From an uncultured Spirochaetales bacterium (GTDB lineage: Bacteria; Spirochaetota; Spirochaetia; Sphaerochaetales; Sphaerochaetaceae), in contig CALXKL010000005.1 in assembly GCA_944388965.1 (NCBI GenBank), forward strand, positions 1 through 64,000: DNA of 64,000 nt. Direction: 5' to 3'. The notes below the pieces were generated by a model. That model did no database searches. It was given only the letters and a program-made list of their open reading frames with translations, and was not told where the DNA came from. The translations under genes were made by a program, and so were the position numbers. Below are positions 1 to 64,000 of this stretch, piece by piece. Each line of letters starts with the position of its first letter. Positions within the stretch are counted from its first letter, which is position 1.

Positions 1-648
1 AGTTCTAAAGAACGCTCCTTCACCTCCTTCAAATGGCGACAAAAAAAGGGTTCCGTGAAGCAATCCCCTAATGCCTCTTTGTGCGTCCAACTGGCCTTTG
101 TACATTTCGGCCTTGTACTCGGTCAGAAGCTGTCTCACAGTACCGTCCGTATCAGTCCACTTGTTGACGTAGGACGCAGTGCCAGCACAACGCAGAAAAC
201 GTCCAGAAAGGTTGGGAAGGCGGAAGTAGAGAGGACTCTCTCCCTCCGGTACGGGCTTGGCATTGCCATCGATATCCAAGTCTTCATAGATGACGATACT
301 CTTCTCGCTGCCGTTATTGTCGGTGAACGTATATGTATAGGTCCCGTTCGGATTGGTGTTGCTCCAGCCGTATTTGAAACCTATGTCATTGAAGATCCGT
401 GGATAATCGGCCACCTTGACTAGGCTCCCATCGCCTCTTGTCCATACCTGGTTGTAGACGGCCATCTTCTCAATCCATGGATCCACCTGATCGGTCATCA
501 TGAACTTGACCTCACCAACGGGATGCAGGATGTCCATCATCTCTATGAGCTGGGCATCGAGTTTCATCCTCCCGTCACCACCCGCCTTGTTGGCATTTCT
601 AATGTTAACCGTCACTAGGGCTCCTGTAGTCTTCGGATACTGTGCCAT
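1..648 (-). CDS. phage tail-collar fibre protein, partial (C-terminus beyond window)
   Basis: The minus frame opens at ATG 648-646 and stays open to base 1, so 216 residues are visible and the end lies outside the window. It begins MAQYPKTTGALVTVNI. Residues about 142-153 read FRLPNLSGRFLR, which matches the core of phage tail-collar domains (usually LPDLRGRFLRG). Proteins of this type form part of the distal tail fibre. The start follows an AGGAGG run by 8 bases and lies 3 bases past the stop of the preceding tail gene, so it is the last gene seen in the late operon. The collar assignment is by motif and position; receptor specificity cannot be inferred. Confidence 0.65.
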   Translation of the reverse strand, partial: MAQYPKTTGALVTVNIRNANKAGGDGRMKLDAQLIEMMDILHPVGEVKFMMTDQVDPWIEKMAVYNQVWTRGDGSLVKVADYPRIFNDIGFKYGWSNTNPNGTYTYTFTDNNGSEKSIVIYEDLDIDGNAKPVPEGESPLYFRLPNLSGRFLRCAGTASYVNKWTDTDGTVRQLLTEYKAEMYKGQLDAQRGIRGLLHGTLFLSPFEGGEGAFFRT

Positions 649-651
649 CCC

Positions 652-1251
652 TTATGCCTCCTCCTGTCCAAGATATGCAGCCACCGCCGTCCTGATGTAG
701 GTCTTCCCTGCCACCTTCTGGGCCAGGGCCTTTGCCGCCTTCATCTCGTCATCTCCGACGTAGCGGAGCCATTCCTGGCTCGCCTCGTCCACCGTCATCG
801 CCTTGTCGTCGATGGAGCACAGAGGCTCTATGCCAGGCCCTTTCGAGATGTCGTCATCGACGAACATGTAGCGCTGGGTGCTGTACAGATGCGACCTAAG
901 CTCCTCCGCCGTCTTGTCCTTGATGGAGTCGAGCCACTTCTCAAGCTCTGTCGGTTCGGGCGGTGGTGTCGTTGAGGCTCCTTCCGGCAGAGGACCATAC
1001 CCCGCCATATGCTTCGGCTCATCACCGTACTTGGCCCCGGCCTCCCAATACTCTTCGCCGATGTGGTTCTCTTTCACCACCCACTGTCCGTCGTCAAGCA
1101 CGAGGGCCTGTCCCTCGGCGAGCGTCATCACCTCTGGAACGGCAGGGGAGACGAGTATCCCTGCCGGAATCATGGGCTCTCCGTTCGGCCCCATCTTGAT
1201 CTCGACGACCTCGGCAAGGCCGCCATACTGGTCCAGTCTGTATCCTGTCAT
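652..1251 (-). CDS. tail-fibre associated protein, function unknown
   Basis: This 199-residue protein has a strong ribosome site (AAGGAGG, 6 bases before ATG 1251). Residues near 55-70 include GQWVVKENHIGEEYW, which resembles the short adaptor motif often seen in tail-fibre chaperone or connector proteins (W-V-x-D/E-H-x-G-x-x-Y/W). A proline-rich linker near residues 90-100 separates this from a helical C-terminal half that ends QEEA. It sits between an alanine-rich fibre protein and the collar fibre protein in the same operon. I do not recognise a named family; a role in fibre assembly or attachment is inferred from position. Confidence 0.5.
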   Translation of the reverse strand: MTGYRLDQYGGLAEVVEIKMGPNGEPMIPAGILVSPAVPEVMTLAEGQALVLDDGQWVVKENHIGEEYWEAGAKYGDEPKHMAGYGPLPEGASTTPPPEPTELEKWLDSIKDKTAEELRSHLYSTQRYMFVDDDISKGPGIEPLCSIDDKAMTVDEASQEWLRYVGDDEMKAAKALAQKVAGKTYIRTAVAAYLGQEEA

Positions 1252-1262
1252 ATGTATCCTCC

Positions 1263-1766
1263 TTACATTGCCTCGTAGGACGAGTCAAAAATGGTGAAAG
1301 CATTCGCCAGTTCCTGGCAGTCATCTCTAGCTTGTTCTGCTGCCTCCTGTGCAGTGACAGCCGCGTCCTTCGCTGTGACAGCGTTCTCTTTGGCGTTATT
1401 GGCGTCGGATAAGCTTTGGGCGGCAGCAGTTGCACTGCCGGATGCTGCTGATGCGGAATCGGCTGCGGCCGTCGCACTCTTGCTGGCGTTCGATGCCGAT
1501 GTCGAGGCCGCGTCGGCAAGTCCCGTCATCTTGCTGATGTTCTCCTTTGCGATGGTGTTCTCCGCAAGGAGTTCAGCACCGAAGCCCTCGAGCAGTTCAC
1601 GGACGTTGATGTTTCCGGCAACCTCCCCGGAGGTTCCGAGATCCCTGATCAGCGGTATCGTGTAGCGCCGTTGCTCCTCTTCGGTGGCAGGTGTCTCGAA
1701 AAGCGTATCATCGTAATCTATCCAGTCTTCCATATCCATCTGGTCGGTAATGGTTTCCTGCGCCAT
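1263..1766 (-). CDS. alanine-rich coiled-coil tail protein
   Basis: A 167-residue protein whose N-terminal 80 residues look globular (DWIDYDDTLFETPATEEEQ) and whose remainder is a run of Ala/Ser-rich heptad-like repeats (SASNASKSATAAADSASAAS), typical of trimeric phage fibre shafts. An earlier ATG at 1790 lies inside the end of the preceding gene. I chose ATG 1766 because AGGAGG lies 7 bases before it. The gene follows the 1530-residue tail-tip protein with only an 11-base gap. It probably forms a thin stalk joining the tail tip to the fibre tip; this is inferred from composition and order, not from a named family. Confidence 0.6.
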   Translation of the reverse strand: MAQETITDQMDMEDWIDYDDTLFETPATEEEQRRYTIPLIRDLGTSGEVAGNINVRELLEGFGAELLAENTIAKENISKMTGLADAASTSASNASKSATAAADSASAASGSATAAAQSLSDANNAKENAVTAKDAAVTAQEAAEQARDDCQELANAFTIFDSSYEAM

Positions 1767-1777
1767 TGTCATTCCTC

Positions 1778-4700
1778 CTAGTTCTTGCATTTGACGGTTC
1801 CGTCGGCAGTCATGTACAGATCACCCTTGTCCAGCCCATCAGGGGATGAAGGCAGGTCGTTTGCAGTTATCCGGTTGACATCCAGCTTCTCGATGTATGC
1901 GTCATATCTTCCTGCGAGACTGCCGATGTCATACCCGCCATCGACTTCAGGCAGAAGATCCTTCGTTATGTTCGCCGGAGAGTTCGAGATTATGACAAGG
2001 TCATGGAACTGGAGCGGCAGCGGGAACCTGTCCCCTTTCCTGAACAGGAACTCGTCATTGGAAACGGTCTTGACCGATAACGCATTCCTGCTGCACAGCA
2101 TCTCCTTGAGAACATATGTCTCACCCATATACGACATCGTGCCGCTTACCTTGCTGCGGAACTGCAGCGGATTGCCTTCCAATCCATAGAGATCGTTGAT
2201 GATGTCGTCGATTGCAAATGCGATTTCATATAGCGCATCCGAAACGCTGAAAAGCATGAACGAAGGGAAGACGGCAAGACCGGAATTCATCTTCGGACTG
2301 CTGACGCTCTGGATCTCGACACCTGACATGTCAACGGAATATTCAGTCCACGAGGAGAGGTCCCTGGAGATTCTGAACACCAGCAGCTTGTCATAGAAGT
2401 TGTACATGCTCACGACAAAATAACCGTTGAGATAACAGAACGACACAGTTGTCCGATCTTCCCCGATCTTGCTGAAATGGTCCTCTTCTGACATTTCGAG
2501 CCGCTTTTCCAGAGCATCCTGGGAGAACGATGTCATGCTATGCAACATGAGTGTCCCCCCATAGAAATAGAGTATGACGATAAGGTCATCATTGATGCTG
2601 TATATCCGATAGTCGTCATTCAGTGCACTGGCAAATGTGTTCCCGTAATCCAGGGTTACGGCAGGGGCATCGTCTTCCGGATAGCCGATGAATCCTATAT
2701 TGTCCCTGTACTCGACAAGTGTGTTCCTGTCCTTGATCCAGATCACCCCCACGCCTTTCCATGAGGAGTCGTCATATCTGAATCCCCTGTATGCCCGTCC
2801 GCTGGGTTTGCCGCTTTCGGGTTCAGCGTCTGAAAGGACCACGAAATCATTGTTGTCATACTGTGACCATATCCCATCGGTGTTCGTATAGGTCAGTTCG
2901 ACAAACGAGCGTGGACTGAGTCGGCTGGAGATGAGGCAGAAGCCCGGCTGTCCAGGGAATGGAGCGGAGTTGCTGAACCCCTGCATGGAGTTCACCTTGG
3001 TCATGGATGAGAAGCTTCCACCACTGAACATGTCCCAGAAACCGGCATCGCCAAACAACGGTAATGAGAACTTGTATAGCACAACGGAATACATCCCGTT
3101 CGATACATCGAAGTAGATGCTGGTCTCTTCTGCATTCGATGGTGAGAATCCGTTCTGGAAGGACTCGGCCTTTCCCGTGGACAACGGTATTCTGCCGATC
3201 TGGATTCCGTTGGCATAATAGACATATGATCCATCGGAATCCGAGAAGTCGAAATTCCGGCCCCCTCCTGTCGAGAACGCCTCCTCGGCGGTTTGCTGTA
3301 CCGACACCATCGGATTGGAGTCCAGGAGTGTGGGGCATGTGACCGATATGTCGATCGGATCCCGCGTATACAGCGCCTGTGCCTGGAGGACCCCGCTGAT
3401 ATAGGAGTCGATGGCATACATCCTCTTGAATCTCGCCTCGACCGCCTGTAGCAGGCCGCTGGCAGAGAAGTGGAATCCCTGTCCCGTGGTTGGTGTGCCA
3501 TCCTTGTTGTAGCCACCCCCGAATATGGCTCCCATGACCCTGATGAACAGCGCGAAAATGCTGTCGGCGACGATCTGGATGGCACCCATGTTCTTGAAGA
3601 ACGACCACCCACTGGAATCGTTCGCCGGTTGAATGTCTTCGGAGGTGCTGTCTGCGATGTCATACATGGAATCCATGACGATCGCCCATATGTATTGGGA
3701 ATACTTCGGATTCGACATCACATCCGGATCCCTCGTATCAAGCCATTCCTTCAGATCCGAGTCGTAGATCATGATCGTGGAGGTCTGTGGATCGGTGTCG
3801 AGGATGAACGTGATGCTGTCACCGGTTCTCAGCGGCTTGTCGTTGCCAGCCTTTTCCGGATACTGCTTCTCGCCCTGTGGCCATCTACCCAGATATTCCC
3901 GTCTGAAGACCGCATTGGTCCCGGAGACCTTCCTTGTCCGCTCCAGCCCTCCAAGTGATGCGGTGAGCACGAAATAGAGCGGGCATTGTCCTTCGGGGAT
4001 GGAGACGGTTATCTCATCGCCGACGATGCCGTTGACTGCGGTGCCGACGAATCTGAATCCGAAGGCCCAGGCCGTCTCGTCGAGCATCCAGACGCAGTCT
4101 CCGGATATGCCGTTGATCCTGATGGCCGAGAAGTCGAGCGCCTGCGCCTCGACGACGGTCTGACGGTCCATGGCGAACGAATCCGGTCCGTTGATCGAGA
4201 AGTCGACAGGAGGCTCGGATGATATGCATTGGGGATCCGTCCAGCTGATTCCGTTGTCGAAGGACCATCTGATCCAGAGGAACCACGAGTCGTCAGGCCT
4301 GTCGCTTCTTGCCGTCGTCCATAGCTGGTGGGGGCTGCCGACCAGCTTCCCGCCAAATGCCATGTATTTTCCTCTCCATCTCCACACCTTGGCCTTTGGT
4401 GGAATCGTCGGGCTTGGACTCCATGCATACTGGATCATCGTGCCCAGCGAAGGCCTGACATCCATGTACTCCACGGTGCCGTCGCTATACGTGACCTTCT
4501 GCCGCGTCCATATGACCTGGCTCTGGCTTGACTTCACCGGGATGTCCTCCTGCCAGGAGTCATCCGATGGAGGAGTGGAGACGCCTTCCGTGATGGAATA
4601 CTGGGTGTCGATGTCGACGATGGTCTTGGCTTCGCCCTTGACGGCTACGATGACCGGCTTCGTATTGTCGATCTTCCCGTTCACATACTGCGTACGGGTA

Positions 4701-6370
4701 TATTTCCACAGAAAAGAGGAGCTGGAATCGGAGCCATATCCGGCATCGGTGGACCATCCGGGGGTATCTGTGGTCACGCCCTCGTATTCATCGCTTGCAA
4801 GGTACAGATCGGTCATGTTCCAGACTGCATCCTTGGCGCTTCCCGTACCGTTGTCGCTTCCCCAGGACCTGTATGGATATTCGTCGTATGGGCCGACCGA
4901 TATCGCGGTACAGGTGCTGATCAGCATGCTTCCGAGGTATGACATCTTCACCTGGACGATGTAGGCGGCCTGGCCTATGTCGGTCGTCTTATGGGCGATC
5001 TTCACGACGGTGCCGGGCACGACCGCGCCTTTTTCTGTCCATGTATGCGTGGTATGTGCATATCGCTTCACATTATGGTAGAAGGATGCGAATCTACGGG
5101 CCCTTTCGGCGTCGTAGATGTAGATGGACTCGTACTCTTCCGGTTTTGCTGACGAGTCCGGCATGAGCATCGTGTTCAGTCTGGAGCGGTAGACGACATC
5201 GCCCTGGATGGAGAAGGACGTGAGATCCACATTCTCCTGCGTCCTGTTACGGAGAAGCCACCACGCCTTTGTCGGATACCATGTCGGGTTCGTCTGCTCG
5301 GCATATCCTTCGGGGATTGGTCTGTCGAAGGCATCATCCGGGTCCATCTGCCTATGGAGGGAATCCCATACGTTGATGGATGCCGACGGATTGCGCACGA
5401 GTATTATACTCAGGTCCCTGTCCGGATCCTTCTTCTGTCTGGACTGGTATTCCCGATCGAGGAATTCCGCTTCATATTCAAGATATGTCGGCTCCTGGTC
5501 GCCTCCTTCCGGCCAGTAGTCGCCGGGTGCCAAGGACAGGCCGACGTAGTTGCCCTCGTCATCGATCTGCCTGTCTATGTCATCCACATATATCGTCTGT
5601 GGGTTATTCGGGTCCGTCTCAGACAGCGTCGACCACTGGAGACGGACTCCATCCGTGTCGAGCCGCGAGGTGGATGTCTGGATGCCGGATGAGACGAGAT
5701 AGTCGTCTACGAGTCTTCCGCCCTCGTACAGCCCCTCGCCGATGGGTATCCGCACGACGTTCATGACGCCTTCCGTATCGCAGTCAAGCACATAGCCGCC
5801 CATCTCGAACAGGAGCGTATCCAGGTAGTCCCTGTATGTATCATCCTCGTCGGGATCCAGTACGAACGCCCTGAGCGTGACATCGTCATCCTCGGCGATG
5901 TCCATCGTTCCGACGACATACCCCGCATCGGCGAGGATGGCCTCGACGATCTGCGAGACCTTCTTGTATTCCAGGACAAGGTAGTTCGTCGGCACATCGT
6001 CCAGTGACACCACGGAGATGTCACGGCATGACAGCTGTATCGGCTGTGGTATGCGCAGGGTGGTTATCGTAAGGCTGTCCAGATCCGCGACACCCAGGAA
6101 GCGTATGGCTCCCGCCTCGGTGATCTTGACGTAGACGTGGCTGTCCATGTCGTCTACGGCACCCATGAGCAGGTTTATCATCTCGGCTCTCAGGTCGAGG
6201 AAGCGTGTGGGGGCCTTCATCGTGAAGACAGCCGTATCGATCGATGACTTGAAACGTGTCGTGCAGATGTTCCGTTCTATCGACGTCTGTCTGGAGTCGA
6301 CAAGCGGCGAGACGTCGAGCCATTCCCCGTCGTCGAGCTTCATCTCATATGCATAGTCGAATCTCTTCAT
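1778..6370 (-). CDS. giant tail-tip / baseplate hub and fibre protein
   Basis: A 1530-residue protein directly after the tape measure gene, where siphoviruses encode their tail-tip and receptor-binding proteins. The start ATG 6370 (MKRFDYAYEMKLDDGEW) lies 4 bases after the tape-measure stop; longer starts would run into that gene. The first 500 residues (TSIERNICTTRFKSSIDTA onward) look like a tail hub that contacts the tail tube. The middle is rich in W, Y, G and D with repeats such as TPPSDDSWQEDIP. The C-terminus contains the fibre-end motif GYDIGSLAGRYDAYIEKL, common in phage fibres (D-I/L-G-S-x-x-x-R/W). One protein thus appears to replace several separate tail-tip genes of lambda. No lysozyme or peptidase motif was recognised. 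Confidence 0.7.
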   Translation of the reverse strand: MKRFDYAYEMKLDDGEWLDVSPLVDSRQTSIERNICTTRFKSSIDTAVFTMKAPTRFLDLRAEMINLLMGAVDDMDSHVYVKITEAGAIRFLGVADLDSLTITTLRIPQPIQLSCRDISVVSLDDVPTNYLVLEYKKVSQIVEAILADAGYVVGTMDIAEDDDVTLRAFVLDPDEDDTYRDYLDTLLFEMGGYVLDCDTEGVMNVVRIPIGEGLYEGGRLVDDYLVSSGIQTSTSRLDTDGVRLQWSTLSETDPNNPQTIYVDDIDRQIDDEGNYVGLSLAPGDYWPEGGDQEPTYLEYEAEFLDREYQSRQKKDPDRDLSIILVRNPSASINVWDSLHRQMDPDDAFDRPIPEGYAEQTNPTWYPTKAWWLLRNRTQENVDLTSFSIQGDVVYRSRLNTMLMPDSSAKPEEYESIYIYDAERARRFASFYHNVKRYAHTTHTWTEKGAVVPGTVVKIAHKTTDIGQAAYIVQVKMSYLGSMLISTCTAISVGPYDEYPYRSWGSDNGTGSAKDAVWNMTDLYLASDEYEGVTTDTPGWSTDAGYGSDSSSSFLWKYTRTQYVNGKIDNTKPVIVAVKGEAKTIVDIDTQYSITEGVSTPPSDDSWQEDIPVKSSQSQVIWTRQKVTYSDGTVEYMDVRPSLGTMIQYAWSPSPTIPPKAKVWRWRGKYMAFGGKLVGSPHQLWTTARSDRPDDSWFLWIRWSFDNGISWTDPQCISSEPPVDFSINGPDSFAMDRQTVVEAQALDFSAIRINGISGDCVWMLDETAWAFGFRFVGTAVNGIVGDEITVSIPEGQCPLYFVLTASLGGLERTRKVSGTNAVFRREYLGRWPQGEKQYPEKAGNDKPLRTGDSITFILDTDPQTSTIMIYDSDLKEWLDTRDPDVMSNPKYSQYIWAIVMDSMYDIADSTSEDIQPANDSSGWSFFKNMGAIQIVADSIFALFIRVMGAIFGGGYNKDGTPTTGQGFHFSASGLLQAVEARFKRMYAIDSYISGVLQAQALYTRDPIDISVTCPTLLDSNPMVSVQQTAEEAFSTGGGRNFDFSDSDGSYVYYANGIQIGRIPLSTGKAESFQNGFSPSNAEETSIYFDVSNGMYSVVLYKFSLPLFGDAGFWDMFSGGSFSSMTKVNSMQGFSNSAPFPGQPGFCLISSRLSPRSFVELTYTNTDGIWSQYDNNDFVVLSDAEPESGKPSGRAYRGFRYDDSSWKGVGVIWIKDRNTLVEYRDNIGFIGYPEDDAPAVTLDYGNTFASALNDDYRIYSINDDLIVILYFYGGTLMLHSMTSFSQDALEKRLEMSEEDHFSKIGEDRTTVSFCYLNGYFVVSMYNFYDKLLVFRISRDLSSWTEYSVDMSGVEIQSVSSPKMNSGLAVFPSFMLFSVSDALYEIAFAIDDIINDLYGLEGNPLQFRSKVSGTMSYMGETYVLKEMLCSRNALSVKTVSNDEFLFRKGDRFPLPLQFHDLVIISNSPANITKDLLPEVDGGYDIGSLAGRYDAYIEKLDVNRITANDLPSSPDGLDKGDLYMTADGTVKCKN

Positions 6371-6374
6371 ACCG

Positions 6375-9300
6375 TCAGACCACCATGTCGAATGTCGGAT
6401 TTGCATTGTCGCGATCAAGTATCCTCTTGATCTCCTTTGCCAGGGATCTGGCATCCCCGTTGAACCCGTTTATCTCTATCGTCACGTTGCCGTAGCTTAT
6501 GGACGTGTTCCGGTTCTGTCTTTCGACGTACTGTCCGGAATAGGCGAGGATGTCGTCCGAGCGTCTGTACTCCTTGCCCAGCTTCTCCGCGACCAGACCT
6601 TCGAACTCCCCAGCCGAGATCAGGCCCCGTTCATATACCTTCTCGAGGTCCCTCAGGTCGGGCTGCTGCGATGTGTTCTCGGCCGTCTCCATCGTGTTCC
6701 TGTTGATGTCGTCAAGCAGAGAGAATGCAGAATCCCAGTTTCTCTGGACATTTCCGAACACGTCCGTATCCGCCATGTCCTGGAATTTCGAGTCGTCTAT
6801 CTTCTTCATTCCTCCGAACGGCTTCCATCCGAAGATGTTGACCGACTGGAGTGCGCCTATGACGCCGTTGATGATGTTCGTGAAGAAGGTGACGATGTTG
6901 CCGAGCAGCCACTTGAACGAGTCTGATATGAAGCCGACGACGACCTTGACGACCGCATACACCGTCACGAAGGCCTTGGTGAGAAGCTCTATGACCGGAG
7001 TAAGCGCATTGAGAACCGGCACCAGCGCGGCGTTCAGCAGCTCGAAGATCGGCGTCAGTATGCTCATCAGGAGCGACAGCATGTCATGTATGGCCGCTAT
7101 GATCGGGTAGAGCGTGTTTCCAAGCAGCTCTGACAACGTGCTGATGACGTCGAAGACAGGCTGGACAACCTCCAGCGCCGTCGACAGCACGTCGCCGATG
7201 AGCAGCATGATCTCGTAGAACGGATTGAGTACGTCGAACACGAGCCCCTGCAGAAGCGACGTGAGCTGCTCGATGAAAGGCACGAGAGGGCGCAGGAACG
7301 AATCGAGCATGGGGGTCACGGAATCCGATATGAGCGAGACGACCTTCTGGACGGCCTCCGTCTGTGCCGTCAACCTTATGAGCATGTTCAGGAGTGCACC
7401 CCATGGACCGAGTGCGCTGGATGCCGAATCTCCGAATGCCGATACGATCGTGCCGACATCACCCAGCGCGGCGAGCGAGCTGTCGGCTATGGAACCCCAT
7501 GCCTCGTCCCGTGCCTCCTGTCCGGCCTGGGTCCCTGCCTGTACTGCGGCGTTCTCGATGAGAGGCCGTACCTCATCGTATGCGGCGGTGATGTCCTCGA
7601 CCGACGCACCATTCTCCTCCATGAGCTTCTTAAGGTCGGCCCATCCGGACATGCCTTCCTGCATGGCCTTGTTGTAGGCCTCCTGTGCTGCCGTATCACC
7701 TGCGAACCCAGCATATGCATAGCTGGTCTGCGGGGTGGGGGAGAGCGATGCCTTGAAATCCTCGACCAGCCCTTCGTTGAGCTTGTCGTAATACTTCTCG
7801 TTAGCCTCAAGCCAGAGAGTGAACTGGGAGTCCAGCTTCTCTCTTTCCTCCGGGGTATAATCTCCGCTTCCAAGTACGGATGCCCTCTGCCGCATGATTT
7901 CGGCATTGGCGGCATCCCGTGCGTTCAGGTCGATGTCTGCAATCGAATGATAGAGGGCTGTTATCTCATCCGCGATGTCGGAACGCTGTTCGTCATATCC
8001 CTCCTTCCGTTCCTGTTCTTCCTGCAGTTGCTGAAGGGCGATGGTTGAGGACCTGAGGTTGTCGAACGCCGCGTTGACCATCTCGATCTCCTCGGCCGTG
8101 CGGGCGTAGGTCAGTGCGAGATTGCGCTGCGCCTCGATGTCGTCCAGCTCCTTCTCCGCGTCGGTCATGCCGAACTGTCTGATGTCGGTCATGATGCCCG
8201 CATTCGTCTCTTCCGCATCTTCAGTCAGGTCGAACGCCTTCTTCACCCTTTCGGATTCGGCCTCGAGCGCCTTGACCTGTTCGATGACGTCCTTCCATTT
8301 CCCGACGATTGAATCAAGAACGGCTTCGCTGTCCTTGAGCTTGACATCTCCTGTTGCGATGGCGTTGTATACCGCCTCGTACAGTGCGACGAAGCTCTCC
8401 GCCTTGCTCTCGAGCCCGTCGAGTTCATCGACCTCGTCGAATGCCAGTTCTATCTGGCTGAAGAAGTCCTTCCAGCTTCCGTTCTCGATGTCGGATATGG
8501 CCTCCTGTATCGCCTGGGCGTTCGTCAGGTCGACGGCCTTCTGTGCATAGGGACCGGAGGAGGCGATCTGCGCTATGTTTGCACCATGGTCGACATCCAG
8601 CGAGACCCCGGCGATGGATGCGATCGAGTCGATGAATCCGATGGCGTTGGACTTCATGGACTCGAGCGCCTTGGCCGCCTCCTCGCTTGCACGCTCCTGT
8701 TCACGTGCCTTGTCCACGACCTCGAATACGGCCTTGACCATTGCCATGAGAGCCGGGTCGACATCTTCGCCGAGAACCCTGGTCACGTCGTCCAGCTCTG
8801 CGCCGAACTCGATGACCATCTTCTCGAGATCATCCTGCAGGGCCAGTCTGCCGGACTCGTCGGCAACGGTACGCACCCCGCCGTTGTATGGAGTGCCGAT
8901 CTGCCTGTAGCCCCGGGCCGAGAACTCGTCCTGGAACCTCTCCATGGCAAGCTGGAACATGGTGGCGTCCAGGCCCCCGCCGTCAAGGTCGTAGACGTTG
9001 ATGTTCTTCTGGCCCTCGGCGAACTGGTCCTGTGCGCTCTTCGCCTTGTTTATGGAATCCGCTATGTCGAGCCACAGCTTCCTGAGCGGGGTGAGTATCG
9101 TGTTCACGGAGCGGCCGAGATTCTCCATCAGGGCCTTGTTCGCCTCCGTGACCCGTCTGGCCACGTTCTCGGTCGAGTCGAGGGTCTTCACCATGTCGCC
9201 CTGGGCATTGACGGCCTTCTCCTGGACCATCTGGAGGGTCTCCTGCACCTTGGCGAACTGGAGTGCCGCACCGGAGAGCTTGTCCAGCCCCTTCTTCTGC

Positions 9301-10415
9301 AGTCTCGTCTGCACCTCGGCAGCCGTGATGATGTATCCATAGCGTCGCAGGTTCTCGTAGTTCCCGACGAGAGCGGAGGCGAATGCAGACATGACCTCGG
9401 TCGTATCACCGGTTATGTTCTTGAAGGAGATTATGTCGAGCGTGGTCTGTACGGCCGCCTGCGCGAATTCCAGGGCGGCGGCCTGGCTCTGACCGTACCC
9501 CATGGCAAGGTCTCCGAACATGCCCAGCGATTCCTGCATCGTGCTTCTGGCCATGCCCAGGGATGACGCCATGTCGTTTGCCACGTTGTTCGCCGCAGTG
9601 GAGACCGAAGAGAACGTGGTGTTGAACAGGTTCGCGGTCTCCTCTGCAGACGCGGCCGCTCTCGACCATTCCTCCGCCGATCTGACCAGCAGCCGGAATC
9701 CGGAGCGCACAGCACCGATTATCGCCTGGGCGGAGACGAATCCCTTGATCATGTCGGAGATGCTTGAGGATGCCTTCCTTGTGGATTTCTCCAGTGCATC
9801 CACCGCGGTCTTCTGCTTGCGGTACTTCTCCGCTAGCTTCTGCGCCTCGTCGCTGTCCTTGCCCTGTGTCGTTATGACGCTTCTCAGAGCCTTCTCGTAC
9901 TGCGAGAGCTGTTCCCGCGCCTTCCCCAGACTGTCTCCGACCATGTCGTAATAGGCAAGCGAGGCCTGGTCCGCCGACATGGCGTTCGGGGCAGGGGAGC
10001 GTGATTCGATGTCGGTCCTCGCAGCCTCCATCCGCTCGGATATCCCTGCGAGGGCGGGGATGTCCTGGTCCTCCGACAGCATCTGCAGGCGGTTGCGGGT
10101 CTTCTCGAGATTCCTGTACACCTTCTCGAGGTTCCTGACCGTCTCTCCGTTCTGTGTGAGGATGGCGCGTTCCTTGTCCAGCCTTTCCAGCAGGTCATCG
10201 GTCGCCTTTGCGGCAATGGACTGGGCCTCGGCGAACCGTTCGGCGGCATTCTCCGCATCGGGGTCCATGTTCATCGCATCCAGTGCCTGTCCGGCGCTGG
10301 AAGAGGCCGCGTTGACATCCTTGACCATCCTGTCGAGGGAGTCCGAGAAGCCCTGCATGCCTTTCATGGCTTTCGTGGAATCGGCAGAGATTATGACCTC
10401 AAGCTTCTTTGCCAT
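6375..10415 (-). CDS. tail tape measure protein
   Basis: This 1346-residue protein sets tail length and is ejected ahead of DNA. I chose ATG 10415 (MAKKLEVIISADSTKAMKG): the frame is open for 76 codons upstream but those residues are Arg/Gly-rich shadow sequence overlapping the chaperone gene. Residues 1-250 are coiled coil. The middle carries a helical segment with LGMARSTMQESLGMFGDLA, as in tape measures of the TP901/lambda sort. A hydrophobic stretch of about 200 residues near 1010-1210 (LLIGDVLSTALEVVQPVFDV and similar) would form membrane-interacting helices. By the usual rule of about 0.15 nm per residue the tail would be near 200 nm; that is an estimate. It follows the G/T chaperone genes, as in lambda. 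Confidence 0.9.
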   Translation of the reverse strand: MAKKLEVIISADSTKAMKGMQGFSDSLDRMVKDVNAASSSAGQALDAMNMDPDAENAAERFAEAQSIAAKATDDLLERLDKERAILTQNGETVRNLEKVYRNLEKTRNRLQMLSEDQDIPALAGISERMEAARTDIESRSPAPNAMSADQASLAYYDMVGDSLGKAREQLSQYEKALRSVITTQGKDSDEAQKLAEKYRKQKTAVDALEKSTRKASSSISDMIKGFVSAQAIIGAVRSGFRLLVRSAEEWSRAAASAEETANLFNTTFSSVSTAANNVANDMASSLGMARSTMQESLGMFGDLAMGYGQSQAAALEFAQAAVQTTLDIISFKNITGDTTEVMSAFASALVGNYENLRRYGYIITAAEVQTRLQKKGLDKLSGAALQFAKVQETLQMVQEKAVNAQGDMVKTLDSTENVARRVTEANKALMENLGRSVNTILTPLRKLWLDIADSINKAKSAQDQFAEGQKNINVYDLDGGGLDATMFQLAMERFQDEFSARGYRQIGTPYNGGVRTVADESGRLALQDDLEKMVIEFGAELDDVTRVLGEDVDPALMAMVKAVFEVVDKAREQERASEEAAKALESMKSNAIGFIDSIASIAGVSLDVDHGANIAQIASSGPYAQKAVDLTNAQAIQEAISDIENGSWKDFFSQIELAFDEVDELDGLESKAESFVALYEAVYNAIATGDVKLKDSEAVLDSIVGKWKDVIEQVKALEAESERVKKAFDLTEDAEETNAGIMTDIRQFGMTDAEKELDDIEAQRNLALTYARTAEEIEMVNAAFDNLRSSTIALQQLQEEQERKEGYDEQRSDIADEITALYHSIADIDLNARDAANAEIMRQRASVLGSGDYTPEEREKLDSQFTLWLEANEKYYDKLNEGLVEDFKASLSPTPQTSYAYAGFAGDTAAQEAYNKAMQEGMSGWADLKKLMEENGASVEDITAAYDEVRPLIENAAVQAGTQAGQEARDEAWGSIADSSLAALGDVGTIVSAFGDSASSALGPWGALLNMLIRLTAQTEAVQKVVSLISDSVTPMLDSFLRPLVPFIEQLTSLLQGLVFDVLNPFYEIMLLIGDVLSTALEVVQPVFDVISTLSELLGNTLYPIIAAIHDMLSLLMSILTPIFELLNAALVPVLNALTPVIELLTKAFVTVYAVVKVVVGFISDSFKWLLGNIVTFFTNIINGVIGALQSVNIFGWKPFGGMKKIDDSKFQDMADTDVFGNVQRNWDSAFSLLDDINRNTMETAENTSQQPDLRDLEKVYERGLISAGEFEGLVAEKLGKEYRRSDDILAYSGQYVERQNRNTSISYGNVTIEINGFNGDARSLAKEIKRILDRDNANPTFDMVV

Positions 10416-10423
10416 CTTCTCTT

Positions 10424-10783
10424 TCAGCTCCTGTGTGCGCGTCTGGCTGCCGCACGGTCCTGCTCCCTCTCCCAGTCGTCGAAGCGTATGGCCTCGGCAT
10501 CCAGGATTGCGAGGATATCGAGAGTCGTCTGCCTCTCGTCCAGCGTGCCCCCTCCGTGCGGGAGCACCTTGAATCGCCTCCATGTGTAGTACATGGACAG
10601 CGCCGCCCTCAGAAATGCGTTGTCCATGGGTACCAGGTCGCATGCGTACAGGACACTGCGTTCCTCTCCGTCATCGTCGAGGAATCCTCTAAGCTGGACC
10701 ATGTTCGTATAAGAGCGGTCGTCGCCTGCCTGTCGTGCTCGATCGAACAGGTCGAGTCTGCTTGCCTGGTACCCGATCGTCAG
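10424..10783 (-). CDS. tail assembly chaperone T-like extension, made by -1 frameshift
   Basis: This frame encodes 119 residues from CTG 10783 to the stop at 10424 and is continuous with the G-like gene only through a -1 shift at the slippery site. Its first ATG (10702) has no ribosome site, while the 27 codons before that ATG read as ordinary protein (LTIGYQASRLDLFDRARQ), so expression as a fusion is the better explanation. The predicted fusion is 244 residues (125 + 119), similar in plan to lambda gpG-T, in which the T part recruits tail tube protein onto tape measure. The gene ends 8 bases before the tape measure start. Confidence 0.75.
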   Translation of the reverse strand: MTIGYQASRLDLFDRARQAGDDRSYTNMVQLRGFLDDDGEERSVLYACDLVPMDNAFLRAALSMYYTWRRFKVLPHGGGTLDERQTTLDILAILDAEAIRFDDWEREQDRAAARRAHRS

Positions 10784-11157
10784 TTTTTTACTTCGTCGCT
10801 CGTCAGCTTCGTTCCTGCGACGAGATGACTGCCGACGTCGCTTATGAGTTCGCTGAATTCAGCCGTGTTCCTCAGGTCAAGCAGGGTCTTCGCATCCGTG
10901 ATGGCCGTGCCGTTCACGATCAGGTTCTCGATCGATATGACCTGACTGCGGAAAAGCTTGCGGAAATCGAAACGGACAGAGGAACCGTCCGGACTCGTCA
11001 TCAGGAAGTTGACGGACTCGCCCGTCTTGAGATGACGGCAGGTCACCGTGACCTTCGGGTCCTCCCTGTTCCATGAACAGGCCGGAGTGTAGACATGCTC
11101 TAGACCTGCATTGCCCTTGGATATGTCGATGTTCTTGTCGTCGAAATGGAATCTCAT
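10780..11157 (-). CDS. tail assembly chaperone, G-like
   Basis: A 125-residue protein starting MRFHFDDKNIDISKGN after an AAGGAG site 9 bases before ATG 11157. It ends LTSDEVKN with the stop TGA at 10782-10780, directly at the slippery heptamer. It lies between the tail tube gene and the tape measure gene, the place of gene G in lambda-type phages, whose product coats the tape measure during tail assembly and is not in the virion. Sequence similarity to lambda gpG is not apparent by eye, so the assignment rests on position, size and the frameshift arrangement. Confidence 0.75.
   Translation of the reverse strand: MRFHFDDKNIDISKGNAGLEHVYTPACSWNREDPKVTVTCRHLKTGESVNFLMTSPDGSSVRFDFRKLFRSQVISIENLIVNGTAITDAKTLLDLRNTAEFSELISDVGSHLVAGTKLTSDEVKN
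10783..10789 (-). promoter_or_regulatory. -1 programmed ribosomal frameshift site A AAA AAC
   Basis: Read on the minus strand in the phase of the upstream gene, the last codons are GTA AAA AAC TGA, giving the classical heptamer A AAA AAC one codon before the stop. A one-base backward slip changes the reading to AAA AAA CTG ACG and continues for 119 residues to the stop at 10424. The X XXY YYZ phase is correct, and the site sits at the G/T junction where most long-tailed phages frameshift. No strong downstream stem was evident by eye. Confidence 0.8.
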
Positions 11158-11194
11158 CCCTTTCTCCTTCCCTCAATCCTGTTTGAAGATGAAT

Positions 11195-11235
11195 GCGGAC
11201 GGGGCGGGGCCGGCACCCCGCCTGTTTCCGTCCGC
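11195..11235 (-). terminator. strong GC hairpin between tail tube and chaperone genes
   Basis: The arms GCGGACGG/CCGTCCGC and, inside them, GGCGGGG/CCCCGCC form a nested stem with a 5-base bulge and a short loop. It lies in the 92-base gap between the tail tube stop and the G-like start, both read on the minus strand. There is no T-run after it, so it more likely reduces read-through or protects the 3' end of tail tube mRNA, lowering chaperone and tape measure output relative to the tube protein. Confidence 0.5.
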
Positions 11236-11249
11236 CCCTCGATAAGTGC

Positions 11250-11966
11250 TCAGGCGGCGACCCTGCCTGCGGTGGCATCGACGATTCCAGCCCACTTCAT
11301 GATCGAGCGGATCCTTCTGATGCCCTCGTCGGTCGTGTCGCATCCCTGGAAGTCCAGGTTCAAGGACTGCGGCGAGCCATATGCCGCCTCCTTGCTGTTG
11401 TTCGTCAGGATGCATGGCACGAAGTTGAACTCGGTGATGTCGCCGAGCTTTGCACCGAACGCATCCCAGATGAGTACGATGAGGTCCTTCCTCGTCGTGT
11501 CGCTCTCCTTGTAGACAGGGGTGTCTCCGGCCATGTCGAGCGTATCGTTGAAGCGTAGCTTCAGCTTCTCGACGGCACTGTCCGGATCACCGACCATGTC
11601 ATATCCGGATATCGATCCCGAGGCCGCTACGGAGCCTTCGCAGATGTAGTTCGTGCTCTCGTCCATGTCGACCGTGGCATCGTTGACCTGCTTTTCCTCG
11701 GTGTACGACTTGTTGTTCGCGAAACCGAGGAAATAGGCCTTGAGCTCGAACACCTCGTCGTCTTCCGCCACCGTCATCTCCTCCTGACAGTAGAACGGGA
11801 CCAACGGAGGTATCACCTCCTCAAGTGAACTCGAAGCACCTCTCCTCGAGATGAAGTAGAAGTGTCCGAGCTCGAGCGACCCCGCCGCGACCTTGGTTGC
11901 ATCCTTCTCCAACAGGTATGCGTGTGCCTTTCTTCCATCTCTTCTCGTATACCTTCCTGTCGGCAT
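11250..11966 (-). CDS. major tail tube protein, V-like
   Basis: A 238-residue protein beginning MPTGRYTRRDGRK at ATG 11966, chosen because AGGAGGAGAAGAT stands directly before it; the open frame extends upstream but only over the previous gene. It has no cysteine-rich or membrane segments and reads as beta-rich (LELGHFYFISRRGASSSLEE; ESTNYICEGSVAASGSISGY). Position between the tail terminator-like gene and the G/T chaperones is that of lambda V, the protein that stacks as hexamers to form the tail tube. Family identity is inferred mainly from order and size. Confidence 0.7.
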   Translation of the reverse strand: MPTGRYTRRDGRKAHAYLLEKDATKVAAGSLELGHFYFISRRGASSSLEEVIPPLVPFYCQEEMTVAEDDEVFELKAYFLGFANNKSYTEEKQVNDATVDMDESTNYICEGSVAASGSISGYDMVGDPDSAVEKLKLRFNDTLDMAGDTPVYKESDTTRKDLIVLIWDAFGAKLGDITEFNFVPCILTNNSKEAAYGSPQSLNLDFQGCDTTDEGIRRIRSIMKWAGIVDATAGRVAA

Positions 11967-11977
11967 ATCTTCTCCTC

Positions 11978-12412
11978 CTATATGGCCATACCGGCCATGT
12001 CGTCCGTCATGTAGTCGATGGCGAGTTCGAGACCCGCGGTGAATCCGTTGTACGGATCTCCTGCATCGACCCTCTCCACTATCGCCATGGTCGGCATCAC
12101 CGATATCTGGAATCCCGTTGAGAGAATCCATTCGATGAATGCCGACGCATACCTTGCACCAAGCGGTGCATCAACCTCCTGCAGGCTTATCAGACAGTCC
12201 GCGGTCATGCTGACCATCAGCGTGTTTCCTTCCATCCTGAACAGCTCCTGGGTAGGGGCGGACAGGTATAGTCCGAGGCTGTACTCGTCATCCCCCACCT
12301 GGGGTGGTCCGTCCAGAAGCGTAAGCGGGGCGAGGCCGTTCTTCCGGAAGGCCTCGTCCAGCCAGCTGTTGGCGGCCGCCTGCATGTACTTTTCGACCTC
12401 TGTCAGCGTCAT
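11978..12412 (-). CDS. tail terminator / minor tail protein, U-like by position
   Basis: A 144-residue protein (MTLTEVEKYMQAAANSWLDE). Its start overlaps the stop of the upstream gene in an ATGA arrangement at 12409-12412, so the two are translationally coupled. It precedes the tail tube gene by 11 bases, the location of lambda U, whose product caps the tail tube and stops its growth. The sequence has the length and mixed alpha/beta look of that fold (FIEWILSTGFQISVMPTMAI), but I see no diagnostic motif, so the name is positional. Confidence 0.5.
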   Translation of the reverse strand: MTLTEVEKYMQAAANSWLDEAFRKNGLAPLTLLDGPPQVGDDEYSLGLYLSAPTQELFRMEGNTLMVSMTADCLISLQEVDAPLGARYASAFIEWILSTGFQISVMPTMAIVERVDAGDPYNGFTAGLELAIDYMTDDMAGMAI

Positions 12413-13005
12413 AGCTCGAAATCCTTCAGGAGCTTCCGCTCAGACCGTGCGACCGCGGCATCGATGGAGCCTGCGAGCTCCCTCTCGACCGTGTTCCATA
12501 TTCCGGTCCGACCCCGCCTTACGGCTCCGCGACCCCAGGAACGCATTCCATCCGCCGTCTCGAAAGCAGGCGAATGTCCCGAGTAGGGCTTCGTCGTCGT
12601 GGAAAGGAGGTTTGCAAGATTGCTTGTGAACCTTGCACGGACCTTCGGGTTTCCACCACTCGTGACTCCCTTGGACTGCATCCAGCGGTATCGCGAGAGC
12701 ATCCAGGGGCCCTGCCTGCGTCCATGCGCCGTCTTCCTCCCTTCAAGACGGCTGGTCGACGACCATGCACCGATGTCGTTCCTCTCGGACCATCGGCGCG
12801 TCACCATCCTGCCGTTCTTGCCCTTGGTGTAGGTGCGGCCCATCTCGACCATGGAGCCGATTCTTGCATCCGCATCCCCTCGGCCGATGATCGCGACGGA
12901 GGCGACGGTGAGGGCAGGGGCATCGGATGTCAGCAGCTTCGTCAGCTCCTTGGAGCTCTCGACGAGCCTGAGATACTCATGTCTGTCTCTGAGCCTTATC
13001 TCCAT
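12409..13005 (-). CDS. minor tail / head-tail completion protein, Z or HK97 gp10-like
   Basis: A 198-residue very basic protein (Arg and Lys throughout, e.g. KGKNGRMVTRRWSERNDIG) with an N-terminal helix and a C-terminal helix ending ERKLLKDFEL. Composition, size and place between the connector gene and the U-like gene match the Z/gp10 group, which completes the tail before it joins the head. Its start at 13005 lies 29 bases inside the upstream gene, and its end shares ATGA with the next gene. Confidence 0.55.
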   Translation of the reverse strand: MEIRLRDRHEYLRLVESSKELTKLLTSDAPALTVASVAIIGRGDADARIGSMVEMGRTYTKGKNGRMVTRRWSERNDIGAWSSTSRLEGRKTAHGRRQGPWMLSRYRWMQSKGVTSGGNPKVRARFTSNLANLLSTTTKPYSGHSPAFETADGMRSWGRGAVRRGRTGIWNTVERELAGSIDAAVARSERKLLKDFEL

Positions 13006-13354
13006 CCGATCCTCCCTTCTCGATGAGCTCGAGAACGGTGATTCCGCTCTTCGCCCCGAGTGTCCTCACGATCGTGTAGGTCGTCCCGTCGACGGCCACA
13101 CGTGCCTTCCTCACCTGACCTGCCAGCAACGGTCCGACGTCCCTGCTGGAGCACTGGAACGAGGTCCTCACCACCGACTTGGCCCTCATGTATCCGGTCT
13201 CGCTCCTCTCGCCATACGAGCCGGAGCAGAGGAATCCGGATACGTTCAGGACCTGGCCGTCCTCCAGCGTCACCGAAGCCTGTGTCGAGAAGCCGGGTGA
13301 ACCCTGTAGGATCGCCGCCCATTGGTCTGCGATGGCTCTCCGAGCGTCCGTCAT
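12977..13354 (-). CDS. head-tail joining protein, FII-like
   Basis: A 125-residue protein starting MTDARRAIADQWAAILQG at ATG 13354, which overlaps the capsid stop in an ATGA arrangement; longer starts lie inside the capsid gene. The C-terminal half (VDGTTYTIVRTLGAKSGITV) reads as a small beta domain like that of lambda FII, which forms the ring between head and tail. It follows the capsid and precedes the Z-like gene, as expected for FI/FII. The name is positional plus fold-like pattern. Confidence 0.55.
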   Translation of the reverse strand: MTDARRAIADQWAAILQGSPGFSTQASVTLEDGQVLNVSGFLCSGSYGERSETGYMRAKSVVRTSFQCSSRDVGPLLAGQVRKARVAVDGTTYTIVRTLGAKSGITVLELIEKGGSDGDKAQRQT

Positions 13355-14418
13355 GCAGCGTTCTTCGGGATGCCCGTGATCACGCCGTAGCGGTCGATCG
13401 CCGTGAGCATCGGGCATGGAGCCGCCTGGTGCTGGACCATGGTGTCGACCTTGACGCCCTGTTCAGGGCTGTAGATGTAGGAATAGACCTCCTCTCCCTG
13501 CTTGCCCTGCACCTTCCGGCCCTGTCCGTCCGTGCTCCTGACATAGACGCCGCATGCGCCGAGCTTGCCCAGCTCGCCGTTGTGCAGCACAGCCTTGCCC
13601 TGGGGCAGGTAGTAGTTGCCGTCGGGATCCATGCCTGCATAGGTGATGACCTTCAGCGGTCCGATACCCGGTATGTCGATGACCGCAACCGAGCTCACTC
13701 CGTTCTTGCTTTCGGTGGTTTCGACGTGGCTTCCATAGATGCGTCTGTTGTCGAGGATGGCGCGGAAGTCCTCGATCTTGAGCAGATTCGCCCAGTCGAG
13801 CGGGTTGAAGATGATCTCGTTCGGGGTGCGGCCGGCCTTGAACACCAGGTCGCATGCGTTCATCAGAGTCGCCATCCAGTCGGAGAACAGCTTGCTTCCG
13901 TCGATCGAGAGCAGCTTGTTCTGGACCGGGAACTTCTGCTCGCCGCCGTTCAGCGTGGAGAACTTCGCGTTGAGGATCGTGCTCCATATCGCCTTCTCCC
14001 TTGCGACCTTCACGCCATCGAACCATTCCTCCCTGCTCTCGGCGAGGAGATACATCAGCCTCTGCTCGATGGTCCACGGCTTCGTGAGGTCTACCTCGGC
14101 CGCTACGCGGTTCTCCGCCGCCTGGGCGTTGAACACGAACTCGTCGAAGAAGTAGAGGGAGGCGATGTGGTTCTCGTCGAACGAGCTGCCATAGTTCCTG
14201 CGGTTCGGATCCGCACCTCTAATCGCCTCCTGAGGAATGATGATCCCCTTCTTCCTGTAGTTGTAGGTGAGGAAGTCCTGCGCGGTCCTGGGACCCTTTC
14301 CGAAGAGGACCCTCTGTCCATAGTCGAAGACCGGCTCCGACGTCCTGATCACGGAGGGGATCTGGTATGCTCCCCTGTTGATCACGTCGTAGTTGATAGT
14401 GCTCAGATCAAGTGCCAT
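13351..14418 (-). CDS. major capsid protein, lambda gpE family
   Basis: A 355-residue protein (MALDLSTINYDVINRGAYQI) of the usual size for E-type capsid proteins (340-350). It carries the features of that family: an N-terminal arm, a long helix in the middle (IEQRLMYLLAESREEWFDGV), an NPLDWANLLK segment after a predicted insertion, and a C-terminal beta domain with VYSYIYSPEQGVKVDTMVQH. It follows the decoration protein by 3 bases and is followed by the FII-like gene with an ATGA overlap. It forms the icosahedral shell by hexamer/pentamer assembly. Confidence is high on combined sequence and gene order. Confidence 0.9.
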   Translation of the reverse strand: MALDLSTINYDVINRGAYQIPSVIRTSEPVFDYGQRVLFGKGPRTAQDFLTYNYRKKGIIIPQEAIRGADPNRRNYGSSFDENHIASLYFFDEFVFNAQAAENRVAAEVDLTKPWTIEQRLMYLLAESREEWFDGVKVAREKAIWSTILNAKFSTLNGGEQKFPVQNKLLSIDGSKLFSDWMATLMNACDLVFKAGRTPNEIIFNPLDWANLLKIEDFRAILDNRRIYGSHVETTESKNGVSSVAVIDIPGIGPLKVITYAGMDPDGNYYLPQGKAVLHNGELGKLGACGVYVRSTDGQGRKVQGKQGEEVYSYIYSPEQGVKVDTMVQHQAAPCPMLTAIDRYGVITGIPKNAA

Positions 14419-14421
14419 TCC

Positions 14422-14820
14422 TTATTCCTCCCTTCCGAGAAACAGGATCTGCGTCTGCTTCGCGGAATACATGTCGAGAACCCAGTCGGGACATGCCGTC
14501 TCGTCGATTCCGGCTTCACGTACCATGTCGTAGTAGACCGTGCCGGCGATGATCACGCGGGCCGTCGTCTCGGAAGTCGACAGCCTGACGTCCTCGAACA
14601 GGACGGCCACGGCGCCTTTGGGCGATATGTCGGTCTCGGCTGTCGGTATGAGCGACGTCTCGAGCGCATTTGCCGTGTACTTGCCATCCGTATCCGTCAT
14701 GAAGACAAGGTGGCCCTTCTTGGCATCGATCTCGGATGCCGCCTTCACAGTGACCTCTTTGGTCACGATGTCCTCCTTGTAGAGAACAGGGGTGATTGCG
14801 ATGTTCGTTCCTGCCATCAT
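14422..14820 (-). CDS. head decoration protein, gpD-like
   Basis: A 132-residue protein with N-terminal Lys/Glu/Val-rich strand (VLYKEDIVTKEVTVKA), a size typical of the gpD group that trims and stabilises the shell as trimers. The gene lies between the protease/scaffold gene (ATGA overlap) and the capsid gene, exactly as D lies between C/Nu3 and E in lambda. Two ATG codons in tandem (14820, 14817) follow AGGAG by 5 and 8 bases; either could be used. Confidence 0.75.
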   Translation of the reverse strand: MMAGTNIAITPVLYKEDIVTKEVTVKAASEIDAKKGHLVFMTDTDGKYTANALETSLIPTAETDISPKGAVAVLFEDVRLSTSETTARVIIAGTVYYDMVREAGIDETACPDWVLDMYSAKQTQILFLGREE

Positions 14821-15191
14821 CTGATCTCCTTGCCGTTCACCTTGGCGATCTCCTCGTTGATCTCCCTGGCTGCCGCATCGCCTTTCCTGTAGGCATCGAG
14901 CTCCGCGCTGGCCGGCATGCCGGCAACATCGGTCTGGACAGCCGCCTGTTCGGCGATCGGTCTGATCTTCGCGATCTCGGCCCTGAGGTGTTCGTTATCC
15001 TTCCTCATCGCCTCGATCAGATCTTCTGCGACATCCGCGACCGAAGAGCCGTCCTCGATGGCCCTGTCGATGATCGCGGCGGTGGCATCGTCACGCAGCC
15101 CCTCGAGGGCGCGTATCCTCTGCCTCTCCGCTGCTGCCGCCTCTCTCCGGATCTGGTCCTGAGAAGCGCCTGCACCAGTGTTCTGATCCAT
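14817..15191 (-). CDS. scaffold protein from internal start in the protease gene (Nu3-like)
   Basis: Within the protease frame an ATG at 15191 (MDQNTGAGASQDQIRREAAA) is preceded by GTAGGAGGAGAA, a ribosome site far too good to be chance in the middle of a gene. It would make a 124-residue protein that is the helical, Glu/Ala/Arg-rich C-terminal part of the protease polypeptide, predicted coiled coil. This copies lambda, where the scaffold Nu3 is made from an internal start in gene C. The product would fill the procapsid during assembly and then be digested. Confidence 0.75.
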   Translation of the reverse strand: MDQNTGAGASQDQIRREAAAAERQRIRALEGLRDDATAAIIDRAIEDGSSVADVAEDLIEAMRKDNEHLRAEIAKIRPIAEQAAVQTDVAGMPASAELDAYRKGDAAAREINEEIAKVNGKEIR

Positions 15192-15989
15192 TTCTCCTCC
15201 TACGCCCTCTGAACCCAAAGGACTTGAATTGATGTTCTGAATGTCTTGCGGCTCGTCCGCCTCGAAGGTCTCGACGGCCTCGTCGATCGTCTGGATCGCA
15301 TCGATCATCCCTGCTTCCAGTGCCTCCTCGACCTTGAGGACGGCCCCATGCCCGAAGCGTTCCATGCAGGTGTCACTGTCCATGCCGCGTCCTTCTGCGA
15401 CCATCTCGAAGTAGCCTGCCTCCGCATAGTCGATCCGTTCCTGTATCGCCTTGGCCCCTTCCTCTGTCGAAGGGTCGAGGTTCTTCTTCTGGGCATTGCG
15501 TGAATGGAATATCCGGCTGATTATACCGGTCTTCTCCTCCCAGCCGGACCAGTCGACGACCTCCGCCTGTACGCCGCACGAACCGACTTCGGAATAGGGC
15601 GTCGCCACGACCTTCGAGCAGCAGGCGGCGACAAGGTATGCCGCCGAGCAGCCCATGCCTTCGATCAGGGCCAGGACGGGCTTCTCCTTGCGGGTCTCGA
15701 GAATCGACCGTCCACATTCGAAGAGACCGTCGACCTCGCCGCCGGGACTGTTGATCGAGAGGACGATGCGTCGGATCTGGTCATCCAGACGGGCTTCCTC
15801 GAGCGCTCTGGAAAGCGACCTGTATGTAGAGGCGCTCCAGTAGAACCAGTCATCGGACATCAGCGTTCCTCTGACTCTCAGGTGGGCGGTCGAACCACGC
15901 CGCACCAGCTCGTAGTTGCGCGGATAGCTCTCCGCGTAGGCCAGACCGTCCACAAGGCTTTTCAGTCGTATCTCATTCACCTGTCTCAT
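14817..15989 (-). CDS. prohead protease, S49/ClpP-like, fused to scaffold
   Basis: A 390-residue protein whose first 260 residues are an S49 (SppA-like) peptidase: SINSPGGEVDGL near residues 78-89 forms the oxyanion strand, and GMGCSAAYLVAACC holds the nucleophile serine. The C-terminal 125 residues are helical scaffold sequence. It processes the portal and scaffold in the procapsid. Tandem ATG codons at 15992 and 15989 follow GAGGAG; the second has better spacing (7). The gene overlaps the end of the portal gene by 17 bases and is followed by the decoration gene with an ATGA overlap. Confidence 0.88.
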   Translation of the reverse strand: MRQVNEIRLKSLVDGLAYAESYPRNYELVRRGSTAHLRVRGTLMSDDWFYWSASTYRSLSRALEEARLDDQIRRIVLSINSPGGEVDGLFECGRSILETRKEKPVLALIEGMGCSAAYLVAACCSKVVATPYSEVGSCGVQAEVVDWSGWEEKTGIISRIFHSRNAQKKNLDPSTEEGAKAIQERIDYAEAGYFEMVAEGRGMDSDTCMERFGHGAVLKVEEALEAGMIDAIQTIDEAVETFEADEPQDIQNINSSPLGSEGVGGEMDQNTGAGASQDQIRREAAAAERQRIRALEGLRDDATAAIIDRAIEDGSSVADVAEDLIEAMRKDNEHLRAEIAKIRPIAEQAAVQTDVAGMPASAELDAYRKGDAAAREINEEIAKVNGKEIR

Positions 15990-17487
15990 CATCCTTCTCC
16001 TCGTCTTCGTCTCTTCTGTCCGGGGCAATGTCCGCCCCGCCGCCGGAAGCGCTGTTCTCCGGTCCTGCCTTGTCGCGGTACTCCATCTTCAGCTGCTCGT
16101 TGACCTCGTCCCAGTTCGAACCGGACATCTCCAGTGCACCCTGGGTATGGCTCTTTATCCCGAGCTCGATCGCCGTCTTGACCGCATTGACCTCCGCCGT
16201 CGGATTGATCATCACCGGGTTCGGGCCCATCCATACGACGGAGAGGATCGCCTTCCTCGTCATCTCGTCTCCTTCCAGGTATTCAGGACAGTCGATGACT
16301 CCGGTCCGTATGCCGTGGTCGATGATCTGCTCGTATTCGGGGGTGCATATCTGGCTTCCGAAGATCCTGCGGATGACCGAATACCATTTCTCGGCTGCAC
16401 CGATGGTCCCACGGGAGGCGGAGTAGGACGCGTTGTACTTGCCGGTTGCCATCTCGGTGGCGACTCCCACGGCTCCGCCCATGATGTCGAGATTGGTCGT
16501 TATGAACTCCGAGAATCCTCCTCCGTTCAACTGGCTCTCTATCGTCTTGGCGGTTTCTCCCGGATTCATCTCGATGACGTTTCCGGTTCCCAGCTCGAAG
16601 GACTGGTCCTCGTCTGGAACTCCGGCGTCGCCATCGTCCTTCGCCGCGATGGTCGCCGCGTCCCGCATCTTCTCGGACATGGACGTCCCTTCGACGGCGT
16701 CCTTGTCCTTCTGGATGACGACGGTGAGCAGGGACGACGCAATGGCCTTGGCGATGTGCGCCTTCGTGAAGTTGTTGAGGTCGATGATCTGGTTGCGTAT
16801 CCTGGAGAGCCAGGGGACCCCGCGGATCTGGTTCGCCTCCTGCGTGAAGAGCTTTACAAGCCGGAACTCCTCGAATCCGGTACGCGTGTAGCGGCTGACC
16901 TCCTTGAATGCGAACGTGTCCATGAGATAGTCGTCCGTCTGCATGATGTAGTACCCGGTCTCACGACCGTTTCCGTCGAGTCTGACTCCACCGATGCATT
17001 TCTTCGTATCCGAGTACCCCGGGCTCTGCACCCAGGTTCCGGATATCAGCTGAAGAAGTGGACGATAGTGCTGATCTCTCCGTGCATAGCATCTGTGCAC
17101 GAGAACGTCGCCACTGATCAGGATGTTCTGGAACGCTATCTGCTGGAGCTCCTCGAAGGAGCTCCTTCCATACCAGTCGAGACCACGGTCGGTCATTAGG
17201 CGGAAATACGCCCCGGCCTCCTTGACGAATCGGGAATACCTTTCATCGTCCCATCCAAGCAATCCCTTCATCGGCGATGGCCGTGCCTGGAGACCGTTTC
17301 CAAGCACATATGTCGTGAGCTGACGGATGTACATCGCTCCTACAGGCGTGTCCTGCACGAGCTTGCGGCTTTCGTCCTGCGCCTCCTTGAGATACTGCGT
17401 GACGAATGCGTTGACATCGGACAGATAGCTTGCCCGGAACGCCTTCTGCGATGTGGTCTGTCCGATAGCGCGGTATATCGAATCCAT
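15973..17487 (-). CDS. portal protein, lambda gpB family
   Basis: A 504-residue portal (MDSIYRAIGQTTSQKAFRAS), close to lambda gpB in length. Family features include the N-terminal VNAFVTQYLKEAQDESRKLV, the segment SGDVLVHRCYARRD and the conserved GVPWLSRIRNQIIDLNNFTKAHIA split across 231-260, which forms the long clip/stem helix. It forms the dodecameric DNA gate of the head. The start ATG 17487 overlaps the upstream stop (TGATG). The C-terminal 25 residues are acidic. The order gpW, portal, protease is that of lambda W-B-C. Confidence 0.9.
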   Translation of the reverse strand: MDSIYRAIGQTTSQKAFRASYLSDVNAFVTQYLKEAQDESRKLVQDTPVGAMYIRQLTTYVLGNGLQARPSPMKGLLGWDDERYSRFVKEAGAYFRLMTDRGLDWYGRSSFEELQQIAFQNILISGDVLVHRCYARRDQHYRPLLQLISGTWVQSPGYSDTKKCIGGVRLDGNGRETGYYIMQTDDYLMDTFAFKEVSRYTRTGFEEFRLVKLFTQEANQIRGVPWLSRIRNQIIDLNNFTKAHIAKAIASSLLTVVIQKDKDAVEGTSMSEKMRDAATIAAKDDGDAGVPDEDQSFELGTGNVIEMNPGETAKTIESQLNGGGFSEFITTNLDIMGGAVGVATEMATGKYNASYSASRGTIGAAEKWYSVIRRIFGSQICTPEYEQIIDHGIRTGVIDCPEYLEGDEMTRKAILSVVWMGPNPVMINPTAEVNAVKTAIELGIKSHTQGALEMSGSNWDEVNEQLKMEYRDKAGPENSASGGGADIAPDRRDEDEEKDDETGE

Positions 17488-17756
17488 CAGCTCCACCTCG
17501 CACAGACTGCGCATACGTTCCCGGTCATGCCTCCGGAAGCGATCTGGTTCTCGAGGACTCCTATTCGCCTTCGTGTCCTCTCTATGAGCGTGTTGAGCTC
17601 GGACAGAGACACGTTGGTCACCTGTCTCTGGTCATCGCCGTTGCGCAGAGAGTATGACTGCCCTGTGGCTATGATCCGCATCCGTGCATCCTCATACTCC
17701 TCCAGCAGCCTTGTCTGCCTATCAAGCTCATTCCTAAGCCTGTCCGTCCTGCTCAT
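17487..17756 (-). CDS. head-tail connector, gpW-like
   Basis: An 89-residue protein: MSRTDRLRNELDRQ helix, then ATGQSYSLRNGDDQRQV (resembles lambda gpW MTGKRVATVQKDGRRV), a Ser-Leu-rich turn VSLSELNTLI and a final helix. gpW seals the portal and lets the tail attach. ATG 17756 was chosen because a TATACT box ends 7 bases before it, and the next gene starts within its stop codon; longer starts at 17807 lie in the divergent promoter zone. The 3' end carries CAVCARWS, outside the family core. Confidence 0.7.
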   Translation of the reverse strand: MSRTDRLRNELDRQTRLLEEYEDARMRIIATGQSYSLRNGDDQRQVTNVSLSELNTLIERTRRRIGVLENQIASGGMTGNVCAVCARWS

Positions 17757-17763
17757 GCGCATG

Positions 17764-17798
17764 AGTATACCGGAATCGGATTGACATATGGGGATAAT
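17764..17798. promoter_or_regulatory. divergent promoter zone between terminase and head operons
   Basis: On the minus strand TATACT (17769-17764) ends 7 bases before the gpW start. On the plus strand GATAAT (17793-17798) ends 8 bases before ATG 17807. Neither start has a well-spaced ribosome site, so both transcripts may be leaderless. No matching -35 box is clear for either, which would fit a phage activator. A TTGACA at 17781 has no partner at 16-18 bases. Confidence 0.45.
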
Positions 17799-17806
17799 AG
17801 GGGACA

Positions 17807-18022
17807 ATGTTGGATTACATGAGGCGCATACCGATCGTCATATTCGTTTCGCTTGATGGCTTGGACATCGCCCTCGTCAGAACGAGGTCCGTCCTTGATG
17901 CCAAGAGGTTCCTGAGAGACAACGGGGCGACAGTGAAGAACAGTCGTCTTGTCGATCTCGAGGATTCGGTCGTCGTAGACAATGGCGATCTCGTCTTCGA
18001 GGTCATGAGGGCGGATGCATGA
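17807..18022 (+). CDS. small phage protein of unknown function
   Basis: A 71-residue protein (MLDYMRRIPIVIFVSLDGLD) starting 8 bases after a GATAAT box and overlapping the small terminase start by four bases (ATGA at 18019), which suggests coupled translation. It has a hydrophobic N-terminal strand followed by charged sequence and ends FEVMRADA. Codon use is like its neighbours. I do not recognise a family. Because it is the first gene of the packaging operon it may help terminase assembly, but this is only a positional guess. Confidence 0.5.
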   Translation: MLDYMRRIPIVIFVSLDGLDIALVRTRSVLDAKRFLRDNGATVKNSRLVDLEDSVVVDNGDLVFEVMRADA

Positions 18023-18798
18023 AGGGGCGTGAGGAGCGCAGGTCGAACGGCATCGTCTATGTGACCGGGGCGGAGTTCGCACGCCGTATGGAGGTATCCG
18101 ACCGCGCCATCCGCAATGCGATGAGCTCGGGCATGCTCACGGTCAAGGTGTTCAAGGGGGACTCCACACGCTACGTCCCCCTTGAGGAGTCGACCCGTAT
18201 CTGGGAGCAGAGAAGAAGACCCCGCAACAGGACAAGAGGCGAACGGCGTGTCGAGGAGGAGCAGGGAGGATATCCGTCCCTTGCCGGGTTCTCCGTCGCC
18301 ACCACAGAGGTGGAGAAGGTCGCGGCGGACGAGGTCGCCGTCCACGAGGTCGGAACTATCAGCGACGAGACCGGTATAAAGGGCATCAACTCCATCGACC
18401 CAAGGGCGTTCAGCGACTGCTGGCTATACGACAGGAGCGGCAACCCGGTCCTGAACAGGGAGACCGGGGAGCATGTGTTCAACTGGGACCTCGTCGGAAA
18501 GAAGCTGAAGGCGCTGATCTACAACCAGCAGCTGGAGGAGAAACGTGGACAGCTCGTGCAGAAGGAGGAGGTGACGAGGATCCTGTCCTCGATCTTCCAG
18601 CCGCTAGTGTCCTCCATTGGCCAGATACCCAACATGCATGCATCGATGATCGTGGCGACCGTATCCGACAATCTCGGGACCCCGCTCGACGAAGAAGTAA
18701 GATCGGCGATTCAGAACGTGATGCACAGGACCACCGAGAGGATTCTCCGGGATTTCAAGGATGCGATCAGGAAGGTGCTGGAAGAGGAGGATGGATGA
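18019..18798 (+). CDS. terminase small subunit, Nu1-like
   Basis: A 259-residue protein with an N-terminal winged-helix of the excisionase/Nu1 kind: TGAEFARRMEVSDRAIRNAM followed by the wing YVPLEESTRIWEQ. The C-terminal half is helical and acidic (ILRDFKDAIRKVLEEEDG) and would bind the large subunit. Nu1-type proteins recognise the cos site and load the motor. It overlaps both neighbours by four bases (ATGA). Near-full match to the plan of lambda Nu1 but about 80 residues longer in the middle. Confidence 0.8.
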   Translation: MKGREERRSNGIVYVTGAEFARRMEVSDRAIRNAMSSGMLTVKVFKGDSTRYVPLEESTRIWEQRRRPRNRTRGERRVEEEQGGYPSLAGFSVATTEVEKVAADEVAVHEVGTISDETGIKGINSIDPRAFSDCWLYDRSGNPVLNRETGEHVFNWDLVGKKLKALIYNQQLEEKRGQLVQKEEVTRILSSIFQPLVSSIGQIPNMHASMIVATVSDNLGTPLDEEVRSAIQNVMHRTTERILRDFKDAIRKVLEEEDG

Positions 18799-20720
18799 GG
18801 ATAGACGCCGACGACAAGTTCATAATCGACTCGATCTTCTCCCTTCTCGTACCTCCGGTCCTCCAGGGGGTGGCGGAGTGGGCACGTGAGAACGTGCGTC
18901 TTCCTTCCGACACGTCAGAGCCGGGATACTACGATCCGGACAGGGCGCCATACCAGCAGGCCGTGCTCGAGGCGGCCGGTCCCGAGTCTCCTGTCCGCGA
19001 CATCGTGATGGTCTTCGGAAGCCAGATGGGAAAGACGTTGTGCGAACAGCTCGTCATGCTCTACAACATCGCAGCGAATCCCAGGCCACAGGCCTTTGCG
19101 TTCTCGACGGAGGGAGAGCTGAAGCAGTTCGTCAAGATGAAGTTCAACCCGCTCCTCATGGCCAATCCCGCAATCTCGGACATGCTCGGCGTGGGGACGT
19201 TCGGGAGCGGCAACACCATGACGGAGAAGCAGTATGCCGGAGGATTCCTCAGGTTCGTCTATGCGAACGTCGAGAGCAACCTGCGAAGCTACTCCGTCGA
19301 GACGGTCGTCATGGACGAGGTGGATACGTACCCGACTGCGGTGGGCCGTAGCGGAGACCCGGTGGATCTCATGAGGGATCGACAGCGTACGTTCGAAGGG
19401 ACGCGTAAGATGATCCTTTCGTCGACGCCCACGAATACCGGCTCGAAGATACTCGACCGTCTGAAGAGGACGACGGATGAGAGATATCAGGTGCCATGTC
19501 CGCACTGTCATCGCCTCTTCGTCCTGGAATGGGAGTACATGCACTGGAGGACGGGCGAGGGCGGGGAGTCGGTCGAGAGCGCGTGGATGGAGTGCCCCCA
19601 TTGTCATGAGAGGATATGGAATTCCGACAAGACATGGATGCTCGATCCAGCAAACGGTGCCGGATGGATCGCGACAAACCACAAGGCTCCGCCGACGAGC
19701 CGTGGATTCTTCATATCGACGCTGTATGCTCCGGTCGGATGGACAAGCTGGCAGAATCTGGCACAGCTCTTTGTCGATGCCTGCAATGCAAGTACGGACC
19801 AGAGGGAGGCGAAGCTCGTATCGTTCTACAACACCAATCTGTGTCGACAGTACTCGTCGGGTGCAGAGGATTTACCGACACCGGATGCCGTCGAGGCATA
19901 CGCGATGGAGTCGAAGTACAGGAGAGGGGTGGTTCCAGCATGGGTCGGAGTCATAACGACTGGCAGCGATGTGCAGAAGAACAGGATCGAGACGACCATC
20001 ATGGGCTGGGGCAAGAGGGGACGCAACATCGTCATAGACCATGTCTTCATGGATGCTCCACCGGGAGAGGAGACGGAGGACATCGATTGCGAATGCTGGA
20101 GCCTGTATGTAGAGGAGATCCTTGAAGGACGATGGAGAAGGGAGGATGGCCTTCTGCTTGGCAGCATCGCCAACGGTCTGGATCGGTCTTATAACTCGAC
20201 GACGATCGACTCGTTCTACGAGCGTGTGCAAAGCGGCACGCTCCATCCGATCAGGGGAATCGATGGGCAGACCAGGGCGAAGACGGAGATCCCGGAACAG
20301 CGCCAGGCGAAGAACGGCACGAAGGCTCGATATTGGGATACGCCTGTAAGCGAGCTGAAGAGGATTGTTTACGGAGATCTCACGAGGACAATGAAGGCGA
20401 TCGGCACGGATACGGATCCTTATCGGAGATGCTTCTTCCCCAACGACCTGTCCCATGAGTTCTACGAACAGATGCTGGCCGAGCGGTATGTCGAGGGAAG
20501 CGATGGCAGAAGGGGGACATGGGAGAAGATCCGGGACAGGAACGAGGTGCTGGATACTCGCGTCTACAACTACGCGATGATGTACCTGTCGAGGCTGCAC
20601 GAGATGTCCGACGAGGAGTGGGACGACCTGTTCGAGCAGCAGAGGCAGATAATGAAGGAGGGACAGAGGAATGTCAGGAAGAAGAGAAGAAGACAGCTCT
20701 CGTCGGGAGTCGTGCTCTAG
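18795..20720 (+). CDS. terminase large subunit, GpA family
   Basis: A 641-residue packaging motor and nuclease, the length of lambda gpA. Visible motifs are Walker A VFGSQMGKT (about residues 73-81), Walker B VVMDEVD (172-178), the coupling motif ILSSTPT, and two CPxCH zinc pairs (VPCPHCHRLF and MECPHCHERIW, about 232-273). The nuclease part begins near TTGSDVQKNRIETTIMGWG. It cuts concatemers at cos and pumps DNA into the procapsid. It starts in an ATGA overlap with the small subunit. Confidence 0.93.
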   Translation: MRIDADDKFIIDSIFSLLVPPVLQGVAEWARENVRLPSDTSEPGYYDPDRAPYQQAVLEAAGPESPVRDIVMVFGSQMGKTLCEQLVMLYNIAANPRPQAFAFSTEGELKQFVKMKFNPLLMANPAISDMLGVGTFGSGNTMTEKQYAGGFLRFVYANVESNLRSYSVETVVMDEVDTYPTAVGRSGDPVDLMRDRQRTFEGTRKMILSSTPTNTGSKILDRLKRTTDERYQVPCPHCHRLFVLEWEYMHWRTGEGGESVESAWMECPHCHERIWNSDKTWMLDPANGAGWIATNHKAPPTSRGFFISTLYAPVGWTSWQNLAQLFVDACNASTDQREAKLVSFYNTNLCRQYSSGAEDLPTPDAVEAYAMESKYRRGVVPAWVGVITTGSDVQKNRIETTIMGWGKRGRNIVIDHVFMDAPPGEETEDIDCECWSLYVEEILEGRWRREDGLLLGSIANGLDRSYNSTTIDSFYERVQSGTLHPIRGIDGQTRAKTEIPEQRQAKNGTKARYWDTPVSELKRIVYGDLTRTMKAIGTDTDPYRRCFFPNDLSHEFYEQMLAERYVEGSDGRRGTWEKIRDRNEVLDTRVYNYAMMYLSRLHEMSDEEWDDLFEQQRQIMKEGQRNVRKKRRRQLSSGVVL

Positions 20721-20814
20721 GTCGATGTTCGGATGCATCTGGGACGTGGTTCCCGTGCTGGTGCTCGTCGTCGTGGCCTTCGCCCTTGGGATGGTCGTCG
20801 GACTCCACATGTAG
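20671..20814 (+). CDS. small membrane protein overlapping the terminase end
   Basis: A 47-residue frame in a different phase from the terminase: MSGRREEDSSRRESCSRSMF then the hydrophobic segment VVPVLVLVVVAFALGMVV, so one membrane helix with positive N-terminus. A purine-rich GGAGGGACAGAGGA precedes ATG 20671; an inner ATG at 20725 is possible. It could be a phage lysis or entry-exclusion peptide, but it may be chance. Confidence 0.4.
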   Translation: MSGRREEDSSRRESCSRSMFGCIWDVVPVLVLVVVAFALGMVVGLHM

Positions 20815-20822
20815 AATCCGGT

Positions 20823-20851
20823 TTGACACCCCGCTATTGGGCAGGTATCAT
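20823..20851 (+). promoter_or_regulatory. promoter TTGACA-17-TATCAT at the prophage right end
   Basis: TTGACA (20823-20828) and TATCAT (20846-20851) are separated by exactly 17 bases. The expected transcript starts near 20858 and runs into the prophage end, where no convincing coding region follows. Confidence 0.6.
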
Positions 20852-21070
20852 CATGGACGAAGAGTGAAAGCTTCGGAAGAGGGGATGGACATCGGTTCCA
20901 TCCCCTGCTTCGTCATTGGCCATCATCATGGATTTGCCCACGATTTGCCCACGGAAACCACAAATACGGCCCTTGCACCCCAAACATGCGATTTCATGCG
21001 ATTCCGCAAGTCAGTTGAATTATATTTGCTTGCAACACAAGGAAATGGATGTTGAAAAAAACATCTTTTT
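20852..21070 (+). ncRNA. possible structured RNA at prophage right end
   Basis: Downstream of a good promoter, GACGAAG (20856-20862) can pair with CTTCGTC (20908-20914), enclosing a strong stem GGGGATGG/CCATCCCC (20881-20905) and a small CTTCGGAAG hairpin. Further on, GATGTT (21048-21053) and AACATC (21060-21065) form a stem followed by five T, a weak terminator. No ribosome site or convincing frame lies between. Whether this is a true RNA or a fortuitous foldable end is unproven. Confidence 0.35.
20931..21003. repeat. tandem and close direct repeats, possible att-site arm sequences
   Basis: GATTTGCCCAC occurs twice head to tail (20931-20941 and 20942-20952), and CATGCGATT occurs twice (20985-20993, 20995-21003). 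This lies between the last phage gene and the first host gene, in sequence with no clear coding function, which is where an integrase attachment site and its arm-binding repeats would be. The other prophage end is outside the window, so the core repeat cannot be identified. Confidence 0.4.
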
Positions 21071-21148
21071 GCACCATATTCCAGCAATTCCCAACGTGGT
21101 CGGAGATAAGAAGAAGTAAGCCCTTGTGTACGTCTTGACGTGCGATGC

Positions 21149-21180
21149 AGGAACCCGACCGGGTTCCTGTATTCTTTTAT
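21149..21180 (+). terminator. Rho-independent terminator before the CBM9-like gene
   Basis: AGGAACCC (21149-21156) pairs with GGGTTCCT (21161-21168) across GACC and is followed by a T-rich GTATTCTTTTAT. It separates the prophage end from host genes. Confidence 0.7.
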
Positions 21181-21207
21181 ATGGCCTCGTGTGCTAGAAT
21201 TCTCCAC

Positions 21208-21774
21208 ATGGATATAGATCGCAACATTCAGCAGGTCGCCCTGGACAACTATCTTTGGGGCAGCAGTGCAGACGACGTGACCGTCGGCGCCGCTCTTGAT
21301 GCGGATGGTGGAGTGCTGCATGTCAGGTTCTCCGTCTGCGAGAGGGAGCTCAGACGAATGGTCTGGGAGCCCAATGGAAAGGTGTGGACGGACAGTTGCG
21401 TGGAGGTCTTCGTCAAGAACACCGACAGCGACGAATACTCAAACTTCGAGTTCAGCGCCACCGGAGCCTTCCTCGCCGCGCACGGAGCAGGGCGCAGGGA
21501 CCGCGTGCGCTACAGCGACCAGGAGCGCGAAGCCGTCGCCGTAGAGGTCAGGATACTACAGAACGACAACAGGAGAAGCAGATGGGTGCTGGATGCCTCG
21601 ATCGACCTGGTTCGCATCGGCATCATCCCTTCGGCGCCGCATGAGATCGCATTCAATCTCTACAAGTGTGGAGATGGTCTCCAGCGGCCACACTTCCTAT
21701 CCCTGTTCGACATCCCCCTGGAGTCGCCGGACTTCCATCGCCCGGAGTTCTTCCACAAGGCCGTCATACACTGA
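21208..21774 (+). CDS. carbohydrate-binding family 9-like protein
   Basis: A 188-residue protein starting MDIDRNIQQVALDNYLWGSS. It has the family-9-like pattern of a beta-sandwich: VWTDSCVEVFVKN, then YSNFEFSATGAFLAA and a final HEIAFNLYKCGD. No signal peptide is present, so it should act in the cytoplasm; such stand-alone proteins are common in spirochaetes but their role is unclear. ATG 21208 lies 7 bases after TAGAAT (with TGC before it, an extended -10) and has no ribosome site, so its mRNA is probably leaderless. Its last 11 bases overlap the convergent tcdA. Confidence 0.7.
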   Translation: MDIDRNIQQVALDNYLWGSSADDVTVGAALDADGGVLHVRFSVCERELRRMVWEPNGKVWTDSCVEVFVKNTDSDEYSNFEFSATGAFLAAHGAGRRDRVRYSDQEREAVAVEVRILQNDNRRSRWVLDASIDLVRIGIIPSAPHEIAFNLYKCGDGLQRPHFLSLFDIPLESPDFHRPEFFHKAVIH

Positions 21775-22489
21775 CGATCCGCTTCAGGGCCTCGTGCGCC
21801 ATGTGCTGGCCGAAGACGGCGGTGACCGTCGTCAGACTGCCCAGGGCGGTGCGCTTGCGCCGCTCGTCGTCCGTGTCGATCCGGCTTCCGCTGTAGTCGA
21901 AGTCGACCGTCTCGTCCGAGAACACGACGCTCACGTCCAGGCTCAGTCCCTGCCTTCGGGCCTGTGCCCTGACGGCCCTGGCAAGAGGGCATCCATGTGT
22001 CTGGGAGAGCCTTGAGACGCGGATTCTCGTCAGGTCCCTTCGCAGCGCGGCTCCCATCGAGGAGATTATCGTGACGTCCTTCTCCTGGCAGGCCCTGATC
22101 AGGGCCACCTTGGCCATGACAGTGTCGTTGCAGTCCAGCACGATGTCGACTCCTTCGACCAGGGACGATGCGTTTTCATCGTCGACGAAGACGTCCAGAG
22201 CCTGCACATCGCATCCTGGCCAGATGGTCAGACATCTGTCACGAGCCGCTTCCACCTTCTTCATGCCCAGCGTATCCACGGTCGCGATGACCTGGCGGTT
22301 TATGTTGGAGGCCTCCACGACGTCGAAATCCACAAGACGCAGATGACCGACGCCGGAACGCACCAGCGCCTCCATCGCCCAGCCGCCTACGGCTCCTATG
22401 CCGACTATCATGACATGTGCAGAGTGCAGCCTTTCCAGTGCATCCGAGCCCAGAAGGCGCTCAAGGCGTGAAAACCGTTCTTCGTCCAT
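21764..22489 (-). CDS. tcdA: tRNA threonylcarbamoyladenosine dehydratase
   Basis: A 241-residue E1-like enzyme that cyclises N6-threonylcarbamoyladenosine in tRNA (ct6A37) using ATP. The nucleotide-binding motif GIGAVGG is at residues 31-37, followed by DFDVVEASNINRQ, the hallmark of the TcdA/CsdL group, and DCNDTVMAKV. The C-terminal SLTTVTAVFGQHMAHEAL matches the family end. ATG 22489 has GGAGG 6 bases before it and overlaps the end of the TatD gene, so both are one operon. It converges with the CBM9-like gene. Confidence 0.88.
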   Translation of the reverse strand: MDEERFSRLERLLGSDALERLHSAHVMIVGIGAVGGWAMEALVRSGVGHLRLVDFDVVEASNINRQVIATVDTLGMKKVEAARDRCLTIWPGCDVQALDVFVDDENASSLVEGVDIVLDCNDTVMAKVALIRACQEKDVTIISSMGAALRRDLTRIRVSRLSQTHGCPLARAVRAQARRQGLSLDVSVVFSDETVDFDYSGSRIDTDDERRKRTALGSLTTVTAVFGQHMAHEALKRIVSV

Positions 22490-23078
22490 CGACGACCTCC
22501 TCCAGTACGTTTTTTTCGATTCCCATGTCCGATGCGACGTCCCGGTACAGCCTGTCCAGGACCCTCTGGCTGTCTTCGCCCAGCGGCATGTCGCTCTCGA
22601 GCAGGAACGGAAGGTCCAGCAGATCCGCGTAGTGTCTCGTCATTCTGCTTGCCGGTCCCAGCGATATCGTGCCGCCGAGCCTGATATAGCGCAGGGCCAC
22701 CTCGCGGGAGGACGTGAAGCCGTGCACGATGAAGGGGACCTGGACATGCATGTCATTGATCACCCTGAGCACCTCCTCGTGTCTTCTCACGACATGCAGG
22801 ACGAACGGGCGGGTGTGATGTATCGCGACTTCCAGAAGCTTGGGGAAGAGAGAAGGTGGACTGCCGGACCATCTGGCATCGAGCCCAATCTCGCCGACAA
22901 GCGCATCTGGATCCTGCGCTAGCATGGCCTCCAGCGCCTCGACGTCCTCCTCATGCGGCTCCAGGATTCCATACGCCCTGTGGGGGTATGACGGAAGGAG
23001 GGCGAATTCGAAAGTGGACGAGGTGCACACCAGCGCCTGGTCGCATGGTGTCCCGATATGGCAGTGGGCATCGAACAT
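22461..23078 (-). CDS. TatD-family metal-dependent hydrolase, short
   Basis: A 205-residue protein starting MFDAHCHIGTP: the DAHCHI motif supplies two metal ligands. GEIGLDARW (residues 82-90) and FVLHVVRRHEEVL carry the further Glu and His of the TatD/YcfH DNase family. FIVHGFTSSREVAL fits the next His. It is about 50 residues shorter than the usual 255, because loops are trimmed. ATG 23078 lies 8 bases after TACAAT with a TGC before it; the longer frame to 23138 runs through the promoter. It shares a divergent promoter with the EAL gene. Confidence 0.75.
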   Translation of the reverse strand: MFDAHCHIGTPCDQALVCTSSTFEFALLPSYPHRAYGILEPHEEDVEALEAMLAQDPDALVGEIGLDARWSGSPPSLFPKLLEVAIHHTRPFVLHVVRRHEEVLRVINDMHVQVPFIVHGFTSSREVALRYIRLGGTISLGPASRMTRHYADLLDLPFLLESDMPLGEDSQRVLDRLYRDVASDMGIEKNVLEEVVDGRRTVFTP

Positions 23079-23086
23079 CGTCTCCG

Positions 23087-23130
23087 ATTGTAGCACAGGT
23101 GTGGATTGCACAGGCAATATGGGGTAGGAT
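23087..23130. promoter_or_regulatory. divergent -10 elements, TatD and EAL genes
   Basis: Minus strand: TGC-TACAAT (23092-23087), 8 bases before ATG 23078. Plus strand: TAGGAT (23125-23130), 6 bases before ATG 23137. Both are close enough to make leaderless mRNAs. Confidence 0.5.
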
Positions 23131-23136
23131 GTGCGC

Positions 23137-25152
23137 ATGTGGGAGCTGAACTACATACTCAACGATCTTGCATCCATGGCGTTCGTGGTCGCGATGCTGG
23201 TCTACGTATATGGTGAGAAGGCTCTGTATTCGCTCGGCTCCAGAAGACTGTTCCCACTTATGGTGAAGCTCACTACAGCCTATGTGCTGTACAGCTGCAT
23301 CCTTGACTTCACAAGAGTGTTCGACCCGCTCGGAATCCCAGTGTGGGTGCTGGACATCTCGTTCTCCATCTATATTCTCGCGACCCAGGCCCTTGCCTGC
23401 ACGTTCATGGTCTACATAGTCGCCGATGCTCGTTCCAATGCATCATCTGCCGGCTTGGACTTCCACTCCCTCGTTGCGGCCGGCCTGATGACGGGACTTG
23501 CACTGGTCCTTCTCCTGGTCAACCGCTTCACTCCGATACTCTATTCGGTGGTGGAGGATGCCGACGGCACCGGTCTGCTCGTCACCGGGGTGGCGTTCAG
23601 ATGGCTGTTCGCCATGATGCTGGTCCAGGTGGTCATCGCCTCCGCCCTGGTCCTTCACGATCCCGGCTTCCTGCAGCCGCAGATGAGAAGGGCCGGCAGC
23701 TATGCAAGGGCCTTCTCCATGGCGTTTCTCATCCTGCAGTTCGCGTTCCCTGAACTCCAGCTGATGAGCATGACGTTCTGCGTCCTGCTGTTCTTCTGCT
23801 TCGTCGTCATGACGACATCCACTTTCCTCGTGGACCCGACCACGGGACTGGGAAACGCGAAGATGCTCTTCTCGTCCCTTGGCTACCACTTCTCGAAGGA
23901 AGGCGAGTTCTGCGTACTGTCACTGGAGCTCGTCGACTACGACAGGCTCGTGCGCGATCTGGAGACGACAATGGTCCAGGACATGCTGAATCTTCTGTGT
24001 TCCCGTCTGGGCGGTGTCGAGGGCATGAGACAGGTCTTCAGAATCGAGGAGGACAGGTTCGTCATGATAGGACCCGCACCCTCGTCCAGACAATGCAGGC
24101 GTTTCGTGCTTTCGGTGCTCGAGGTCGCCGGACTTGAATACGAGGTCGGCCCACTATCATACGTTCCCAGATGCCGCATATTCATGATCCCATGTCCTGT
24201 GGTCGCCCCTGATGAGAAGTCCGTCTTCGACATGCTGTCCTATTTCACACCAAGCAGGATCGATATGCTCGACATAGGGCAGTCCTACTACTCCGTGATG
24301 CGTGAGCGCTACAGCTTCTTCGTGTGCGACCTCAAGGTGCGCCGGAGCATGGAGCGTCGTCAGGAGATCGTGTCGATGCTGAAGAAGGCCTGCGAGGAGG
24401 ACGGCTTCGAGGTCGCCTTCCAGCCCATGTTCGACACGGATGGGCATTTCATCGACATGGCGGAATGCCTGGTGAGACTCTATGACAGGAGACATGAAAG
24501 CTACGTCAGCCCGCTGGAGTTCATACCCGTCGCCGAGGCCGAGGGATACATCGACCAGATCACGTCTTCTGTGCTGCACAAGGCCTGTATCCTCATTCGT
24601 CATTTCAGGAGTCATGGACATGCATTGACGCTGTCGCTGAACTTCTCGTCCCGCCAGATCTTCAGCAAAAGGCTGCTGGAAAGCGTGAGTGCGACACTTG
24701 CCAAGGAGGGTGTGGATCCGTCCTGTATCAGGATCGAGATCACGGAGGACGACATAATCGAGGACTACGATTCCGTGCGCAGCATGATGGACGAATACCG
24801 ACGCAGGGGAATAGGTTTCCTCTTGGACGACTTCGGGTCGGGCTATGCCGGATTGACCAGGTATATCAATCTGCCGTTCGAATGCGTGAAGCTCGACCGT
24901 TCATTCCTGCTGGCTGCGATGTCGAACCGTCGTAGCGATACGCTGATGCGTGCCCTGGTCGGCTGTTTCCGCCTTCTGGATTATGATGTCGTCTTCGAAG
25001 GGATAGAGGACGACGGACAGCTTGACTACGTGCGCTCGTGCAGCGGTCAGGCCGCAATCCAGGGATATCTTTTCTGCGCTCCGCTGGACGCTTCGGCCTT
25101 CTGCGCACGTCTGTCTGTCGACCCGATTCCACAAGACGGCCCGATAGGCTAG
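23137..25152 (+). CDS. membrane c-di-GMP phosphodiesterase: degenerate GGDEF plus EAL
   Basis: A 671-residue protein. Residues 1-225 have about seven hydrophobic helices (7TM-like sensor). A diguanylate-cyclase domain follows (DPTTGLGNAKMLFSSL) but its signature is EEDRF instead of GGDEF, so it should be inactive. The EAL domain, residues 410-660, keeps catalytic residues: ECLVRL (variant of EALVR), LNFSSRQIF, IEITEDD, DDFGSGYAG, KLDRSF, EGIED and QGYLF. It probably degrades c-di-GMP under control of the membrane part. ATG 23137 has no ribosome site; GTG 23131 would overlap the -10 box. Confidence 0.85.
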   Translation: MWELNYILNDLASMAFVVAMLVYVYGEKALYSLGSRRLFPLMVKLTTAYVLYSCILDFTRVFDPLGIPVWVLDISFSIYILATQALACTFMVYIVADARSNASSAGLDFHSLVAAGLMTGLALVLLLVNRFTPILYSVVEDADGTGLLVTGVAFRWLFAMMLVQVVIASALVLHDPGFLQPQMRRAGSYARAFSMAFLILQFAFPELQLMSMTFCVLLFFCFVVMTTSTFLVDPTTGLGNAKMLFSSLGYHFSKEGEFCVLSLELVDYDRLVRDLETTMVQDMLNLLCSRLGGVEGMRQVFRIEEDRFVMIGPAPSSRQCRRFVLSVLEVAGLEYEVGPLSYVPRCRIFMIPCPVVAPDEKSVFDMLSYFTPSRIDMLDIGQSYYSVMRERYSFFVCDLKVRRSMERRQEIVSMLKKACEEDGFEVAFQPMFDTDGHFIDMAECLVRLYDRRHESYVSPLEFIPVAEAEGYIDQITSSVLHKACILIRHFRSHGHALTLSLNFSSRQIFSKRLLESVSATLAKEGVDPSCIRIEITEDDIIEDYDSVRSMMDEYRRRGIGFLLDDFGSGYAGLTRYINLPFECVKLDRSFLLAAMSNRRSDTLMRALVGCFRLLDYDVVFEGIEDDGQLDYVRSCSGQAAIQGYLFCAPLDASAFCARLSVDPIPQDGPIG

Positions 25153-25155
25153 AAT
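25150..25155 (+). promoter_or_regulatory. -10 box TAGAAT of pyk
   Basis: TAGAAT ends 6 bases before the pyk ATG (25162), with no ribosome site between; it lies within the last codons and stop region of the EAL gene. Confidence 0.45.
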
Positions 25156-25161
25156 CGACGC

Positions 25162-26580
25162 ATGCGAAAGACGAAGATAATCTGCACACAGGGACCGTCC
25201 GTCGACAGCGACGAGATGGTGGAACGCCTGATACTTAACGGAATGGATGCGGCCAGGTTCAACTTCTCCCATGGAACGCATGAGGAGCACAAGGCGCGCA
25301 TCGAACGCGTGCGGCGTGTCGCCTCGAAGCTTGGACGCCACATTCCCCTGATCCTCGACACGAAGGGACCGGAGATAAGGGTCACCGACTTCGCCGACGG
25401 ATCGGTCGTGCTGGAGGAGGGCCAGACGTTCACGCTCTACGGCGATCCGGGGCATGTCGGAGACCAGACTGGAATCGGCGTGACGTATCCGTATCTTGCC
25501 GAAGACGTGGAGAAGGGCAACGTGATCCTGGTCGACGACGGACTGGTCGCGCTCACCGTGACCTCCGTGGTCGGACCGGACATCGTATGCCGTGTCGACA
25601 ACGGCGGCAGGGTGTCGAACCACAAGTCGATCAACATACCCGGCGTCTCGATAGACCAGAGCTACATCTCGGAGAAGGACAGGCAGGACATCCTCTTCGG
25701 CATAGAGAACGATGTCGACTTCATCGCCGCCAGCTTCATGAGAAGCGCGGACGATGCCAGGAAGCTCAGGAAGCTGCTGAACGTGAACGGCGGCGAGAGG
25801 ATTCAGATCATAGCCAAGATCGAGAACTCGTCCGGCGTCAGGAATCTTGACCAGATCATCGAGATCGTCGACGGCGTGATGGTCGCACGCGGAGACATGG
25901 GCGTCGAGATTCCGTTTCGCGAACTGCCAACCATACAGAAGAGCATGATCCGCAAGTGCTATGAGAAGGGCAAGATCGTCGTCACTGCGACCCAGCTGCT
26001 GGAATCCATGAGCAAGAACCCCCGACCGACGCGCGCCGAGGTATCGGACGTCGCAAACGCCGTCTACGACGGTACGAGCTGTCTCATGCTCTCGGGAGAG
26101 ACCGCCGCCGGAATGTATCCCGTGCAGGCCGTCAAGACCATGGGCGACGTGGCCGCATACACGGAGGCCCAGATAGACTATTCCGGGCGCTTCTTCAAGT
26201 CCAGGCTCAAGCTTGCCGGAGACATCATGAACACAGTCGCATCGGCTGCGGTCGAGGCCTCGTTCTTCCTCAATCTCAAGGCAATCGTCTGCATGACCGT
26301 ATCCGGACGCACCGCGCAGGTGATCAGCTACTACAGACCTTCTTGCCCGATCATCGCCTGCGTGGCGGACCAGAAGGCCGCACGCCAGCTCAACCTGTCG
26401 TATGGCGTACATCCCGTCATGGCGAGCATCGTCGACGACATGGACGACATGAAGGCGATGGCCATCGACCTGGCCATATCCACAGGAATCGTGAAGAAGG
26501 GGGATCTGGTGGCTCTGGTGACCGGTTCCACCACCGGTGGTTCCTATACCTCGGACTGCATGCAGATCGCGACCTTGTAG
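25162..26580 (+). CDS. pyk: pyruvate kinase
   Basis: A 472-residue glycolytic enzyme making pyruvate and ATP from phosphoenolpyruvate. It begins MRKTKIICTQGPSVDS and shows the signature AKIENSSGVRNLD (substrate Lys and Glu), MVARGDMGVEIPF, and PTRAEVSDVANAVYDGTSCL followed by SGETAAGMYPV. Length is as expected for type I enzyme without the extra C-terminal domain. The start follows TAGAAT by 6 bases without a ribosome site. It ends one base before the convergent DUF7916-like gene. Confidence 0.95.
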   Translation: MRKTKIICTQGPSVDSDEMVERLILNGMDAARFNFSHGTHEEHKARIERVRRVASKLGRHIPLILDTKGPEIRVTDFADGSVVLEEGQTFTLYGDPGHVGDQTGIGVTYPYLAEDVEKGNVILVDDGLVALTVTSVVGPDIVCRVDNGGRVSNHKSINIPGVSIDQSYISEKDRQDILFGIENDVDFIAASFMRSADDARKLRKLLNVNGGERIQIIAKIENSSGVRNLDQIIEIVDGVMVARGDMGVEIPFRELPTIQKSMIRKCYEKGKIVVTATQLLESMSKNPRPTRAEVSDVANAVYDGTSCLMLSGETAAGMYPVQAVKTMGDVAAYTEAQIDYSGRFFKSRLKLAGDIMNTVASAAVEASFFLNLKAIVCMTVSGRTAQVISYYRPSCPIIACVADQKAARQLNLSYGVHPVMASIVDDMDDMKAMAIDLAISTGIVKKGDLVALVTGSTTGGSYTSDCMQIATL

Positions 26581-27489
26581 TCAGCGCCTTGCCGAAGCCA
26601 TCCTGCGGTACGTGTGCCTCACGCCGCGGATGGCGACGGAGTAGGCGAATATGTTCTCGGCAAGGGCCATGCCCATGTAGCCGGAGTCCCCGATATGGTG
26701 TATGTCCGCTCCTGCGGCCTTGCATTCCAGGGCGATTCGCCTGATGGTGTCCACATCGCTTCCCTCCTGGCTCGTGCCGATGGATGTCATGGCAAGCCGC
26801 CCGAGCGAATGGATGCGCCTGACGAGCGACTGGACATGCCGCGTGTCGATTCCCGGAACGGTCATCGGGGCTGGAATCAGGATGATGTCCGCGCCGGCCG
26901 ATGCGAAGCGTTCCACATCATCCAGCCCCACGATGTCATTTGCAGCCTGATCCAGCACGAGCGAGGCATGCATCCTGCCTGCGGCGATCGCGATCCGGTC
27001 GCCTACCGCAGCCGAGATCGAGGAGAGTGCATCTGCTATCGCATCGTTGTCCACGCCGTTACCCGGGTTTCCCGTGACCAGTATGAAGTCGGCCCCCATG
27101 TCCGCAAGAATCCTGGCGTTCTCGGCATTCGCCATGCGTCCTCTCTTCATCGCCCATATAGAATCCCCATTCGAGGGCGGGCATGGTTCCAGGTTGACTC
27201 CGACCGGTCGTCCGCACAACCTCTTGAGACATCTTATCGTCTCGGACGGCATGCACTCCGGCAAGGCCTCGATATGAGGTTCCAGGCAATCGAACATATT
27301 CAGGATGATGATGTCCGCCCCCTGGCTGGCCGCGAACTCCGCGTTCGTGATGTCGACGAGCATCGGCATGGTGATGCCGATCGTCTCCGAGGCGATCGTG
27401 CGTCCCTCCGAGGCGCGTATCGCATACAGGAACTCCTGCCTGTCCAGTCCTGTCAGCTCCTTTGAAGCCATGTCGAGCATTCTTTTCAT
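26581..27489 (-). CDS. DUF7916-like TIM-barrel protein
   Basis: A 302-residue protein starting MKRMLDMASKELTGLDRQEF, with RASEGRTIASETIG, NAEFAASQGADIIILNMFD and GADFILVTGNPGNGV, the pattern of the DUF7916 (PEP-mutase-like barrel) family, which often stands near sugar phosphotransferase genes. Its reaction is unknown. ATG 27489 follows GGGGAGG by 8 bases; a longer frame has no such site. TATAAT (minus strand, about 27527-27532) lies upstream. The family name is from memory of its N-terminal pattern. Confidence 0.6.
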   Translation of the reverse strand: MKRMLDMASKELTGLDRQEFLYAIRASEGRTIASETIGITMPMLVDITNAEFAASQGADIIILNMFDCLEPHIEALPECMPSETIRCLKRLCGRPVGVNLEPCPPSNGDSIWAMKRGRMANAENARILADMGADFILVTGNPGNGVDNDAIADALSSISAAVGDRIAIAAGRMHASLVLDQAANDIVGLDDVERFASAGADIILIPAPMTVPGIDTRHVQSLVRRIHSLGRLAMTSIGTSQEGSDVDTIRRIALECKAAGADIHHIGDSGYMGMALAENIFAYSVAIRGVRHTYRRMASARR

Positions 27490-27553
27490 TCCGTCGTCCT
27501 CCCCCTGGCATGTGGATGACATCATTATAGCGCATGTGATGACGATGGCGATA

Positions 27554-27583
27554 TTGACACAAGTGTCTGTGTGATGATAGCTT
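27554..27583 (+). promoter_or_regulatory. promoter of the rpsF-rplI operon with inverted repeat
   Basis: TTGACA (27554-27559) is followed 18 bases later by TAGCTT (27578-27583). GACAC and GTGTC around AA overlap the -35 box and could be an operator. A ribosome site AAGGAGG precedes rpsF at 27645. Confidence 0.4.
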
Positions 27584-27644
27584 ATGCAAGCCTCTTTATC
27601 CGTTTCGTAGGAGCGGATCACATCTAGTCCACAAGGAGGGAACC

Positions 27645-27926
27645 ATGAGGAATTATGAGTTCACAGTCATCTTCGACGCAGATGATGAGAAGATGAAGGA
27701 AGGTCTGGCTTTCGTGACGGCCGAGCTTGAGAAGGCCGGTGCCCAGATCACGAAGCAGGACGATCTTGGAGTCAAGACGCTTGCCTATCAGATCGCGAAG
27801 CAGGACAAGGGACACTATGTCTATTTCGAGCTCAGCGCCGATCCGGCTTCCATCGCGAATCTCAGCCATGTCTTCCAGCTCAGCACTCTCGTGCTGAAGT
27901 TCCTGTTCGTCAACCCCGAGAAGTAA
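27645..27926 (+). CDS. rpsF: 30S ribosomal protein bS6
   Basis: A 93-residue protein starting MRNYEFTVIFDADDEKMKEG with the bS6 features YEFTVIF and DDLGVKTLAYQIAKQDKGHY. It binds 16S rRNA with bS18 on the 30S platform. First gene of the operon rpsF-ssb-rpsR-membrane protein-rplI; ssb follows 30 bases later. Normal length and strong AAGGAGG site. Confidence 0.95.
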   Translation: MRNYEFTVIFDADDEKMKEGLAFVTAELEKAGAQITKQDDLGVKTLAYQIAKQDKGHYVYFELSADPASIANLSHVFQLSTLVLKFLFVNPEK

Positions 27927-27956
27927 GGCGACGGACGGTTTTCAGGAGCATTTCAG

Positions 27957-28523
27957 ATGGCGGATTTGAACAGCGTCTGTCTGACAGGACGGCTGACACG
28001 TCAGGCCGAGATCCGGTATTCCCAGGCAGGTGGAGGAGCGGTGCTCCGCTTCTCCCTGGCCGTCAACAGAAGAAAGAGGTCTGCTGATGGCAACGGCTGG
28101 GAGGAGGAGGCCAACTTCTTCGACTGCGTATACTTCGGTCGCAGTGCGGAGACGGTCAGCAGATACCTGGACAAGGGCAGACAGGTGGCTATATCCGGTG
28201 AGCTGCGCCAGAGCAGATGGGAGCAGGACGGACAGGCGAGAAGCAGAGTCGAGATCGTCGTCAACCAGCTGAATCTCATCGGCTCCAGGGCAGACAGCGC
28301 CAGTGACAATGGAAACGGTGCATACCAGAACCCGCAGGGAGGCTATGCACAGTATCAGAACCAGCGGCCTGATGCAGGTGCTGGAATGGGGCAGTCAGGC
28401 GCCCCGTCTAATCAGAACCGCTTCTCCGGTTCCTTCTCCCGTCCGACGGGAGGGGAGAGCGTGTCCAACGACTATTCCGTCGGTGGACCGGAGAGCTACG
28501 GCGATGATGACGTACCATTTTGA
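27957..28523 (+). CDS. ssb: single-stranded DNA-binding protein
   Basis: A 188-residue SSB: OB fold in residues 1-105 (MADLNSVCLTGRLTRQAEIR, FDCVYFGRSAETVSRYLDKG), a Gly/Gln/Asn-rich linker, and the acidic tip YGDDDVPF that recruits partner proteins (equivalent to DDDIPF). It coats single-stranded DNA at forks and repair sites. Location between rpsF and rpsR is the standard arrangement. Confidence 0.95.
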   Translation: MADLNSVCLTGRLTRQAEIRYSQAGGGAVLRFSLAVNRRKRSADGNGWEEEANFFDCVYFGRSAETVSRYLDKGRQVAISGELRQSRWEQDGQARSRVEIVVNQLNLIGSRADSASDNGNGAYQNPQGGYAQYQNQRPDAGAGMGQSGAPSNQNRFSGSFSRPTGGESVSNDYSVGGPESYGDDDVPF

Positions 28524-28541
28524 TTTTAGGAGTTAAGACTT

Positions 28542-28823
28542 ATGCGCGATGACAATGAAGCTTTCGTGAAGGAAGGCGATGCCGCTTCCAAGAGAATGGG
28601 CATGAGAAAGCCCGGTTTCAAGAAGAAGGTCTGCAAGTTCTGCCAGCCGGGTGCTCCGGTTGCGGACTACAAGAATCCCGACATGCTTCGCAGATACATC
28701 ACCGAGAGGGGTAAGATCCTTCCCGCAAGGATCACCGGAACCTGTGCAAAGCACCAGAGGGCTCTCAATGCAGAGATCAAGAAGGCCCGCGTGCTTGCCT
28801 ACCTGCCCTTCGAGAAGAAATGA
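28542..28823 (+). CDS. rpsR: 30S ribosomal protein bS18
   Basis: A 93-residue protein with a short acidic N-terminal extension ([20 protein letters not shown]) then the bS18 core: CKFCQ (zinc-like pair), [20 protein letters not shown] and [20 protein letters not shown]. The retained CxxC suggests the zinc-binding form. It overlaps the next gene start by four bases. Confidence 0.93.
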
Positions 28824-29794
28824 ATCATTCGACAGGGAAGGGGGATGGTGCGAGAGTCGTCCTGTCAGTGCTGGTGAGCTTCCTGCTCTACCTGACATCA
28901 ATCGGGTCGCTCTTCTTCACCCTGCCTCTTCTTCTGCTTGATAGGCGCTACCCGAAGCGCACCACGGACACCGCCTGCGTTGCAGCTCTGGTGCTGGTCC
29001 TGGGTAGGAACATCCTGATGATGAGGGATGTTCTGGACCAGGGTCTAACGTGGGCCTTCATAGGGGTGACAATGTTCATGCCGACATCGCTCATACTTGG
29101 CGCCGTGGTATGGGTGAGCAAGGACAGGACGAGGAGCATATTCGAGAGAATCATGTATGCCTTCAGTCCATCTATTGTCCTGTTTCTGGTCTTCGAGATC
29201 GTCCTGGTGATCGCTCCGGGACTGCTCGAGACCCTCATGGGAGCCTATGGGGCGACCGTGACCGACATCCTTGGTCCGATTCTGGGTCTGGATGGCGAGT
29301 CGATGGACTTCCTGGTCCTGGTCGTGCTGTTCGCGCTCGTGAGCCTCACGCCGTCCATAGTGCTGGCCAACAGCCTGCTGCTGACCTTCATCTATGAGGC
29401 GGCCACACACCCGGAGGATGAAGCCTTCGAGTGCAGGATACGCAGCTTCAGAGTCCCGGAGTGGTTCCTATATCTGTTCCTGGGCCTGTGGACCGGTGTC
29501 CTGCTGTGCTGCTTCATCACGGTCCCGATGTGGATTGTCGTTCCGGTGGTTGCATTCGCGATCTGCACGATCCTGGTGTATTTCCTCCAGGGCTTCGCGA
29601 TCGTGGACTACAGACTGTGGAGGAGAGGAGGACGGATGACGAGCTTCAGATTGGCCGGATGGCTCCTGCTGATCCTCATCCTTGTCCAGGTGTTGAACGC
29701 CATTCTGGTTTTCGGACTTGCCCTGCTGGGTGTGCTCGAGAACTGGATAAATCTTAGAAAACCAGAGGAGTTTTCAGATGAAGATCATTCTTAA
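28820..29794 (+). CDS. polytopic membrane protein, YybS/DUF2232-like
   Basis: A 324-residue protein with about eight hydrophobic segments ([60 protein letters not shown]). It starts by ATGA overlap with rpsR and its last 17 bases overlap rplI, so it is part of the ribosomal operon. In many bacteria a DUF2232 membrane protein occupies this place; function unknown, possibly linked to membrane energisation or protein insertion. Confidence 0.6.
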
Positions 29795-30398
29795 CCAGGA
29801 TGTGGTCAACCTCGGAGAAGAGGGAGACGTCGTGGTGGTCAAGGACGGTTACGCCCGTAACTATCTCCTTCCCACCGGAGCTGCAGTACTTTACAACAAG
29901 ACAAATGCCGCTATCTTCGCTTCCCGCGCTGCGCAGATCGAGAAGAGAAAGGCTGAGAAGAGGGCCCAGAGCGCTTCCATGAAGGAGAAGCTCGACGCCA
30001 CCGTCCTCAACCTCGTCGTTCCGGCAGGCGAGTCCGGCAAGCTGTTCGGATCCGTCACCTCGGTGATGGTCCAGGATGCGCTGGCCAAGCAGGGAATCGA
30101 GGTCGAGAGGAAGAAGATCGAGGTCGCCACCCATGCGATCAAGATGGTCGGAACCTATTCCGTCATCGTCCACCTCTACGAGAACGAGTTCAGCCATGTC
30201 AAGCTGATCGTCGAGTCCGAGGAGATGGTCAGGGAGAGGAAGGCCGCCGAGGCAAGGGCGGAGGAGGAGGCCAGAGCCAAGGCCGAGGCCGAGGCTGCCG
30301 CTGCAGCTGCCGCCGCCCAGGAGGAGAGTGTCGCACAGGAGGTCGCCAGCGAGGAGATGCCTGTCGCCGAGGAGGCACCTGCCGAGGAGTCCAACTGA
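29778..30398 (+). CDS. rplI: 50S ribosomal protein bL9 with acidic tail
   Basis: A 206-residue bL9 ([30 protein letters not shown]). The usual protein has about 150 residues; here an added C-terminal tail of about 50 residues is composed of Ala, Glu, Arg and Lys (ARAEEEARAKAEAEAAAAA). bL9 sits near the L1 stalk and restrains frameshifting. The gene starts within the previous one. A terminator follows at 30421. Confidence 0.93.
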   Translation: MKIILNQDVVNLGEEGDVVVVKDGYARNYLLPTGAAVLYNKTNAAIFASRAAQIEKRKAEKRAQSASMKEKLDATVLNLVVPAGESGKLFGSVTSVMVQDALAKQGIEVERKKIEVATHAIKMVGTYSVIVHLYENEFSHVKLIVESEEMVRERKAAEARAEEEARAKAEAEAAAAAAAAQEESVAQEVASEEMPVAEEAPAEESN

Positions 30399-30420
30399 TT
30401 CCATCCATCTGCAATCATGC

Positions 30421-30457
30421 AACAAGGTCCATGCCATGTGTGTGGACCTTGTTCTTT
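30421..30457 (+). terminator. Rho-independent terminator after rplI
   Basis: AACAAGGTCCA (30421-30431) pairs with TGGACCTTGTT (30443-30453), an 11-base perfect stem, then CTTTT. Confidence 0.85.
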
Positions 30458-30539
30458 TCATGACCTTTTTCTCCGAGCCGTCTTCCCTGCCTCCTTGCAG
30501 TTGAGGTAATATGGAAGGACGCATTTCATGGAGGGCGGG

Positions 30540-31928
30540 ATGGATACGGAGATCAGCTACAGGACGATGCCACATAACGAGGACGCGGAGAAGGCGGTTC
30601 TCGGCGCCATTCTGCTCAATGCGAACTCCCTCCAGACCGCGATGGAGTACGTCACTCCTGCCGATTTCTACCATCCGGGGCACAGGACCCTCTTCTCGGC
30701 TTTCATCGCCTATTCGGATTCGGCTCCGCTCAAGAGCCTTGACACGCTTTCGATTGTCGAGTTCCTGAAGGGGCGCAACCAGCTTTCCGAATGCGGAGGC
30801 ATCGGGTATATCTCGTCGCTTACCGAGAGCGTGTCCACAACGGCATCCATCGGCGTCCATGCACAGATCATTCATGCCCTTGCCCTCCGCCGACGCTTCA
30901 TAGAGCTTTCCAACGAGTTCTCGGTCTCGGGCTTCGACGAAAGCCAGGAGATCGTAAAGCTCATCGATGAAAGCGGGGCGAAGCTCAGTCGCCTTGCAGA
31001 GGGCCTTGGAGATGCGAACAGGGATGTCTCTATCGGCCAGTATGTATCGAATGCCCTGGAGAACCTGCGCGACAGGATGGCCGGTGCATCCTCGGGGAAC
31101 CTCGAGACGGGATTCGACCGTCTGGACCAGGTGACCGACGGCGGCTTCCATCCGACCGACTTCATCATAATCGCCGCCAGACCATCGATCGGTAAGACGG
31201 CCTTCGCCATCAGCATAATACAGAACATGATCATGAAGCCCCGGGAATACAGCGTCGCCTTCTTCTCGCTAGAGATGAGTGGACTGCAGGTGTCGCAGAG
31301 ACTTCTGTCCGGAGTCTCCCAGGTCCCGCTCAAGACTATCAGGAACGCAGGATTCGCCAGCCAGAAGGACCCCGGTTTCAACAGGATGCTGAATGCGGCT
31401 TCCAGACTGTTCGATTCCAAGCTCTACATACTCGATACCCCGAACATGAAACTGTCGGAGATCCGTGCCACGGCGCGTCGCCTCAGGAAGGAGAAGGGCG
31501 TCCAGGCCATCTTCATCGACTACATCGGCCTCATCGACGCCGAGATGCCCGCCACCAGCAAGAAGTTCGAGCAGGTCACCGAGATCTCCAAGGCGCTCAA
31601 GAGCCTTGCCCGTGAGCTGGAGATTCCCGTCGTGGTGCTCTGTCAGGTGACACGTGATGCGGAGGGTGACAAGAATGAACCCCAGCTGAACAACCTTCGT
31701 GACTCCGGTGCCATCGAGCAGGATGCCGACATGGTCATGTTCCTTCATCGCAACAGGAAGATAGACAAGGACAAGCTCGTTAAGGACATGAAGGGCGAGA
31801 ACACCCTGCAGGTGACCAAGGTCATCGTCGCGAAGCAAAGGAACGGCGAGACGGGCGAGTTCTATGCGGGATTCAAGCCCGCAACCGCAAGCTTCGAGAA
31901 TCTTCCGGATGGAAACTGGGGAGCCTGA
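30540..31928 (+). CDS. dnaB: replicative DNA helicase
   Basis: A 462-residue hexameric helicase. N-terminal domain MPHNEDAEKAVLGAILLN, Walker A AARPSIGKTAFAI (near residue 215), Walker B AIFIDYIGLI, DnaB motif LCQVTRDAEGDKNEPQLNNL and DSGAIEQDADMVMFLHR. ATG 30540 follows GGAGGG by 4-5 bases; an ATG 12 bases upstream is less well placed. It is separated from rplI by a terminator. Confidence 0.95.
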   Translation: MDTEISYRTMPHNEDAEKAVLGAILLNANSLQTAMEYVTPADFYHPGHRTLFSAFIAYSDSAPLKSLDTLSIVEFLKGRNQLSECGGIGYISSLTESVSTTASIGVHAQIIHALALRRRFIELSNEFSVSGFDESQEIVKLIDESGAKLSRLAEGLGDANRDVSIGQYVSNALENLRDRMAGASSGNLETGFDRLDQVTDGGFHPTDFIIIAARPSIGKTAFAISIIQNMIMKPREYSVAFFSLEMSGLQVSQRLLSGVSQVPLKTIRNAGFASQKDPGFNRMLNAASRLFDSKLYILDTPNMKLSEIRATARRLRKEKGVQAIFIDYIGLIDAEMPATSKKFEQVTEISKALKSLARELEIPVVVLCQVTRDAEGDKNEPQLNNLRDSGAIEQDADMVMFLHRNRKIDKDKLVKDMKGENTLQVTKVIVAKQRNGETGEFYAGFKPATASFENLPDGNWGA

Positions 31929-32035
31929 GACCTCCTTCCGGACAGCGTACTATGTGAATCCGGCACTCTTCCATCGTCGCTGGGAGTTGAGGATCCAGGC
32001 CTGTGCCGACCTTGACCGGTTTACTTCATCTCGTG

Positions 32036-32066
32036 TGACATTTTTCGTCCCGGGATGATTTTTTTT
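32036..32066 (+). terminator. weak terminator after dnaB
   Basis: A short CGTC-CCGG-GATG stem near 32046 is followed by eight T (32059-32066). Stem is short; effect uncertain. Bases 31929-32035 show no gene. Confidence 0.3.
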
Positions 32067-32067
32067 G

Positions 32068-32095
32068 TTGACAGCCTGCATGGATGGTTTATGAT
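32068..32095 (+). promoter_or_regulatory. promoter of the catabolic operon
   Basis: TTGACA (32068-32073), spacer 16, TATGAT (32090-32095). Transcript expected to start near 32102, directly at the first operator-like repeat. Confidence 0.75.
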
Positions 32096-32103
32096 GTAAT
32101 CAG

Positions 32104-32182
32104 TTAATCATTTAAGCCAAAAGACCTTAATCTGCATCTTAAAACATTACATTATAAGGGTTTAAATGGCTTAAACGATTAA
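32104..32182 (+). promoter_or_regulatory. paired LacI-type palindromes / inverted repeat in the leader
   Basis: TTAATCATTTAAGCC (32104-32118) and GGCTTAAACGATTAA (32168-32182) are inverted repeats with 14 of 15 bases complementary, 49 bases apart. Each contains an operator-like element: TTAAACGATTAA (32171-32182) has the AAACGNTT core of LacI-family sites, and TTAATCATTTAA (32104-32115) a similar one. They flank the whole leader, and the second ends just before the ribosome site. Both operator and RNA-stem readings are possible; the LacI regulator encoded in the operon favours operators. Confidence 0.55.
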
Positions 32183-32197
32183 GAGAAGGAGGCAGGT

Positions 32198-33397
32198 TTG
32201 ATAAAGGCAGCTCTAATCGCTACACCGCTTGAGAACGACAAGAGAAGGATCCTTTCCTGCGCAGAGGACTTCAGGAAGGAGATTAGCTCACACATGGACG
32301 ACGAACTCGTGTTCGTCAATGCAGACGAGATTCTGGATGAGCCATGCAAGTTCATCTTCGTGGCATCCGGTGGATCTGCACAGGCCTTCAAGGTCATCTA
32401 TGAGAAGACACATGGTCCCTATGTCCTGATAACCACACCGGGCAACAACTCCCTGGCGGCATCCATGGAGGAGCTCAGCTATGTGAATGACCATGGCCAG
32501 GTGGGGCAGATTCTGCATGGCAGCGCCGCCACCATCGCAGGAAGGCTGGAGACCATCCACAGATGCTTCAGGACGATATCAAGACTTGATGGATACAGGG
32601 TGGGTGTGCTCGGCAGCCCCAACATGCTCATAAACAGCGAGTACGATGTGGACAAGCTCAGAAAGAGCGCCGGCATCGAGACAGTCTACATCACGATGGA
32701 CGAGGTCTGCGCAGAGATAGAGAAAAGGACCTACGAGCCCGACACCTACACCCAGGCACTCATCGAGACCGGCTATGACAGGAACGAGCTGGAGAAGGCC
32801 TTCCATATCTACGGTGCGGTCAGGCGTCTGATCGACCGCCATCACTTCGACGCTGTCTCGCTCAGGTGCTTCGACCTTCTCGATCCCTACAAGGCCTCCG
32901 GCTGTCTGGCCCTGGCAATACTCAACAGCATGGGCATTCCCGCCTCCTGCGAGGGCGATACGAGAAGCCTTCTGTCGATGGTCGTCATGAGCACGCTCAC
33001 AGGCCAGCCATGCTTCATGGCGAACCCGAGCAGAATCGACATGGATAGGAAGGAGATCGTCCTTGCGCACTGCACCCTTCCGCTTTCGATGGTCGACAGC
33101 TACAGCCTGACGACCCATTTCGAAAGCGGCATAAGCGTGGCGGTGAAGGGCGAGTTCGCAGACGACACCTATACGCTGTTCAAGTGCCGTGAGGACATGA
33201 GGACCTACTTCGTCCAGAAGGCGGCCTTCGTGGAGAACCTCAACGAATGCGATCTGTGCCGCACACAGGTCAGGCTCAGGGTGGAGGATGTGGACAGCTA
33301 TCTGACACATCCGCTGTCGAATCACCAGATCATGGTGCGTGGTGACCATGTGGATGAGGTGAACGAACTTTTCAAGTGGTATTCTGTCAGGAACTGA
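32198..33397 (+). CDS. L-fucose/arabinose isomerase-like protein
   Basis: A 399-residue protein from a TTG start (32198; AGGAGG five bases before). The central part (GYRVGVLGSPNMLINSEYDV) and the C-terminal CEGDTRSLLSMVVMSTLTGQ and IVLAHCTLP are those of the fucose-isomerase fold: Glu in CEGD, Asp and His as metal ligands. Family members interconvert aldoses and ketoses or cleave sugars; the exact reaction is unknown. First gene of the 12-gene operon, so it probably handles the imported sugar early. Confidence 0.75.
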   Translation: MIKAALIATPLENDKRRILSCAEDFRKEISSHMDDELVFVNADEILDEPCKFIFVASGGSAQAFKVIYEKTHGPYVLITTPGNNSLAASMEELSYVNDHGQVGQILHGSAATIAGRLETIHRCFRTISRLDGYRVGVLGSPNMLINSEYDVDKLRKSAGIETVYITMDEVCAEIEKRTYEPDTYTQALIETGYDRNELEKAFHIYGAVRRLIDRHHFDAVSLRCFDLLDPYKASGCLALAILNSMGIPASCEGDTRSLLSMVVMSTLTGQPCFMANPSRIDMDRKEIVLAHCTLPLSMVDSYSLTTHFESGISVAVKGEFADDTYTLFKCREDMRTYFVQKAAFVENLNECDLCRTQVRLRVEDVDSYLTHPLSNHQIMVRGDHVDEVNELFKWYSVRN

Positions 33398-33439
33398 TGG
33401 ACAATAGGAAAATGTAAAAGACCAGAAGGAGGGTCAATC

Positions 33440-34498
33440 ATGAAAAAGGTAACTAGACTTGTGGCATTGCTGCTGATCGTCCTGTTCGCATTCACCTCAT
33501 GCGGTGGAAGCGGAGAGGGCTCGGGTTCATCGACCTCGGAAGGAGACGGCGTCGATCTCAAGCTCGGAATGATCGCGACGATCTTCGGCACGCAGAGCTT
33601 CAACGACGACATCAGGGATGGTGTGGAGGCTGTCAGCGAGAAGTACGGCTTCGACAACATCTGCCTCGAGGTTCCCGATATCGCGGATGCCGGAAACAGC
33701 CTCAGGACCCTCATCAGCCAGGGCGTCAACTTCGTCATCATCGGCTCTGCCGAGTACGCGGATGCCATGGTCGAGGTCGCGAACGAATATCCTGAGGTCA
33801 AGTTCCTCTATCTAAACGAGGCAAATGGAATGCCTTCCAACATCATGACAACGACGTATGCCGAGCAGGAGGGCGCCTTCCTCATCGGAGCTCTGGCAGG
33901 CCTTCTCACCAAGACGGACAATGTCGGTTCCGTTGCGGCCGTCTCCGGCGATATCGTCCAGGAGCGCTTCAACTGGGGCTTCAAGGCCGGTGCCGAGTAC
34001 GTAAACCCCGACATCACGGTCCAGAGCGCCTTCACCAACAGCTACAGCGACATCAACAAGGGACAGGAGGTCGCCAACGCGATGTACTCCAGAGGCGCCG
34101 ACATTGTTAGCACGTTCGCCGGTGCATGTAACATCGGAGTCTTCAACGCAGCCAAGAGCGCAGGAGAAGGCAAGTACTGCTTCGGCGCTGCAAAGGGCCA
34201 GTTCGACCAGATGCCCGACAAGATCGTCGCATCCCTGGTCAAGCCCGTCGACCAGACGATCCTGGCAATCGTGTCCGACTATGTCGACAACGGCAATTTC
34301 GACACGTCGTCCCCGATGACGCTCGGCCTTGCCAATGACGGTGTCATCGTCCGCTACACGGACATGAACGACGATCTTCTGGCCATGATCACCCCGGAGA
34401 TCCAGGCGCAGCTCGACGAGATCAGCGCGGCGATCATCTCCGGCGAGATCGTCCCGCCGCAGGTCGAGGCAGACTACAACGCCAACTTCGCGAAGTAA
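33440..34498 (+). CDS. BMP/PnrA-family substrate-binding lipoprotein
   Basis: A 352-residue periplasmic lipoprotein. Signal MKKVTRLVALLLIVLFAFTSC has a relaxed spirochaetal lipobox (AFTSC) and is followed by a Gly/Ser-rich linker. The mature part (LKLGMIATIFGTQSFNDD; AGLLTKTDNVGSVAAVSGD; ERFNWGFKAGAEYVNP) is the BMP type, whose characterised members (PnrA of Treponema) bind purine nucleosides. It feeds the ABC transporter encoded next. Confidence 0.88.
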   Translation: MKKVTRLVALLLIVLFAFTSCGGSGEGSGSSTSEGDGVDLKLGMIATIFGTQSFNDDIRDGVEAVSEKYGFDNICLEVPDIADAGNSLRTLISQGVNFVIIGSAEYADAMVEVANEYPEVKFLYLNEANGMPSNIMTTTYAEQEGAFLIGALAGLLTKTDNVGSVAAVSGDIVQERFNWGFKAGAEYVNPDITVQSAFTNSYSDINKGQEVANAMYSRGADIVSTFAGACNIGVFNAAKSAGEGKYCFGAAKGQFDQMPDKIVASLVKPVDQTILAIVSDYVDNGNFDTSSPMTLGLANDGVIVRYTDMNDDLLAMITPEIQAQLDEISAAIISGEIVPPQVEADYNANFAK

Positions 34499-34532
34499 GT
34501 GAAGCCGTCCGACATTGATACCAGGAGGAAAG

Positions 34533-36062
34533 ATGGCTGAATACGCTATTGAGCTTAAAGGCATAACCAAGCGCTTTCCTGGCGTCGTTGCCAACAACAA
34601 CATTTCGTTCTCCGTCGAAAAGGGCGAGATCCACGCCCTTGCCGGCGAGAACGGTGCTGGCAAGTCGACCCTGATGAACATCCTCTTCGGGCTCCTCGTG
34701 CCCGACGAGGGTGAGATAGTCATCAATGGAAAGGTAGAGAAGTTCTCCAGCCCGAGGGATTCGAACGCCGCAGGAATCGGCATGGTGCACCAGCACTTCA
34801 TGCTCATTCCGAAGATGAGCGTCATGGAGAACGTCATCATAGGTCAGGAGCCGGGATCGTCCCTCAAGATAGACAGGCAGAAGGGCATCGAGGAGGTCCA
34901 GGCGATCTCCGACAGATACGAGCTCAATCTGGATGTCACGAAGAGGGTTGGTGACCTGTCGGTTCCCGAGCAGCAGAGGGTCGAGATCCTCAAGGTCCTG
35001 TACAGGCAGGCCGACATCCTGATCTTCGACGAGCCGACCGCGGTCCTTCCGCCGCATCTGATCGACGAGTTCTGCGACATCCTGCTCTCGCTCAAGCAGA
35101 AGGGCAAGACCATCATCTTCATCAGCCACAAGCTGGCCGAGGTCATGAAGGTCTCCGACCATGTCACGGTCATCCGCCGTGGAGAGGTCATTGGCACCAA
35201 GGCCATATGCGACACGTCCATAGACGACATAACGCGCATGATGGTCGGCCACAGCGTCGATACCGGCCGCAAGGCGAGAAGCGACATCCGTCCCGGCAAG
35301 GAGGTCCTGACGATAAAGGACCTGCACTATACCAACATCGAGGGCAACGAGAAGCTGAAGGGACTCGACCTTACCGTCCATGAAGGCGAGATCGTCGGCA
35401 TCGCGGGCGTCGATGGAAACGGCCAGGAGGAGATGGAGAAGTGCATTCTCGGTCTGTTCAAGCCCGACAGCGGAGAGATTCTCTTCGAGGGACGCAACGT
35501 GAACGACCTGAACGTCCGCCAGCGCCGCGACATGGGACTTGGCTACGTCGCCGAGGACAGGCAGAAGGAGAGCCTCGTGCTGCAGTATTCCGTCGCCTAC
35601 AACCTCGTGCTCGGACAGGAGGAGAGGCCGGAATACTCGAAGAAGGGCTTCTGGCTGAAGCGCAACGCGATACAGGAGACTGCGGAGAGGCTTGCAAAGG
35701 ACTATGACATCCGTCTTGCCAACGTCAACGTCGCAGCAGGAACCCTCTCTGGCGGAAACCAGCAGAAGATCGTCATCGCACGCGAGGCGAATGCCGATCC
35801 CTCCCTCTACGTCGCCATCCAGCCGACAAGAGGTCTGGACATCGGCGCCGCGGATTCGGTCCAGGATACGCTGATCCGGCTGCGTGACGAGAACAAGGCC
35901 GTCCTCCTGATCTCCATGGAGCTTGACGAGGTCCTTGCCGTCAGCGACAGGATCGCCGTCATATTCGACGGACGCATCGTCGCGGTCGTGGATGCGGCCA
36001 CTGCGGACAAGGAGTCGATCGGATACCTGATGCTCGGCAGCAGGAAAGGAGGGGAGAAATGA
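34533..36062 (+). CDS. sugar/nucleoside ABC transporter ATPase, two nucleotide-binding domains
   Basis: A 509-residue protein with two ABC cassettes in tandem. First: Walker A GENGAGKST, Walker B LIFDEPTAVL, but the signature reads LSVPEQQ where LSVGEQQ is usual. Second: degenerate Walker A GVDGNGQ, good signature LSGGNQQK, and YVAIQPTRGLD. Such NBD1/NBD2 asymmetry is typical of the family. ATG 34533 follows AGGAGG by 4 bases; it overlaps the next gene by four. Confidence 0.9.
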   Translation: MAEYAIELKGITKRFPGVVANNNISFSVEKGEIHALAGENGAGKSTLMNILFGLLVPDEGEIVINGKVEKFSSPRDSNAAGIGMVHQHFMLIPKMSVMENVIIGQEPGSSLKIDRQKGIEEVQAISDRYELNLDVTKRVGDLSVPEQQRVEILKVLYRQADILIFDEPTAVLPPHLIDEFCDILLSLKQKGKTIIFISHKLAEVMKVSDHVTVIRRGEVIGTKAICDTSIDDITRMMVGHSVDTGRKARSDIRPGKEVLTIKDLHYTNIEGNEKLKGLDLTVHEGEIVGIAGVDGNGQEEMEKCILGLFKPDSGEILFEGRNVNDLNVRQRRDMGLGYVAEDRQKESLVLQYSVAYNLVLGQEERPEYSKKGFWLKRNAIQETAERLAKDYDIRLANVNVAAGTLSGGNQQKIVIAREANADPSLYVAIQPTRGLDIGAADSVQDTLIRLRDENKAVLLISMELDEVLAVSDRIAVIFDGRIVAVVDAATADKESIGYLMLGSRKGGEK

Positions 36063-37096
36063 CAAGCAACAAGAAAAGGGAGATTCTTCAGGAGCTCCTG
36101 ATACCTGTGATCGCCGTCGTGCTGTCCCTTCTGATCGGCGGCATCATCATCGCACTGCTCGGCTTCAATCCGTTCGACGCCTACGGTGCGCTGATCCAGG
36201 GATCCATGGGCTCTCTCGTGTCGTTCACGATGACGCTCAAGACATCTGTTCCTCTGATCCTCGCAGGACTTGCAGTTGCAGTGGCCTTCAAGTCGTCTGC
36301 GTTCAACATCGGTGTCGAGGGGCAGCTGATGTTCGGAGGCCTGTGTGCAGGACTGGTCGGCATCTATGTGCCGCTTCCTCCCGGACTCCATCTGGTGGTC
36401 ACTCTGCTTGCCGGAATGCTGGGCGGTGCGCTGGTCGCGTTCTTCCCCGCCATCCTGAACACGGCATGCAACGTGAGCGTCGTCATCAGCACCATCATGC
36501 TGAACTACGTCGTGCAGTTCTTCGTGCAGTTCTGCGTCATGGGTCCGTTCCATGGTGACACGAGCGCTCCTGCGACGGATCCTCTGCTTGCAAGCGCGAC
36601 GCTGCCGAACATACTGCCGGCCCGCTATCAGCTGAATCTCGGCTTCATCATCATGATCCTGGCCGTGGTGCTCGTGTACATCTTCATGAACAAGACCACC
36701 AAGGGCTACCAGCTGACCGCAGTCGGACTCAACGCGACGGCCAGCGAGTTTTCCGGAATGAGCGTCAAGAAGAACATCTTCATGGCACTCCTGCTCAGTG
36801 GTGCGATCGCCGGACTGGCCGGCTCGATCGAGGTCACCGGAACCCTCAAGAGGATGGTCAACGGCTTCTCGACCGGATATGGCTTCTCGGGAATCCCAAT
36901 CGCCCTCATGGCAAGAAACAATCCGTTCGCGATCATACTGACCGGATTCTTCTTCGGCATGATGCGCTCCGGCTCGTTCCTTATGCAGGCCACCGTCGGC
37001 GTCTCGTCCGACATGGTCGGAATCATCCAGGGACTCGTCGTCGTGTTCATCTGTCTCGAGAACCTGATCCGCTACTACATGAACAGGATCAAATAG
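36059..37096 (+). CDS. ABC transporter permease 1 (BMP type)
   Basis: A 345-residue permease with about nine membrane segments (VIAVVLSLLIGGIIIALLGF; FIIMILAVVLVYIFMNKTTK). The loop TAVGLNATASEFSGMSVKKN carries the EAA-like coupling motif (G--G). It pairs with permease 2. Starts by ATGA overlap with the ATPase gene. Confidence 0.88.
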   Translation: MTSNKKREILQELLIPVIAVVLSLLIGGIIIALLGFNPFDAYGALIQGSMGSLVSFTMTLKTSVPLILAGLAVAVAFKSSAFNIGVEGQLMFGGLCAGLVGIYVPLPPGLHLVVTLLAGMLGGALVAFFPAILNTACNVSVVISTIMLNYVVQFFVQFCVMGPFHGDTSAPATDPLLASATLPNILPARYQLNLGFIIMILAVVLVYIFMNKTTKGYQLTAVGLNATASEFSGMSVKKNIFMALLLSGAIAGLAGSIEVTGTLKRMVNGFSTGYGFSGIPIALMARNNPFAIILTGFFFGMMRSGSFLMQATVGVSSDMVGIIQGLVVVFICLENLIRYYMNRIK

Positions 37097-37107
37097 GAGG
37101 ATAGTAC

Positions 37108-38043
37108 ATGTTCAGTTTTCTTTCATACATGATACCGACCACGCTCAGAATGGGCACTCCTATCGCGTTCACTGCTCTGGGTGGCGTCGTCTCGGAACGC
37201 TCCGGTGTCAACAACATCGGTCTTGAGGGAATCATGACGGCAGGTGCATTCGCAGCCGTCCTGGGTTCGTACTATACGGGCTCTCCATGGATCGGAATCC
37301 TGATGGCCATGCTGGTAGGAATCCTGATCTCGGCGATCCACAGTGTGCTTACCATCACGATCGGTGCGAAGCAGGCGGTCAGCTCCATGGCTCTCGTCCT
37401 TCTCGCAGAAGGTCTGTGCGGAGTAGGCGTCGAGGCCTTCTTCGGCCAGAGCGGAAGCACCGCCCAGGTCAACAACCTGCCGACAAGCAACATCTTCGCA
37501 TCGATTCCGCTGGTGGGCGGCTTCCTGTCCCATCTGTCTCCGTTCGTGTATATCGGCTTCATCGCGCTGATAGTGGTCACTCTGCTGTTCAAGTTCACGC
37601 GCTTCGGCTTCCACATCACTGCAGTAGGCGAGAACCCGACCATGGCCGAGACCTGTGGAATCAACGTCCATCGCGTCAGATACATCTCGGTGCTCGCCTC
37701 GGGACTCCTCGGTGGACTCGGCGGTGCAATGCTGTCGATCGGCCAGATGAACCTCTTCCAGGAGGGCATGGTCGCCGGTAGAGGATATCTGGCTCTTGGA
37801 GCAGTCACGATGGGAAGATGGAATCCCGTGGCGTCCTACTGCTCTGCAATGATCTTCGGATTCTTCGATGCACTGCAGCTGTATCTCCAGACGATTCCTT
37901 CCAACCCAATCCCCAGCGACTTCATCCAGATGATTCCGTATCTTGCGATCCTGATCATCCTCGCGGTCACATCGAGGAAGATGAAGTACTTCGGAGTGAC
38001 GGCCGGAGGAAAGCCCTATACCAAGTACGCATCATCCCACTGA
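37108..38043 (+). CDS. ABC transporter permease 2 (BMP type)
   Basis: A 311-residue permease (NIGLEGIMTAGAFAAVLGSY; TAVGENPTMAETCGINVHRV) matching the smaller subunit of nucleoside/BMP transporters. It carries the same coupling-loop pattern as permease 1. AGGAGG stands before the start, 11 bases after permease 1. Confidence 0.88.
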   Translation: MFSFLSYMIPTTLRMGTPIAFTALGGVVSERSGVNNIGLEGIMTAGAFAAVLGSYYTGSPWIGILMAMLVGILISAIHSVLTITIGAKQAVSSMALVLLAEGLCGVGVEAFFGQSGSTAQVNNLPTSNIFASIPLVGGFLSHLSPFVYIGFIALIVVTLLFKFTRFGFHITAVGENPTMAETCGINVHRVRYISVLASGLLGGLGGAMLSIGQMNLFQEGMVAGRGYLALGAVTMGRWNPVASYCSAMIFGFFDALQLYLQTIPSNPIPSDFIQMIPYLAILIILAVTSRKMKYFGVTAGGKPYTKYASSH

Positions 38044-38056
38044 TGCAGACAAGTGC

Positions 38057-38080
38057 AGGCGGGGCTGTCACGCCCCGTCT
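38057..38080 (+). other. hairpin inside the operon before the nucleoside hydrolase
   Basis: AGGCGGGGC (38057-38065) pairs with GCCCCGTCT (38072-38080) across six bases with one wobble. No T-run follows. It lies in the 114-base gap after the transporter genes and may separate transporter and enzyme expression by mRNA stability. Confidence 0.45.
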
Positions 38081-38157
38081 GACCAGGGCAGGGGTGGCTG
38101 TGATGGCACGTCTGCCCGACAAGGCGGGGAGAAACCCGCAGGAAAAAGGAGAAGACA

Positions 38158-39162
38158 ATGAAGGAAAGAGTCATTATCGACTGCGATACCGGAATCGATG
38201 ACGCTCTGGCTCTGGTGCTTGCGCTCTCGAGACCTGAACTCGACATCGTCGGCATAACCACGGTTGCCGGAAACGTCGATGTCGAGAACACCACAAGGAA
38301 CACATGCAATGTCGTGCATCTGCTCGGCCGCGATGACATAAGGATCGCCAAGGGCGAGCCGAAGCCTCTCGAGAGGGAGCCTCTGAGGGCAAGCGGTGTG
38401 CATGGTGTCACCGGCCTGAGGGGCTACACGTTCGACAGCGACTGGAAGGAGAATCTCCTGGACATCCATGCAGTTGAGTTCATGAAGAGGCTTCTCGAGG
38501 AGAGCGACGAGAAGACCACGATCATCGCGATCGGACCCGTCACCAACGTCGCAAAGCTCCTGATCGAGCATCCTGAGGTCAAGGACAGGATCCGCCGCAT
38601 CGTCTTCATGGGCACCAGCTACCATTGCGGAAATCCGACCCCTGTGTCGACGTTCAATGTGCTTGTCGACCCCGAGGCCTTCAGAAAGGTCATCTTCTCG
38701 GGAGTCGAGTTCGTGGCCTGCCCGCTCGAGGTCACCAAGACGGCGACGATCGAACCGGACGAGGTCGAGAGGCTCGATGCGATGGGAACCCCCGTAGCCC
38801 GTTTCGCCGCCAGCATCATCCGCGGCTATGGAATCACGAAGATCGGCGCCGACGAGAAGATTGACACGGCCAACGAGGAGGTCATCTCCGAGAACAGGCT
38901 GAAGGCAGCCAAGGAGAGCAACGAGGTGACGATGCATGATCCCGCGACCATCGCATATGTCATCGATCCGTCGCTCTTCACCACGGCCAAGTACTACTGC
39001 GACGTCGAATGCAAAGGTGAGCTCACTACGGGCTTCACGCTCATCGACAAGAACGACTACTACAAGAAAGAGGATGACGAGAGGAACCTGACGCTCATGG
39101 AGAGCATCGACAGGCCCCGTTTCATCGACCTGTTCCTGGATTCCGTAAGGAGGTATGGCTGA
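38158..39162 (+). CDS. inosine/uridine-preferring nucleoside hydrolase family protein
   Basis: A 334-residue enzyme of the IUNH family. The metal-binding DCDTGIDDALALV is at residues 8-20, IGPVTNVAKLL and the FMGTSY segment follow, and MHDPATIAYVIDPSLF holds the final Asp. It cleaves N-glycosidic bonds of ribonucleosides to base and ribose. It follows a BMP-type transporter, so an imported nucleoside is the likely substrate. GGAGA lies before the start. Confidence 0.88.
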   Translation: MKERVIIDCDTGIDDALALVLALSRPELDIVGITTVAGNVDVENTTRNTCNVVHLLGRDDIRIAKGEPKPLEREPLRASGVHGVTGLRGYTFDSDWKENLLDIHAVEFMKRLLEESDEKTTIIAIGPVTNVAKLLIEHPEVKDRIRRIVFMGTSYHCGNPTPVSTFNVLVDPEAFRKVIFSGVEFVACPLEVTKTATIEPDEVERLDAMGTPVARFAASIIRGYGITKIGADEKIDTANEEVISENRLKAAKESNEVTMHDPATIAYVIDPSLFTTAKYYCDVECKGELTTGFTLIDKNDYYKKEDDERNLTLMESIDRPRFIDLFLDSVRRYG

Positions 39163-39165
39163 CAT

Positions 39166-40695
39166 ATGGCAGACAGACCCAATGTCGTATACATACTTCA
39201 GGACCACCAGGCCTATTTCGGGCATGGACGCTACGAAGGGGGAGTGAACCCGAAGCGTCCATGCTTCGAGGCCTTCGCACGTCAGGGTGTCGAATTCACC
39301 GAGGCAAGATGCGTCACCCCGATGTGCGGGCCTGCCAGACGCACCATGCTCACAGGGCTTTATCCACACAACCACAAGCAGGTGCACAACGAGAACGACC
39401 CACCGTATGACGACGAGGTCATCCTGGACACATTCCATGAAGCCGGATACGAGAACTGGTATTTCGGCAAATGGCATGCCGGTCCAGGCGATGCCCATGA
39501 CCATCACTGCCAGGGCTTCTCATATACAAGCTACGGCAATCCATATCTGACCCGGGAATACAAGGACTACCTGGAGCGGCACCACCTGCCTCAGGCAAGC
39601 CATCATATAGAATACGCATTCATGACCGACTCGTATGTCGAGCAGCACTACTTCGAGAAGCTCAAGGTCGGTGCCGACTACAAGTGCGAGACAGGCTGGT
39701 GCGGCGAGCATGCAGTAGGCATCACCACGACGCCGAAGGAGACGCATGAGGCCTTCTTCCTCGCATCCCTTGCCTGCGACAGGCTTGAAAGGCTTGCAGG
39801 CGAGGACAGGGACCGCCCATTCATGCTCCAGGTCCATTTCTGGGGACCTCATCAGCCCTTCTTCCCCACGAAGGAATTCGCTGATATGTACAGGCCCGAG
39901 GACATCGGGGAGTACCCATCGTTCAGGGATACGCTTGAGAACCAGCCGGACGTGTTCCGCATGGAGCTCAGCTATCCGATGAGCGAGGACGGAGAGTACA
40001 TAAGGGTGCCCTCGGCACTTCCATGGAGCGACTGGCAGAGGATTCTTGCCAGGTGCTATGCGCATATCACGATGGTGGATGCCGCAGGAGGCATGGTCAT
40101 CGACAAGCTGCATGAGCTTGGTCTGGACGAGAATACCATCGTCATCTGGGCGACCGACCACGGCGACGCAATCGCCAGTCATGGTGGACATTTCGACAAG
40201 AACAGCCACATGAGCGAGGAGGTCATGCGCGTTCCTCTGGCGGTACGATGGCCCGGTCATGTCGACGCAGGTCTCAGGGACGACCATCTGGTGTTCACCT
40301 GCGATACGCCTGCCACGATGATGGATGCGGCGGGGCTGTCCTTCAGGAAGGGATGCGACGGCAGGTCGCTTCTTCCTCTGTGCCATCATGACGCAGGTGA
40401 TGTCAGGTGGCGAGACAGTCTGATGTGCGAGAGCTATGGGCATGGTTATGGTTGCACCATACTCAGCCGCTGTGTCTACAAGGACGGTTACAAGTACGTC
40501 GTCACACAGGACGACCTTGAACAGCTGTATGATCTGAAGAAGGATCCCTTCGAGATGGACAATCTGGCCATGAAGGATGGATATTCTGATAGAATCATCA
40601 TCATGAGGGATGAACTGAGAAGGCTTCAGAAGGAAAGCAGGGATCCCGTGGATCTTGACGGTCTGCTTGCCAGCGCGAAGAGAAGGAGGTGCTGA
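39166..40695 (+). CDS. type I sulfatase
   Basis: A 509-residue cytoplasmic sulfatase (no signal peptide). The active-site motif MCGPARRTMLTG (residues about 50-61) is the CxPxR form, whose Cys is converted to formylglycine. Metal ligands fit YILQDHQ near the start, and IWATDHGD and HFDKNSHM near residues 325-350. It removes sulfate esters from sugars or phenols. The combination with a nucleoside hydrolase and a BMP transporter is unusual. It starts 3 bases after the hydrolase stop. Confidence 0.85.
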   Translation: MADRPNVVYILQDHQAYFGHGRYEGGVNPKRPCFEAFARQGVEFTEARCVTPMCGPARRTMLTGLYPHNHKQVHNENDPPYDDEVILDTFHEAGYENWYFGKWHAGPGDAHDHHCQGFSYTSYGNPYLTREYKDYLERHHLPQASHHIEYAFMTDSYVEQHYFEKLKVGADYKCETGWCGEHAVGITTTPKETHEAFFLASLACDRLERLAGEDRDRPFMLQVHFWGPHQPFFPTKEFADMYRPEDIGEYPSFRDTLENQPDVFRMELSYPMSEDGEYIRVPSALPWSDWQRILARCYAHITMVDAAGGMVIDKLHELGLDENTIVIWATDHGDAIASHGGHFDKNSHMSEEVMRVPLAVRWPGHVDAGLRDDHLVFTCDTPATMMDAAGLSFRKGCDGRSLLPLCHHDAGDVRWRDSLMCESYGHGYGCTILSRCVYKDGYKYVVTQDDLEQLYDLKKDPFEMDNLAMKDGYSDRIIIMRDELRRLQKESRDPVDLDGLLASAKRRRC

Positions 40696-40697
40696 AC

Positions 40698-41369
40698 ATG
40701 AGGGACAAGGTGGGAATATACCCGACACTGGCCTGCGCCGACTATCTGCACTTGGCACATGATCTGGAGATCCTCCACCGCGCCGGTGTGACGAGCTTCC
40801 ATATCGACATAATGGATGGAAACTATGTGCCGAACTACTGCCTGAACTTCGACTATCTTAAGGCGGTCAGCTCATTCAGCGACACTCCATGCGATGTCCA
40901 TCTGATGACAAGCGAAGTCGAAAGGGATGTAGAGCGTTCCATCCAGTGCGGCTCGAAGGCCGTCGCATTCCATGTCGAGCGGACGGACCTTGATACAGAT
41001 GCTCTTCTCGAGTCGATCAGGATGAAGGGATGCCGTTCAGGACTTGTGATCAGTCCCCAGACGCCTGTCGAGGCACTCGAGCCTCATCTTGCCTCCTGCG
41101 ACTACGTGATCATGATGGGGGTCCGTCCCGGTTTCTCAGGCCAGGCGTTCCTCGAGGAAACATACGCAAGGATAGGCCAGCTCGACGAGCTCAGGAGAAG
41201 GGCGGGCCTGGATGTGGAGATCATCGTCGATGGAGGAATCGACTTCGAAAACGCTTCACGCTGCATCCGGCATGGTGCCGACAGCATCGTCGCCGGAGCG
41301 CTGAACATCTTCAGCCACCAGCAGGGGCTGGAGAAGGATCTGGAGCGTCTCCTGAGGTCATTGGAGTAG
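40698..41369 (+). CDS. ribulose/allulose-phosphate 3-epimerase family protein
   Basis: A 223-residue TIM barrel: IYPTLACADYLHL, FHIDIMDGNYVPNYC (metal Asp and His), DVHLMTS, IMMGVRPGFSGQAF and IIVDGGIDFEN. Active residues of the RPE/AlsE group are kept. ATG 40698 has GGAGG 8 bases before it; GTG 40689 is part of that site. It could act on ribulose-5-phosphate or on allulose-6-phosphate. Confidence 0.85.
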   Translation: MRDKVGIYPTLACADYLHLAHDLEILHRAGVTSFHIDIMDGNYVPNYCLNFDYLKAVSSFSDTPCDVHLMTSEVERDVERSIQCGSKAVAFHVERTDLDTDALLESIRMKGCRSGLVISPQTPVEALEPHLASCDYVIMMGVRPGFSGQAFLEETYARIGQLDELRRRAGLDVEIIVDGGIDFENASRCIRHGADSIVAGALNIFSHQQGLEKDLERLLRSLE

Positions 41370-41374
41370 CTGGA

Positions 41375-42409
41375 ATGGTCACGATCAAGGACGTCGCACA
41401 GAAGGCCGGGGTCACCCCCGCAACCGTCTCGATGGCTCTCAACGGAAAGCCGTCCATCTCTGTGGAGACGAGACGGAGAATCGAGCGCATAGCCAGTCAG
41501 CTTGGCTATGTGCCCAGTGCGACTGCCAAGACGCTGAGGACCAGCCGCTCCCATACTCTCGGCCTGATTGTCGGAAACCTCACCAACGGCTTCTTCCTCG
41601 ACATCATCTATGCCGTCGAGGAGTACGCGTCAAGCAGGGGATACAGCATCTTCATCTGCGATGCAGAGCGTAGCAGCGACAAGGTCGTCTCCTCGATGAA
41701 GGCCCTTGCCGCCAGAGGCGTCGATGGTGTCATCATCACGCTCGGCTTCTATCCTGACGGAAAGCTCGAGGAGGAGGTCAGGAGGATATCCTCGGAAGGC
41801 ATCAAGGTTCTGACGCTCACCTCCGCCGCCCAGTTCGATGGCGTGCCCATCGTGCGTCAGGGCGAGACCGACGAGGCCTTAGCACTTGTCGAGAAGGTCT
41901 GCAGTCTTGGTCATCGTAGAATCGGTCTTCTGAGCTCTCCTCGCGACTCCTGGCTCAACAGGACCCGGGTCAACACGATGAGGAGGGCACTTGAGCTCAA
42001 TGGGGTGCTTGACGAGGATCTCGTCGACTACTGCGAGATGAACGTGGATGCAGGGCAGAAGTGTGCATTCGATCTTCTCTCGAGGCATCCTGAGATCACG
42101 GCTGTGATGTGTGTGAACGACCAGGTAGCCATCGGAGCGATGAATGCGGCCAGATGCATCGGTCTGGACATTCCTGGGGAGATATCGATCACCGGATTCG
42201 ATGGAATCGAGATGTCGCGGATCATCACACCGCATCTCACCACGGTCCACATCCCCCGTTATGAAATGGGGCTCGTGGGGTGCAGGAACATAATAGAATG
42301 GATAGAGAACCCCGATGCCAGGATACCCGGCGAAACGCTGATTTCAAGCACTTTCGTCGAAGGACAGACACTGGGGATATGCAGAGACGCAAAGGAGGAT
42401 AAGAAATGA
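41375..42409 (+). CDS. LacI-family transcriptional regulator
   Basis: A 344-residue regulator. HTH TIKDVAQKAGVTPATVSMAL with hinge KTLRT, then a periplasmic-binding-protein-like sensor (TLGLIVGNLTNGFFLDIIYA; ITGFDGIEMSRIITPHLTTV). It sits inside the operon and probably acts on the paired operator-like repeats at 32104-32182, sensing a sugar or sugar-phosphate. ATG 41375 has TTGGAG upstream; its end overlaps RpiB. Confidence 0.9.
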   Translation: MVTIKDVAQKAGVTPATVSMALNGKPSISVETRRRIERIASQLGYVPSATAKTLRTSRSHTLGLIVGNLTNGFFLDIIYAVEEYASSRGYSIFICDAERSSDKVVSSMKALAARGVDGVIITLGFYPDGKLEEEVRRISSEGIKVLTLTSAAQFDGVPIVRQGETDEALALVEKVCSLGHRRIGLLSSPRDSWLNRTRVNTMRRALELNGVLDEDLVDYCEMNVDAGQKCAFDLLSRHPEITAVMCVNDQVAIGAMNAARCIGLDIPGEISITGFDGIEMSRIITPHLTTVHIPRYEMGLVGCRNIIEWIENPDARIPGETLISSTFVEGQTLGICRDAKEDKK

Positions 42410-42852
42410 AGATCATCATTGGATGCGACCATGGCGGCTACGATCTCAAGCTCGAGATCATCTCACGTCTGGAGAAGGAAGGCCATTCCGTAGTCGATGT
42501 CGGATGCCCTGACAGGAACCCTGTCGACTACCCGGATGTCGCTGCCGACCTGTGCCACAGACTGCTGGACGAGAAGGAGGATTTCGGAATCCTCATCTGC
42601 GGTACGGGAATCGGGATATCGATTGCGGCGAACAAGATAGACGGAATCCGTGCGGCTCATCTGTCTGATGCATATTCCGCGAGCATGGCCAAGGCCCATA
42701 ACAACGCGAATGTGATAACCCTCGGTGCCAGGACGCTGGGCGTCGAGCTTGCCTGGACGATCGTCAAGGCATATATGGATTCGAGCTTCCTTGGGGGAGT
42801 TCATCAGACCAGGGTGGAGAAGATCGCCGCCTTGGAGAAGGAGGACAAGTGA
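42406..42852 (+). CDS. RpiB/LacAB-family sugar-phosphate isomerase
   Basis: A 148-residue isomerase: GCDHGGYDLKLEI (catalytic His region), VDVGCPD and ILICGTGIGISIAANK, whose Cys is the base of RpiB. It interconverts ribose-5-P and ribulose-5-P, or allose-6-P and allulose-6-P. It starts by ATGA overlap with the regulator. Confidence 0.88.
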   Translation: MKIIIGCDHGGYDLKLEIISRLEKEGHSVVDVGCPDRNPVDYPDVAADLCHRLLDEKEDFGILICGTGIGISIAANKIDGIRAAHLSDAYSASMAKAHNNANVITLGARTLGVELAWTIVKAYMDSSFLGGVHQTRVEKIAALEKEDK

Positions 42853-43694
42853 TGGATCTTAATGAGGTCAAGAGACTGAGGATGGAGGCTCTCGATGCCA
42901 GAGTGAAGCTGATCCGCGAGATCGCATCGTTCGGGCAGGGGCATATCGGAGGCAGCATGTCGGTTGTGGAGCTTCTGACATACCTGTACTACCATGAGAT
43001 GAAGATCGATCCGAAGAGGCCCGACTGGGCGGAGCGCGACCGTCTGGTACTCTCCAAGGGACACAGCGGACCTGCTCTCTACGCCATTCTAGCCAAGAAG
43101 GGGTATTTCGACGAGTCACTGCTGTCTACGCTCAATCAGGGCGGCACCAGACTTCCCAGCCATGCCGACATGACGAAGACACCTGGAATCGACTTCACCG
43201 CCGGTTCCCTCGGCCAGGGCTTCAGCGCCGCCGTCGGAATCGCACTCGGCCAGAGGTTGAAGAAGTACGACGCCTACACATACACCGTCGTCGGCGATGG
43301 CGAGAGCCAGGAAGGCGAGGTCTGGGAGGCTGCGGAGGCTGCAGGAGCATGGAAGCTCGGCAACCTGATCGGCTTTACCGATGTCAACGGCCAGCAGCTT
43401 GACGACTACACAGACAACATCATCCCGATGCACCATCTCAAGGAGCGCTACGAGACCTTTGGCTGGCATGCGGTCGAGGTTGCCAACGGACATGACTTCA
43501 ACCAGCTCGAGGCTGCCATCAAGGAGGCGAAGAGCGTCACGGACAAGCCCAGCATGATCATCCTTCATACAATCAAGAGCTATGGATACATTCCAGGAGA
43601 GGGTGTGAAGGCCAACCATTCCATGCAGATCAGCAAGGAGAAGGCCGAAGAGGCGATTGAGGCGCTGTTCGCAAGAGAGGAGGAGAGAGAATGA
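42852..43694 (+). CDS. transketolase, N-terminal subunit
   Basis: A 280-residue thiamine diphosphate-binding half: AHIGGSMS-like GQGHIGGSMSVVELL, KGHSGPALYAIL, TAGSLGQGFSAAVGIALG and the GDG(x)nN motif GDGESQEGEVWEAAEAAG. Split transketolases of this kind are common. The start ATG 42852 overlaps the RpiB stop (TGATG). The C-terminal subunit follows by ATGA overlap. Confidence 0.9.
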   Translation: MDLNEVKRLRMEALDARVKLIREIASFGQGHIGGSMSVVELLTYLYYHEMKIDPKRPDWAERDRLVLSKGHSGPALYAILAKKGYFDESLLSTLNQGGTRLPSHADMTKTPGIDFTAGSLGQGFSAAVGIALGQRLKKYDAYTYTVVGDGESQEGEVWEAAEAAGAWKLGNLIGFTDVNGQQLDDYTDNIIPMHHLKERYETFGWHAVEVANGHDFNQLEAAIKEAKSVTDKPSMIILHTIKSYGYIPGEGVKANHSMQISKEKAEEAIEALFAREEERE

Positions 43695-44638
43695 GAGACA
43701 CCAGCACATTCGAGAACTACAAGGATGCGGTCGTCGCTGCGATGATCGATCTGGGCAGGGAGCATGACGATGTCGTCGTCATGGATGCCGACCTTTCCTC
43801 CTGTATCGGTTCTACTGCCTTTCAGAAGGAGTTCCCCGAGCGCTTCTACAACGTAGGCATAGCGGAGGCGAACATGGCTGCAGTGGCAGGAGGACTGTCC
43901 TCCGTCGGACTGACACCCATCATCCACAGCTTCGGCTGCTTCGCCTCCAGGAGGATGTACGACCAGCTGTTCATCAGCGTCGGCTATGCCCACAGGACCG
44001 TCCATGTGATTGGCTCGGATCCCGGAATCACGGCACAGTACAACGGCGGAACGCACATGCCCTTCGAGGATATCGCTCTTATGCGTCAGATTCCCGGCAT
44101 GATCATCTACGAGCCATCCGATGCAAGGAGCCTGTACAGTCTGATGATCCAGGCATACGAGAGCGGCAAGTCATCCTATCTGCGCACTCCGAGAAAGGGT
44201 GTCATCCATCGCTATGGGGAAGATGTCGAGATCAGGCTTGGAAAGGCGATCACGGCACGTCAGGGTGATGATGTGACGATCGTTGCGACCGGCGCATACC
44301 TCGTAGACCAGGCGCTCAAGGCAGCTGAATCGCTTGCTGGAAAGGGTGTCGGTGCACGTGTGATCGATCTGCACACGATCCGCCCGCTTGATGAGGAGAC
44401 GATTCTCAAGGCCGCCAAGGAGACGGGAAGGATGCTTATCTGCGAGAACGGCCGATACGCCGGTGGCACGGGCGAGATGATTTCCGCTGTGCTTCTCAAG
44501 GCCGGTGTGCCCTGCAAGGTCGATTTCGTCAATGTCGGCGAAAGGTTCGGTGAGGTCGGCTCGCTCGACTATCTTGCAACGACGTTCGGCTTCAAGGCCG
44601 AGAACATCGAGGCCAAGGCTCTTGCTCTGGTGAAGTGA
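43691..44638 (+). CDS. transketolase, C-terminal subunit
   Basis: A 315-residue half with the catalytic Glu region FYNVGIAEANMAAVAGGLS and the C-terminal domain IVATGAYLVDQALKAAESL. With the N-terminal subunit it moves two-carbon units between sugar phosphates, linking the operon to the pentose-phosphate pathway. Last gene of the operon; a hairpin follows. Confidence 0.9.
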   Translation: MRDTSTFENYKDAVVAAMIDLGREHDDVVVMDADLSSCIGSTAFQKEFPERFYNVGIAEANMAAVAGGLSSVGLTPIIHSFGCFASRRMYDQLFISVGYAHRTVHVIGSDPGITAQYNGGTHMPFEDIALMRQIPGMIIYEPSDARSLYSLMIQAYESGKSSYLRTPRKGVIHRYGEDVEIRLGKAITARQGDDVTIVATGAYLVDQALKAAESLAGKGVGARVIDLHTIRPLDEETILKAAKETGRMLICENGRYAGGTGEMISAVLLKAGVPCKVDFVNVGERFGEVGSLDYLATTFGFKAENIEAKALALVK

Positions 44639-44657
44639 GTCTTCAAATCATATGTTT

Positions 44658-44692
44658 CGAGGCCATCTGTCCGGATATGGCAGGTGGCCTCG
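44658..44692 (+). terminator. hairpin at the end of the catabolic operon
   Basis: CGAGGCCATCTG (44658-44669) pairs with CAGGTGGCCTCG (44681-44692), one wobble; weak T tail. Confidence 0.6.
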
Positions 44693-44786
44693 GTTGTGAT
44701 TGGACATGCTGCGACAGAATCCGGATTGATACTTCCAAAGGATCACTCTTTGACAGATGCCATCTCAAATTCTGTTCAGTAGAATG

Positions 44787-45128
44787 TCATTCATTCTCTT
44801 CAGGATCTTTGATTATAATCCATTTCCCTTTCCTGACCGGTCCTTCATGCATCAGGTATCCGTTATCCTTTAACCATGTTGTGTCGCGTATGTTTGTGCG
44901 TCTGGAAACTCCAAGAGATACGGCAATTTCTGACAATGATACATTTTGATTTAAGAGCATCATAATTTCATTCAGTCTGAGGTTATTCTTATTTTTCTTG
45001 TCTTTGGTGACATCTTTGGTGTCTGCCCCGCCGTCATCTAGGTGTTTTGGTCTATGTCTCAGGGCCAGTTCAATTTTCTCTGCTCTAAAAGTCATTTCTC
45101 TATTTGCTGTAAATTTCGAAAATCTCAA
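44787..45128 (-). CDS. winged-helix protein, probably a truncated remnant
   Basis: A 113-residue frame in AT-rich DNA. The start is TTG 45128 or ATG 45095, neither with a good ribosome site. The C-terminal half LNEIMMLLNQNVSLSEIAVS then WLKDNGYLMHEGPVRKGKW is a winged-helix DNA-binding domain; residues 25-50 are Lys/Asp-rich linker. The open frame runs on to 45155 without a start, as for a gene whose beginning has been lost. Family not recognised. Lower GC than the flanks suggests acquired DNA. Confidence 0.4.
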   Translation of the reverse strand: MRFSKFTANREMTFRAEKIELALRHRPKHLDDGGADTKDVTKDKKNKNNLRLNEIMMLLNQNVSLSEIAVSLGVSRRTNIRDTTWLKDNGYLMHEGPVRKGKWIIIKDPEENE

Positions 45129-45170
45129 TGCATTGTTGATTAGTACATATTTTTAGTGTACATAATTGAT

Positions 45171-45436
45171 GTGAAATACAAGGTTGCACTGACAAAAGCT
45201 CTTCAAAGAATGCACAGAAATTTGGGCATAAGGAAAAGCTTGTACTTGCTCGGCTTCTGATGGATATAGAAGAAAGCGGGCCCATGCAACCGAGGTATTC
45301 GAATTTCAGCAAGTTAGGGAAGGAGAGATACCACTGCCATCTGAGCTATCACCATGAGGCATGCTGGTACAACGAGAACGGTACTTACAAGGTGGAGGTG
45401 TATTATGTTGGTAGTCGTGAATCAGCCCCATATTAA
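45171..45436 (+). pseudogene. HigB/RelE-type toxin, frameshifted
   Basis: Two frames together make one recognisable toxin. The first, from GTG 45171, reads VKYKVALTKALQRMHRNLG. The second continues LVLARLLMDIEESGPMQPRY and YSNFSKLGKERYHCHLSYHH, ending VYYVGSRESAPY at TAA 45434-45436, the typical end of the family (xVGTHEKAPY). The join needs a -1 shift near 45218-45232. As written neither frame is complete, so the toxin should be inactive unless the ribosome slips at A AAT TTG (45218-45224). Confidence 0.65.
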
Positions 45437-45767
45437 CAATTTCACAATCCAGGGTACTATCTCTGACAAGGATCTTCAGTTTTTCAAGAAACACTTTGGT
45501 GAGAGTCTTGTTATCGAAGATGATGAGGATCTTGTCGGTTTTCGCGATACCGATTGGTTCAAGGAAATCGAAGGGGAGATTACTCCTGCATCCAATCTTG
45601 CATTCTACCGCAAGCTCTCGAAGATGACACAGACTGAGCTTGGTCAGATGCTCGGTGTCAGCAAGCAGGTGATTTCAGATATGGAGCATGAACGCCGAGC
45701 GATCAGCAGGAAGACTGCGAAGGAACTTTCTAGAATCTTTAGTGTCAGCGTGGATCGCTTCATCTGA
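45405..45767 (+). CDS. HigA/Xre-family antitoxin
   Basis: A 120-residue antitoxin. GGTGGAGGTGTATT precedes ATG 45405, which lies inside the toxin 3' end (32-base overlap), the usual toxin-first order of this group. The C-terminal MTQTELGQMLGVSKQVISDM is a helix-turn-helix for autoregulation; the N-terminal 60 residues would clamp the toxin. It is intact while the toxin is frameshifted. Confidence 0.8.
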   Translation: MLVVVNQPHINNFTIQGTISDKDLQFFKKHFGESLVIEDDEDLVGFRDTDWFKEIEGEITPASNLAFYRKLSKMTQTELGQMLGVSKQVISDMEHERRAISRKTAKELSRIFSVSVDRFI

Positions 45768-45863
45768 AATTCGCCTTTTCCTGATTTCCAGCATCCCCGG
45801 ATGGGTTCCAGATTCTTTTCATAAAAAGCAGCGTGCCTGTTCAAGTATTCTGGATGGTGCCGT

Positions 45864-47195
45864 TCATCCGAAGTAGTGTATGAAGTCCAGTGAATACAGT
45901 CCCACCAGTATGATCACTGTGCATACGATACCTGCAATCTGGAAGACTACATAGCTTCGGGGACTCAGCTCCTTTCTGGTGATCATCTGCCAGATGTTTA
46001 TTACCATCTGTCCGCCATCGAATGTCGGAATCGGCAGAAGGTTCGCGACACATAGCGAGATCGAGACCATCGACAGCAGATAGAGAAATGCACGTATGCC
46101 GGAAGTCGCATCGCTCTTGAAGCCCAGTGTCGTAATATTGCCGATTGTCTGTGCGGCTCTTGTCGGACCGGTTATCTCGTTCCTGACCTGTTCGCTGTCC
46201 AGGTGTATGAAGGACCCCAGTGAGCTGAACGTATCCACGACTGTCTCCACCGCCTTTGAGAACCCTGAAGCAATGGAGGAGAAGAACCCGAGGTTTTCCA
46301 GCGGAACGAGCTCGCTTTGCCAAGCAAATGGGAAGCTCGTGGTTGCGGGAAGAAACACATCGGTCATGGCATCGTTTCGCAGAATCCCGATCTCCATGTC
46401 CTTACCGCTTTCCATATACAGGTCATATGTGTTCTCGACAGCCTTTCCGTTGACGGAGACGATTCTGTCTCCCGTCTTGAACAGCCCGGTGCCTTCGACC
46501 CTGCCAATCACCGGTTCCTGCCAGAGTGCGATGCCATAGCGGTACGTCCCATCCATCAGTACACCGTGTGCTGTTACATCGAGCTGGATTCCATCCCTCA
46601 GAACCGTCATCGGAAGCTCAGGCATATCCGCTTCCGATATGATCCGTTCAGCCTCCTGCCACCATTCGACATCCTGCCCATCGATCGAGAGGATGGTGTC
46701 GCCGCTTTCGATTCCGTCCTGCGTTATAGAGCTGCCAAAGAGGGAAGGGTAGTCCGATATCACCACGATTTTCGCCTTGTCCACGGCCTGCCATGTAGGT
46801 ATCAGGGCGATGATGAGGAAGAGCAGGACGGACAGTATGAAGTTCATCAGCGGGCCTGAGATGAAGATCAGTAGTCGAACGAGAGGCGTGGTCGTGAAAT
46901 AGGATCCGTATTCACCCTTGTCAAAGCTCTTCACATCATCTCTGAGTGCCTTGACGAGGTCTATGGAGCCGTTCATCCTGCAATAGCCTCCGAACGGGAT
47001 GAGGGAGAAGCGGTATTCCGTCTCGCGTCCATGTATCGAGAACAGCCTGGGGCCCATTCCGACACCGAAGGTCTCGACGCGCACACCGAGCAGACGTGCA
47101 GCGATGAAGTGGCCTGCCTCATGGATGAGCACGACGATTCCGATTCCTATGAAACCGATGATGAACTGTAGAAGCCTCAAAGCGATCTGAGACAT
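45864..47195 (-). CDS. rseP: RIP metalloprotease, site-2 protease RseP
   Basis: A 443-residue membrane protease. HEAGHFIAARLLGV near residue 25 is the zinc motif HExxH; FVLNLLPIPTFDGGQMVIN supplies the second Asp (NLLPIPTFDGG). One PDZ domain lies between (PVIGRVEGTGLFKTGDRI). It cuts transmembrane substrates such as anti-sigma factors. ATG 47195 overlaps the end of dxr by 19 bases. Confidence 0.9.
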   Translation of the reverse strand: MSQIALRLLQFIIGFIGIGIVVLIHEAGHFIAARLLGVRVETFGVGMGPRLFSIHGRETEYRFSLIPFGGYCRMNGSIDLVKALRDDVKSFDKGEYGSYFTTTPLVRLLIFISGPLMNFILSVLLFLIIALIPTWQAVDKAKIVVISDYPSLFGSSITQDGIESGDTILSIDGQDVEWWQEAERIISEADMPELPMTVLRDGIQLDVTAHGVLMDGTYRYGIALWQEPVIGRVEGTGLFKTGDRIVSVNGKAVENTYDLYMESGKDMEIGILRNDAMTDVFLPATTSFPFAWQSELVPLENLGFFSSIASGFSKAVETVVDTFSSLGSFIHLDSEQVRNEITGPTRAAQTIGNITTLGFKSDATSGIRAFLYLLSMVSISLCVANLLPIPTFDGGQMVINIWQMITRKELSPRSYVVFQIAGIVCTVIILVGLYSLDFIHYFG

Positions 47196-48259
47196 CTCGA
47201 TGCAACCTCTCTTGCCTTCGAGTCGATGTCGACGATCTCCTGGTAGCTGCATGCCGTATGCGACCAGTCTTCGTCCAGAGTCCTTTCGACCACTGTCGCG
47301 ATGTCGGTGTATCTGATGGATCCATCAACGAATGCGGCGACAGCGACCTCGTCAGCGGCATTGAAGGCGATGGGGTAGCCGGCCTTCTTCTCAAGAACAG
47401 TGTAGGCCAGAGCAAGCAGAGGGAAGCGGGATGCCGACCAGCTGTGGAATGTCAGCGTAAGGTCGTTGAACGACAGTGGCCTCACCACATCATGGAGTGC
47501 ACCTCTTTCATCATTCACCGCCGCGACGATCGGCAAGGTCATGTCTGGGGGTGAGAGCTGTGCATACACGGCCCCGTTGTCAAGACGTATCATCGAATGG
47601 ACAATGGACTGCCTGTGTATGGTCACTTCGATGCATCTTGCATCGATGCCGAAGAGGAACCCGGCCTCAATGACCTCGAGCCCCTTGTTTGCAAGCGTGC
47701 TCGAGTCTATCGATATCTTTCTGCCCATCTTCCATGTAGGATGGGCTGCAGCCTCGACGGGCGTCACGTTCTCAAGATCCTGTCTGTCGAGGAAAGGACC
47801 GCCGGATGCGGTGATGACCAGGGATGATACCTCCCCCCTATGGCCTTTGAGGAGGTTGTATATCGCGCTGTGCTCGCTGTCGACCGGTATGATCCTGCGC
47901 TTCAGGCGGGCGGCTTCGTCTAGCAGGAACTGTCCGCCCATGACGATGGACTCCTTGTTGGCAAGAGCCAGATCAAGTCCTGCATCCAGACATGCCAGAG
48001 ATGCGGCAAGTCCAGCAGAGCCTGCGATTCCGTTGAGCGCGATGTCTCCACCGCAGTTCTTGATGAAGGATGCTAGAGCCTCATGTGAATCATTGATCAG
48101 ATACGGGCAGCCGAATTCCCTGGAAAGCGATTCAAGCCTTTCGTTGCTATGCCTTGCGACTAGTCCCGTGACCTCGGCTTCGAGCCTACCCGACCTGATC
48201 GCATCAAGGCAGGTCGTACCGATGGAGCCTGTTGCGCCGAGGATGAGGACCCTTCTCAT
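47177..48259 (-). CDS. dxr: 1-deoxy-D-xylulose 5-phosphate reductoisomerase
   Basis: A 360-residue enzyme of the MEP isoprenoid pathway. NADPH site ILGATGSIGTTCLD at the start, then LANKESIVMGG, PVDSEHSAIYN and the metal-binding TASGGPFL, followed by MGRKISIDSSTLANKGLEV. The start overlaps nothing; cdsA ends 3 bases upstream. Supplies isoprenoid units for UppS two genes earlier in the same operon. Confidence 0.95.
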   Translation of the reverse strand: MRRVLILGATGSIGTTCLDAIRSGRLEAEVTGLVARHSNERLESLSREFGCPYLINDSHEALASFIKNCGGDIALNGIAGSAGLAASLACLDAGLDLALANKESIVMGGQFLLDEAARLKRRIIPVDSEHSAIYNLLKGHRGEVSSLVITASGGPFLDRQDLENVTPVEAAAHPTWKMGRKISIDSSTLANKGLEVIEAGFLFGIDARCIEVTIHRQSIVHSMIRLDNGAVYAQLSPPDMTLPIVAAVNDERGALHDVVRPLSFNDLTLTFHSWSASRFPLLALAYTVLEKKAGYPIAFNAADEVAVAAFVDGSIRYTDIATVVERTLDEDWSHTACSYQEIVDIDSKAREVASRCLRSL

Positions 48260-48262
48260 ATC

Positions 48263-49117
48263 TCAGATGGTCACCTGGAACAAATGGAGAAGGGCGATGT
48301 AGATCGGAGCCGCTATGATGAGCGAGTCGATCGAATCGAGGATGCCTCCACGGCCAGGCACGACCGTTCCACTGTCCTTGAGGTCGCTGGAACGCTTGAA
48401 TGCGGACTCGATCAGGTCGCCGCAGATTCCGGCGATAGCCGTGAACAGGCCGACGATGAGTCCCTCCCACCATGTGAGAGTGTACTTGTCGATGAATGCG
48501 GCAAGAAGCGCGAAGATCAGTGCTGGAATAAGCGCACCTGCGATGAAGCCTGCAAGGCTCTTGTTCGGAGAGACCTTCACGATCCCCCTGTTGCTCTTTC
48601 CGAGCCAGCGTCCGAAGAAATATGCGAACGTGTCGCAGGAGAACACCAGAAGGAAGAACGTCAGCAGCCACATCCAGGCATTCTGCAGGAAGCACATGCG
48701 GATGAAGAAAATGGCGAAGAGGTTGGGGTAGAGCAGCTGGATGACCGCGTAGGATATCCTGTCTCTGGTACCTCTGTATGAATCATGATGACCTGTCAGC
48801 GTCTCCATGAAGAAAATGAGCGAAAGCAGGGCTATGAGCGTGTAGAGTATGATCGAGCTGTAGCCGTATCCGCTCAGACAGTATTCGACGTAGGCGGCGA
48901 CAGGAAGCAGGGCACCGACCCATGAGGGCAGCGGAAGCCTCATCTCATCCTTGTCGTGGAGGAGTATGCAGTGCATCTCATGCGAACCGATGATGGCCGC
49001 GATGAGCACGACGATGGAGAATACGATGTAATGGAACTGCGGAAGAAGCAGTATGACCAGCAGAAGTGCGGGCAATGCGACAAAGCCGGTCAGTATCCTT
49101 TGCCCATTCGATGTCAC
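48263..49117 (-). CDS. cdsA: phosphatidate cytidylyltransferase
   Basis: A 284-residue integral membrane enzyme making CDP-diacylglycerol. About eight membrane segments; the family end SDLKDSGTVVPGRGGILDSI with D at the metal site (DSIDSLI). GTG 49117 overlaps the uppS stop (TAGTG) and has GGAGG 9 bases upstream; earlier starts lie inside uppS. Confidence 0.92.
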   Translation of the reverse strand: MTSNGQRILTGFVALPALLLVILLLPQFHYIVFSIVVLIAAIIGSHEMHCILLHDKDEMRLPLPSWVGALLPVAAYVEYCLSGYGYSSIILYTLIALLSLIFFMETLTGHHDSYRGTRDRISYAVIQLLYPNLFAIFFIRMCFLQNAWMWLLTFFLLVFSCDTFAYFFGRWLGKSNRGIVKVSPNKSLAGFIAGALIPALIFALLAAFIDKYTLTWWEGLIVGLFTAIAGICGDLIESAFKRSSDLKDSGTVVPGRGGILDSIDSLIIAAPIYIALLHLFQVTI

Positions 49118-49803
49118 TATGCTAGTCCTCCAAATCTTCTGACTCGTGTGTTGTATTCGTCGATGACGGTCCTGACATCGTCTTCGCACCAGTCAGGCCA
49201 TAGTTTATCATAAAACATGAATTCGGCATAGGCGCTGTCGAAAAGAAGGAAGTTGGACAGCCTCCTTTCGCCTGCAGAGCGTGCGATGACGTCGCATGGC
49301 GGAACCTCGGGGTTGTCGAAATGGGCCCTGATGACCTCCGGAGTGAACTTCGTGATGCCCTGTGCGACGGCTCTCTCCACCGCCTGGCATATCTCGCTCT
49401 GCCCACCGTAGTTGATTGCAAGCTGCGCCGTGATGGCGGTGTTGTCCTCTGTTGCCTCGATGGCAGCCATGAGGGCCGCTCTCGCCTCGGGAGGAAGCAC
49501 GGACATGTCGCCAAGTGCAAGAAGCCTGATGCCATGTTCATTGAAGAACGGCATCTCTCCCATGAGCTTCTCGCTGAAAAGTCCCATGAGGTAGTCGACT
49601 TCGTCCTTGGGCCGCTTCCAGTTCTCGGTCGAGAAGCAGTAGAGGGTAATGTAACCGACACCTTCCTCTATGCAGCCCAGCGCGACCTTCTTGAGCGCCT
49701 TCAGCCCTGCAAGGTGTCCTGCGGTACGTGGAAGAAGACGCTTCTTCGCCCATCGCCCGTTGCCGTCCATGATGAAACCGATGTGTACGGGAACCTCTCT
49801 CAT
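49117..49803 (-). CDS. uppS: undecaprenyl diphosphate synthase
   Basis: A 228-residue cis-prenyltransferase. HIGFIMDGNGRWAKKRLLPR contains the substrate Asp (MDGNGRW); FSTENWKRP and ERRLSNFLLFDSAYAEFMF are family motifs. It makes the lipid carrier for peptidoglycan. ATG 49803 follows GAAGGGG; GTG 49806 is possible. Next genes cdsA and dxr are coupled to it. Confidence 0.93.
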   Translation of the reverse strand: MREVPVHIGFIMDGNGRWAKKRLLPRTAGHLAGLKALKKVALGCIEEGVGYITLYCFSTENWKRPKDEVDYLMGLFSEKLMGEMPFFNEHGIRLLALGDMSVLPPEARAALMAAIEATEDNTAITAQLAINYGGQSEICQAVERAVAQGITKFTPEVIRAHFDNPEVPPCDVIARSAGERRLSNFLLFDSAYAEFMFYDKLWPDWCEDDVRTVIDEYNTRVRRFGGLA

Positions 49804-49856
49804 CACCCCTTCCCATAGAGAGCCAGGCAGGGTGGATCCCCTGCCTGGACGTCTCG

Positions 49857-50411
49857 TCAGATCTCCATGATCTCCTTTTCCTTGGTCTCGGCGACCTTGG
49901 CGATCCTCTCGATGGCCTTGTCGGTCATCTTCTGGATCCTGGTCTCTCCGTCCTTCTGCTCGTCCTCGCTGATCTGTCCACCCTTCTGGAGCTTCTTCAG
50001 CTCCTCCATGGCGTCGCGGCGGACGTTGCGGACGGCGACACGAGCGTTCTCTGCAAGAGCCTTCGCGCTCTTGGCAAGCTCCTTCCTCCTGTCCTCCGTG
50101 AGGGGAGGGAAGTTCACACGGATCAGCTTGCCGTCGTTGTTCGGGTTCAGCCCGAGCTCGCTCTTCTGGATGGCCTTCTCGATCGCCGGAAGCACCGTCT
50201 TGTCCCAGGGCTGGATCACTATGAGCCTGGCCTCGGGGCTGGAGATCGATGCGACCTGGTTGAGAGGCGTCTCCGCACCGTAGTAGTCGACCTTGATCTT
50301 GTCGAAGAGGGCGGCAGATGCCCTGCCGGTCCTCATCGAGAGGTATTCGCCTTCAAGAGAGGCGATGCACTTGTCCATTCTGCTGCTGCAGGAATCCAAA
50401 ACAGTCTGCAT
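49857..50411 (-). CDS. frr: ribosome recycling factor
   Basis: A 184-residue recycling factor (MQTVLDSCSSRMDKCIASLE). LRTGRASAALFDKIKVDYYG and INFPPLTEDRRKELAK-like VNFPPLTEDRRKELAKSAKA are characteristic. Works with EF-G to split ribosomes. ATG 50411 has GAGGAGG 6 bases upstream. Confidence 0.95.
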   Translation of the reverse strand: MQTVLDSCSSRMDKCIASLEGEYLSMRTGRASAALFDKIKVDYYGAETPLNQVASISSPEARLIVIQPWDKTVLPAIEKAIQKSELGLNPNNDGKLIRVNFPPLTEDRRKELAKSAKALAENARVAVRNVRRDAMEELKKLQKGGQISEDEQKDGETRIQKMTDKAIERIAKVAETKEKEIMEI

Positions 50412-50422
50412 CACTGGCCTCC

Positions 50423-51265
50423 TCAGGCGTCAACGCCTGCCTGGTAGAACCTGTAGGATACGATCTCGAGCTTCCCACCTGCGGCCTTGGCGACCTCTGC
50501 CATCTTCTTCTCGACGGACATCGTGTCGTCCTTGACGAAGGGCTGATTGAGGAAGCAGACCTCGCTGTAGAGCTTGTTCAGCTTGCCGCGGACGATGCCT
50601 TCCTTGACCTTCTCGGGCTTGTCCATCGTGGCGACCTGTGCGCGGAAGATTGACAGCTGCTCCTCCTCGTACTCCTTCGTGACGGAAGCCGTATTGAGGA
50701 ACTGGGGCTTGAAGGCCGCGACATGCAGTGCGCAGTCGTGGGTGAACTCCTTGACGGCGTCGTTGGAGAAGATGGATGCATCGTCCGACTTGAAGACGAC
50801 GACGACCGCGACCGAACCCTCTCCGTGGATGTATGTTGCCGCATAGCCTCCCTCGGGAATGTCGACCAGGCTCATCCTCTTGAGCGTCATGTTCTCCTTG
50901 ATCGTGGCGATCAGCGCATCGACCATGCCCTTGAGCTCGTCGTTGGGCTCCGTGTATCCCTTCTCGAGGATCACGTCGCACATCTGGTCTCCGAGTGCCT
51001 TGAACTTGTCGTTGCTGGCGACGAAGTCCGTCTCGCAGCTGAGCTCGAGAAGGACCGCCTTGTTTCCGGCGACCTTGGTGAAGACACGGCCGTTCTCCGT
51101 TGCCCTGTCCTGTCTCTTGGCGACTGCTGCAAGGCCCATCTCCTTGAGGATCTTCTCGGCCTGCGCCATGTCTCCATCGGCCTCTGCAAGAGCCTTCTTG
51201 CAGTCCATCATGCCTGCTCCCGTGATGTCGCGGAGCTTCTTGACATCTGCTGCTGTGATAGCCAT
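50423..51265 (-). CDS. tsf: translation elongation factor Ts
   Basis: A 280-residue EF-Ts starting MAITAADVKKLRDITGAGMM (DCKKALAE) and with ELSCETDFVA. It recharges EF-Tu with GTP. ATG 51265 has AAGGAG before it. Follows rpsB by 10 bases and precedes frr. Confidence 0.95.
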   Translation of the reverse strand: MAITAADVKKLRDITGAGMMDCKKALAEADGDMAQAEKILKEMGLAAVAKRQDRATENGRVFTKVAGNKAVLLELSCETDFVASNDKFKALGDQMCDVILEKGYTEPNDELKGMVDALIATIKENMTLKRMSLVDIPEGGYAATYIHGEGSVAVVVVFKSDDASIFSNDAVKEFTHDCALHVAAFKPQFLNTASVTKEYEEEQLSIFRAQVATMDKPEKVKEGIVRGKLNKLYSEVCFLNQPFVKDDTMSVEKKMAEVAKAAGGKLEIVSYRFYQAGVDA

Positions 51266-51275
51266 GGTCTTCTCC

Positions 51276-52139
51276 TTATTTAGTGTACAGCTCTTCTTCC
51301 TCGGCATCCGCCGCGGGAGCGTCCTGGTCGGTTACGGTCGTCTCGTCACCCTTGTAGTTGGCGTAGTCGGCCTCGTCTATCTCCTCGTCCTTTGCAGGAG
51401 CGCTGGCGACCGTCGCATCGTCCTCGTCGTCGAGGGACTCGATGATCTGGATGCCGGCCTCGTTGTCAGCGTCGATGACGGCGTTGGCGAAGATCTCGAC
51501 GAAAAGGGAGATCGCCCTGATGGCGTCATCGTTGCCGGGGATCGGGTAGGTGATGTTGGTGGGGTCGCAGTTCGTGTCGACAACCGCGATCACGGGGATG
51601 CCGAGCCTCTTGGCCTCTGCGACGGCAAGGGCCTCCTTCTTGGTGTCGATGATGAAGAGGGCGCCGGGAAGCTCCTTCATGTCCTTGATTCCGCCGAGGT
51701 TCTTCTCGAGCTTGGCCTTCTCCTTGGTGTAGAGCGCGACTTCCTTCTTCGTGAGGGAGGCGAAGGTTCCGTCAGCCTCCATCTTCTCGATCTTCTTGAG
51801 CTTCGCGATGCTCTTCTTGATTGTCGTGAAATTGGTGAGCATTCCGCCGAGCCAGCGGTTGTTCACATAGGGCATTCCGCAGCGCTTGGCTTCGTTCTCG
51901 ATCGTCTGCTGCGCCTGCTTCTTGGTGCCGACGAACAGGATCTGTTTGCCGTTCTTGACCTGTGCCCTGACTGCCTCGTATGCCTCGACGATGCATGCAG
52001 AGGTCTTCTGCAGGTCGATGATGTGGATTCCGTTCCTCTCCGTGAAAATGAAACGGGCCATCTTCGGATTCCATCTCTTGGTCTGATGTCCGAAGTGTAC
52101 GCCTGACTCAAGCAGGCTCTTCATGGTTACTACTGCCAT
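51276..52139 (-). CDS. rpsB: 30S ribosomal protein uS2 with acidic tail
   Basis: A 287-residue uS2: [46 protein letters not shown] and [13 protein letters not shown]. The C-terminal 50 residues are acidic ([20 protein letters not shown]), more than in most uS2. ATG 52139 has AGGAGG 6 bases upstream. First gene of the operon. Confidence 0.95.
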
Positions 52140-52160
52140 AGTAATCCTCCTGATTCTCGC

Positions 52161-52212
52161 CCTTGCCCGTGGCAAGAGCCCCTTACTCTACGTCTCAGCT
52201 GGCCAGGCCAGC
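52161..52212 (-). promoter_or_regulatory. hairpins in the rpsB leader
   Basis: On the minus strand GCTGGCC/GGCCAGC (52212-52198) and CTCTTGCC/GGCAAGGG (52178-52161) form two stems just before the rpsB ribosome site. A leader near uS2 genes is often the target of autogenous control; this has not been shown here. Confidence 0.4.
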
Positions 52213-52288
52213 CGGAAATTCTGGTTCGACGAACACAGTGGCTCCCATTCTTTCAGATTTGGAGGAATCTGGCAAGAGGGGTTCTGTT

Positions 52289-52858
52289 CTAAGCGATCGG
52301 AATGCGCAGCACGGTCCGCCTAGGGGAAATGACGATTTCATGCACAGGCCGTGCCGGACCTGAATCGTCCCTGTAGCCGAACGATGCGATATATGCGTAC
52401 AGCTCGTCGAATGACCTCCGCCTCGCCCGTCCTTCGCACATCATCTGGACGCACATGCCTTCGCTTATGGACTCCATACGCACCATTCCTGGATCGGCGA
52501 TCCTGCCGGAACATGCCCTGGACAGCGCCCACTCGACGTCATCCTGGCCGAAGAAGTCCGGCAGACGGTACAGTCTCTTCCACATCGCCCTGCGCCCCTC
52601 CTTCCAGGTCATGAGCTCTGCAGGTGGAAGGACGTAGTCGATGAAGCCGGCGCACTCCCGTCCAGCCTTCACGGCGTCACGCAGCGTCACGGCGACCTGG
52701 CGGAGGAGGGCGCATGAGGCGGCATACACGCCTTCCTGTGCGTCAGCGCGTCCTTCTCCCGAGACCGAGACGAAGCGCATCTGGGGCACGAATATCACAT
52801 GCGCTCTGGTGGAAGGGCTGTAGTACTCCTTCTGTTCCTTCTTGTAGTCGAATCCCAT
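52289..52858 (-). CDS. GyrI-like small-molecule-binding protein
   Basis: A 189-residue protein (MGFDYKKEQKEYYSPSTRAH). The pattern FDYKKExKEYY...VPQMRFVSVSGEG and GFIDYVLPPAELM is that of stand-alone GyrI-like domains, which bind small compounds; their role is mostly unknown. ATG 52858 follows TATCTT by 8 bases with TGC before it and no ribosome site, so it is probably leaderless. Confidence 0.7.
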   Translation of the reverse strand: MGFDYKKEQKEYYSPSTRAHVIFVPQMRFVSVSGEGRADAQEGVYAASCALLRQVAVTLRDAVKAGRECAGFIDYVLPPAELMTWKEGRRAMWKRLYRLPDFFGQDDVEWALSRACSGRIADPGMVRMESISEGMCVQMMCEGRARRRSFDELYAYIASFGYRDDSGPARPVHEIVISPRRTVLRIPIA

Positions 52859-52879
52859 GGTTTATGAAGATAGCACGAG

Positions 52880-53419
52880 TCAGGCGCTGCGGCTACGCCT
52901 CACACAGTAGCAGATGTGGACCATGTCCATGCCGTGGTAGTGCTTGACGATCCGGCAGCGCGGCTCCATGCCGAGCCTGATGGCGACAGCCTGGCTGGCG
53001 AAGTTGTTCTCCCGTATTATGCTCCACACCTCGTCCATGTGCAGACAGTCGAATGCATAGTCGCGGATGGCCGACGCCGCCTCGCTCGCGTATCCCCTGT
53101 GCCAGAACTCCTTCTTCAGCAGATACCCGATCTCCGGTACTATCGTGCCGTTCACGTTCTGGTATGTCAGGCCGCACTGTCCGATGAAGGTCCCGTCATC
53201 CTTCAGGTCTACGGCAAGCAGACCGAGGCCGTCCTCCTTCTCGTAGCGCACCATCTGCCTCTCCAGCCACTGCGTGACCTCGTCTTCGCTGAAAGCATGC
53301 TCGTAGGCGTACATGACGTTCTCATCCTGGAGCATAGAGGCCAGGTTCTTCCAGTCGTCGGTGGTCAGACGTCTCAGTCTCAGCCTCTGTGTACAGATGT
53401 CCTCTTCGAAAGCCTTCAT
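52880..53419 (-). CDS. GNAT N-acetyltransferase, RimJ/RimL-like
   Basis: A 179-residue acetyltransferase: TQRLRLRRLTTDDW at the start, GQCGLTYQNVNGT, then EIGYLLKKEFWHRGYASEAA (CoA loop R/Q-G-x-G/A) and NFASQAVAIRLGM. The RimJ/L subgroup acetylates protein N-termini or small molecules. ATG 53419 lies 9 bases after TATGCT; no ribosome site. Confidence 0.85.
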   Translation of the reverse strand: MKAFEEDICTQRLRLRRLTTDDWKNLASMLQDENVMYAYEHAFSEDEVTQWLERQMVRYEKEDGLGLLAVDLKDDGTFIGQCGLTYQNVNGTIVPEIGYLLKKEFWHRGYASEAASAIRDYAFDCLHMDEVWSIIRENNFASQAVAIRLGMEPRCRIVKHYHGMDMVHICYCVRRSRSA

Positions 53420-53439
53420 GTCAAGGACAGCATAACATG

Positions 53440-53466
53440 AAAAGACGGCAGGTGGTGCCTGCCGTC
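53440..53466 (-). terminator. Rho-independent terminator after argG
   Basis: On the minus strand GACGGCAGG and CCTGCCGTC pair across CACCA (53466-53444), then TTTT. Confidence 0.85.
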
Positions 53467-53487
53467 CGATGCAATCGACGTTTTTTC

Positions 53488-54726
53488 TCAGCCCAGGCTC
53501 TTCGCCTTCGCCTCGCGTTCGGCGTTCGCCATGAGCCTGATGGCGTTGATGTTGATGAAGCCCTTGCAGTCGAGCGGGTGGTATCCCCCGGCCTTGTCCA
53601 TCGAGCCCAGGTCCTCGTTGTAGAGCGACAGGGGGCTGGTGATGCCGGCGTTGATGACGTTGCCCTTGTACAGGGCGACCGTCGCCTTGCCCGTGACGTA
53701 CTTCTGGCTCTCGTCGAACAGGGCCGTGAGCATGTCGAACTCGGGTGCACCCCAGTAGCCGTTGTAGATGAGCTCCGCGTATTTCGGGCTGAGCATGTCG
53801 CGAAGGTGCATGGCCTCCTTGTCCATGCACAGGCCCTCGAGGTTGTGATGTGCCTTCCACAGGATCTCGCAGCCCGGGGTCTCGTAGACGCCGCGGCTCT
53901 TGATGCCGATGAAGCGGTTCTCCACCATGTCCACGCGTCCGATTCCGTTGTCATGGCCCATCCTGTTGAGGTACATGATCATCTCGAGCGGGTCGCTGAC
54001 GCTCTCGCCCGTGCCGAGGTTCTTAACGCACACCGGGACGCCTGCTTCGAACTCGATCTCCAGCAATGTCTCCTCTTCAGGTGCCGCCTTCGGGGATACG
54101 GTGATGGAATAGACGTCCTCGGGGCATCTCTTCGAGGGGTCCTCAAGGATGCCGGCCTCGTGCGAAATGTGGATCAGGTTCTCATCCTCGCTGTAGGGCT
54201 TCTTCAGACTCGCCTTGACGGGGATGCCGTACTTCTCGGCGTAGGCCAGCATGTCGCTGCGGCCCTCGAACTGGGAGAGCCACTCGGCGTCCTTCCACGG
54301 GGAGATGATCTTCACGTCGCTCATGTTCATGTAGTAGCCGAACTCGAAGCGGACCTGGTCGTTCCCCTTGCCCGTGGCTCCATGCGCCACGTACTTCGTG
54401 CCTTCCTTCTTCGCGATCTCTATGTGGCGCTTGGCGATGATGGGGCGGGCGAGGCTGGTGCCGAGCATGTATGTGCCCTCGTAGATGGTGTTGGCCTTGA
54501 GCGCCGGGAATATGTAGTCCGTCACCAGCGGCTTCTTCAGGTCCTCGATGTAGACCTTGCTGGCACCTGTGGCATAGGCCTTCTCCTCAATCGCCTTGAA
54601 GTCCTCGTCCTGTCCGACGTCCGCCACGTATGCGATGACGTCGAAGCCCTTGTTGCTCAGCCACTTCAGGATGACGGAGGTGTCGAGTCCTCCGGAGTAT
54701 GCAAGAATGATCTTCTCTTTTGACAT
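53488..54726 (-). CDS. argG: argininosuccinate synthase
   Basis: A 412-residue enzyme joining citrulline and aspartate with [20 protein letters not shown] is the ATP-binding PP-loop; [24 protein letters not shown]-like [13 protein letters not shown] and [14 protein letters not shown] are family segments. ATG 54726 follows GAGAGG by 9 bases. Palindromes upstream overlap its -10 and suggest arginine-dependent repression. Confidence 0.95.
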
Positions 54727-54771
54727 TGCAATCGACCTCTCAATCGTTTTTTTATTCAGGATATTCATGGA

Positions 54772-54834
54772 TTATGCATAAAACGGGAGAATATGCAAGA
54801 GATTTTTAAATATTTATGCATGAATCATGAATAA
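54772..54834. promoter_or_regulatory. palindromic operators upstream of argG
   Basis: TTATGCATAA (54772-54781) is a perfect palindrome and overlaps the minus-strand -10 (CATAAT; -35 TTGCAT 16 bases before). A 21-base site (54814-54834) has half-sites TTATGCATGA and TCATGAATAA around a central A, with 9 of 10 pairs matching. Related ATTCATG/TTATGCAT words occur between. They resemble ARG boxes in AT content and TGAAT words. Confidence 0.5.
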
Positions 54835-54850
54835 GTGTCAGACCACAATG

Positions 54851-54879
54851 TTGCAAATCGCAATCTAATGGTATAGCTT
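54851..54879 (+). promoter_or_regulatory. promoter TTGCAA-17-TAGCTT
   Basis: TTGCAA (54851-54856) and TAGCTT (54874-54879) at 17 bases; the -10 ends 8 bases before ATG 54888. Confidence 0.45.
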
Positions 54880-54887
54880 ATCCGACT

Positions 54888-55661
54888 ATGAAAGGATTCT
54901 TCATCAAAAAGGCGTTCTTCGACGGTTGGGACAACCTTATCGGCATGGTGCTGCTGAACGTGGGCTATCTGCTTCTCCTCTTCCTCGGAATATATTCGTT
55001 CGCCCTCACGCAGTACGGGCCTCTGGTCTTCTTCCCGGCACTCGTCGCGCTGCTTTTCGTCATCGCCGTCTACAGCGGGGCGGTGAGCAACGTCACGAAC
55101 AGCTGGTCCGCATACAGGCATGATGCCTGGAGCGACTTCAAGAGCGGCTTCGCCCGCTATTTCCGCCACTCTCTGCTGATGTTCCTGCTGTATGTCGTCA
55201 TCGCCGCGCTCGTCACGTTCGTGATTCCGTTCTACATGGGCGCCTTCGCGATCGTCGGTACTGTGATCAGCATAGTCCTGATCTGGCTTGTGATCTTCTT
55301 CATCCTGGCCCTGCCGTACTATTTCGCCCTCTCTTCGTATCTTCCCGGGGACAGACCGCTCAAGACGCTCAGGAAGTGCTTCATAATAGCAGGCGACAAC
55401 ATGGGCTTCACCATCTTCTTCCTGCTGTACAACATCGTATGTCTGGCCCTGACCGTATTCACGATGGGTCTTGTGCCCGGCATCGCCGGAATGAATCTCG
55501 CAAGCCATGATGCCGTCAGGCTCCTGATGCTGAAGTACGACTATCTGGAGGAGCATCCGGATGCCGACAGGCGCCATCTGCCCTGGGCGGACATCCTGTA
55601 CGACGAGGAGGAGAAGGTCGGCCCGAGGTCGTTCAAGAGCATGATCTTCCCTTGGAAGTAG
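54888..55661 (+). CDS. polytopic membrane protein, YesL/DUF624-like
   Basis: A 257-residue protein with about six membrane segments (IGMVLLNVGYLLLLFLGIYS; FLLYVVIAALVTFVIPFYMG; VLIWLVIFFILALPYYFALS). N-terminus FFIKKAFFDGWDNLIGMVLL resembles DUF624 proteins; function unknown. No ribosome site. Followed 5 bases later by the CYTH gene, so both share one transcript. Confidence 0.55.
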   Translation: MKGFFIKKAFFDGWDNLIGMVLLNVGYLLLLFLGIYSFALTQYGPLVFFPALVALLFVIAVYSGAVSNVTNSWSAYRHDAWSDFKSGFARYFRHSLLMFLLYVVIAALVTFVIPFYMGAFAIVGTVISIVLIWLVIFFILALPYYFALSSYLPGDRPLKTLRKCFIIAGDNMGFTIFFLLYNIVCLALTVFTMGLVPGIAGMNLASHDAVRLLMLKYDYLEEHPDADRRHLPWADILYDEEEKVGPRSFKSMIFPWK

Positions 55662-55665
55662 CCTC

Positions 55666-56208
55666 ATGTCATACGAGATAGAGATAAAGGCGCATGCCTG
55701 CCGGGCTCTCAAGGAGAGAATCGACGCCTATGTGGGGACTGTGGGCGAGGATGTCGTCAAGAGCGACACGTATTACGCATTCGCGCATGACGAGGTCCCG
55801 CGTTTCAGGCTGCGTCTAGAGAACGGAGGCATCCTCGTCAGCGCGAAGCGCAACCGTAGACAGGACGGTCTGGAGTGCAACCAGGAGCTCGAGTTCCGCC
55901 ATGATGACGCCTCAGACATGGAGGTGATGCATCAGATGGCAATGCTTCTCGGCTACGAGGTCTTCATCCACAAGCACAAGCAGGGCTGGTCCTGGATGAA
56001 GGGGCGCGTCCACATCGAGCTGCTCGACGTGCTGCATCTGGGCTGGTTCCTGGAGATGGAGATCATCAGCAACCTGGATGGATTCGAGGCCAACAGGCCG
56101 CTTTATGACGAGCTGTACGGGATACTCCACGACCTTGGACTTGAAGACGGCGATGTGGAGAGGCGCAGCTATCAGGAGATGCTCAGGCCGTTCGAACCAA
56201 GGTCATGA
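55666..56208 (+). CDS. CYTH-domain protein (class IV adenylate cyclase / triphosphatase family)
   Basis: A 180-residue protein with the defining EIEIK (residues 4-8, ExExK), RFRLRLENGG, VSAKRNRR and QELEF, which build the CYTH tunnel that binds triphosphates and metal. Members make cAMP or hydrolyse thiamine triphosphate or tripolyphosphate; which is not visible. The last bases converge with the HlyIII-like gene. Confidence 0.8.
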   Translation: MSYEIEIKAHACRALKERIDAYVGTVGEDVVKSDTYYAFAHDEVPRFRLRLENGGILVSAKRNRRQDGLECNQELEFRHDDASDMEVMHQMAMLLGYEVFIHKHKQGWSWMKGRVHIELLDVLHLGWFLEMEIISNLDGFEANRPLYDELYGILHDLGLEDGDVERRSYQEMLRPFEPRS

Positions 56209-56210
56209 GA

Positions 56211-56993
56211 TCATTGATGCACGGCGACCATCTGGAAGAAGGCGATGACCGTGACCAGATGGAAGAGGCCGATCGTCCTGCCGGCGCGTACGATGCGTGA
56301 GCCGCTGGTCGGGACCAGTGCCGGCACGAGTCCGCTCACCACGCCAAGGACGACGACCGTGACGCCGTATGCATCCGGCTCCATGAAGGCGAGAGAGGCA
56401 AGATAGGCCAGACAATGTGCCAGGGAGGCGGCCCTGAAGCCGCCACGTGTGGACAGGGACGTGAAGAAGACCGATAGGGCTGCGATGAAGAGCTGGACGG
56501 GGAAGGTGAGCATGGACGATCTGCCACAGACAAGGCACATCGAGTCCGTGATGAGCATGACGGACAGCGACAGCAGCCCCATTCGCACCATTGACAGGAC
56601 CTTGACGGTTCTTGCATGGCTTTCGTCGAAAAGATGGTAGACGGCCGAGGTCGAGAAGAAGACGAAGAACGAGACGTATGTCAGAAGCACGCATGCGAAC
56701 GTCCCTTCGGACAGCGTCACGAACCGGGCGCTGGAGACGATCAGCAGATTGAGCGTGACGAGCGATGCAATCATGTCCACCACCGCATCGAATACGCTGA
56801 CAGGGTGGCGTCCCCCGGCCGGGCGTGCCGGCCTGGATGCCTTGTCGAAGCGTTCGCTGTCGTAGTCGAACGAGAAGCGTGTGCCGTTCTTCAGCCTTGC
56901 ATCGAAGCGCAGCAGGGATATCTCGTCCTGATGTTCCATTATCTGGTCGACACGCTGTGAAAAGTCGTCGAACAACTGTCTCCTGTCCATCAT
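56211..56993 (-). CDS. hemolysin III / PAQR-like membrane protein
   Basis: A 260-residue protein with a cytoplasmic N-terminal part and seven hydrophobic segments after residue 70. STSAVYHLFDE near residue 115 matches the SAxxHL motif of HlyIII/PAQR, and HLVTVIAFFQMVAVHQ the end with two His. Members bind zinc and may be lipid hydrolases. Start ATG 56993 or 56990; it follows the acyltransferase stop. Confidence 0.6.
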   Translation of the reverse strand: MMDRRQLFDDFSQRVDQIMEHQDEISLLRFDARLKNGTRFSFDYDSERFDKASRPARPAGGRHPVSVFDAVVDMIASLVTLNLLIVSSARFVTLSEGTFACVLLTYVSFFVFFSTSAVYHLFDESHARTVKVLSMVRMGLLSLSVMLITDSMCLVCGRSSMLTFPVQLFIAALSVFFTSLSTRGGFRAASLAHCLAYLASLAFMEPDAYGVTVVVLGVVSGLVPALVPTSGSRIVRAGRTIGLFHLVTVIAFFQMVAVHQ

Positions 56994-57665
56994 TCAGCTC
57001 CAGAACTTGTCGTTTCTTATGTCTTCTATGAGGAATGATACCTCATCCTTGATCCTGTCAGTTATCATCTGTTCGGCCTTCGCCCTGTCGCTTCTGGCCA
57101 TCTCCATCTCTTCGGGGAACGTCATGGCCCGTCCGATGTTCGCATAGTAGTTCCTGGAGACGACCTTCATCGAGTGGCCGACGAAGGTTCCGCTCTTCGT
57201 CCTCATGCGCCGCATCGGGGCGATCAGCCCGATGGGTATGACGGGGCATCCGCTGTCCAGATATATCCTGGCGGCACCCTTGTGGAACTCCATCAGCTCG
57301 CGACCGGTGTTCAGCCTGCCTTCGGGGAATATGTATATGCTGTCTCCCTGGCCGAGGTATTCCACGGCCCTGTTCACCACCTGAGCACGGTTCTCCTTCG
57401 TGTTGGCAGGTATCTGCTGGGTCCATCTGAGGTAATGCTTCAGCAGCCTCACGTCGAATCCGGGACCTATGACCATGTGCAGCGGGTCCTTCATAAGCGT
57501 GGTGACGAAGTGTGCATCCGAGGAGGAGAAATGGTTCGAGACGAATATCTTGGGTCCTACAGGAAGCTCCGCCTCATTCCATGTGCAGAAGTCGAAGCGC
57601 AGCGAAAGGAACAGCCTCACGCCGAGTCTGTAGACGCCATGGAGGAATGCAGGCAGGGCTTTCAC
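56994..57665 (-). CDS. 1-acyl-glycerol-3-phosphate acyltransferase family protein
   Basis: A 223-residue acyltransferase (GTG 57665, VKALPAFLHGVYRLG). Motif I FVSNHFSSSDAHF (usually NHxxxxD), motif III IYIFPEGRLNTG. Lysophosphatidic acid to phosphatidic acid is the family reaction, feeding CdsA. Open frame goes upstream but into the divergent parvulin. TGC-TAGAGT ends 7 bases before GTG; no ribosome site. Confidence 0.82.
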   Translation of the reverse strand: MKALPAFLHGVYRLGVRLFLSLRFDFCTWNEAELPVGPKIFVSNHFSSSDAHFVTTLMKDPLHMVIGPGFDVRLLKHYLRWTQQIPANTKENRAQVVNRAVEYLGQGDSIYIFPEGRLNTGRELMEFHKGAARIYLDSGCPVIPIGLIAPMRRMRTKSGTFVGHSMKVVSRNYYANIGRAMTFPEEMEMARSDRAKAEQMITDRIKDEVSFLIEDIRNDKFWS

Positions 57666-57672
57666 GAGGTAG

Positions 57673-57715
57673 ACTCTAGCATCAAGTTGCCCTGGAATGC
57701 AAATCGGAATATAGT
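57673..57715. promoter_or_regulatory. divergent -10 elements, acyltransferase and parvulin
   Basis: Minus: TGC-TAGAGT (57678-57673). Plus: TATAGT (57710-57715). Each ends 7 bases before its start codon. Confidence 0.5.
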
Positions 57716-57722
57716 TCAGGAC

Positions 57723-58001
57723 ATGCAGGTCAGAGCAAGCCACATACTGGTCAGGGACAAGGCCCTGGCCGACAGGATATACGAAGAGCTGAAGAAGGGC
57801 GCCTCCTTTGCGGACATGGCGCGTCGCTACTCCACATGTCCCAGCAGAAGCAAGGGCGGGGATCTGGGCTTCTTCGGCGAAGGACAGATGGTCAGGGAGT
57901 TCGAGAGGGAGGCCTTCCGCCTGCCATATGGCTCCATAAGCCGCCCCGTGCACACGAAGTTCGGCTGGCACATCATAAAGAAGACCGGGACGAAGACATG
58001 A
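57723..58001 (+). CDS. parvulin-type peptidyl-prolyl isomerase
   Basis: A 92-residue single-domain Ppi[54 protein letters not shown] and THFGWHIIK-like [12 protein letters not shown]. No signal peptide, so cytoplasmic folding catalyst. ATG 57723 follows TATAGT by 7 bases. Couples to rnhA by ATGA overlap. Confidence 0.9.
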
Positions 58002-58435
58002 GCGTGGTCGACATATACACCGACGGTGCCTGCTCCGGGAATCCCGGGCCGGGCGGCTGGGCGGCAATCCTGAAGAGCGGGGATGTCGAGAAGGAGATCA
58101 GCGGTGGCGAGGAGCTGACCACCAACAACCGCATGGAGCTTACGGCCGCGATCGAGGCCCTTGCCGCGCTCCGTCGTCCATGCGAGGTCAATCTGTACTC
58201 GGACAGCCGCTATCTGGTGGACTCGATGACGAAGGGCTGGGTGTACTCATGGCAGAAGAGGAACTGGGTCAAGCAGGGCAAGGCTGTGCCGAACACAGAC
58301 CTGTGGCTGCGTCTTCTCGATCTGATCAGAGTCCACAAGGTCCGCTTCATATGGGTCAAGGGCCATGCGTCCAATCCATACAACAACCGCTGCGACGAGA
58401 TGGCCGTGGCCCAGTGGCGTAGATTCAAGGATTAG
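57998..58435 (+). CDS. rnhA: ribonuclease HI
   Basis: A 145-residue RNase [41 protein letters not shown] and [17 protein letters not shown] give the four acidic catalytic residues and the conserved His. It removes RNA from RNA-DNA hybrids. Overlaps the convergent TPR lipoprotein gene by 11 bases. Confidence 0.95.
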
Positions 58436-59138
58436 TCAGGAACGACAGGACGCCCTGCAATGTCTTGTCGGGCAGAGTGACCGAATCCGGCCAGGTCTGC
58501 ACTCCCGTGCCGTCAGCAAGGACGTATGAGGTTTGTCCGTACTCATCTCCATATGGCATCCTCACGTCGCTTCCATACAGCCAGTGCCTTACGACCGGCT
58601 GTTCGCTCAGCGGCTTTCCTATCGATGCGAAATAGTCGTCGTGGAGTGCAAGGATCGAAATGGCCTGTGCGTTGTCGCTGTCGTATGTCAGGACCTGGTG
58701 CGCATAGGCAACGGCCTCTTCGTCCATGAAATGTCTTTGGGCGTATGTGGCCAGGGCGAGGGATGCATCCGTGTCAGCCGGATCGAACGACAGCACGCCC
58801 TCCAGCTGTGCGATGTATGACCTGTGGCGTCCGCTTTCGTATAGGATGCTCGCCTTCAGATAGTGGAAGCGAAGCGATGTCGGCTCCAGGGCAAGGGCTT
58901 CGTCGATCACGTCGATGGCCTCGTCGAACCTTTTGTCGCTTGCGAGCATGTACGCATAGTTGTACAGGACGCGGCGGTCCTGCGGAAAGCGTCTGTAGGC
59001 CTCCTGTGTCGACAGGAACGTCTCCTCCCTGGTCGGCTTGACCGAGAGCAGGGAGGTGATGACGCGCTCGTCACGGCTCGTCGAGCAGGAGACGAGCACA
59101 AGGACCACAAGAAGGCTAAGGAAGAACGGTCTTCTCAA
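58425..59138 (-). CDS. TPR-repeat lipoprotein
   Basis: A 237-residue lipoprotein. TTG 59138 begins [18 protein letters not shown], with LVSC lipobox; the longer frame overlaps the pyrimidine gene. Mature part has tetratricopeptide-like helices ([40 protein letters not shown]). The last 60 residues are Gly/Asp-rich ([17 protein letters not shown]). Likely envelope scaffold; function unknown. Starts within the end of the uracil phosphoribosyltransferase gene. Confidence 0.75.
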
Positions 59139-60144
59139 TTTCCCTGACCTGGTTCCTGTAGAGGTTGACGATGTTCTGGCCGTAGTCTGCAATCAGCTGG
59201 ATGATGTTCCTCGGCTGGTCGGTGTCGACGCCGTTGAGCCTGTCTCCTGCGTCTCCGAGACCTGGCAGGATATATGCCTTCCTGTTGAGCACCGGGTCCA
59301 TCCACAGCGTGTAGATCTCGGCGTTGGGAAGCGCGCGGGCGACCCTGAGGGAGCCCTTGAGGGCGCTGATCACGTTGATGAACTTGATGCTGCGCGGTCT
59401 TACGCCTTCGCTTTCGAGGTGCTTGACTATCGTCACGAGGCTTCCTCCAGTCGCGTTCATCGGGTCGGCGAACACCAGGTCCTTCCCTTCAAGGTCCTCC
59501 ATGCGGAAGAACGACTTGTCAAGGTCCAGGACGTAGCGCATCTGGTCCTCTGTGCAGCTTTCGTCCCTTTTTATCCTGAAGAGCGCGAACGGGGTTATGT
59601 ATCCGTCGGAGGAATAGTCCTGGATCTCCTTGCTCATGATCATTGAGGGAAGGAGCGCCCCGCGCAGCATGACGCACATCACGCTGTCGTGTATGAGCGA
59701 GTCGATGTCCGGGATCCTGTGCACAGCGTAGTTCTGGCAGGGGTCGCCTACAGGGGTCATCTGTATGATCGACCTCTTGGTCGTCATGGCCTTGTCTGCG
59801 TATACGTGGACGAACAGCAGCTCGTATGCCCTCTGGATGTAGTACAGAAACTCCTCGTGGCTGGTGGCGGGGTTGCGCAGTCTTGCGATCAGGCGGCTGG
59901 CCTCGGCATGCTGTTCACGAGGCGTCTCGAACGAGTATACGTGGATCTGGTTCTCCAGACAGGTGATCTCCTCAAGCGTCGTTCCGATCCTGCTGGACAG
60001 CATGACCATCCTGTCGGTGTCCTGGTCGGCGCAGGAACGCATATATTCTTCATAGAGGTCGGATACGGTCTTGAGCGACTTCATATCGCGTTCGCTGAGG
60101 TATCCGTCGAGGTCGTGTGCATGTAATGTGATGGTGTTGCTCAT
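59116..60144 (-). CDS. uracil phosphoribosyltransferase with N-terminal extension
   Basis: A 342-residue protein. The C-terminal 215 residues are UPRT: LVFADPMNATGGSLVTIVKH binds PRPP, and LPGLGDAGDRLNG is the uracil loop. About 130 N-terminal residues (MSNTITLHAHDLDGYLSERD) are helical and not in the usual 210-residue enzyme. It salvages uracil to UMP. ATG 60144 follows TATGAT by 7 bases; no ribosome site. Confidence 0.85.
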   Translation of the reverse strand: MSNTITLHAHDLDGYLSERDMKSLKTVSDLYEEYMRSCADQDTDRMVMLSSRIGTTLEEITCLENQIHVYSFETPREQHAEASRLIARLRNPATSHEEFLYYIQRAYELLFVHVYADKAMTTKRSIIQMTPVGDPCQNYAVHRIPDIDSLIHDSVMCVMLRGALLPSMIMSKEIQDYSSDGYITPFALFRIKRDESCTEDQMRYVLDLDKSFFRMEDLEGKDLVFADPMNATGGSLVTIVKHLESEGVRPRSIKFINVISALKGSLRVARALPNAEIYTLWMDPVLNRKAYILPGLGDAGDRLNGVDTDQPRNIIQLIADYGQNIVNLYRNQVREIEKTVLP

Positions 60145-60294
60145 GGATACAATCATAACCCGAGTGCGCACGAGTGTGAATAACGTCATGAATGCGCGAT
60201 GCAGCCGGCGACCGGCCTTCCGGTTGACCGCATCCAGCAACGCCCCGCATAATGCCACAGATCATCCATCGGCCGATGTTCAAAGGAGGAAGGA

Positions 60295-60756
60295 ATGGAG
60301 ATACATGAAGTGCAGAATCGGACAGATTGTCTGGTCAAGGAGCTGCTGTCCGTCTGAGAGTCGTCGGTCAGGGCGACGCACCGTTTCCTGGACGAGTCGG
60401 AGATCCTCGGCATCAGGGAATACGTCCCACAGGCCCTGGCCTGTGTGGAGCATCTTGTCGTCGCCAGGGACGAAGAAGGTGCGCCAATTGCCTTCATGGG
60501 TGTCCAGGACGGCTGTCTCGAGATGCTCTTCGTGCATGACGGGTGGCGTGGCAGAGGCATCGGCTCGGGACTTCTGGAGAAGGCCGTCATGGAGTACGGT
60601 GTCGACAATCTCGCGGTCAACGAGCAGAATCCGCAGGCGATAGGGTTCTACGAGCACATGGGCTTCGTTGTCGTCGCTCGCAGCGACGTGGACGCCCAGG
60701 GCGGTCCGTATCCTGTCCTCTACATGCGCCTTCGACGTCACACCCGTCTTCCTTGA
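60295..60756 (+). pseudogene. GNAT acetyltransferase interrupted by an in-frame TGA
   Basis: AAAGGAGGAAGG precedes ATG 60295. The frame reads MEIHEVQNRTDCLVKELLSV, then TGA at 60355-60357, then ESSVRATHRFLDESEILGIR and on to 60756 without a break (LFVHDGWRGRGIGSGLLEKA). The family has Trp at the TGA (VWESSVRATH), so TGG to TGA is the only change needed. Everything else of the acetyl-CoA fold is intact. It could be a fresh pseudogene, a sequencing error, or read-through; reinitiation near 60445 would give only the C-terminal part. Confidence 0.75.
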
Positions 60757-60789
60757 CACACGTCCTTCCTATCGAAGGCCGATTTCGTG

Positions 60790-60795
60790 TAGAAT
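60790..60795 (+). promoter_or_regulatory. -10 box TAGAAT before adk
   Basis: TAGAAT lies 34 bases before the adk start with AGGAGAG in between. TTGACA at 60753 is too far (31 bases) to be its -35. Confidence 0.35.
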
Positions 60796-60829
60796 CACTG
60801 CTGTTGAATCTTATCTAGGAGAGAAGCAT

Positions 60830-61456
60830 ATGAGACTTGTCTTTCTCGGCCCTCCAGGGGCCGGCAAGGGAACGATCGCCGCGAAGGCGAAGGATGTATA
60901 CGGCATCCCCCACATCTCCACGGGAGACCTGTTCAGGGAGAACATCAAGAACGAGACCGGGCTTGGAGTGCGTGTCAAGTCGATTCTCGCTGCAGGCGAT
61001 CTCGTTCCTGACGAGGTCACCATCGCGATGGTCGACCAGAGGCTGAAGGAGGATGATGCGCAGGGCGGATTCATCCTCGACGGATTCCCCCGCACAATCG
61101 CACAGGCCGACGCGCTTGCATCCATGACAGACCTCGACAGGGTCGTCAACTTCGTCCTTGACAAGGAGGCGATCGTACGCCGCCTTTCCGGAAGAAGGGT
61201 ATGCAAGAGCACCGGAAGAACCTACCACATTCTCTACAACCCGCCCAAGGTCGAAGGCATCGACGACGAGACCGGAGAGCCCCTGATCCAGAGGGACGAC
61301 GACAAGGAGGAGGCGATCCGCAACCGCCTCGAGGTCTACGAGGCCTCCACGGCCCCCCTGATCGCCTACTACAGGGATAGGGGACTGCTGGTCGACATCG
61401 ACGCATCCCTTTCTCCTGACGAGGTGCTCAAGGCGATGGTGGATGCATTGAAGTGA
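60830..61456 (+). CDS. adk: adenylate kinase
   Basis: A 208-residue enzyme balancing ATP, ADP and AMP. FLGPPGAGKGT (P-loop), HISTGDLFRENI (AMP site), LDGFPRTIAQADAL and a lid GRTYHILYNPPKVEGIDDET. The lid has no four-Cys zinc set. AGGAG 8 bases before ATG. Confidence 0.95.
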   Translation: MRLVFLGPPGAGKGTIAAKAKDVYGIPHISTGDLFRENIKNETGLGVRVKSILAAGDLVPDEVTIAMVDQRLKEDDAQGGFILDGFPRTIAQADALASMTDLDRVVNFVLDKEAIVRRLSGRRVCKSTGRTYHILYNPPKVEGIDDETGEPLIQRDDDKEEAIRNRLEVYEASTAPLIAYYRDRGLLVDIDASLSPDEVLKAMVDALK

Positions 61457-61481
61457 TCTGATCCGATCCATTTCGTCACAG

Positions 61482-61516
61482 ACGGTCCGTCTTGCCAGAC
61501 GGGCCGTTTCTCTTCT
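61482..61516 (+). terminator. terminator after adk
   Basis: ACGGTCCGTCT (61482-61492) pairs with AGACGGGCCGT (61497-61507), one wobble, then TTCTCTTCTC. Confidence 0.75.
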
Positions 61517-61608
61517 CATGGCGGAAAGAGAGAAGATGTTGTCACCCACAGGACAGCCGGATGGACAAGGAGTGTTGTAGAATCCAGGTTGATGGAGGTC
61601 AAACGTTC

Positions 61609-63447
61609 ATGTTCGAAAACAAGGTGTTCTCCCAGGTCTCGTCCGAGTTCGTCTCACCGCTCTTCCCTTCCCAGGGGGAGCCTGTGGATCTGGGCATAGG
61701 ATTCTCCCGTGATCTAGCCGTGCAGGAATGCCTCTGCGTCACGAACCGCAATGGCGTGCAGTGGCGCTACCAGCCATCGTCGTCTGTCGACGGGATGTAC
61801 ACGTTCCATGTGGATGGCGCCTGGGCACCTGAGGTCCTGCGCTACTACTTCGTCTTCAGGATCGATGGAAGATACTTCTATTTCGCCAAGGGCGGTGTGA
61901 CGGCTTTTCCACCTCAGGCGAAGAACCATTTCTCGATCCGCCCGTCCTTCGACAGCCCCAGGTGGATCGCCTCCTCGTACTGCTATCAGATATTCCCTGA
62001 CAGGTTCTGCAACGGAGACGGGTCCAATGATGTCCATGACGGCGACTACACATACTTCGGCGACCGTGTGACGGCGCATACGTTCGATGAGATACCGGGA
62101 CCGTATGAAGAGGCCAGATGCCTCGACTTCTTCAATGGCGACCTCAAGGGTATAGAGGACAAGCTTGATTATCTTTCCGAACTCGGTGTGACATGTCTGT
62201 ACATAAATCCGATATGTGCAAGCCATACCGTACATCGCTTCGATGCACTCGACTATTTCCACGTCGATTCCAAGCTCGGTGGCGACGAAGCCCTCGTCTC
62301 ACTCATCGCCAGATGCCACGAAAAGGGCATCCGCGTTGTCGTCGACATCTCCATCAACCATACCTCGCCCGAGAACGGCTGGTTCAGGAAGGCCATGGCC
62401 GATCCGCAAAGCGTCGAGGCCGGCTTCTACTACATCGAGAAGGACGGCTCCTATGCCAAGTGGGCGGGTGTCGACACGATGCCGCAGCTGAACTTCAACA
62501 GCCAGGAGCTGAGGAACAGACTTTACCGCAGTCCGGATTCGGCGATGCAGAAGTTCCTGCGTCCCCCGTTCGACCAGGACGGCTGGAGACTGGACGTCGC
62601 ACCCGAACTCGGGCGCCATGGCAGCGACCAGCTGTGCAAGGAGGTGTGGAGGGAGGTACGCACTTCCCTAAAGGGCGTGAAGAAGGACATCTATCTCGTG
62701 GGCGAGGACTGGAACGATGCCAGCGAGTACCTTGAAGGGGACATGTGGGATGCGACCATGGACTATTACGGTTCCGGTCGTCCGCTCAGGAGCTGGCTTG
62801 GCGAGCGTGACCGCTTCCTCACAGGTGGCTGGGGCCACAGTCCCCAGACCGATAACGAATACGATGCATATGTCCTAGCGGATGCCCTGCAGTCGGCAAT
62901 GGACGCCTCCACGGACCTGGCGCGCTTCTTCCGCATGAACCTGTTCGACTCCCACGACACGCCACGGCTCCACAACCACCTCGAGATCTACGAGCAGGGC
63001 AGGTATGAAGGCGTGGTCATGGCTCTCTGTCTGCTTCCCGGCATGCCGAACATCTACTATGGTGACGAGATCGGTCTGGACGGCCGGATGGGCTCTGTCG
63101 AGGCCTCGCGATACCCGATGCAGTGGGACGAGTCGAAGTGGAACCGTGGGACTCTGGCCGTTCATAGGCTGATGGGCAGGGTGAGACGGGATGAGGACCT
63201 GGCCTTCGCCAGCACATATTTCCTTCCTCTTGACGAGAATGCGCTTCTCATCGTCAGGAAGACCAGGGACAAGGCCTGGCTTGTGGTCCTGAACAAGGGG
63301 GGAAGGAGGGATATGGACATCTCATGTGCAGTTCTCGAGGACTTCACCATCACAGAATGCCTGTACGGAGAATGTCCCACAGGCCGGAAGCTGTCCCGCG
63401 TCGCTCTCGAGTGCAATCGCAGCCTTCTGCTCACACTTTCGCGCTGA
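61609..63447 (+). CDS. GH13 alpha-glucosidase (neopullulanase/maltodextrinase-like)
   Basis: A 612-residue cytoplasmic enzyme. A beta-rich N-terminal domain (residues 1-110) precedes the barrel: YQIFPDRFCNGD, VVVDISINHTSP, DGWRLDVAPELG (nucleophile Asp), YLVGEDWNDASEYL (Glu) and FDSHDTPRL (HD). It cleaves alpha-1,4 linkages in maltodextrins. Start ATG 61609 has GGAGG 10 bases upstream; TAGAAT lies at 61578. Confidence 0.9.
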   Translation: MFENKVFSQVSSEFVSPLFPSQGEPVDLGIGFSRDLAVQECLCVTNRNGVQWRYQPSSSVDGMYTFHVDGAWAPEVLRYYFVFRIDGRYFYFAKGGVTAFPPQAKNHFSIRPSFDSPRWIASSYCYQIFPDRFCNGDGSNDVHDGDYTYFGDRVTAHTFDEIPGPYEEARCLDFFNGDLKGIEDKLDYLSELGVTCLYINPICASHTVHRFDALDYFHVDSKLGGDEALVSLIARCHEKGIRVVVDISINHTSPENGWFRKAMADPQSVEAGFYYIEKDGSYAKWAGVDTMPQLNFNSQELRNRLYRSPDSAMQKFLRPPFDQDGWRLDVAPELGRHGSDQLCKEVWREVRTSLKGVKKDIYLVGEDWNDASEYLEGDMWDATMDYYGSGRPLRSWLGERDRFLTGGWGHSPQTDNEYDAYVLADALQSAMDASTDLARFFRMNLFDSHDTPRLHNHLEIYEQGRYEGVVMALCLLPGMPNIYYGDEIGLDGRMGSVEASRYPMQWDESKWNRGTLAVHRLMGRVRRDEDLAFASTYFLPLDENALLIVRKTRDKAWLVVLNKGGRRDMDISCAVLEDFTITECLYGECPTGRKLSRVALECNRSLLLTLSR

Positions 63448-63495
63448 ACGTTCTACAACGGTGTTGCGCATCCTCATACCCGATGCGCGCACTTG

Positions 63496-63525
63496 TTGCA
63501 AAGAAAGGTGCCATTGGGGAATAAT
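63496..63525 (+). promoter_or_regulatory. promoter TTGCAA-18-AATAAT before guaB
   Basis: TTGCAA (63496-63501), 18 bases, AATAAT (63520-63525); AAGGAG then stands 15 bases before ATG 63552, farther than usual. Confidence 0.45.
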
Positions 63526-63551
63526 AGCGCAAGGAGTTTCGATCAGCAGAT

Positions 63552-64000
63552 ATGGCATATTATTATGATGAACTCAGCAGGACGTTTTCCGAGTACCTGC
63601 TCATTCCCGGCTATTCCTCGAGTGAATGCATTCCCTCGAATGTTTCGTTGAAGACACCGTTGGTGAAGTTCCGAAAAGGACAGGAGAAGTGTCCTCTGAT
63701 GCTCAACATCCCCATGGTCAGCGCGATCATGCAGTCCGTCTCTGGCGAGAAGATGGGACAGGCTCTGGCACGGGAGGGCGGTGTCGCCTTCATCTACGGT
63801 TCGCAGAGCATAGAGGACGAGGCGAGGATGGTCGCCCGTGTCAAGAGCTACAAGGCCGGCTTCGTCGTATCCGATTCCAACATTAGACCGGATGCCACGC
63901 TGAACGATGTGCTTGAACTTACCCACAGGACGGGACACTCCACGATCGCCGTCACCGATACCGGGGAATCGGATGGAAGGCTTCTTGGCGTCGTCACCAG
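63552..64000 (+). CDS. guaB: IMP dehydrogenase, partial
   Basis: The frame opens at ATG 63552 ([20 protein letters not shown]) and is open to the window edge (149 codons). [20 protein letters not shown] and [15 protein letters not shown] match the N-terminal part of IMP dehydrogenase, and LLGVVT near the edge begins a CBS domain. The enzyme makes XMP for guanine nucleotides; its catalytic loop lies outside the window. Confidence 0.88.

Follow-up and report, generated by a model that had tools for sequence, protein, structure and literature searches.

A putative programmed −1 ribosomal frameshift joining two candidate tail-assembly chaperone genes in a spirochaete prophage of siphovirus type

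Few conserved features of long-tailed phages are as well known as the −1 frameshift that joins the G and T genes, and most of these phages have it. In phage lambda, the slippery heptamer is G GGA AAG. It lies near the end of G (140 amino acids), the gene pair precedes the tape-measure gene, and T has no start of its own and is readable only as part of a fusion. The lambda G and G-T chaperones (Levin 1993; Xu 2004, 2013, 2014) are cited in a review (PMC5009743), where the molar ratio of gpG to gpG-T is given as 30:1. The same review places the g-t frameshift of the haloarchaeal tailed virus HCTV-2 at A AAA AAC. This heptamer is also a proven shift site in bacterial IS elements (cluster A_AAA_AAC_1), where it works without an established stimulator (PMC4066793).

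A prophage locus in a spirochaete genome appears to have the same organization. We analysed a 64,000-nucleotide stretch of DNA from an uncultured Spirochaetales bacterium (the window), which begins at the left edge of a 196-kb contig (C5) in a genome of 2.1 Mb. From the sequence, we infer with a probability of about 95% that a siphovirus-like prophage in the window has a programmed −1 ribosomal frameshift within its tail-assembly chaperone genes, and this prophage almost certainly makes two tail-assembly proteins from one message by a −1 slip. The locus resembles lambda in its order before the tape measure, in the similar length of G (125 amino acids), in a predicted slip near the end of G and in a T frame that lacks its own start. 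It differs in the heptamer (A AAA AAC), and the lambda G and T proteins have no detectable sequence relation to those in the window. HCTV-2 shares the heptamer and the kind of gene pair, and its host is archaeal. The IS elements have the same heptamer, but in transposable-element rather than tail genes.

The G-like gene ends in a slippery heptamer. The candidate tail-assembly chaperone gene (10780–11157, minus strand), recognized from its ORF, translation and homologues, encodes a zero-frame product of 125 amino acids (MRFHFDDK...LTSDEVKN), and its last codons are GAC GAA GTA AAA AAC TGA. The heptamer A AAA AAC (10783–10789, minus strand) is in the exact X XXY YYZ phase, as the preliminary description had claimed. 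That description also held that a slip of −1 opens 119 codons, and we found this frame: it begins at 10783 with CTG ACG ATC GGG TAC CAG (LTIGYQ...) and runs to a TGA at 10426–10424, so that the T-like frame (10424–10783, minus strand; 119 codons plus stop) would give a 244-amino-acid G-T fusion. This frame is defined by its ORF, by homologues found with hidden Markov models (HMMs) and by alignments. It was further described as an orphan frame with no ribosome site at its ATG, and this too holds. The first ATG is at 10702 and would start an ORF of 92 codons; between the upstream stop of the frame and this ATG there is no ATG, GTG or TTG, and no Shine-Dalgarno-like sequence was seen by eye before the ATG. 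The T stop and the start of the tape-measure gene are 8 nucleotides apart, in agreement with the position claimed for the pair.

In the proposed mechanism, most ribosomes would stop at the TGA directly after A AAA AAC and release the 125-amino-acid G-like protein. In a minority, the lysine and asparagine tRNAs would re-pair one base back (AAA to AAA and AAC to AAA), and these ribosomes would read 119 more codons, giving the G-T fusion. By analogy with lambda, the tape-measure protein may be coated by many copies of G and few of G-T, whose T part may recruit tail-tube subunits.

The heptamer at the G/T junction is more than expected by chance, since such heptamers are rare in the genes of the window and the codons AAA and GTA are rarely used. 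In-phase X XXY YYZ heptamers with Y being A or T occur 5 times in 15,457 codon positions of the window genes, in which AAA accounts for 6.3% of lysine codons and GTA for 7.7% of valine codons. With this codon usage, the chance of GTA AAA AAC given the residues V-K-N is approximately 0.004. The window contains another in-phase AAAAAAC (22515–22509, minus strand), near the end of the gene at 23138–22461, with no matching downstream frame. This is probably a chance site, since by coordinates the next gene (22489–21764) sits in the +1 frame, not the −1 frame.

The first 20 kb of the window holds a module of siphovirus-like prophage genes. Those on the minus strand run from a head-tail adaptor (phrog_118) through the portal (phrog_21), maturation protease (phrog_53), a 132-amino-acid protein and the major head protein (phrog_29) to three small connector or tail proteins, a 238-amino-acid protein, the G-like gene and the T-like frame, followed by the tape measure (phrog_167), a large tail protein and a tail-fibre-like gene. 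The tape-measure gene (6375–10415, minus strand; 1346 amino acids) matches the phrog_167 tail length tape measure with an E value of 1.2e-10. Against the expected order of tail-tube gene, G/T and tape measure, the tape measure is directly downstream, and the upstream tail-tube candidate is identified by position only: the 238-amino-acid protein (11250–11966, minus strand), a candidate major tail protein, had no PHROG or Pfam match. The terminase genes (phrog_57 and phrog_15) are on the plus strand and divergently oriented; this layout, with small and large terminase at 18019–20720 (plus) and the portal-to-tail genes at 13351–17807 (minus), is unusual. The prophage is cut at window position 1, where the contig ends. 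Named relatives of these prophage genes are from metagenome-assembled genomes of uncultured Spirochaetaceae, Spirochaetales and Spirochaetia.

The slippery site is conserved at the G/T junction of all homologous loci identified. An in-phase slippery heptamer was present at this junction in 36 of 36 loci from spirochaete genomes and viral contigs. It is not one copied sequence, as the 21 loci that we tabulated form 13 clusters at 60% identity. The same family yielded T homologues from four further genomes, with two homologues in genome G063, and all have A AAA AAC in phase. So do four viral contigs, a set that is partly biased because the query pattern behind it included the junction KK. Junction-blind queries used split subfamilies, since a T alignment lacking its start had diverged too far for pattern scanning; they added 15 viral loci, and the in-phase site was present in all 15. 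A second junction-blind scan of the near family found no contigs beyond those already known, and single-protein scans with the T of the window against viral contigs and with TerL against genome contigs found nothing.

More distant loci carry other heptamers. In an HMM search across 393 genomes of the phylum, distant T proteins were matched mostly through their C-terminal part. Their junctions have A AAA AAC (L034, L036 and L041), C CCA AAC (L038) or, in the remaining spirochaete loci, A-runs that hold A AAA AAA and in some cases A AAA AAG. Runs of approximately nine A were present at the junction in a number of spirochaete and viral loci (L030–L033, L039 and L089–L101); there, polymerase and ribosomal slippage cannot be told apart.

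The protein sequence is conserved on both sides of the slip. G homologues with the conserved end LTxDExKN were present in five other spirochaete prophage loci. In the T frame, whose conservation was read from two alignments (A1 and A3), a conserved KKLxxGYQ comes right after the slip and, in close relatives, ahead of any start codon. In many loci the T frame is closed 2 to 5 codons upstream of the first −1 codon. Conservation thus begins at the slip, with the frame closed just upstream, indicating that the conserved T protein can be entered only by a change of frame. The first ATG of T varies among relatives from codon index 2 to 99, and the T of L041 has no ATG at all. A tape measure or another long ORF is next in nearly all homologous loci examined.

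Selection appears to act on the bases of the slippery site. In loci with A AAA AAC, the codon before AAA is GTA, GAA, AGA, ACA, CGA or CTA; this codon varies over five residues, yet its third base is always A, and we conclude that bases and not residues are kept. The zero frame runs approximately 2 to 12 codons beyond the heptamer in five relatives (L008, L009, L034, L036 and L041), so the slippery site is independent of the stop codon. Two T proteins with similar starts, LRTGFRALLIGVER in L041 and LTMGFRALLMGVER in L038, have CTA AAA AAC and CTC CCA AAC, respectively, at the junction: lysine is replaced by proline while the slippery form is kept. Locus L038 belongs to a second prophage in the same genome as the window (G000, contig C12, approximately 6559–7280; also L080), where a separate G/T pair has C CCA AAC at its junction and is followed downstream by a tape measure (L080:3637-6522, phrog_27166). 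These results, together with the conserved junction and phase and the orphan state of T, argue strongly for the programmed −1 frameshift put forward in the preliminary description.

We weighed three other explanations of the T frame. RNA polymerase, rather than the ribosome, might slip on the A run to make the −1 product, and such slippage is plausible in the several distant relatives with nine-A runs. For the window this is improbable: its run is only six A long, A AAA AAC is retained among close relatives, the C CCA AAC of the second prophage offers no long A run, and a strict X XXY YYZ phase is a requirement of ribosomal slippage. It is highly improbable that T is a separate gene read from the internal ATG at 10702, with the heptamer there by accident. 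The 92-codon ORF with its ATG start does exist in the window, but KKLxxGYQ lies upstream of that ATG and is kept across relatives in which the first ATG shifts or, as in L041, is missing; no ribosome-binding site was seen at 10702, and the slippery heptamer is kept at every junction.

The third explanation, to which we give next to no probability, is that G and T are the decaying halves of one ancestral ORF, split by an indel after the prophage had died. With the prophage at a contig edge, its intactness cannot be judged, but the same out-of-frame layout recurs at the 36 loci, which come from many genomes and viral contigs, and nearly all of those examined have a tape measure or another long ORF next. 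Since the arrangement is conserved, the decay of a single gene is already refuted, and a frameshift programmed at the heptamer is the reading we retain.

The assignment of G and T as tail-assembly chaperones draws on the order and size of the genes, on the frameshift and on the tape measure that follows. G and T had no match of weight among PHROG, Pfam, NCBIfam and PDB sequences, and a tblastn search with the G-T fusion had no match in 50,697 phage records. Profile comparison detected no similarity to lambda G or T (hhalign probability of 0.1%). The AlphaFold model of T is confident (mean pLDDT of 88), and in fold searches none of the PDB or viral structures matched it at E ≤ 0.001; the closest viral hit was an unnamed protein with an E value of 0.03. 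The model of G is poor (pLDDT of 58). The preliminary description spoke of 'G- and T-like tail chaperones'. Position and architecture uphold that part of the claim, with the chaperone role inferred from position; no match to lambda G or T emerged from sequence or fold, and sequence and profile comparisons do not place the proteins in the lambda G and T families.

The slip site of the window may be weakly stimulated, which would fit a low-level event. A possible stimulatory hairpin (10740–10779, minus strand) begins 3 nucleotides after the heptamer; with a folding energy of −13.6 kcal/mol and a z score of −1.3, it is weak on its own, and the 65-nucleotide stretch after the heptamer has a z score of approximately 0.3. 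Across 18 loci, with near-duplicates removed, RNA structure was enriched after the site: 65-nucleotide windows there had a mean z score of −1.6 versus −0.4 for flanking coding windows (Mann-Whitney p = 0.003). A Shine-Dalgarno-like element is clear in five relatives (L008, L009, L034, L038 and L041), and no good one was found at the site in the window. We dropped this element as a shared feature, as it is absent in the window and its signal comes partly from the encoded residues. An Rfam search found nothing relevant.

The choice of slippery site might be related to the tRNAs of the host. The host genome (G000; loci L044 and L046) has genes for tRNA-Lys(UUU), tRNA-Lys(CUU) and tRNA-Asn with anticodon GUU. 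The asparagine tRNA may carry queuosine, given that the host has Tgt, and this decides nothing about the frameshift. According to a review, tight pairing with AAG is expected of a second lysine tRNA, which may be the reason that Thermus dnaX products come from polymerase slippage and not from ribosomal frameshifting (PMC5009743). In Escherichia coli, AAC is a weak second codon and A AAA AAC a weak site (PMC5009743, PMC4066793). Since the host has both lysine tRNAs, A AAA AAG, which is favoured in E. coli, should slip poorly here, and a preference for AAC in second place would agree with the idea of the second lysine tRNA. The broader proposal is tentative and, in our estimate, rather doubtful: that the slippery site follows the host tRNA set, such that phages of this spirochaete family have AAC as the second codon, in A AAA AAC or in C CCA AAC, and retain the frameshift as the heptamer changes.

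Based on these comparisons, the lambda-type G/G-T frameshift would extend to a set of spirochaete prophages with putative chaperone proteins that neither Pfam nor PHROGs contains. The T half of the fusion would be overlooked by annotation pipelines or given a wrong start. The series of shift sites at one homologous position (A AAA AAC, C CCA AAC, A AAA AAA and A AAA AAG) would allow a test of the effect of host tRNAs on frameshifting.

Follow-up and report, generated by a model that had tools for sequence, protein, structure and literature searches.

An operon of an uncultured spirochaete that probably serves the import and catabolism of sulfated nucleosides

What kind of substrate would bring a nucleoside-type importer, a nucleoside hydrolase, a cytoplasmic sulfatase and several pentose-phosphate enzymes together in one operon? 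This combination is found in a stretch of 64,000 nucleotides (the window) from an uncultured Spirochaetales bacterium of the gut. As the sequence-only reading had proposed, twelve genes lie in order on the + strand of the window, from 32198 to 44638, and Pfam/NCBIfam models back the family of each except the FucI-like protein.

Layout and recurrence of the operon

The features are as follows.

32068..32095, +, promoter TTGACA-N16-TATGAT (read from sequence)
32103..32116, -, LacI-type operator CTTAAATGATTAAC, half of a mirrored pair (2 mismatches against the site at 32170)
32170..32183, +, LacI-type operator CTTAAACGATTAAG, palindromic arms with central CG (sequence comparison)
32198..33397, +, FucI-like isomerase, 399 aa, TTG start (predicted fold; ligands mapped by motif)
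33440..34498, +, BMP/PnrA-family binding lipoprotein (Pfam/NCBIfam; residue comparison with BmpA)
34515..36062, +, BMP-type ABC ATPase, duplicated (Pfam/NCBIfam)
36059..37096, +, ABC permease 1 (Pfam/NCBIfam)
37108..38043, +, ABC permease 2 (Pfam/NCBIfam)
38044..38157, +, intergenic stretch with three stable hairpins, z = -4.2
38158..39162, +, nucleoside hydrolase (NH), RihA-like (Pfam; residue comparison)
39166..40695, +, cytoplasmic S1-type sulfatase (Pfam; active-site residues)
40698..41369, +, ribulose-phosphate 3-epimerase (RPE) paralogue (Pfam/NCBIfam)
41375..42409, +, LacI-family regulator, CytR/RbsR-like (Pfam/NCBIfam)
42406..42852, +, RpiB (Pfam/NCBIfam)
42849..43694, +, transketolase N-terminal subunit (Pfam/NCBIfam)
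43691..44638, +, transketolase C-terminal subunit, atypical type (Pfam/NCBIfam)

Position 32068, where the earlier reading let the operon begin, falls on the -35 box TTGACA. Both the promoter arrangement and the mirrored operator pair are also present in loci L036 and L037, and the LacI-type regulator would control the operon. The run of hairpins upstream of the hydrolase gene is possibly an mRNA-processing or stability element; no Rfam family was found in the operon region.

A search for the gene set in other genomes, as the sequence-only reading had suggested, showed that it recurs in two congeneric species and in gut Clostridia. The gene order is kept in the former and, with some rearrangement, also in the latter, and is therefore not due to chance. 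The full module is found in loci L036-L042, with hosts that include Gemmiger, Intestinimonas and other gut Clostridia. Absence of the sulfatase from all orthologous operons would have spoken against the earlier reading; the gene is carried by all seven full orthologous operons (7/7), which are not an independent sample since these loci were found via the sulfatase. In genome G028 the FucI-like gene and a BMP transporter are present but the sulfatase is missing.

The sulfatase and its nucleoside-linked clade

The maturation motif C-x-P-x-R is present in the sulfatase as C54-G-P-A-R58, with C54, P56 and R58 invariant in 22 homologues. K102, H104 (GKWH), H229 and K345, together with D13/D331/H332, are invariant in the 22 aligned members and would be the sulfate-site and metal residues typical of the family. 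To judge by these residues the enzyme has a complete formylglycine/S1 sulfate site, and it would be expected to hydrolyse a sulfate ester. In sequence and in fold it is matched best by carbohydrate, Akkermansia and choline sulfatases. An anaerobic sulfatase maturase gene (TIGR03942, above cut-off) is present in the same genome, and a maturase gene also adjoins the clade sulfatase in L059.

The operon sulfatase belongs to one supported clade of 23 members, in which a BMP transporter lies within 9 kb of the sulfatase in 17/23 cases, as compared to 0/40 for relatives outside the clade (Fisher 1e-10, a statistic inflated by near-copies among the sequences). With only those loci that have 5 kb on both sides the figures were 16/21 vs. 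0/21 (Fisher 2e-7). Four of the six clade members that have no BMP gene within 9 kb (L044, L045, L046 and L053) have a purine or uridine phosphorylase gene adjoining or near, some of them also DeoB/DeoC; in the vicinity of L059 and L064 no gene for a BMP protein or a classical nucleoside phosphorylase was found. FucI-like, RPE, RpiB and transketolase genes are not part of the core, because the phosphorylase-type operons (L043-L045, L047-L050, L052) have the sulfatase without these four alongside.

Could the sulfatase nevertheless be an unrelated passenger in an ordinary nucleoside operon? The hydrolase, RPE, RpiB, transketolase and BMP transporter would make a plausible plain ribonucleoside pathway with a ribokinase encoded elsewhere, and a ribokinase-like PfkB gene is indeed found at G000:C2:223139-224005 (TIGR02152, 226 bits, under the 300-bit cut-off). 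The statement in the sequence-only reading that no kinase is encoded thus applies to the operon, but not to the genome. Against a passenger, the linkage of the sulfatase clade spans two phyla, and the coordinated changes in the BMP pocket described below are confined to transporters next to the sulfatase; the same genome also encodes a BMP paralogue of the canonical kind. We consider this explanation highly improbable.

Sugar pockets and the nature of the substrate

All parts of a BMP-type importer are present according to Pfam/NCBIfam (Bmp domain, ATPase and two permeases). The four pocket aspartates of BmpA, Asp19/Asp24/Asp98/Asp225, are T/T/N/A in the window protein, and the base-stacking Phe27 and Phe176 and Lys242 (BmpA numbering) correspond to F, Y and K. 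Asp98, Asp225 and Lys242 are ribose-engaging residues (PMC13325309), and because Asp98 and Asp225 are replaced we do not class the protein among the binders of plain nucleosides. The Asp225 position is Ala in 16/16 sulfatase-linked BMP proteins vs. 0/9 others, and the BMP paralogue of the same genome has intact pocket aspartates (D/D/D/D).

The NH retains its calcium and catalytic motifs (DxDxxxDD, N, HD). The Glu of the ribose pocket (C. fasciculata E166) has given way to Thr in 8/8 module NHs and is retained in RihA, in the solved NHs compared (PMC10778931) and in L057, a baseline that, as for the RpiB change from Arg to Val/Ile below, rests on solved structures, E. coli and few viral sequences because scans of viral contigs yielded few (NH 3, RpiB 11). 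The L057 enzyme keeps the Glu although it is sulfatase-linked. The changes in both pockets fit an anionic sugar.

In both pockets these changes would suit a phosphate as well as a sulfate. The substrate might thus be a nucleotide or cyclic nucleotide from the digestion of gut RNA/DNA, with the sulfatase-family enzyme acting as a phospho(di)esterase. Nucleotides are far commoner than sulfated nucleosides, formylglycine phosphonate/phosphodiester hydrolases belong to the sulfatase superfamily, and the structural neighbours include 2vqr/2w8s. However, phosphonate monoester hydrolases have Tyr/Thr where sulfatases have Lys/His, and here K102, H104, H229, K345 and R58 are kept in 22/22 aligned members. 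The top sequence and fold matches are sulfatases, and the BMP pocket showed no additional conserved positive charge. We therefore regard a nucleotide substrate as unlikely.

Taken together, the linkage of the sulfatase clade to genes of nucleoside transport and cleavage, and the loss of acidic sugar contacts in both the BMP protein and the NH, lead us to conclude that the operon probably imports and catabolises sulfated nucleosides. Of the two substrates the earlier reading had suggested, this one is the best supported; nothing was found in favour of a sulfated glycoside of a non-nucleoside kind. In the proposed mechanism the BMP-type ABC transporter, whose pocket has no ribose-engaging acidic residues, would import a nucleoside with a sulfate ester on the sugar, the cytoplasmic formylglycine sulfatase would take off the sulfate and the NH would free the base. 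Either of these two steps may come first, and in hydrolase-type operons the hydrolase may precede the sulfatase. The FucI-like isomerase, RPE-like epimerase, RpiB and split transketolase would then feed the pentose to the pentose-phosphate pool. The ligand, the sequence of the reactions and the activity of each enzyme are inferred, and we would favour the 5' position for the sulfate.

Sulfated nucleosides are known from spider venom and a beetle pupal case and are called rare elsewhere (PMC6940665), which counts against this reading for want of an obvious source of the substrate. Since related gene sets are found in several gut Clostridia, an unnoticed gut pool may exist: if a dedicated transporter-sulfatase system is truly present in several gut genera, animal guts would regularly contain a pool of sulfated nucleosides that has been overlooked, and the operon supplies named proteins for finding them. 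Bacterial catabolism of these compounds was not found in the full text of 5.4 million open papers (mainly venom papers and the beetle pupal-case study, with subscription journals mostly outside the scope), and appears to be undescribed.

The pentose route and comparison with known systems

The FucI-like protein had no Pfam match, and the model for the sulfoquinovose isomerase SftI gave a sub-threshold 50.7 of 700 bits. By its predicted model the protein has an AraA/FucI fold (Foldseek match 4r1q, E 1e-17, TM 0.82); the candidate metal ligands E252, H291 and H376, mapped by motif only, are kept and one carboxylate is replaced by N276. An orthologue is present in 8/8 genomes with sulfatase, RpiB and transketolase vs. 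1/10 with the sulfatase alone, and an order-level search of Oscillospirales gave no further one (1/295). Distant relatives (30-34%) stand next to hemN-like genes in other spirochaetes and by themselves in Bacteroides, and the family at large therefore has no link to nucleosides. In the RPE paralogue a phosphate-site Ser is Ala, as in all module RPEs, and the phosphate-anchoring Arg137 of RpiB is Val (Val/Ile in all 7 module RpiBs). The transketolase C subunit has D for E. coli H461 and N for D469. A presumed housekeeping transketolase proved to be a dehydrogenase E1-like protein, and no second transketolase was found.

Such changes raise the question of a kinase-free route, in which a C5 sulfate mimics phosphate, 5-O-sulfopentoses are the substrates of the NH, FucI-like protein, RPE, RpiB and transketolase, and the sulfatase acts late. 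Such a route would parallel, with an O-sulfate, the sulfo-TK pathway, in which members of these three families work without a kinase: FucI-type SqvD, transketolase SqwGH and RpiB-type SqwI (PMC9594981). The module NH, RpiB and RPE are altered where the C5 group is held, and the FucI-like orthologue tracks sulfatase, RpiB and transketolase. On the other hand, the same sulfatase clade occurs in phosphorylase and DeoC operons, where desulfation must be early, the Clostridial module transketolases are canonical where the window enzyme deviates, the genome carries the ribokinase-like gene, and no enzyme for sulfated-aldehyde handling was seen. We find this route improbable, and quite doubtful in its complete form, from nucleoside 5'-sulfates via ribose-5-sulfate, a new AraA/FucI-fold isomerase and modified RPE, RpiB and transketolase to a dedicated sulfatase as the last step.

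Two known sugar pathways were rejected because genes are missing. The operon shares RpiB, an RPE-type epimerase and a sugar-type ABC importer with the E. coli D-allose operon (rpiB/alsI, alsE), but has no allose-type binding protein or AlsK and has nucleoside and sulfatase genes instead; the allulose-phosphate chemistry envisaged by the earlier reading is not supported. For sulfoquinovose, FucI-family, transketolase and RpiB-family genes do occur together, as in the sulfo-TK cluster of Clostridium sp. MSTE9, where the transketolase is also split and a kinase is also lacking. However, sulfoquinovosidase, SqvB-type mutarotase and sulfoacetaldehyde reductase SqwF are absent from the operon and the L036-L042 neighbourhoods; the operon has no isethionate step, and has an NH, a nucleoside-type transporter and a sulfate-ester hydrolase.

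With RihA-type pyrimidine ribonucleoside hydrolases the NH shares ~40% identity, the Ca site and catalytic motifs, and differs in the ribose-pocket Thr. The sulfatase has the formylglycine motif, sulfate-binding residues and Asp-His metal pair of cytoplasmic S1 sulfatases such as choline sulfatase, but falls in a separate clade, with ~20% identity to solved sulfatases and with nucleoside genes as neighbours. Finally, the importer is of the same family as the BMP/PnrA nucleoside transporters (T. pallidum PnrA/TmpC, Borrelia BmpA/BmpD) and has their base-stacking aromatics, Lys242, ATPase and two permeases, whereas its binding protein is sulfatase-linked and has neutral residues in place of all four pocket aspartates.

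Operon layout and distribution

The 12-gene operon proposed in the sequence-only reading was borne out by the window gene calls, which place 12 head-to-tail genes on the + strand (32198-44638), their protein families being assigned with Pfam and NCBIfam. The upstream neighbour is dnaB; on the downstream side the neighbours are rseP and a dxr-like gene, which are encoded on the opposite strand. The control elements are:

32068-32095, promoter TTGACA-N16-TATGAT upstream of the operon, read from the sequence
32103-32116 and 32170-32183, mirrored pair of LacI-type operators after the promoter
38044-38157, three stable hairpins in succession (z = -4.2), located after the second permease gene and ahead of the nucleoside hydrolase (NH) gene

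The LacI regulator gene is a member of the operon itself, and the promoter and mirrored operators are arranged alike in two other loci (L036, L037). The hairpin run gave no match to an Rfam family and possibly separates transporter from enzyme expression. Clostridial sulfatase operons (L039, L041, L043-L045, L048, L049, L052) have, by eye, Crp/Fnr-like regulator genes either immediately upstream or a few genes further out, where the spirochaete operon has LacI.

The window genome (about 2.1 Mb, 17 contigs) has uncultured Spirochaetales as relatives, and same-family members match Sphaerochaeta and Pleomorphochaeta records. The operon is also found in two further species of the genus (L030/L036; L031/L037). 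A sulfatase-alignment scan of 85,000 genomes gave 66 loci, and the same gene set was recovered in full, as sulfatase, BMP transporter, NH, ribulose-phosphate 3-epimerase paralogue (RPE), RpiB, both transketolase halves and FucI-like protein, at seven of them (L036-L042). The automatic gene caller missed single genes at a few loci (e.g. RpiB in L036). The hosts of the full set are two spirochaetes and, among Clostridia, Intestinimonas, Gemmiger and one Oscillospiraceae bacterium; the Clostridial members usually add a cytidine deaminase and some a TalC-type aldolase. Another locus, L046, combines uridine phosphorylase, DeoB, sulfatase, DeoC, an anaerobic sulfatase maturase-like fragment, RpiB, both transketolase subunits and the FucI-like protein. 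A BMP transporter stands beside the sulfatase in L043, L047-L050 and L052, several of which add uridine or pyrimidine phosphorylase, cytidine deaminase and DeoC, and L044 and L045 have PNP and DeoC with the sulfatase.

The sulfatase and its nucleoside linkage

The window sulfatase has the CGPAR motif and every sulfate-site and metal residue, invariant in 22 homologues (residue roles assigned as in the sulfatase family), and no signal peptide was seen by eye. Its predicted model (pLDDT 90; the structure models rest on small alignments) has carbohydrate and choline sulfatases as best structural neighbours, with phosphonate monoester hydrolases further down the list. An anaerobic-type maturase is encoded elsewhere in the window genome, beside another sulfatase, and in L059 a maturase adjoins the clade sulfatase.

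In a maximum-likelihood tree the window sulfatase, 22 others and three unlinked rows form a group with 93/92 support, which spans Spirochaetota and Bacillota. Inner sets of 4, 7 and 12 rows have 99-100% support each, but since the join of the 4-row and 19-row sets is not strongly supported, the most reasonable view is that the 23 sulfatases make up two or three neighbouring clades, each well supported. A BMP gene lies within 9 kb of the sulfatase in 17/23 of the group vs 0/40 related sulfatases outside it (from Lokiarchaeota, Chloroflexi, Pseudomonadota and others), and, when the count is limited to loci flanked by 5 kb on each side, in 16/21 vs 0/21; these loci were found with the sulfatase as bait, in genomes that are mostly MAGs, and the p-values are optimistic because related species in the counts are not independent.

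Some loci have a second, distantly related sulfatase that adjoins the nucleoside-linked one in tandem or lies close to it (L043 11602-13155, L044 11505-12974, L045 11540-12973, L051 4750-6345), that of L051 directly after a BMP-type transporter. Asgard archaea (Loki- and Helarchaeota) have many relatives, 42-49% identical and sometimes in tandem (L054, L056, L058, L060, L061, L063, L065, L068-L072, L084, L099), and nucleoside genes were absent from these neighbourhoods. In another branch of the family (L073, L074, L075) the sulfatase gene consistently follows a taurine/alkanesulfonate-like ABC transporter, as judged by eye, and L073 and L074 also have a LacI regulator.

Substrate pockets and sugar-phosphate enzymes

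In BmpA, Asp19, Asp24 and Asp225 form a polar face with Lys242, Asp98/Lys242/Asp225 engage the ribose and Phe27/Phe176 sandwich the base (PMC13325309). The window protein has T/T/N/A at Asp19/Asp24/Asp98/Asp225, retains Lys242 and has F and Y at positions 27 and 176. Position 225 is Ala in 16/16 sulfatase-linked BMPs examined vs 0/9 unlinked ones; Asp225 is retained in 7/9 of the latter, among them the window-genome paralogue G000:C4:122567, which has the full canonical pocket set. Such a pattern, with several sugar-side carboxylates lost and the base side intact, is the one to be expected under selection by an anionic nucleoside.

The ribose-cavity Glu, which we take to contact the 5'-OH in RihC enzymes, is replaced by Thr in 8/8 module NHs from two phyla, and is retained in L057, in E. 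coli RihA and in the solved NHs shown. In RihC enzymes this Glu is part of the lining around the ribose (PMC10778931). The exchange points to an altered C5' group and makes cleavage of a still-sulfated nucleoside possible.

RpiB Arg137, a phosphate anchor (PMC4783025), is lost in 7/7 aligned module copies, with Arg141 retained; among RpiBs that have the motif, those with solved structures and those from viral contigs keep Arg137. In the module RPE, Ala takes the place of the Ser of the phosphate site; this Ser is present in the window genome's other RPE. The window transketolase, the only one found in its genome, has Asp and Asn at E. coli His461 and Asp469, the type also seen in a PTS-linked Niallia transketolase; the Clostridial module enzymes are canonical at these positions. 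The Niallia enzyme, similarly split, is encoded behind a PTS operon on a plasmid (L157), its C-terminal subunit 40% identical to that of the window enzyme, whose two subunits span 42849-44638. These changes hint that some steps act on something other than a 5-phosphate, and as they are uneven across the enzymes they are not the basis of our main claim.

The FucI-like protein had no Pfam match (four orthologues tried). Its model (pLDDT 88) resembles L-arabinose isomerase (TM 0.82) and L-fucose isomerase (TM 0.74) at about 12% identity, with one metal carboxylate, mapped by motif, changed to Asn. A true orthologue occurs in 8/8 genomes that combine sulfatase, RpiB and transketolase vs 1/10 with the sulfatase and without the other two, and is rare outside those genomes, as matches with E<1e-40 number 4/393 in Spirochaetota (three of them 30-34% identical) and 1/295 in Oscillospirales. 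In a related spirochaete (G028, L032, 3286-11627) it accompanies a BMP transporter, PNP and an amidohydrolase, with no sulfatase; the amidohydrolase resembles 5'-deoxyadenosine/MTA deaminases, among others, and the gene set is a weak further hint of 5'-modified nucleosides.

Proposed route and its precedent

The nucleoside is the common intermediate of the hydrolase-type and phosphorylase-type operons, which favours the nucleoside itself as the probable sulfatase substrate. In the preferred reading a sulfated nucleoside would be imported and then desulfated, the base would be released, and the pentose would enter the pentose-phosphate pool. The earlier remark that no kinase is encoded holds for the operon; elsewhere in the genome lies a ribokinase-like gene that could supply the phosphate, if needed. 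The closest precedent is the sulfo-TK pathway for sulfoquinovose (PMC9594981), whose cluster likewise combines FucI-type, transketolase and RpiB-type enzymes with no kinase, and by this analogy an O-sulfate counterpart operating here would be conceivable, though we consider it improbable.
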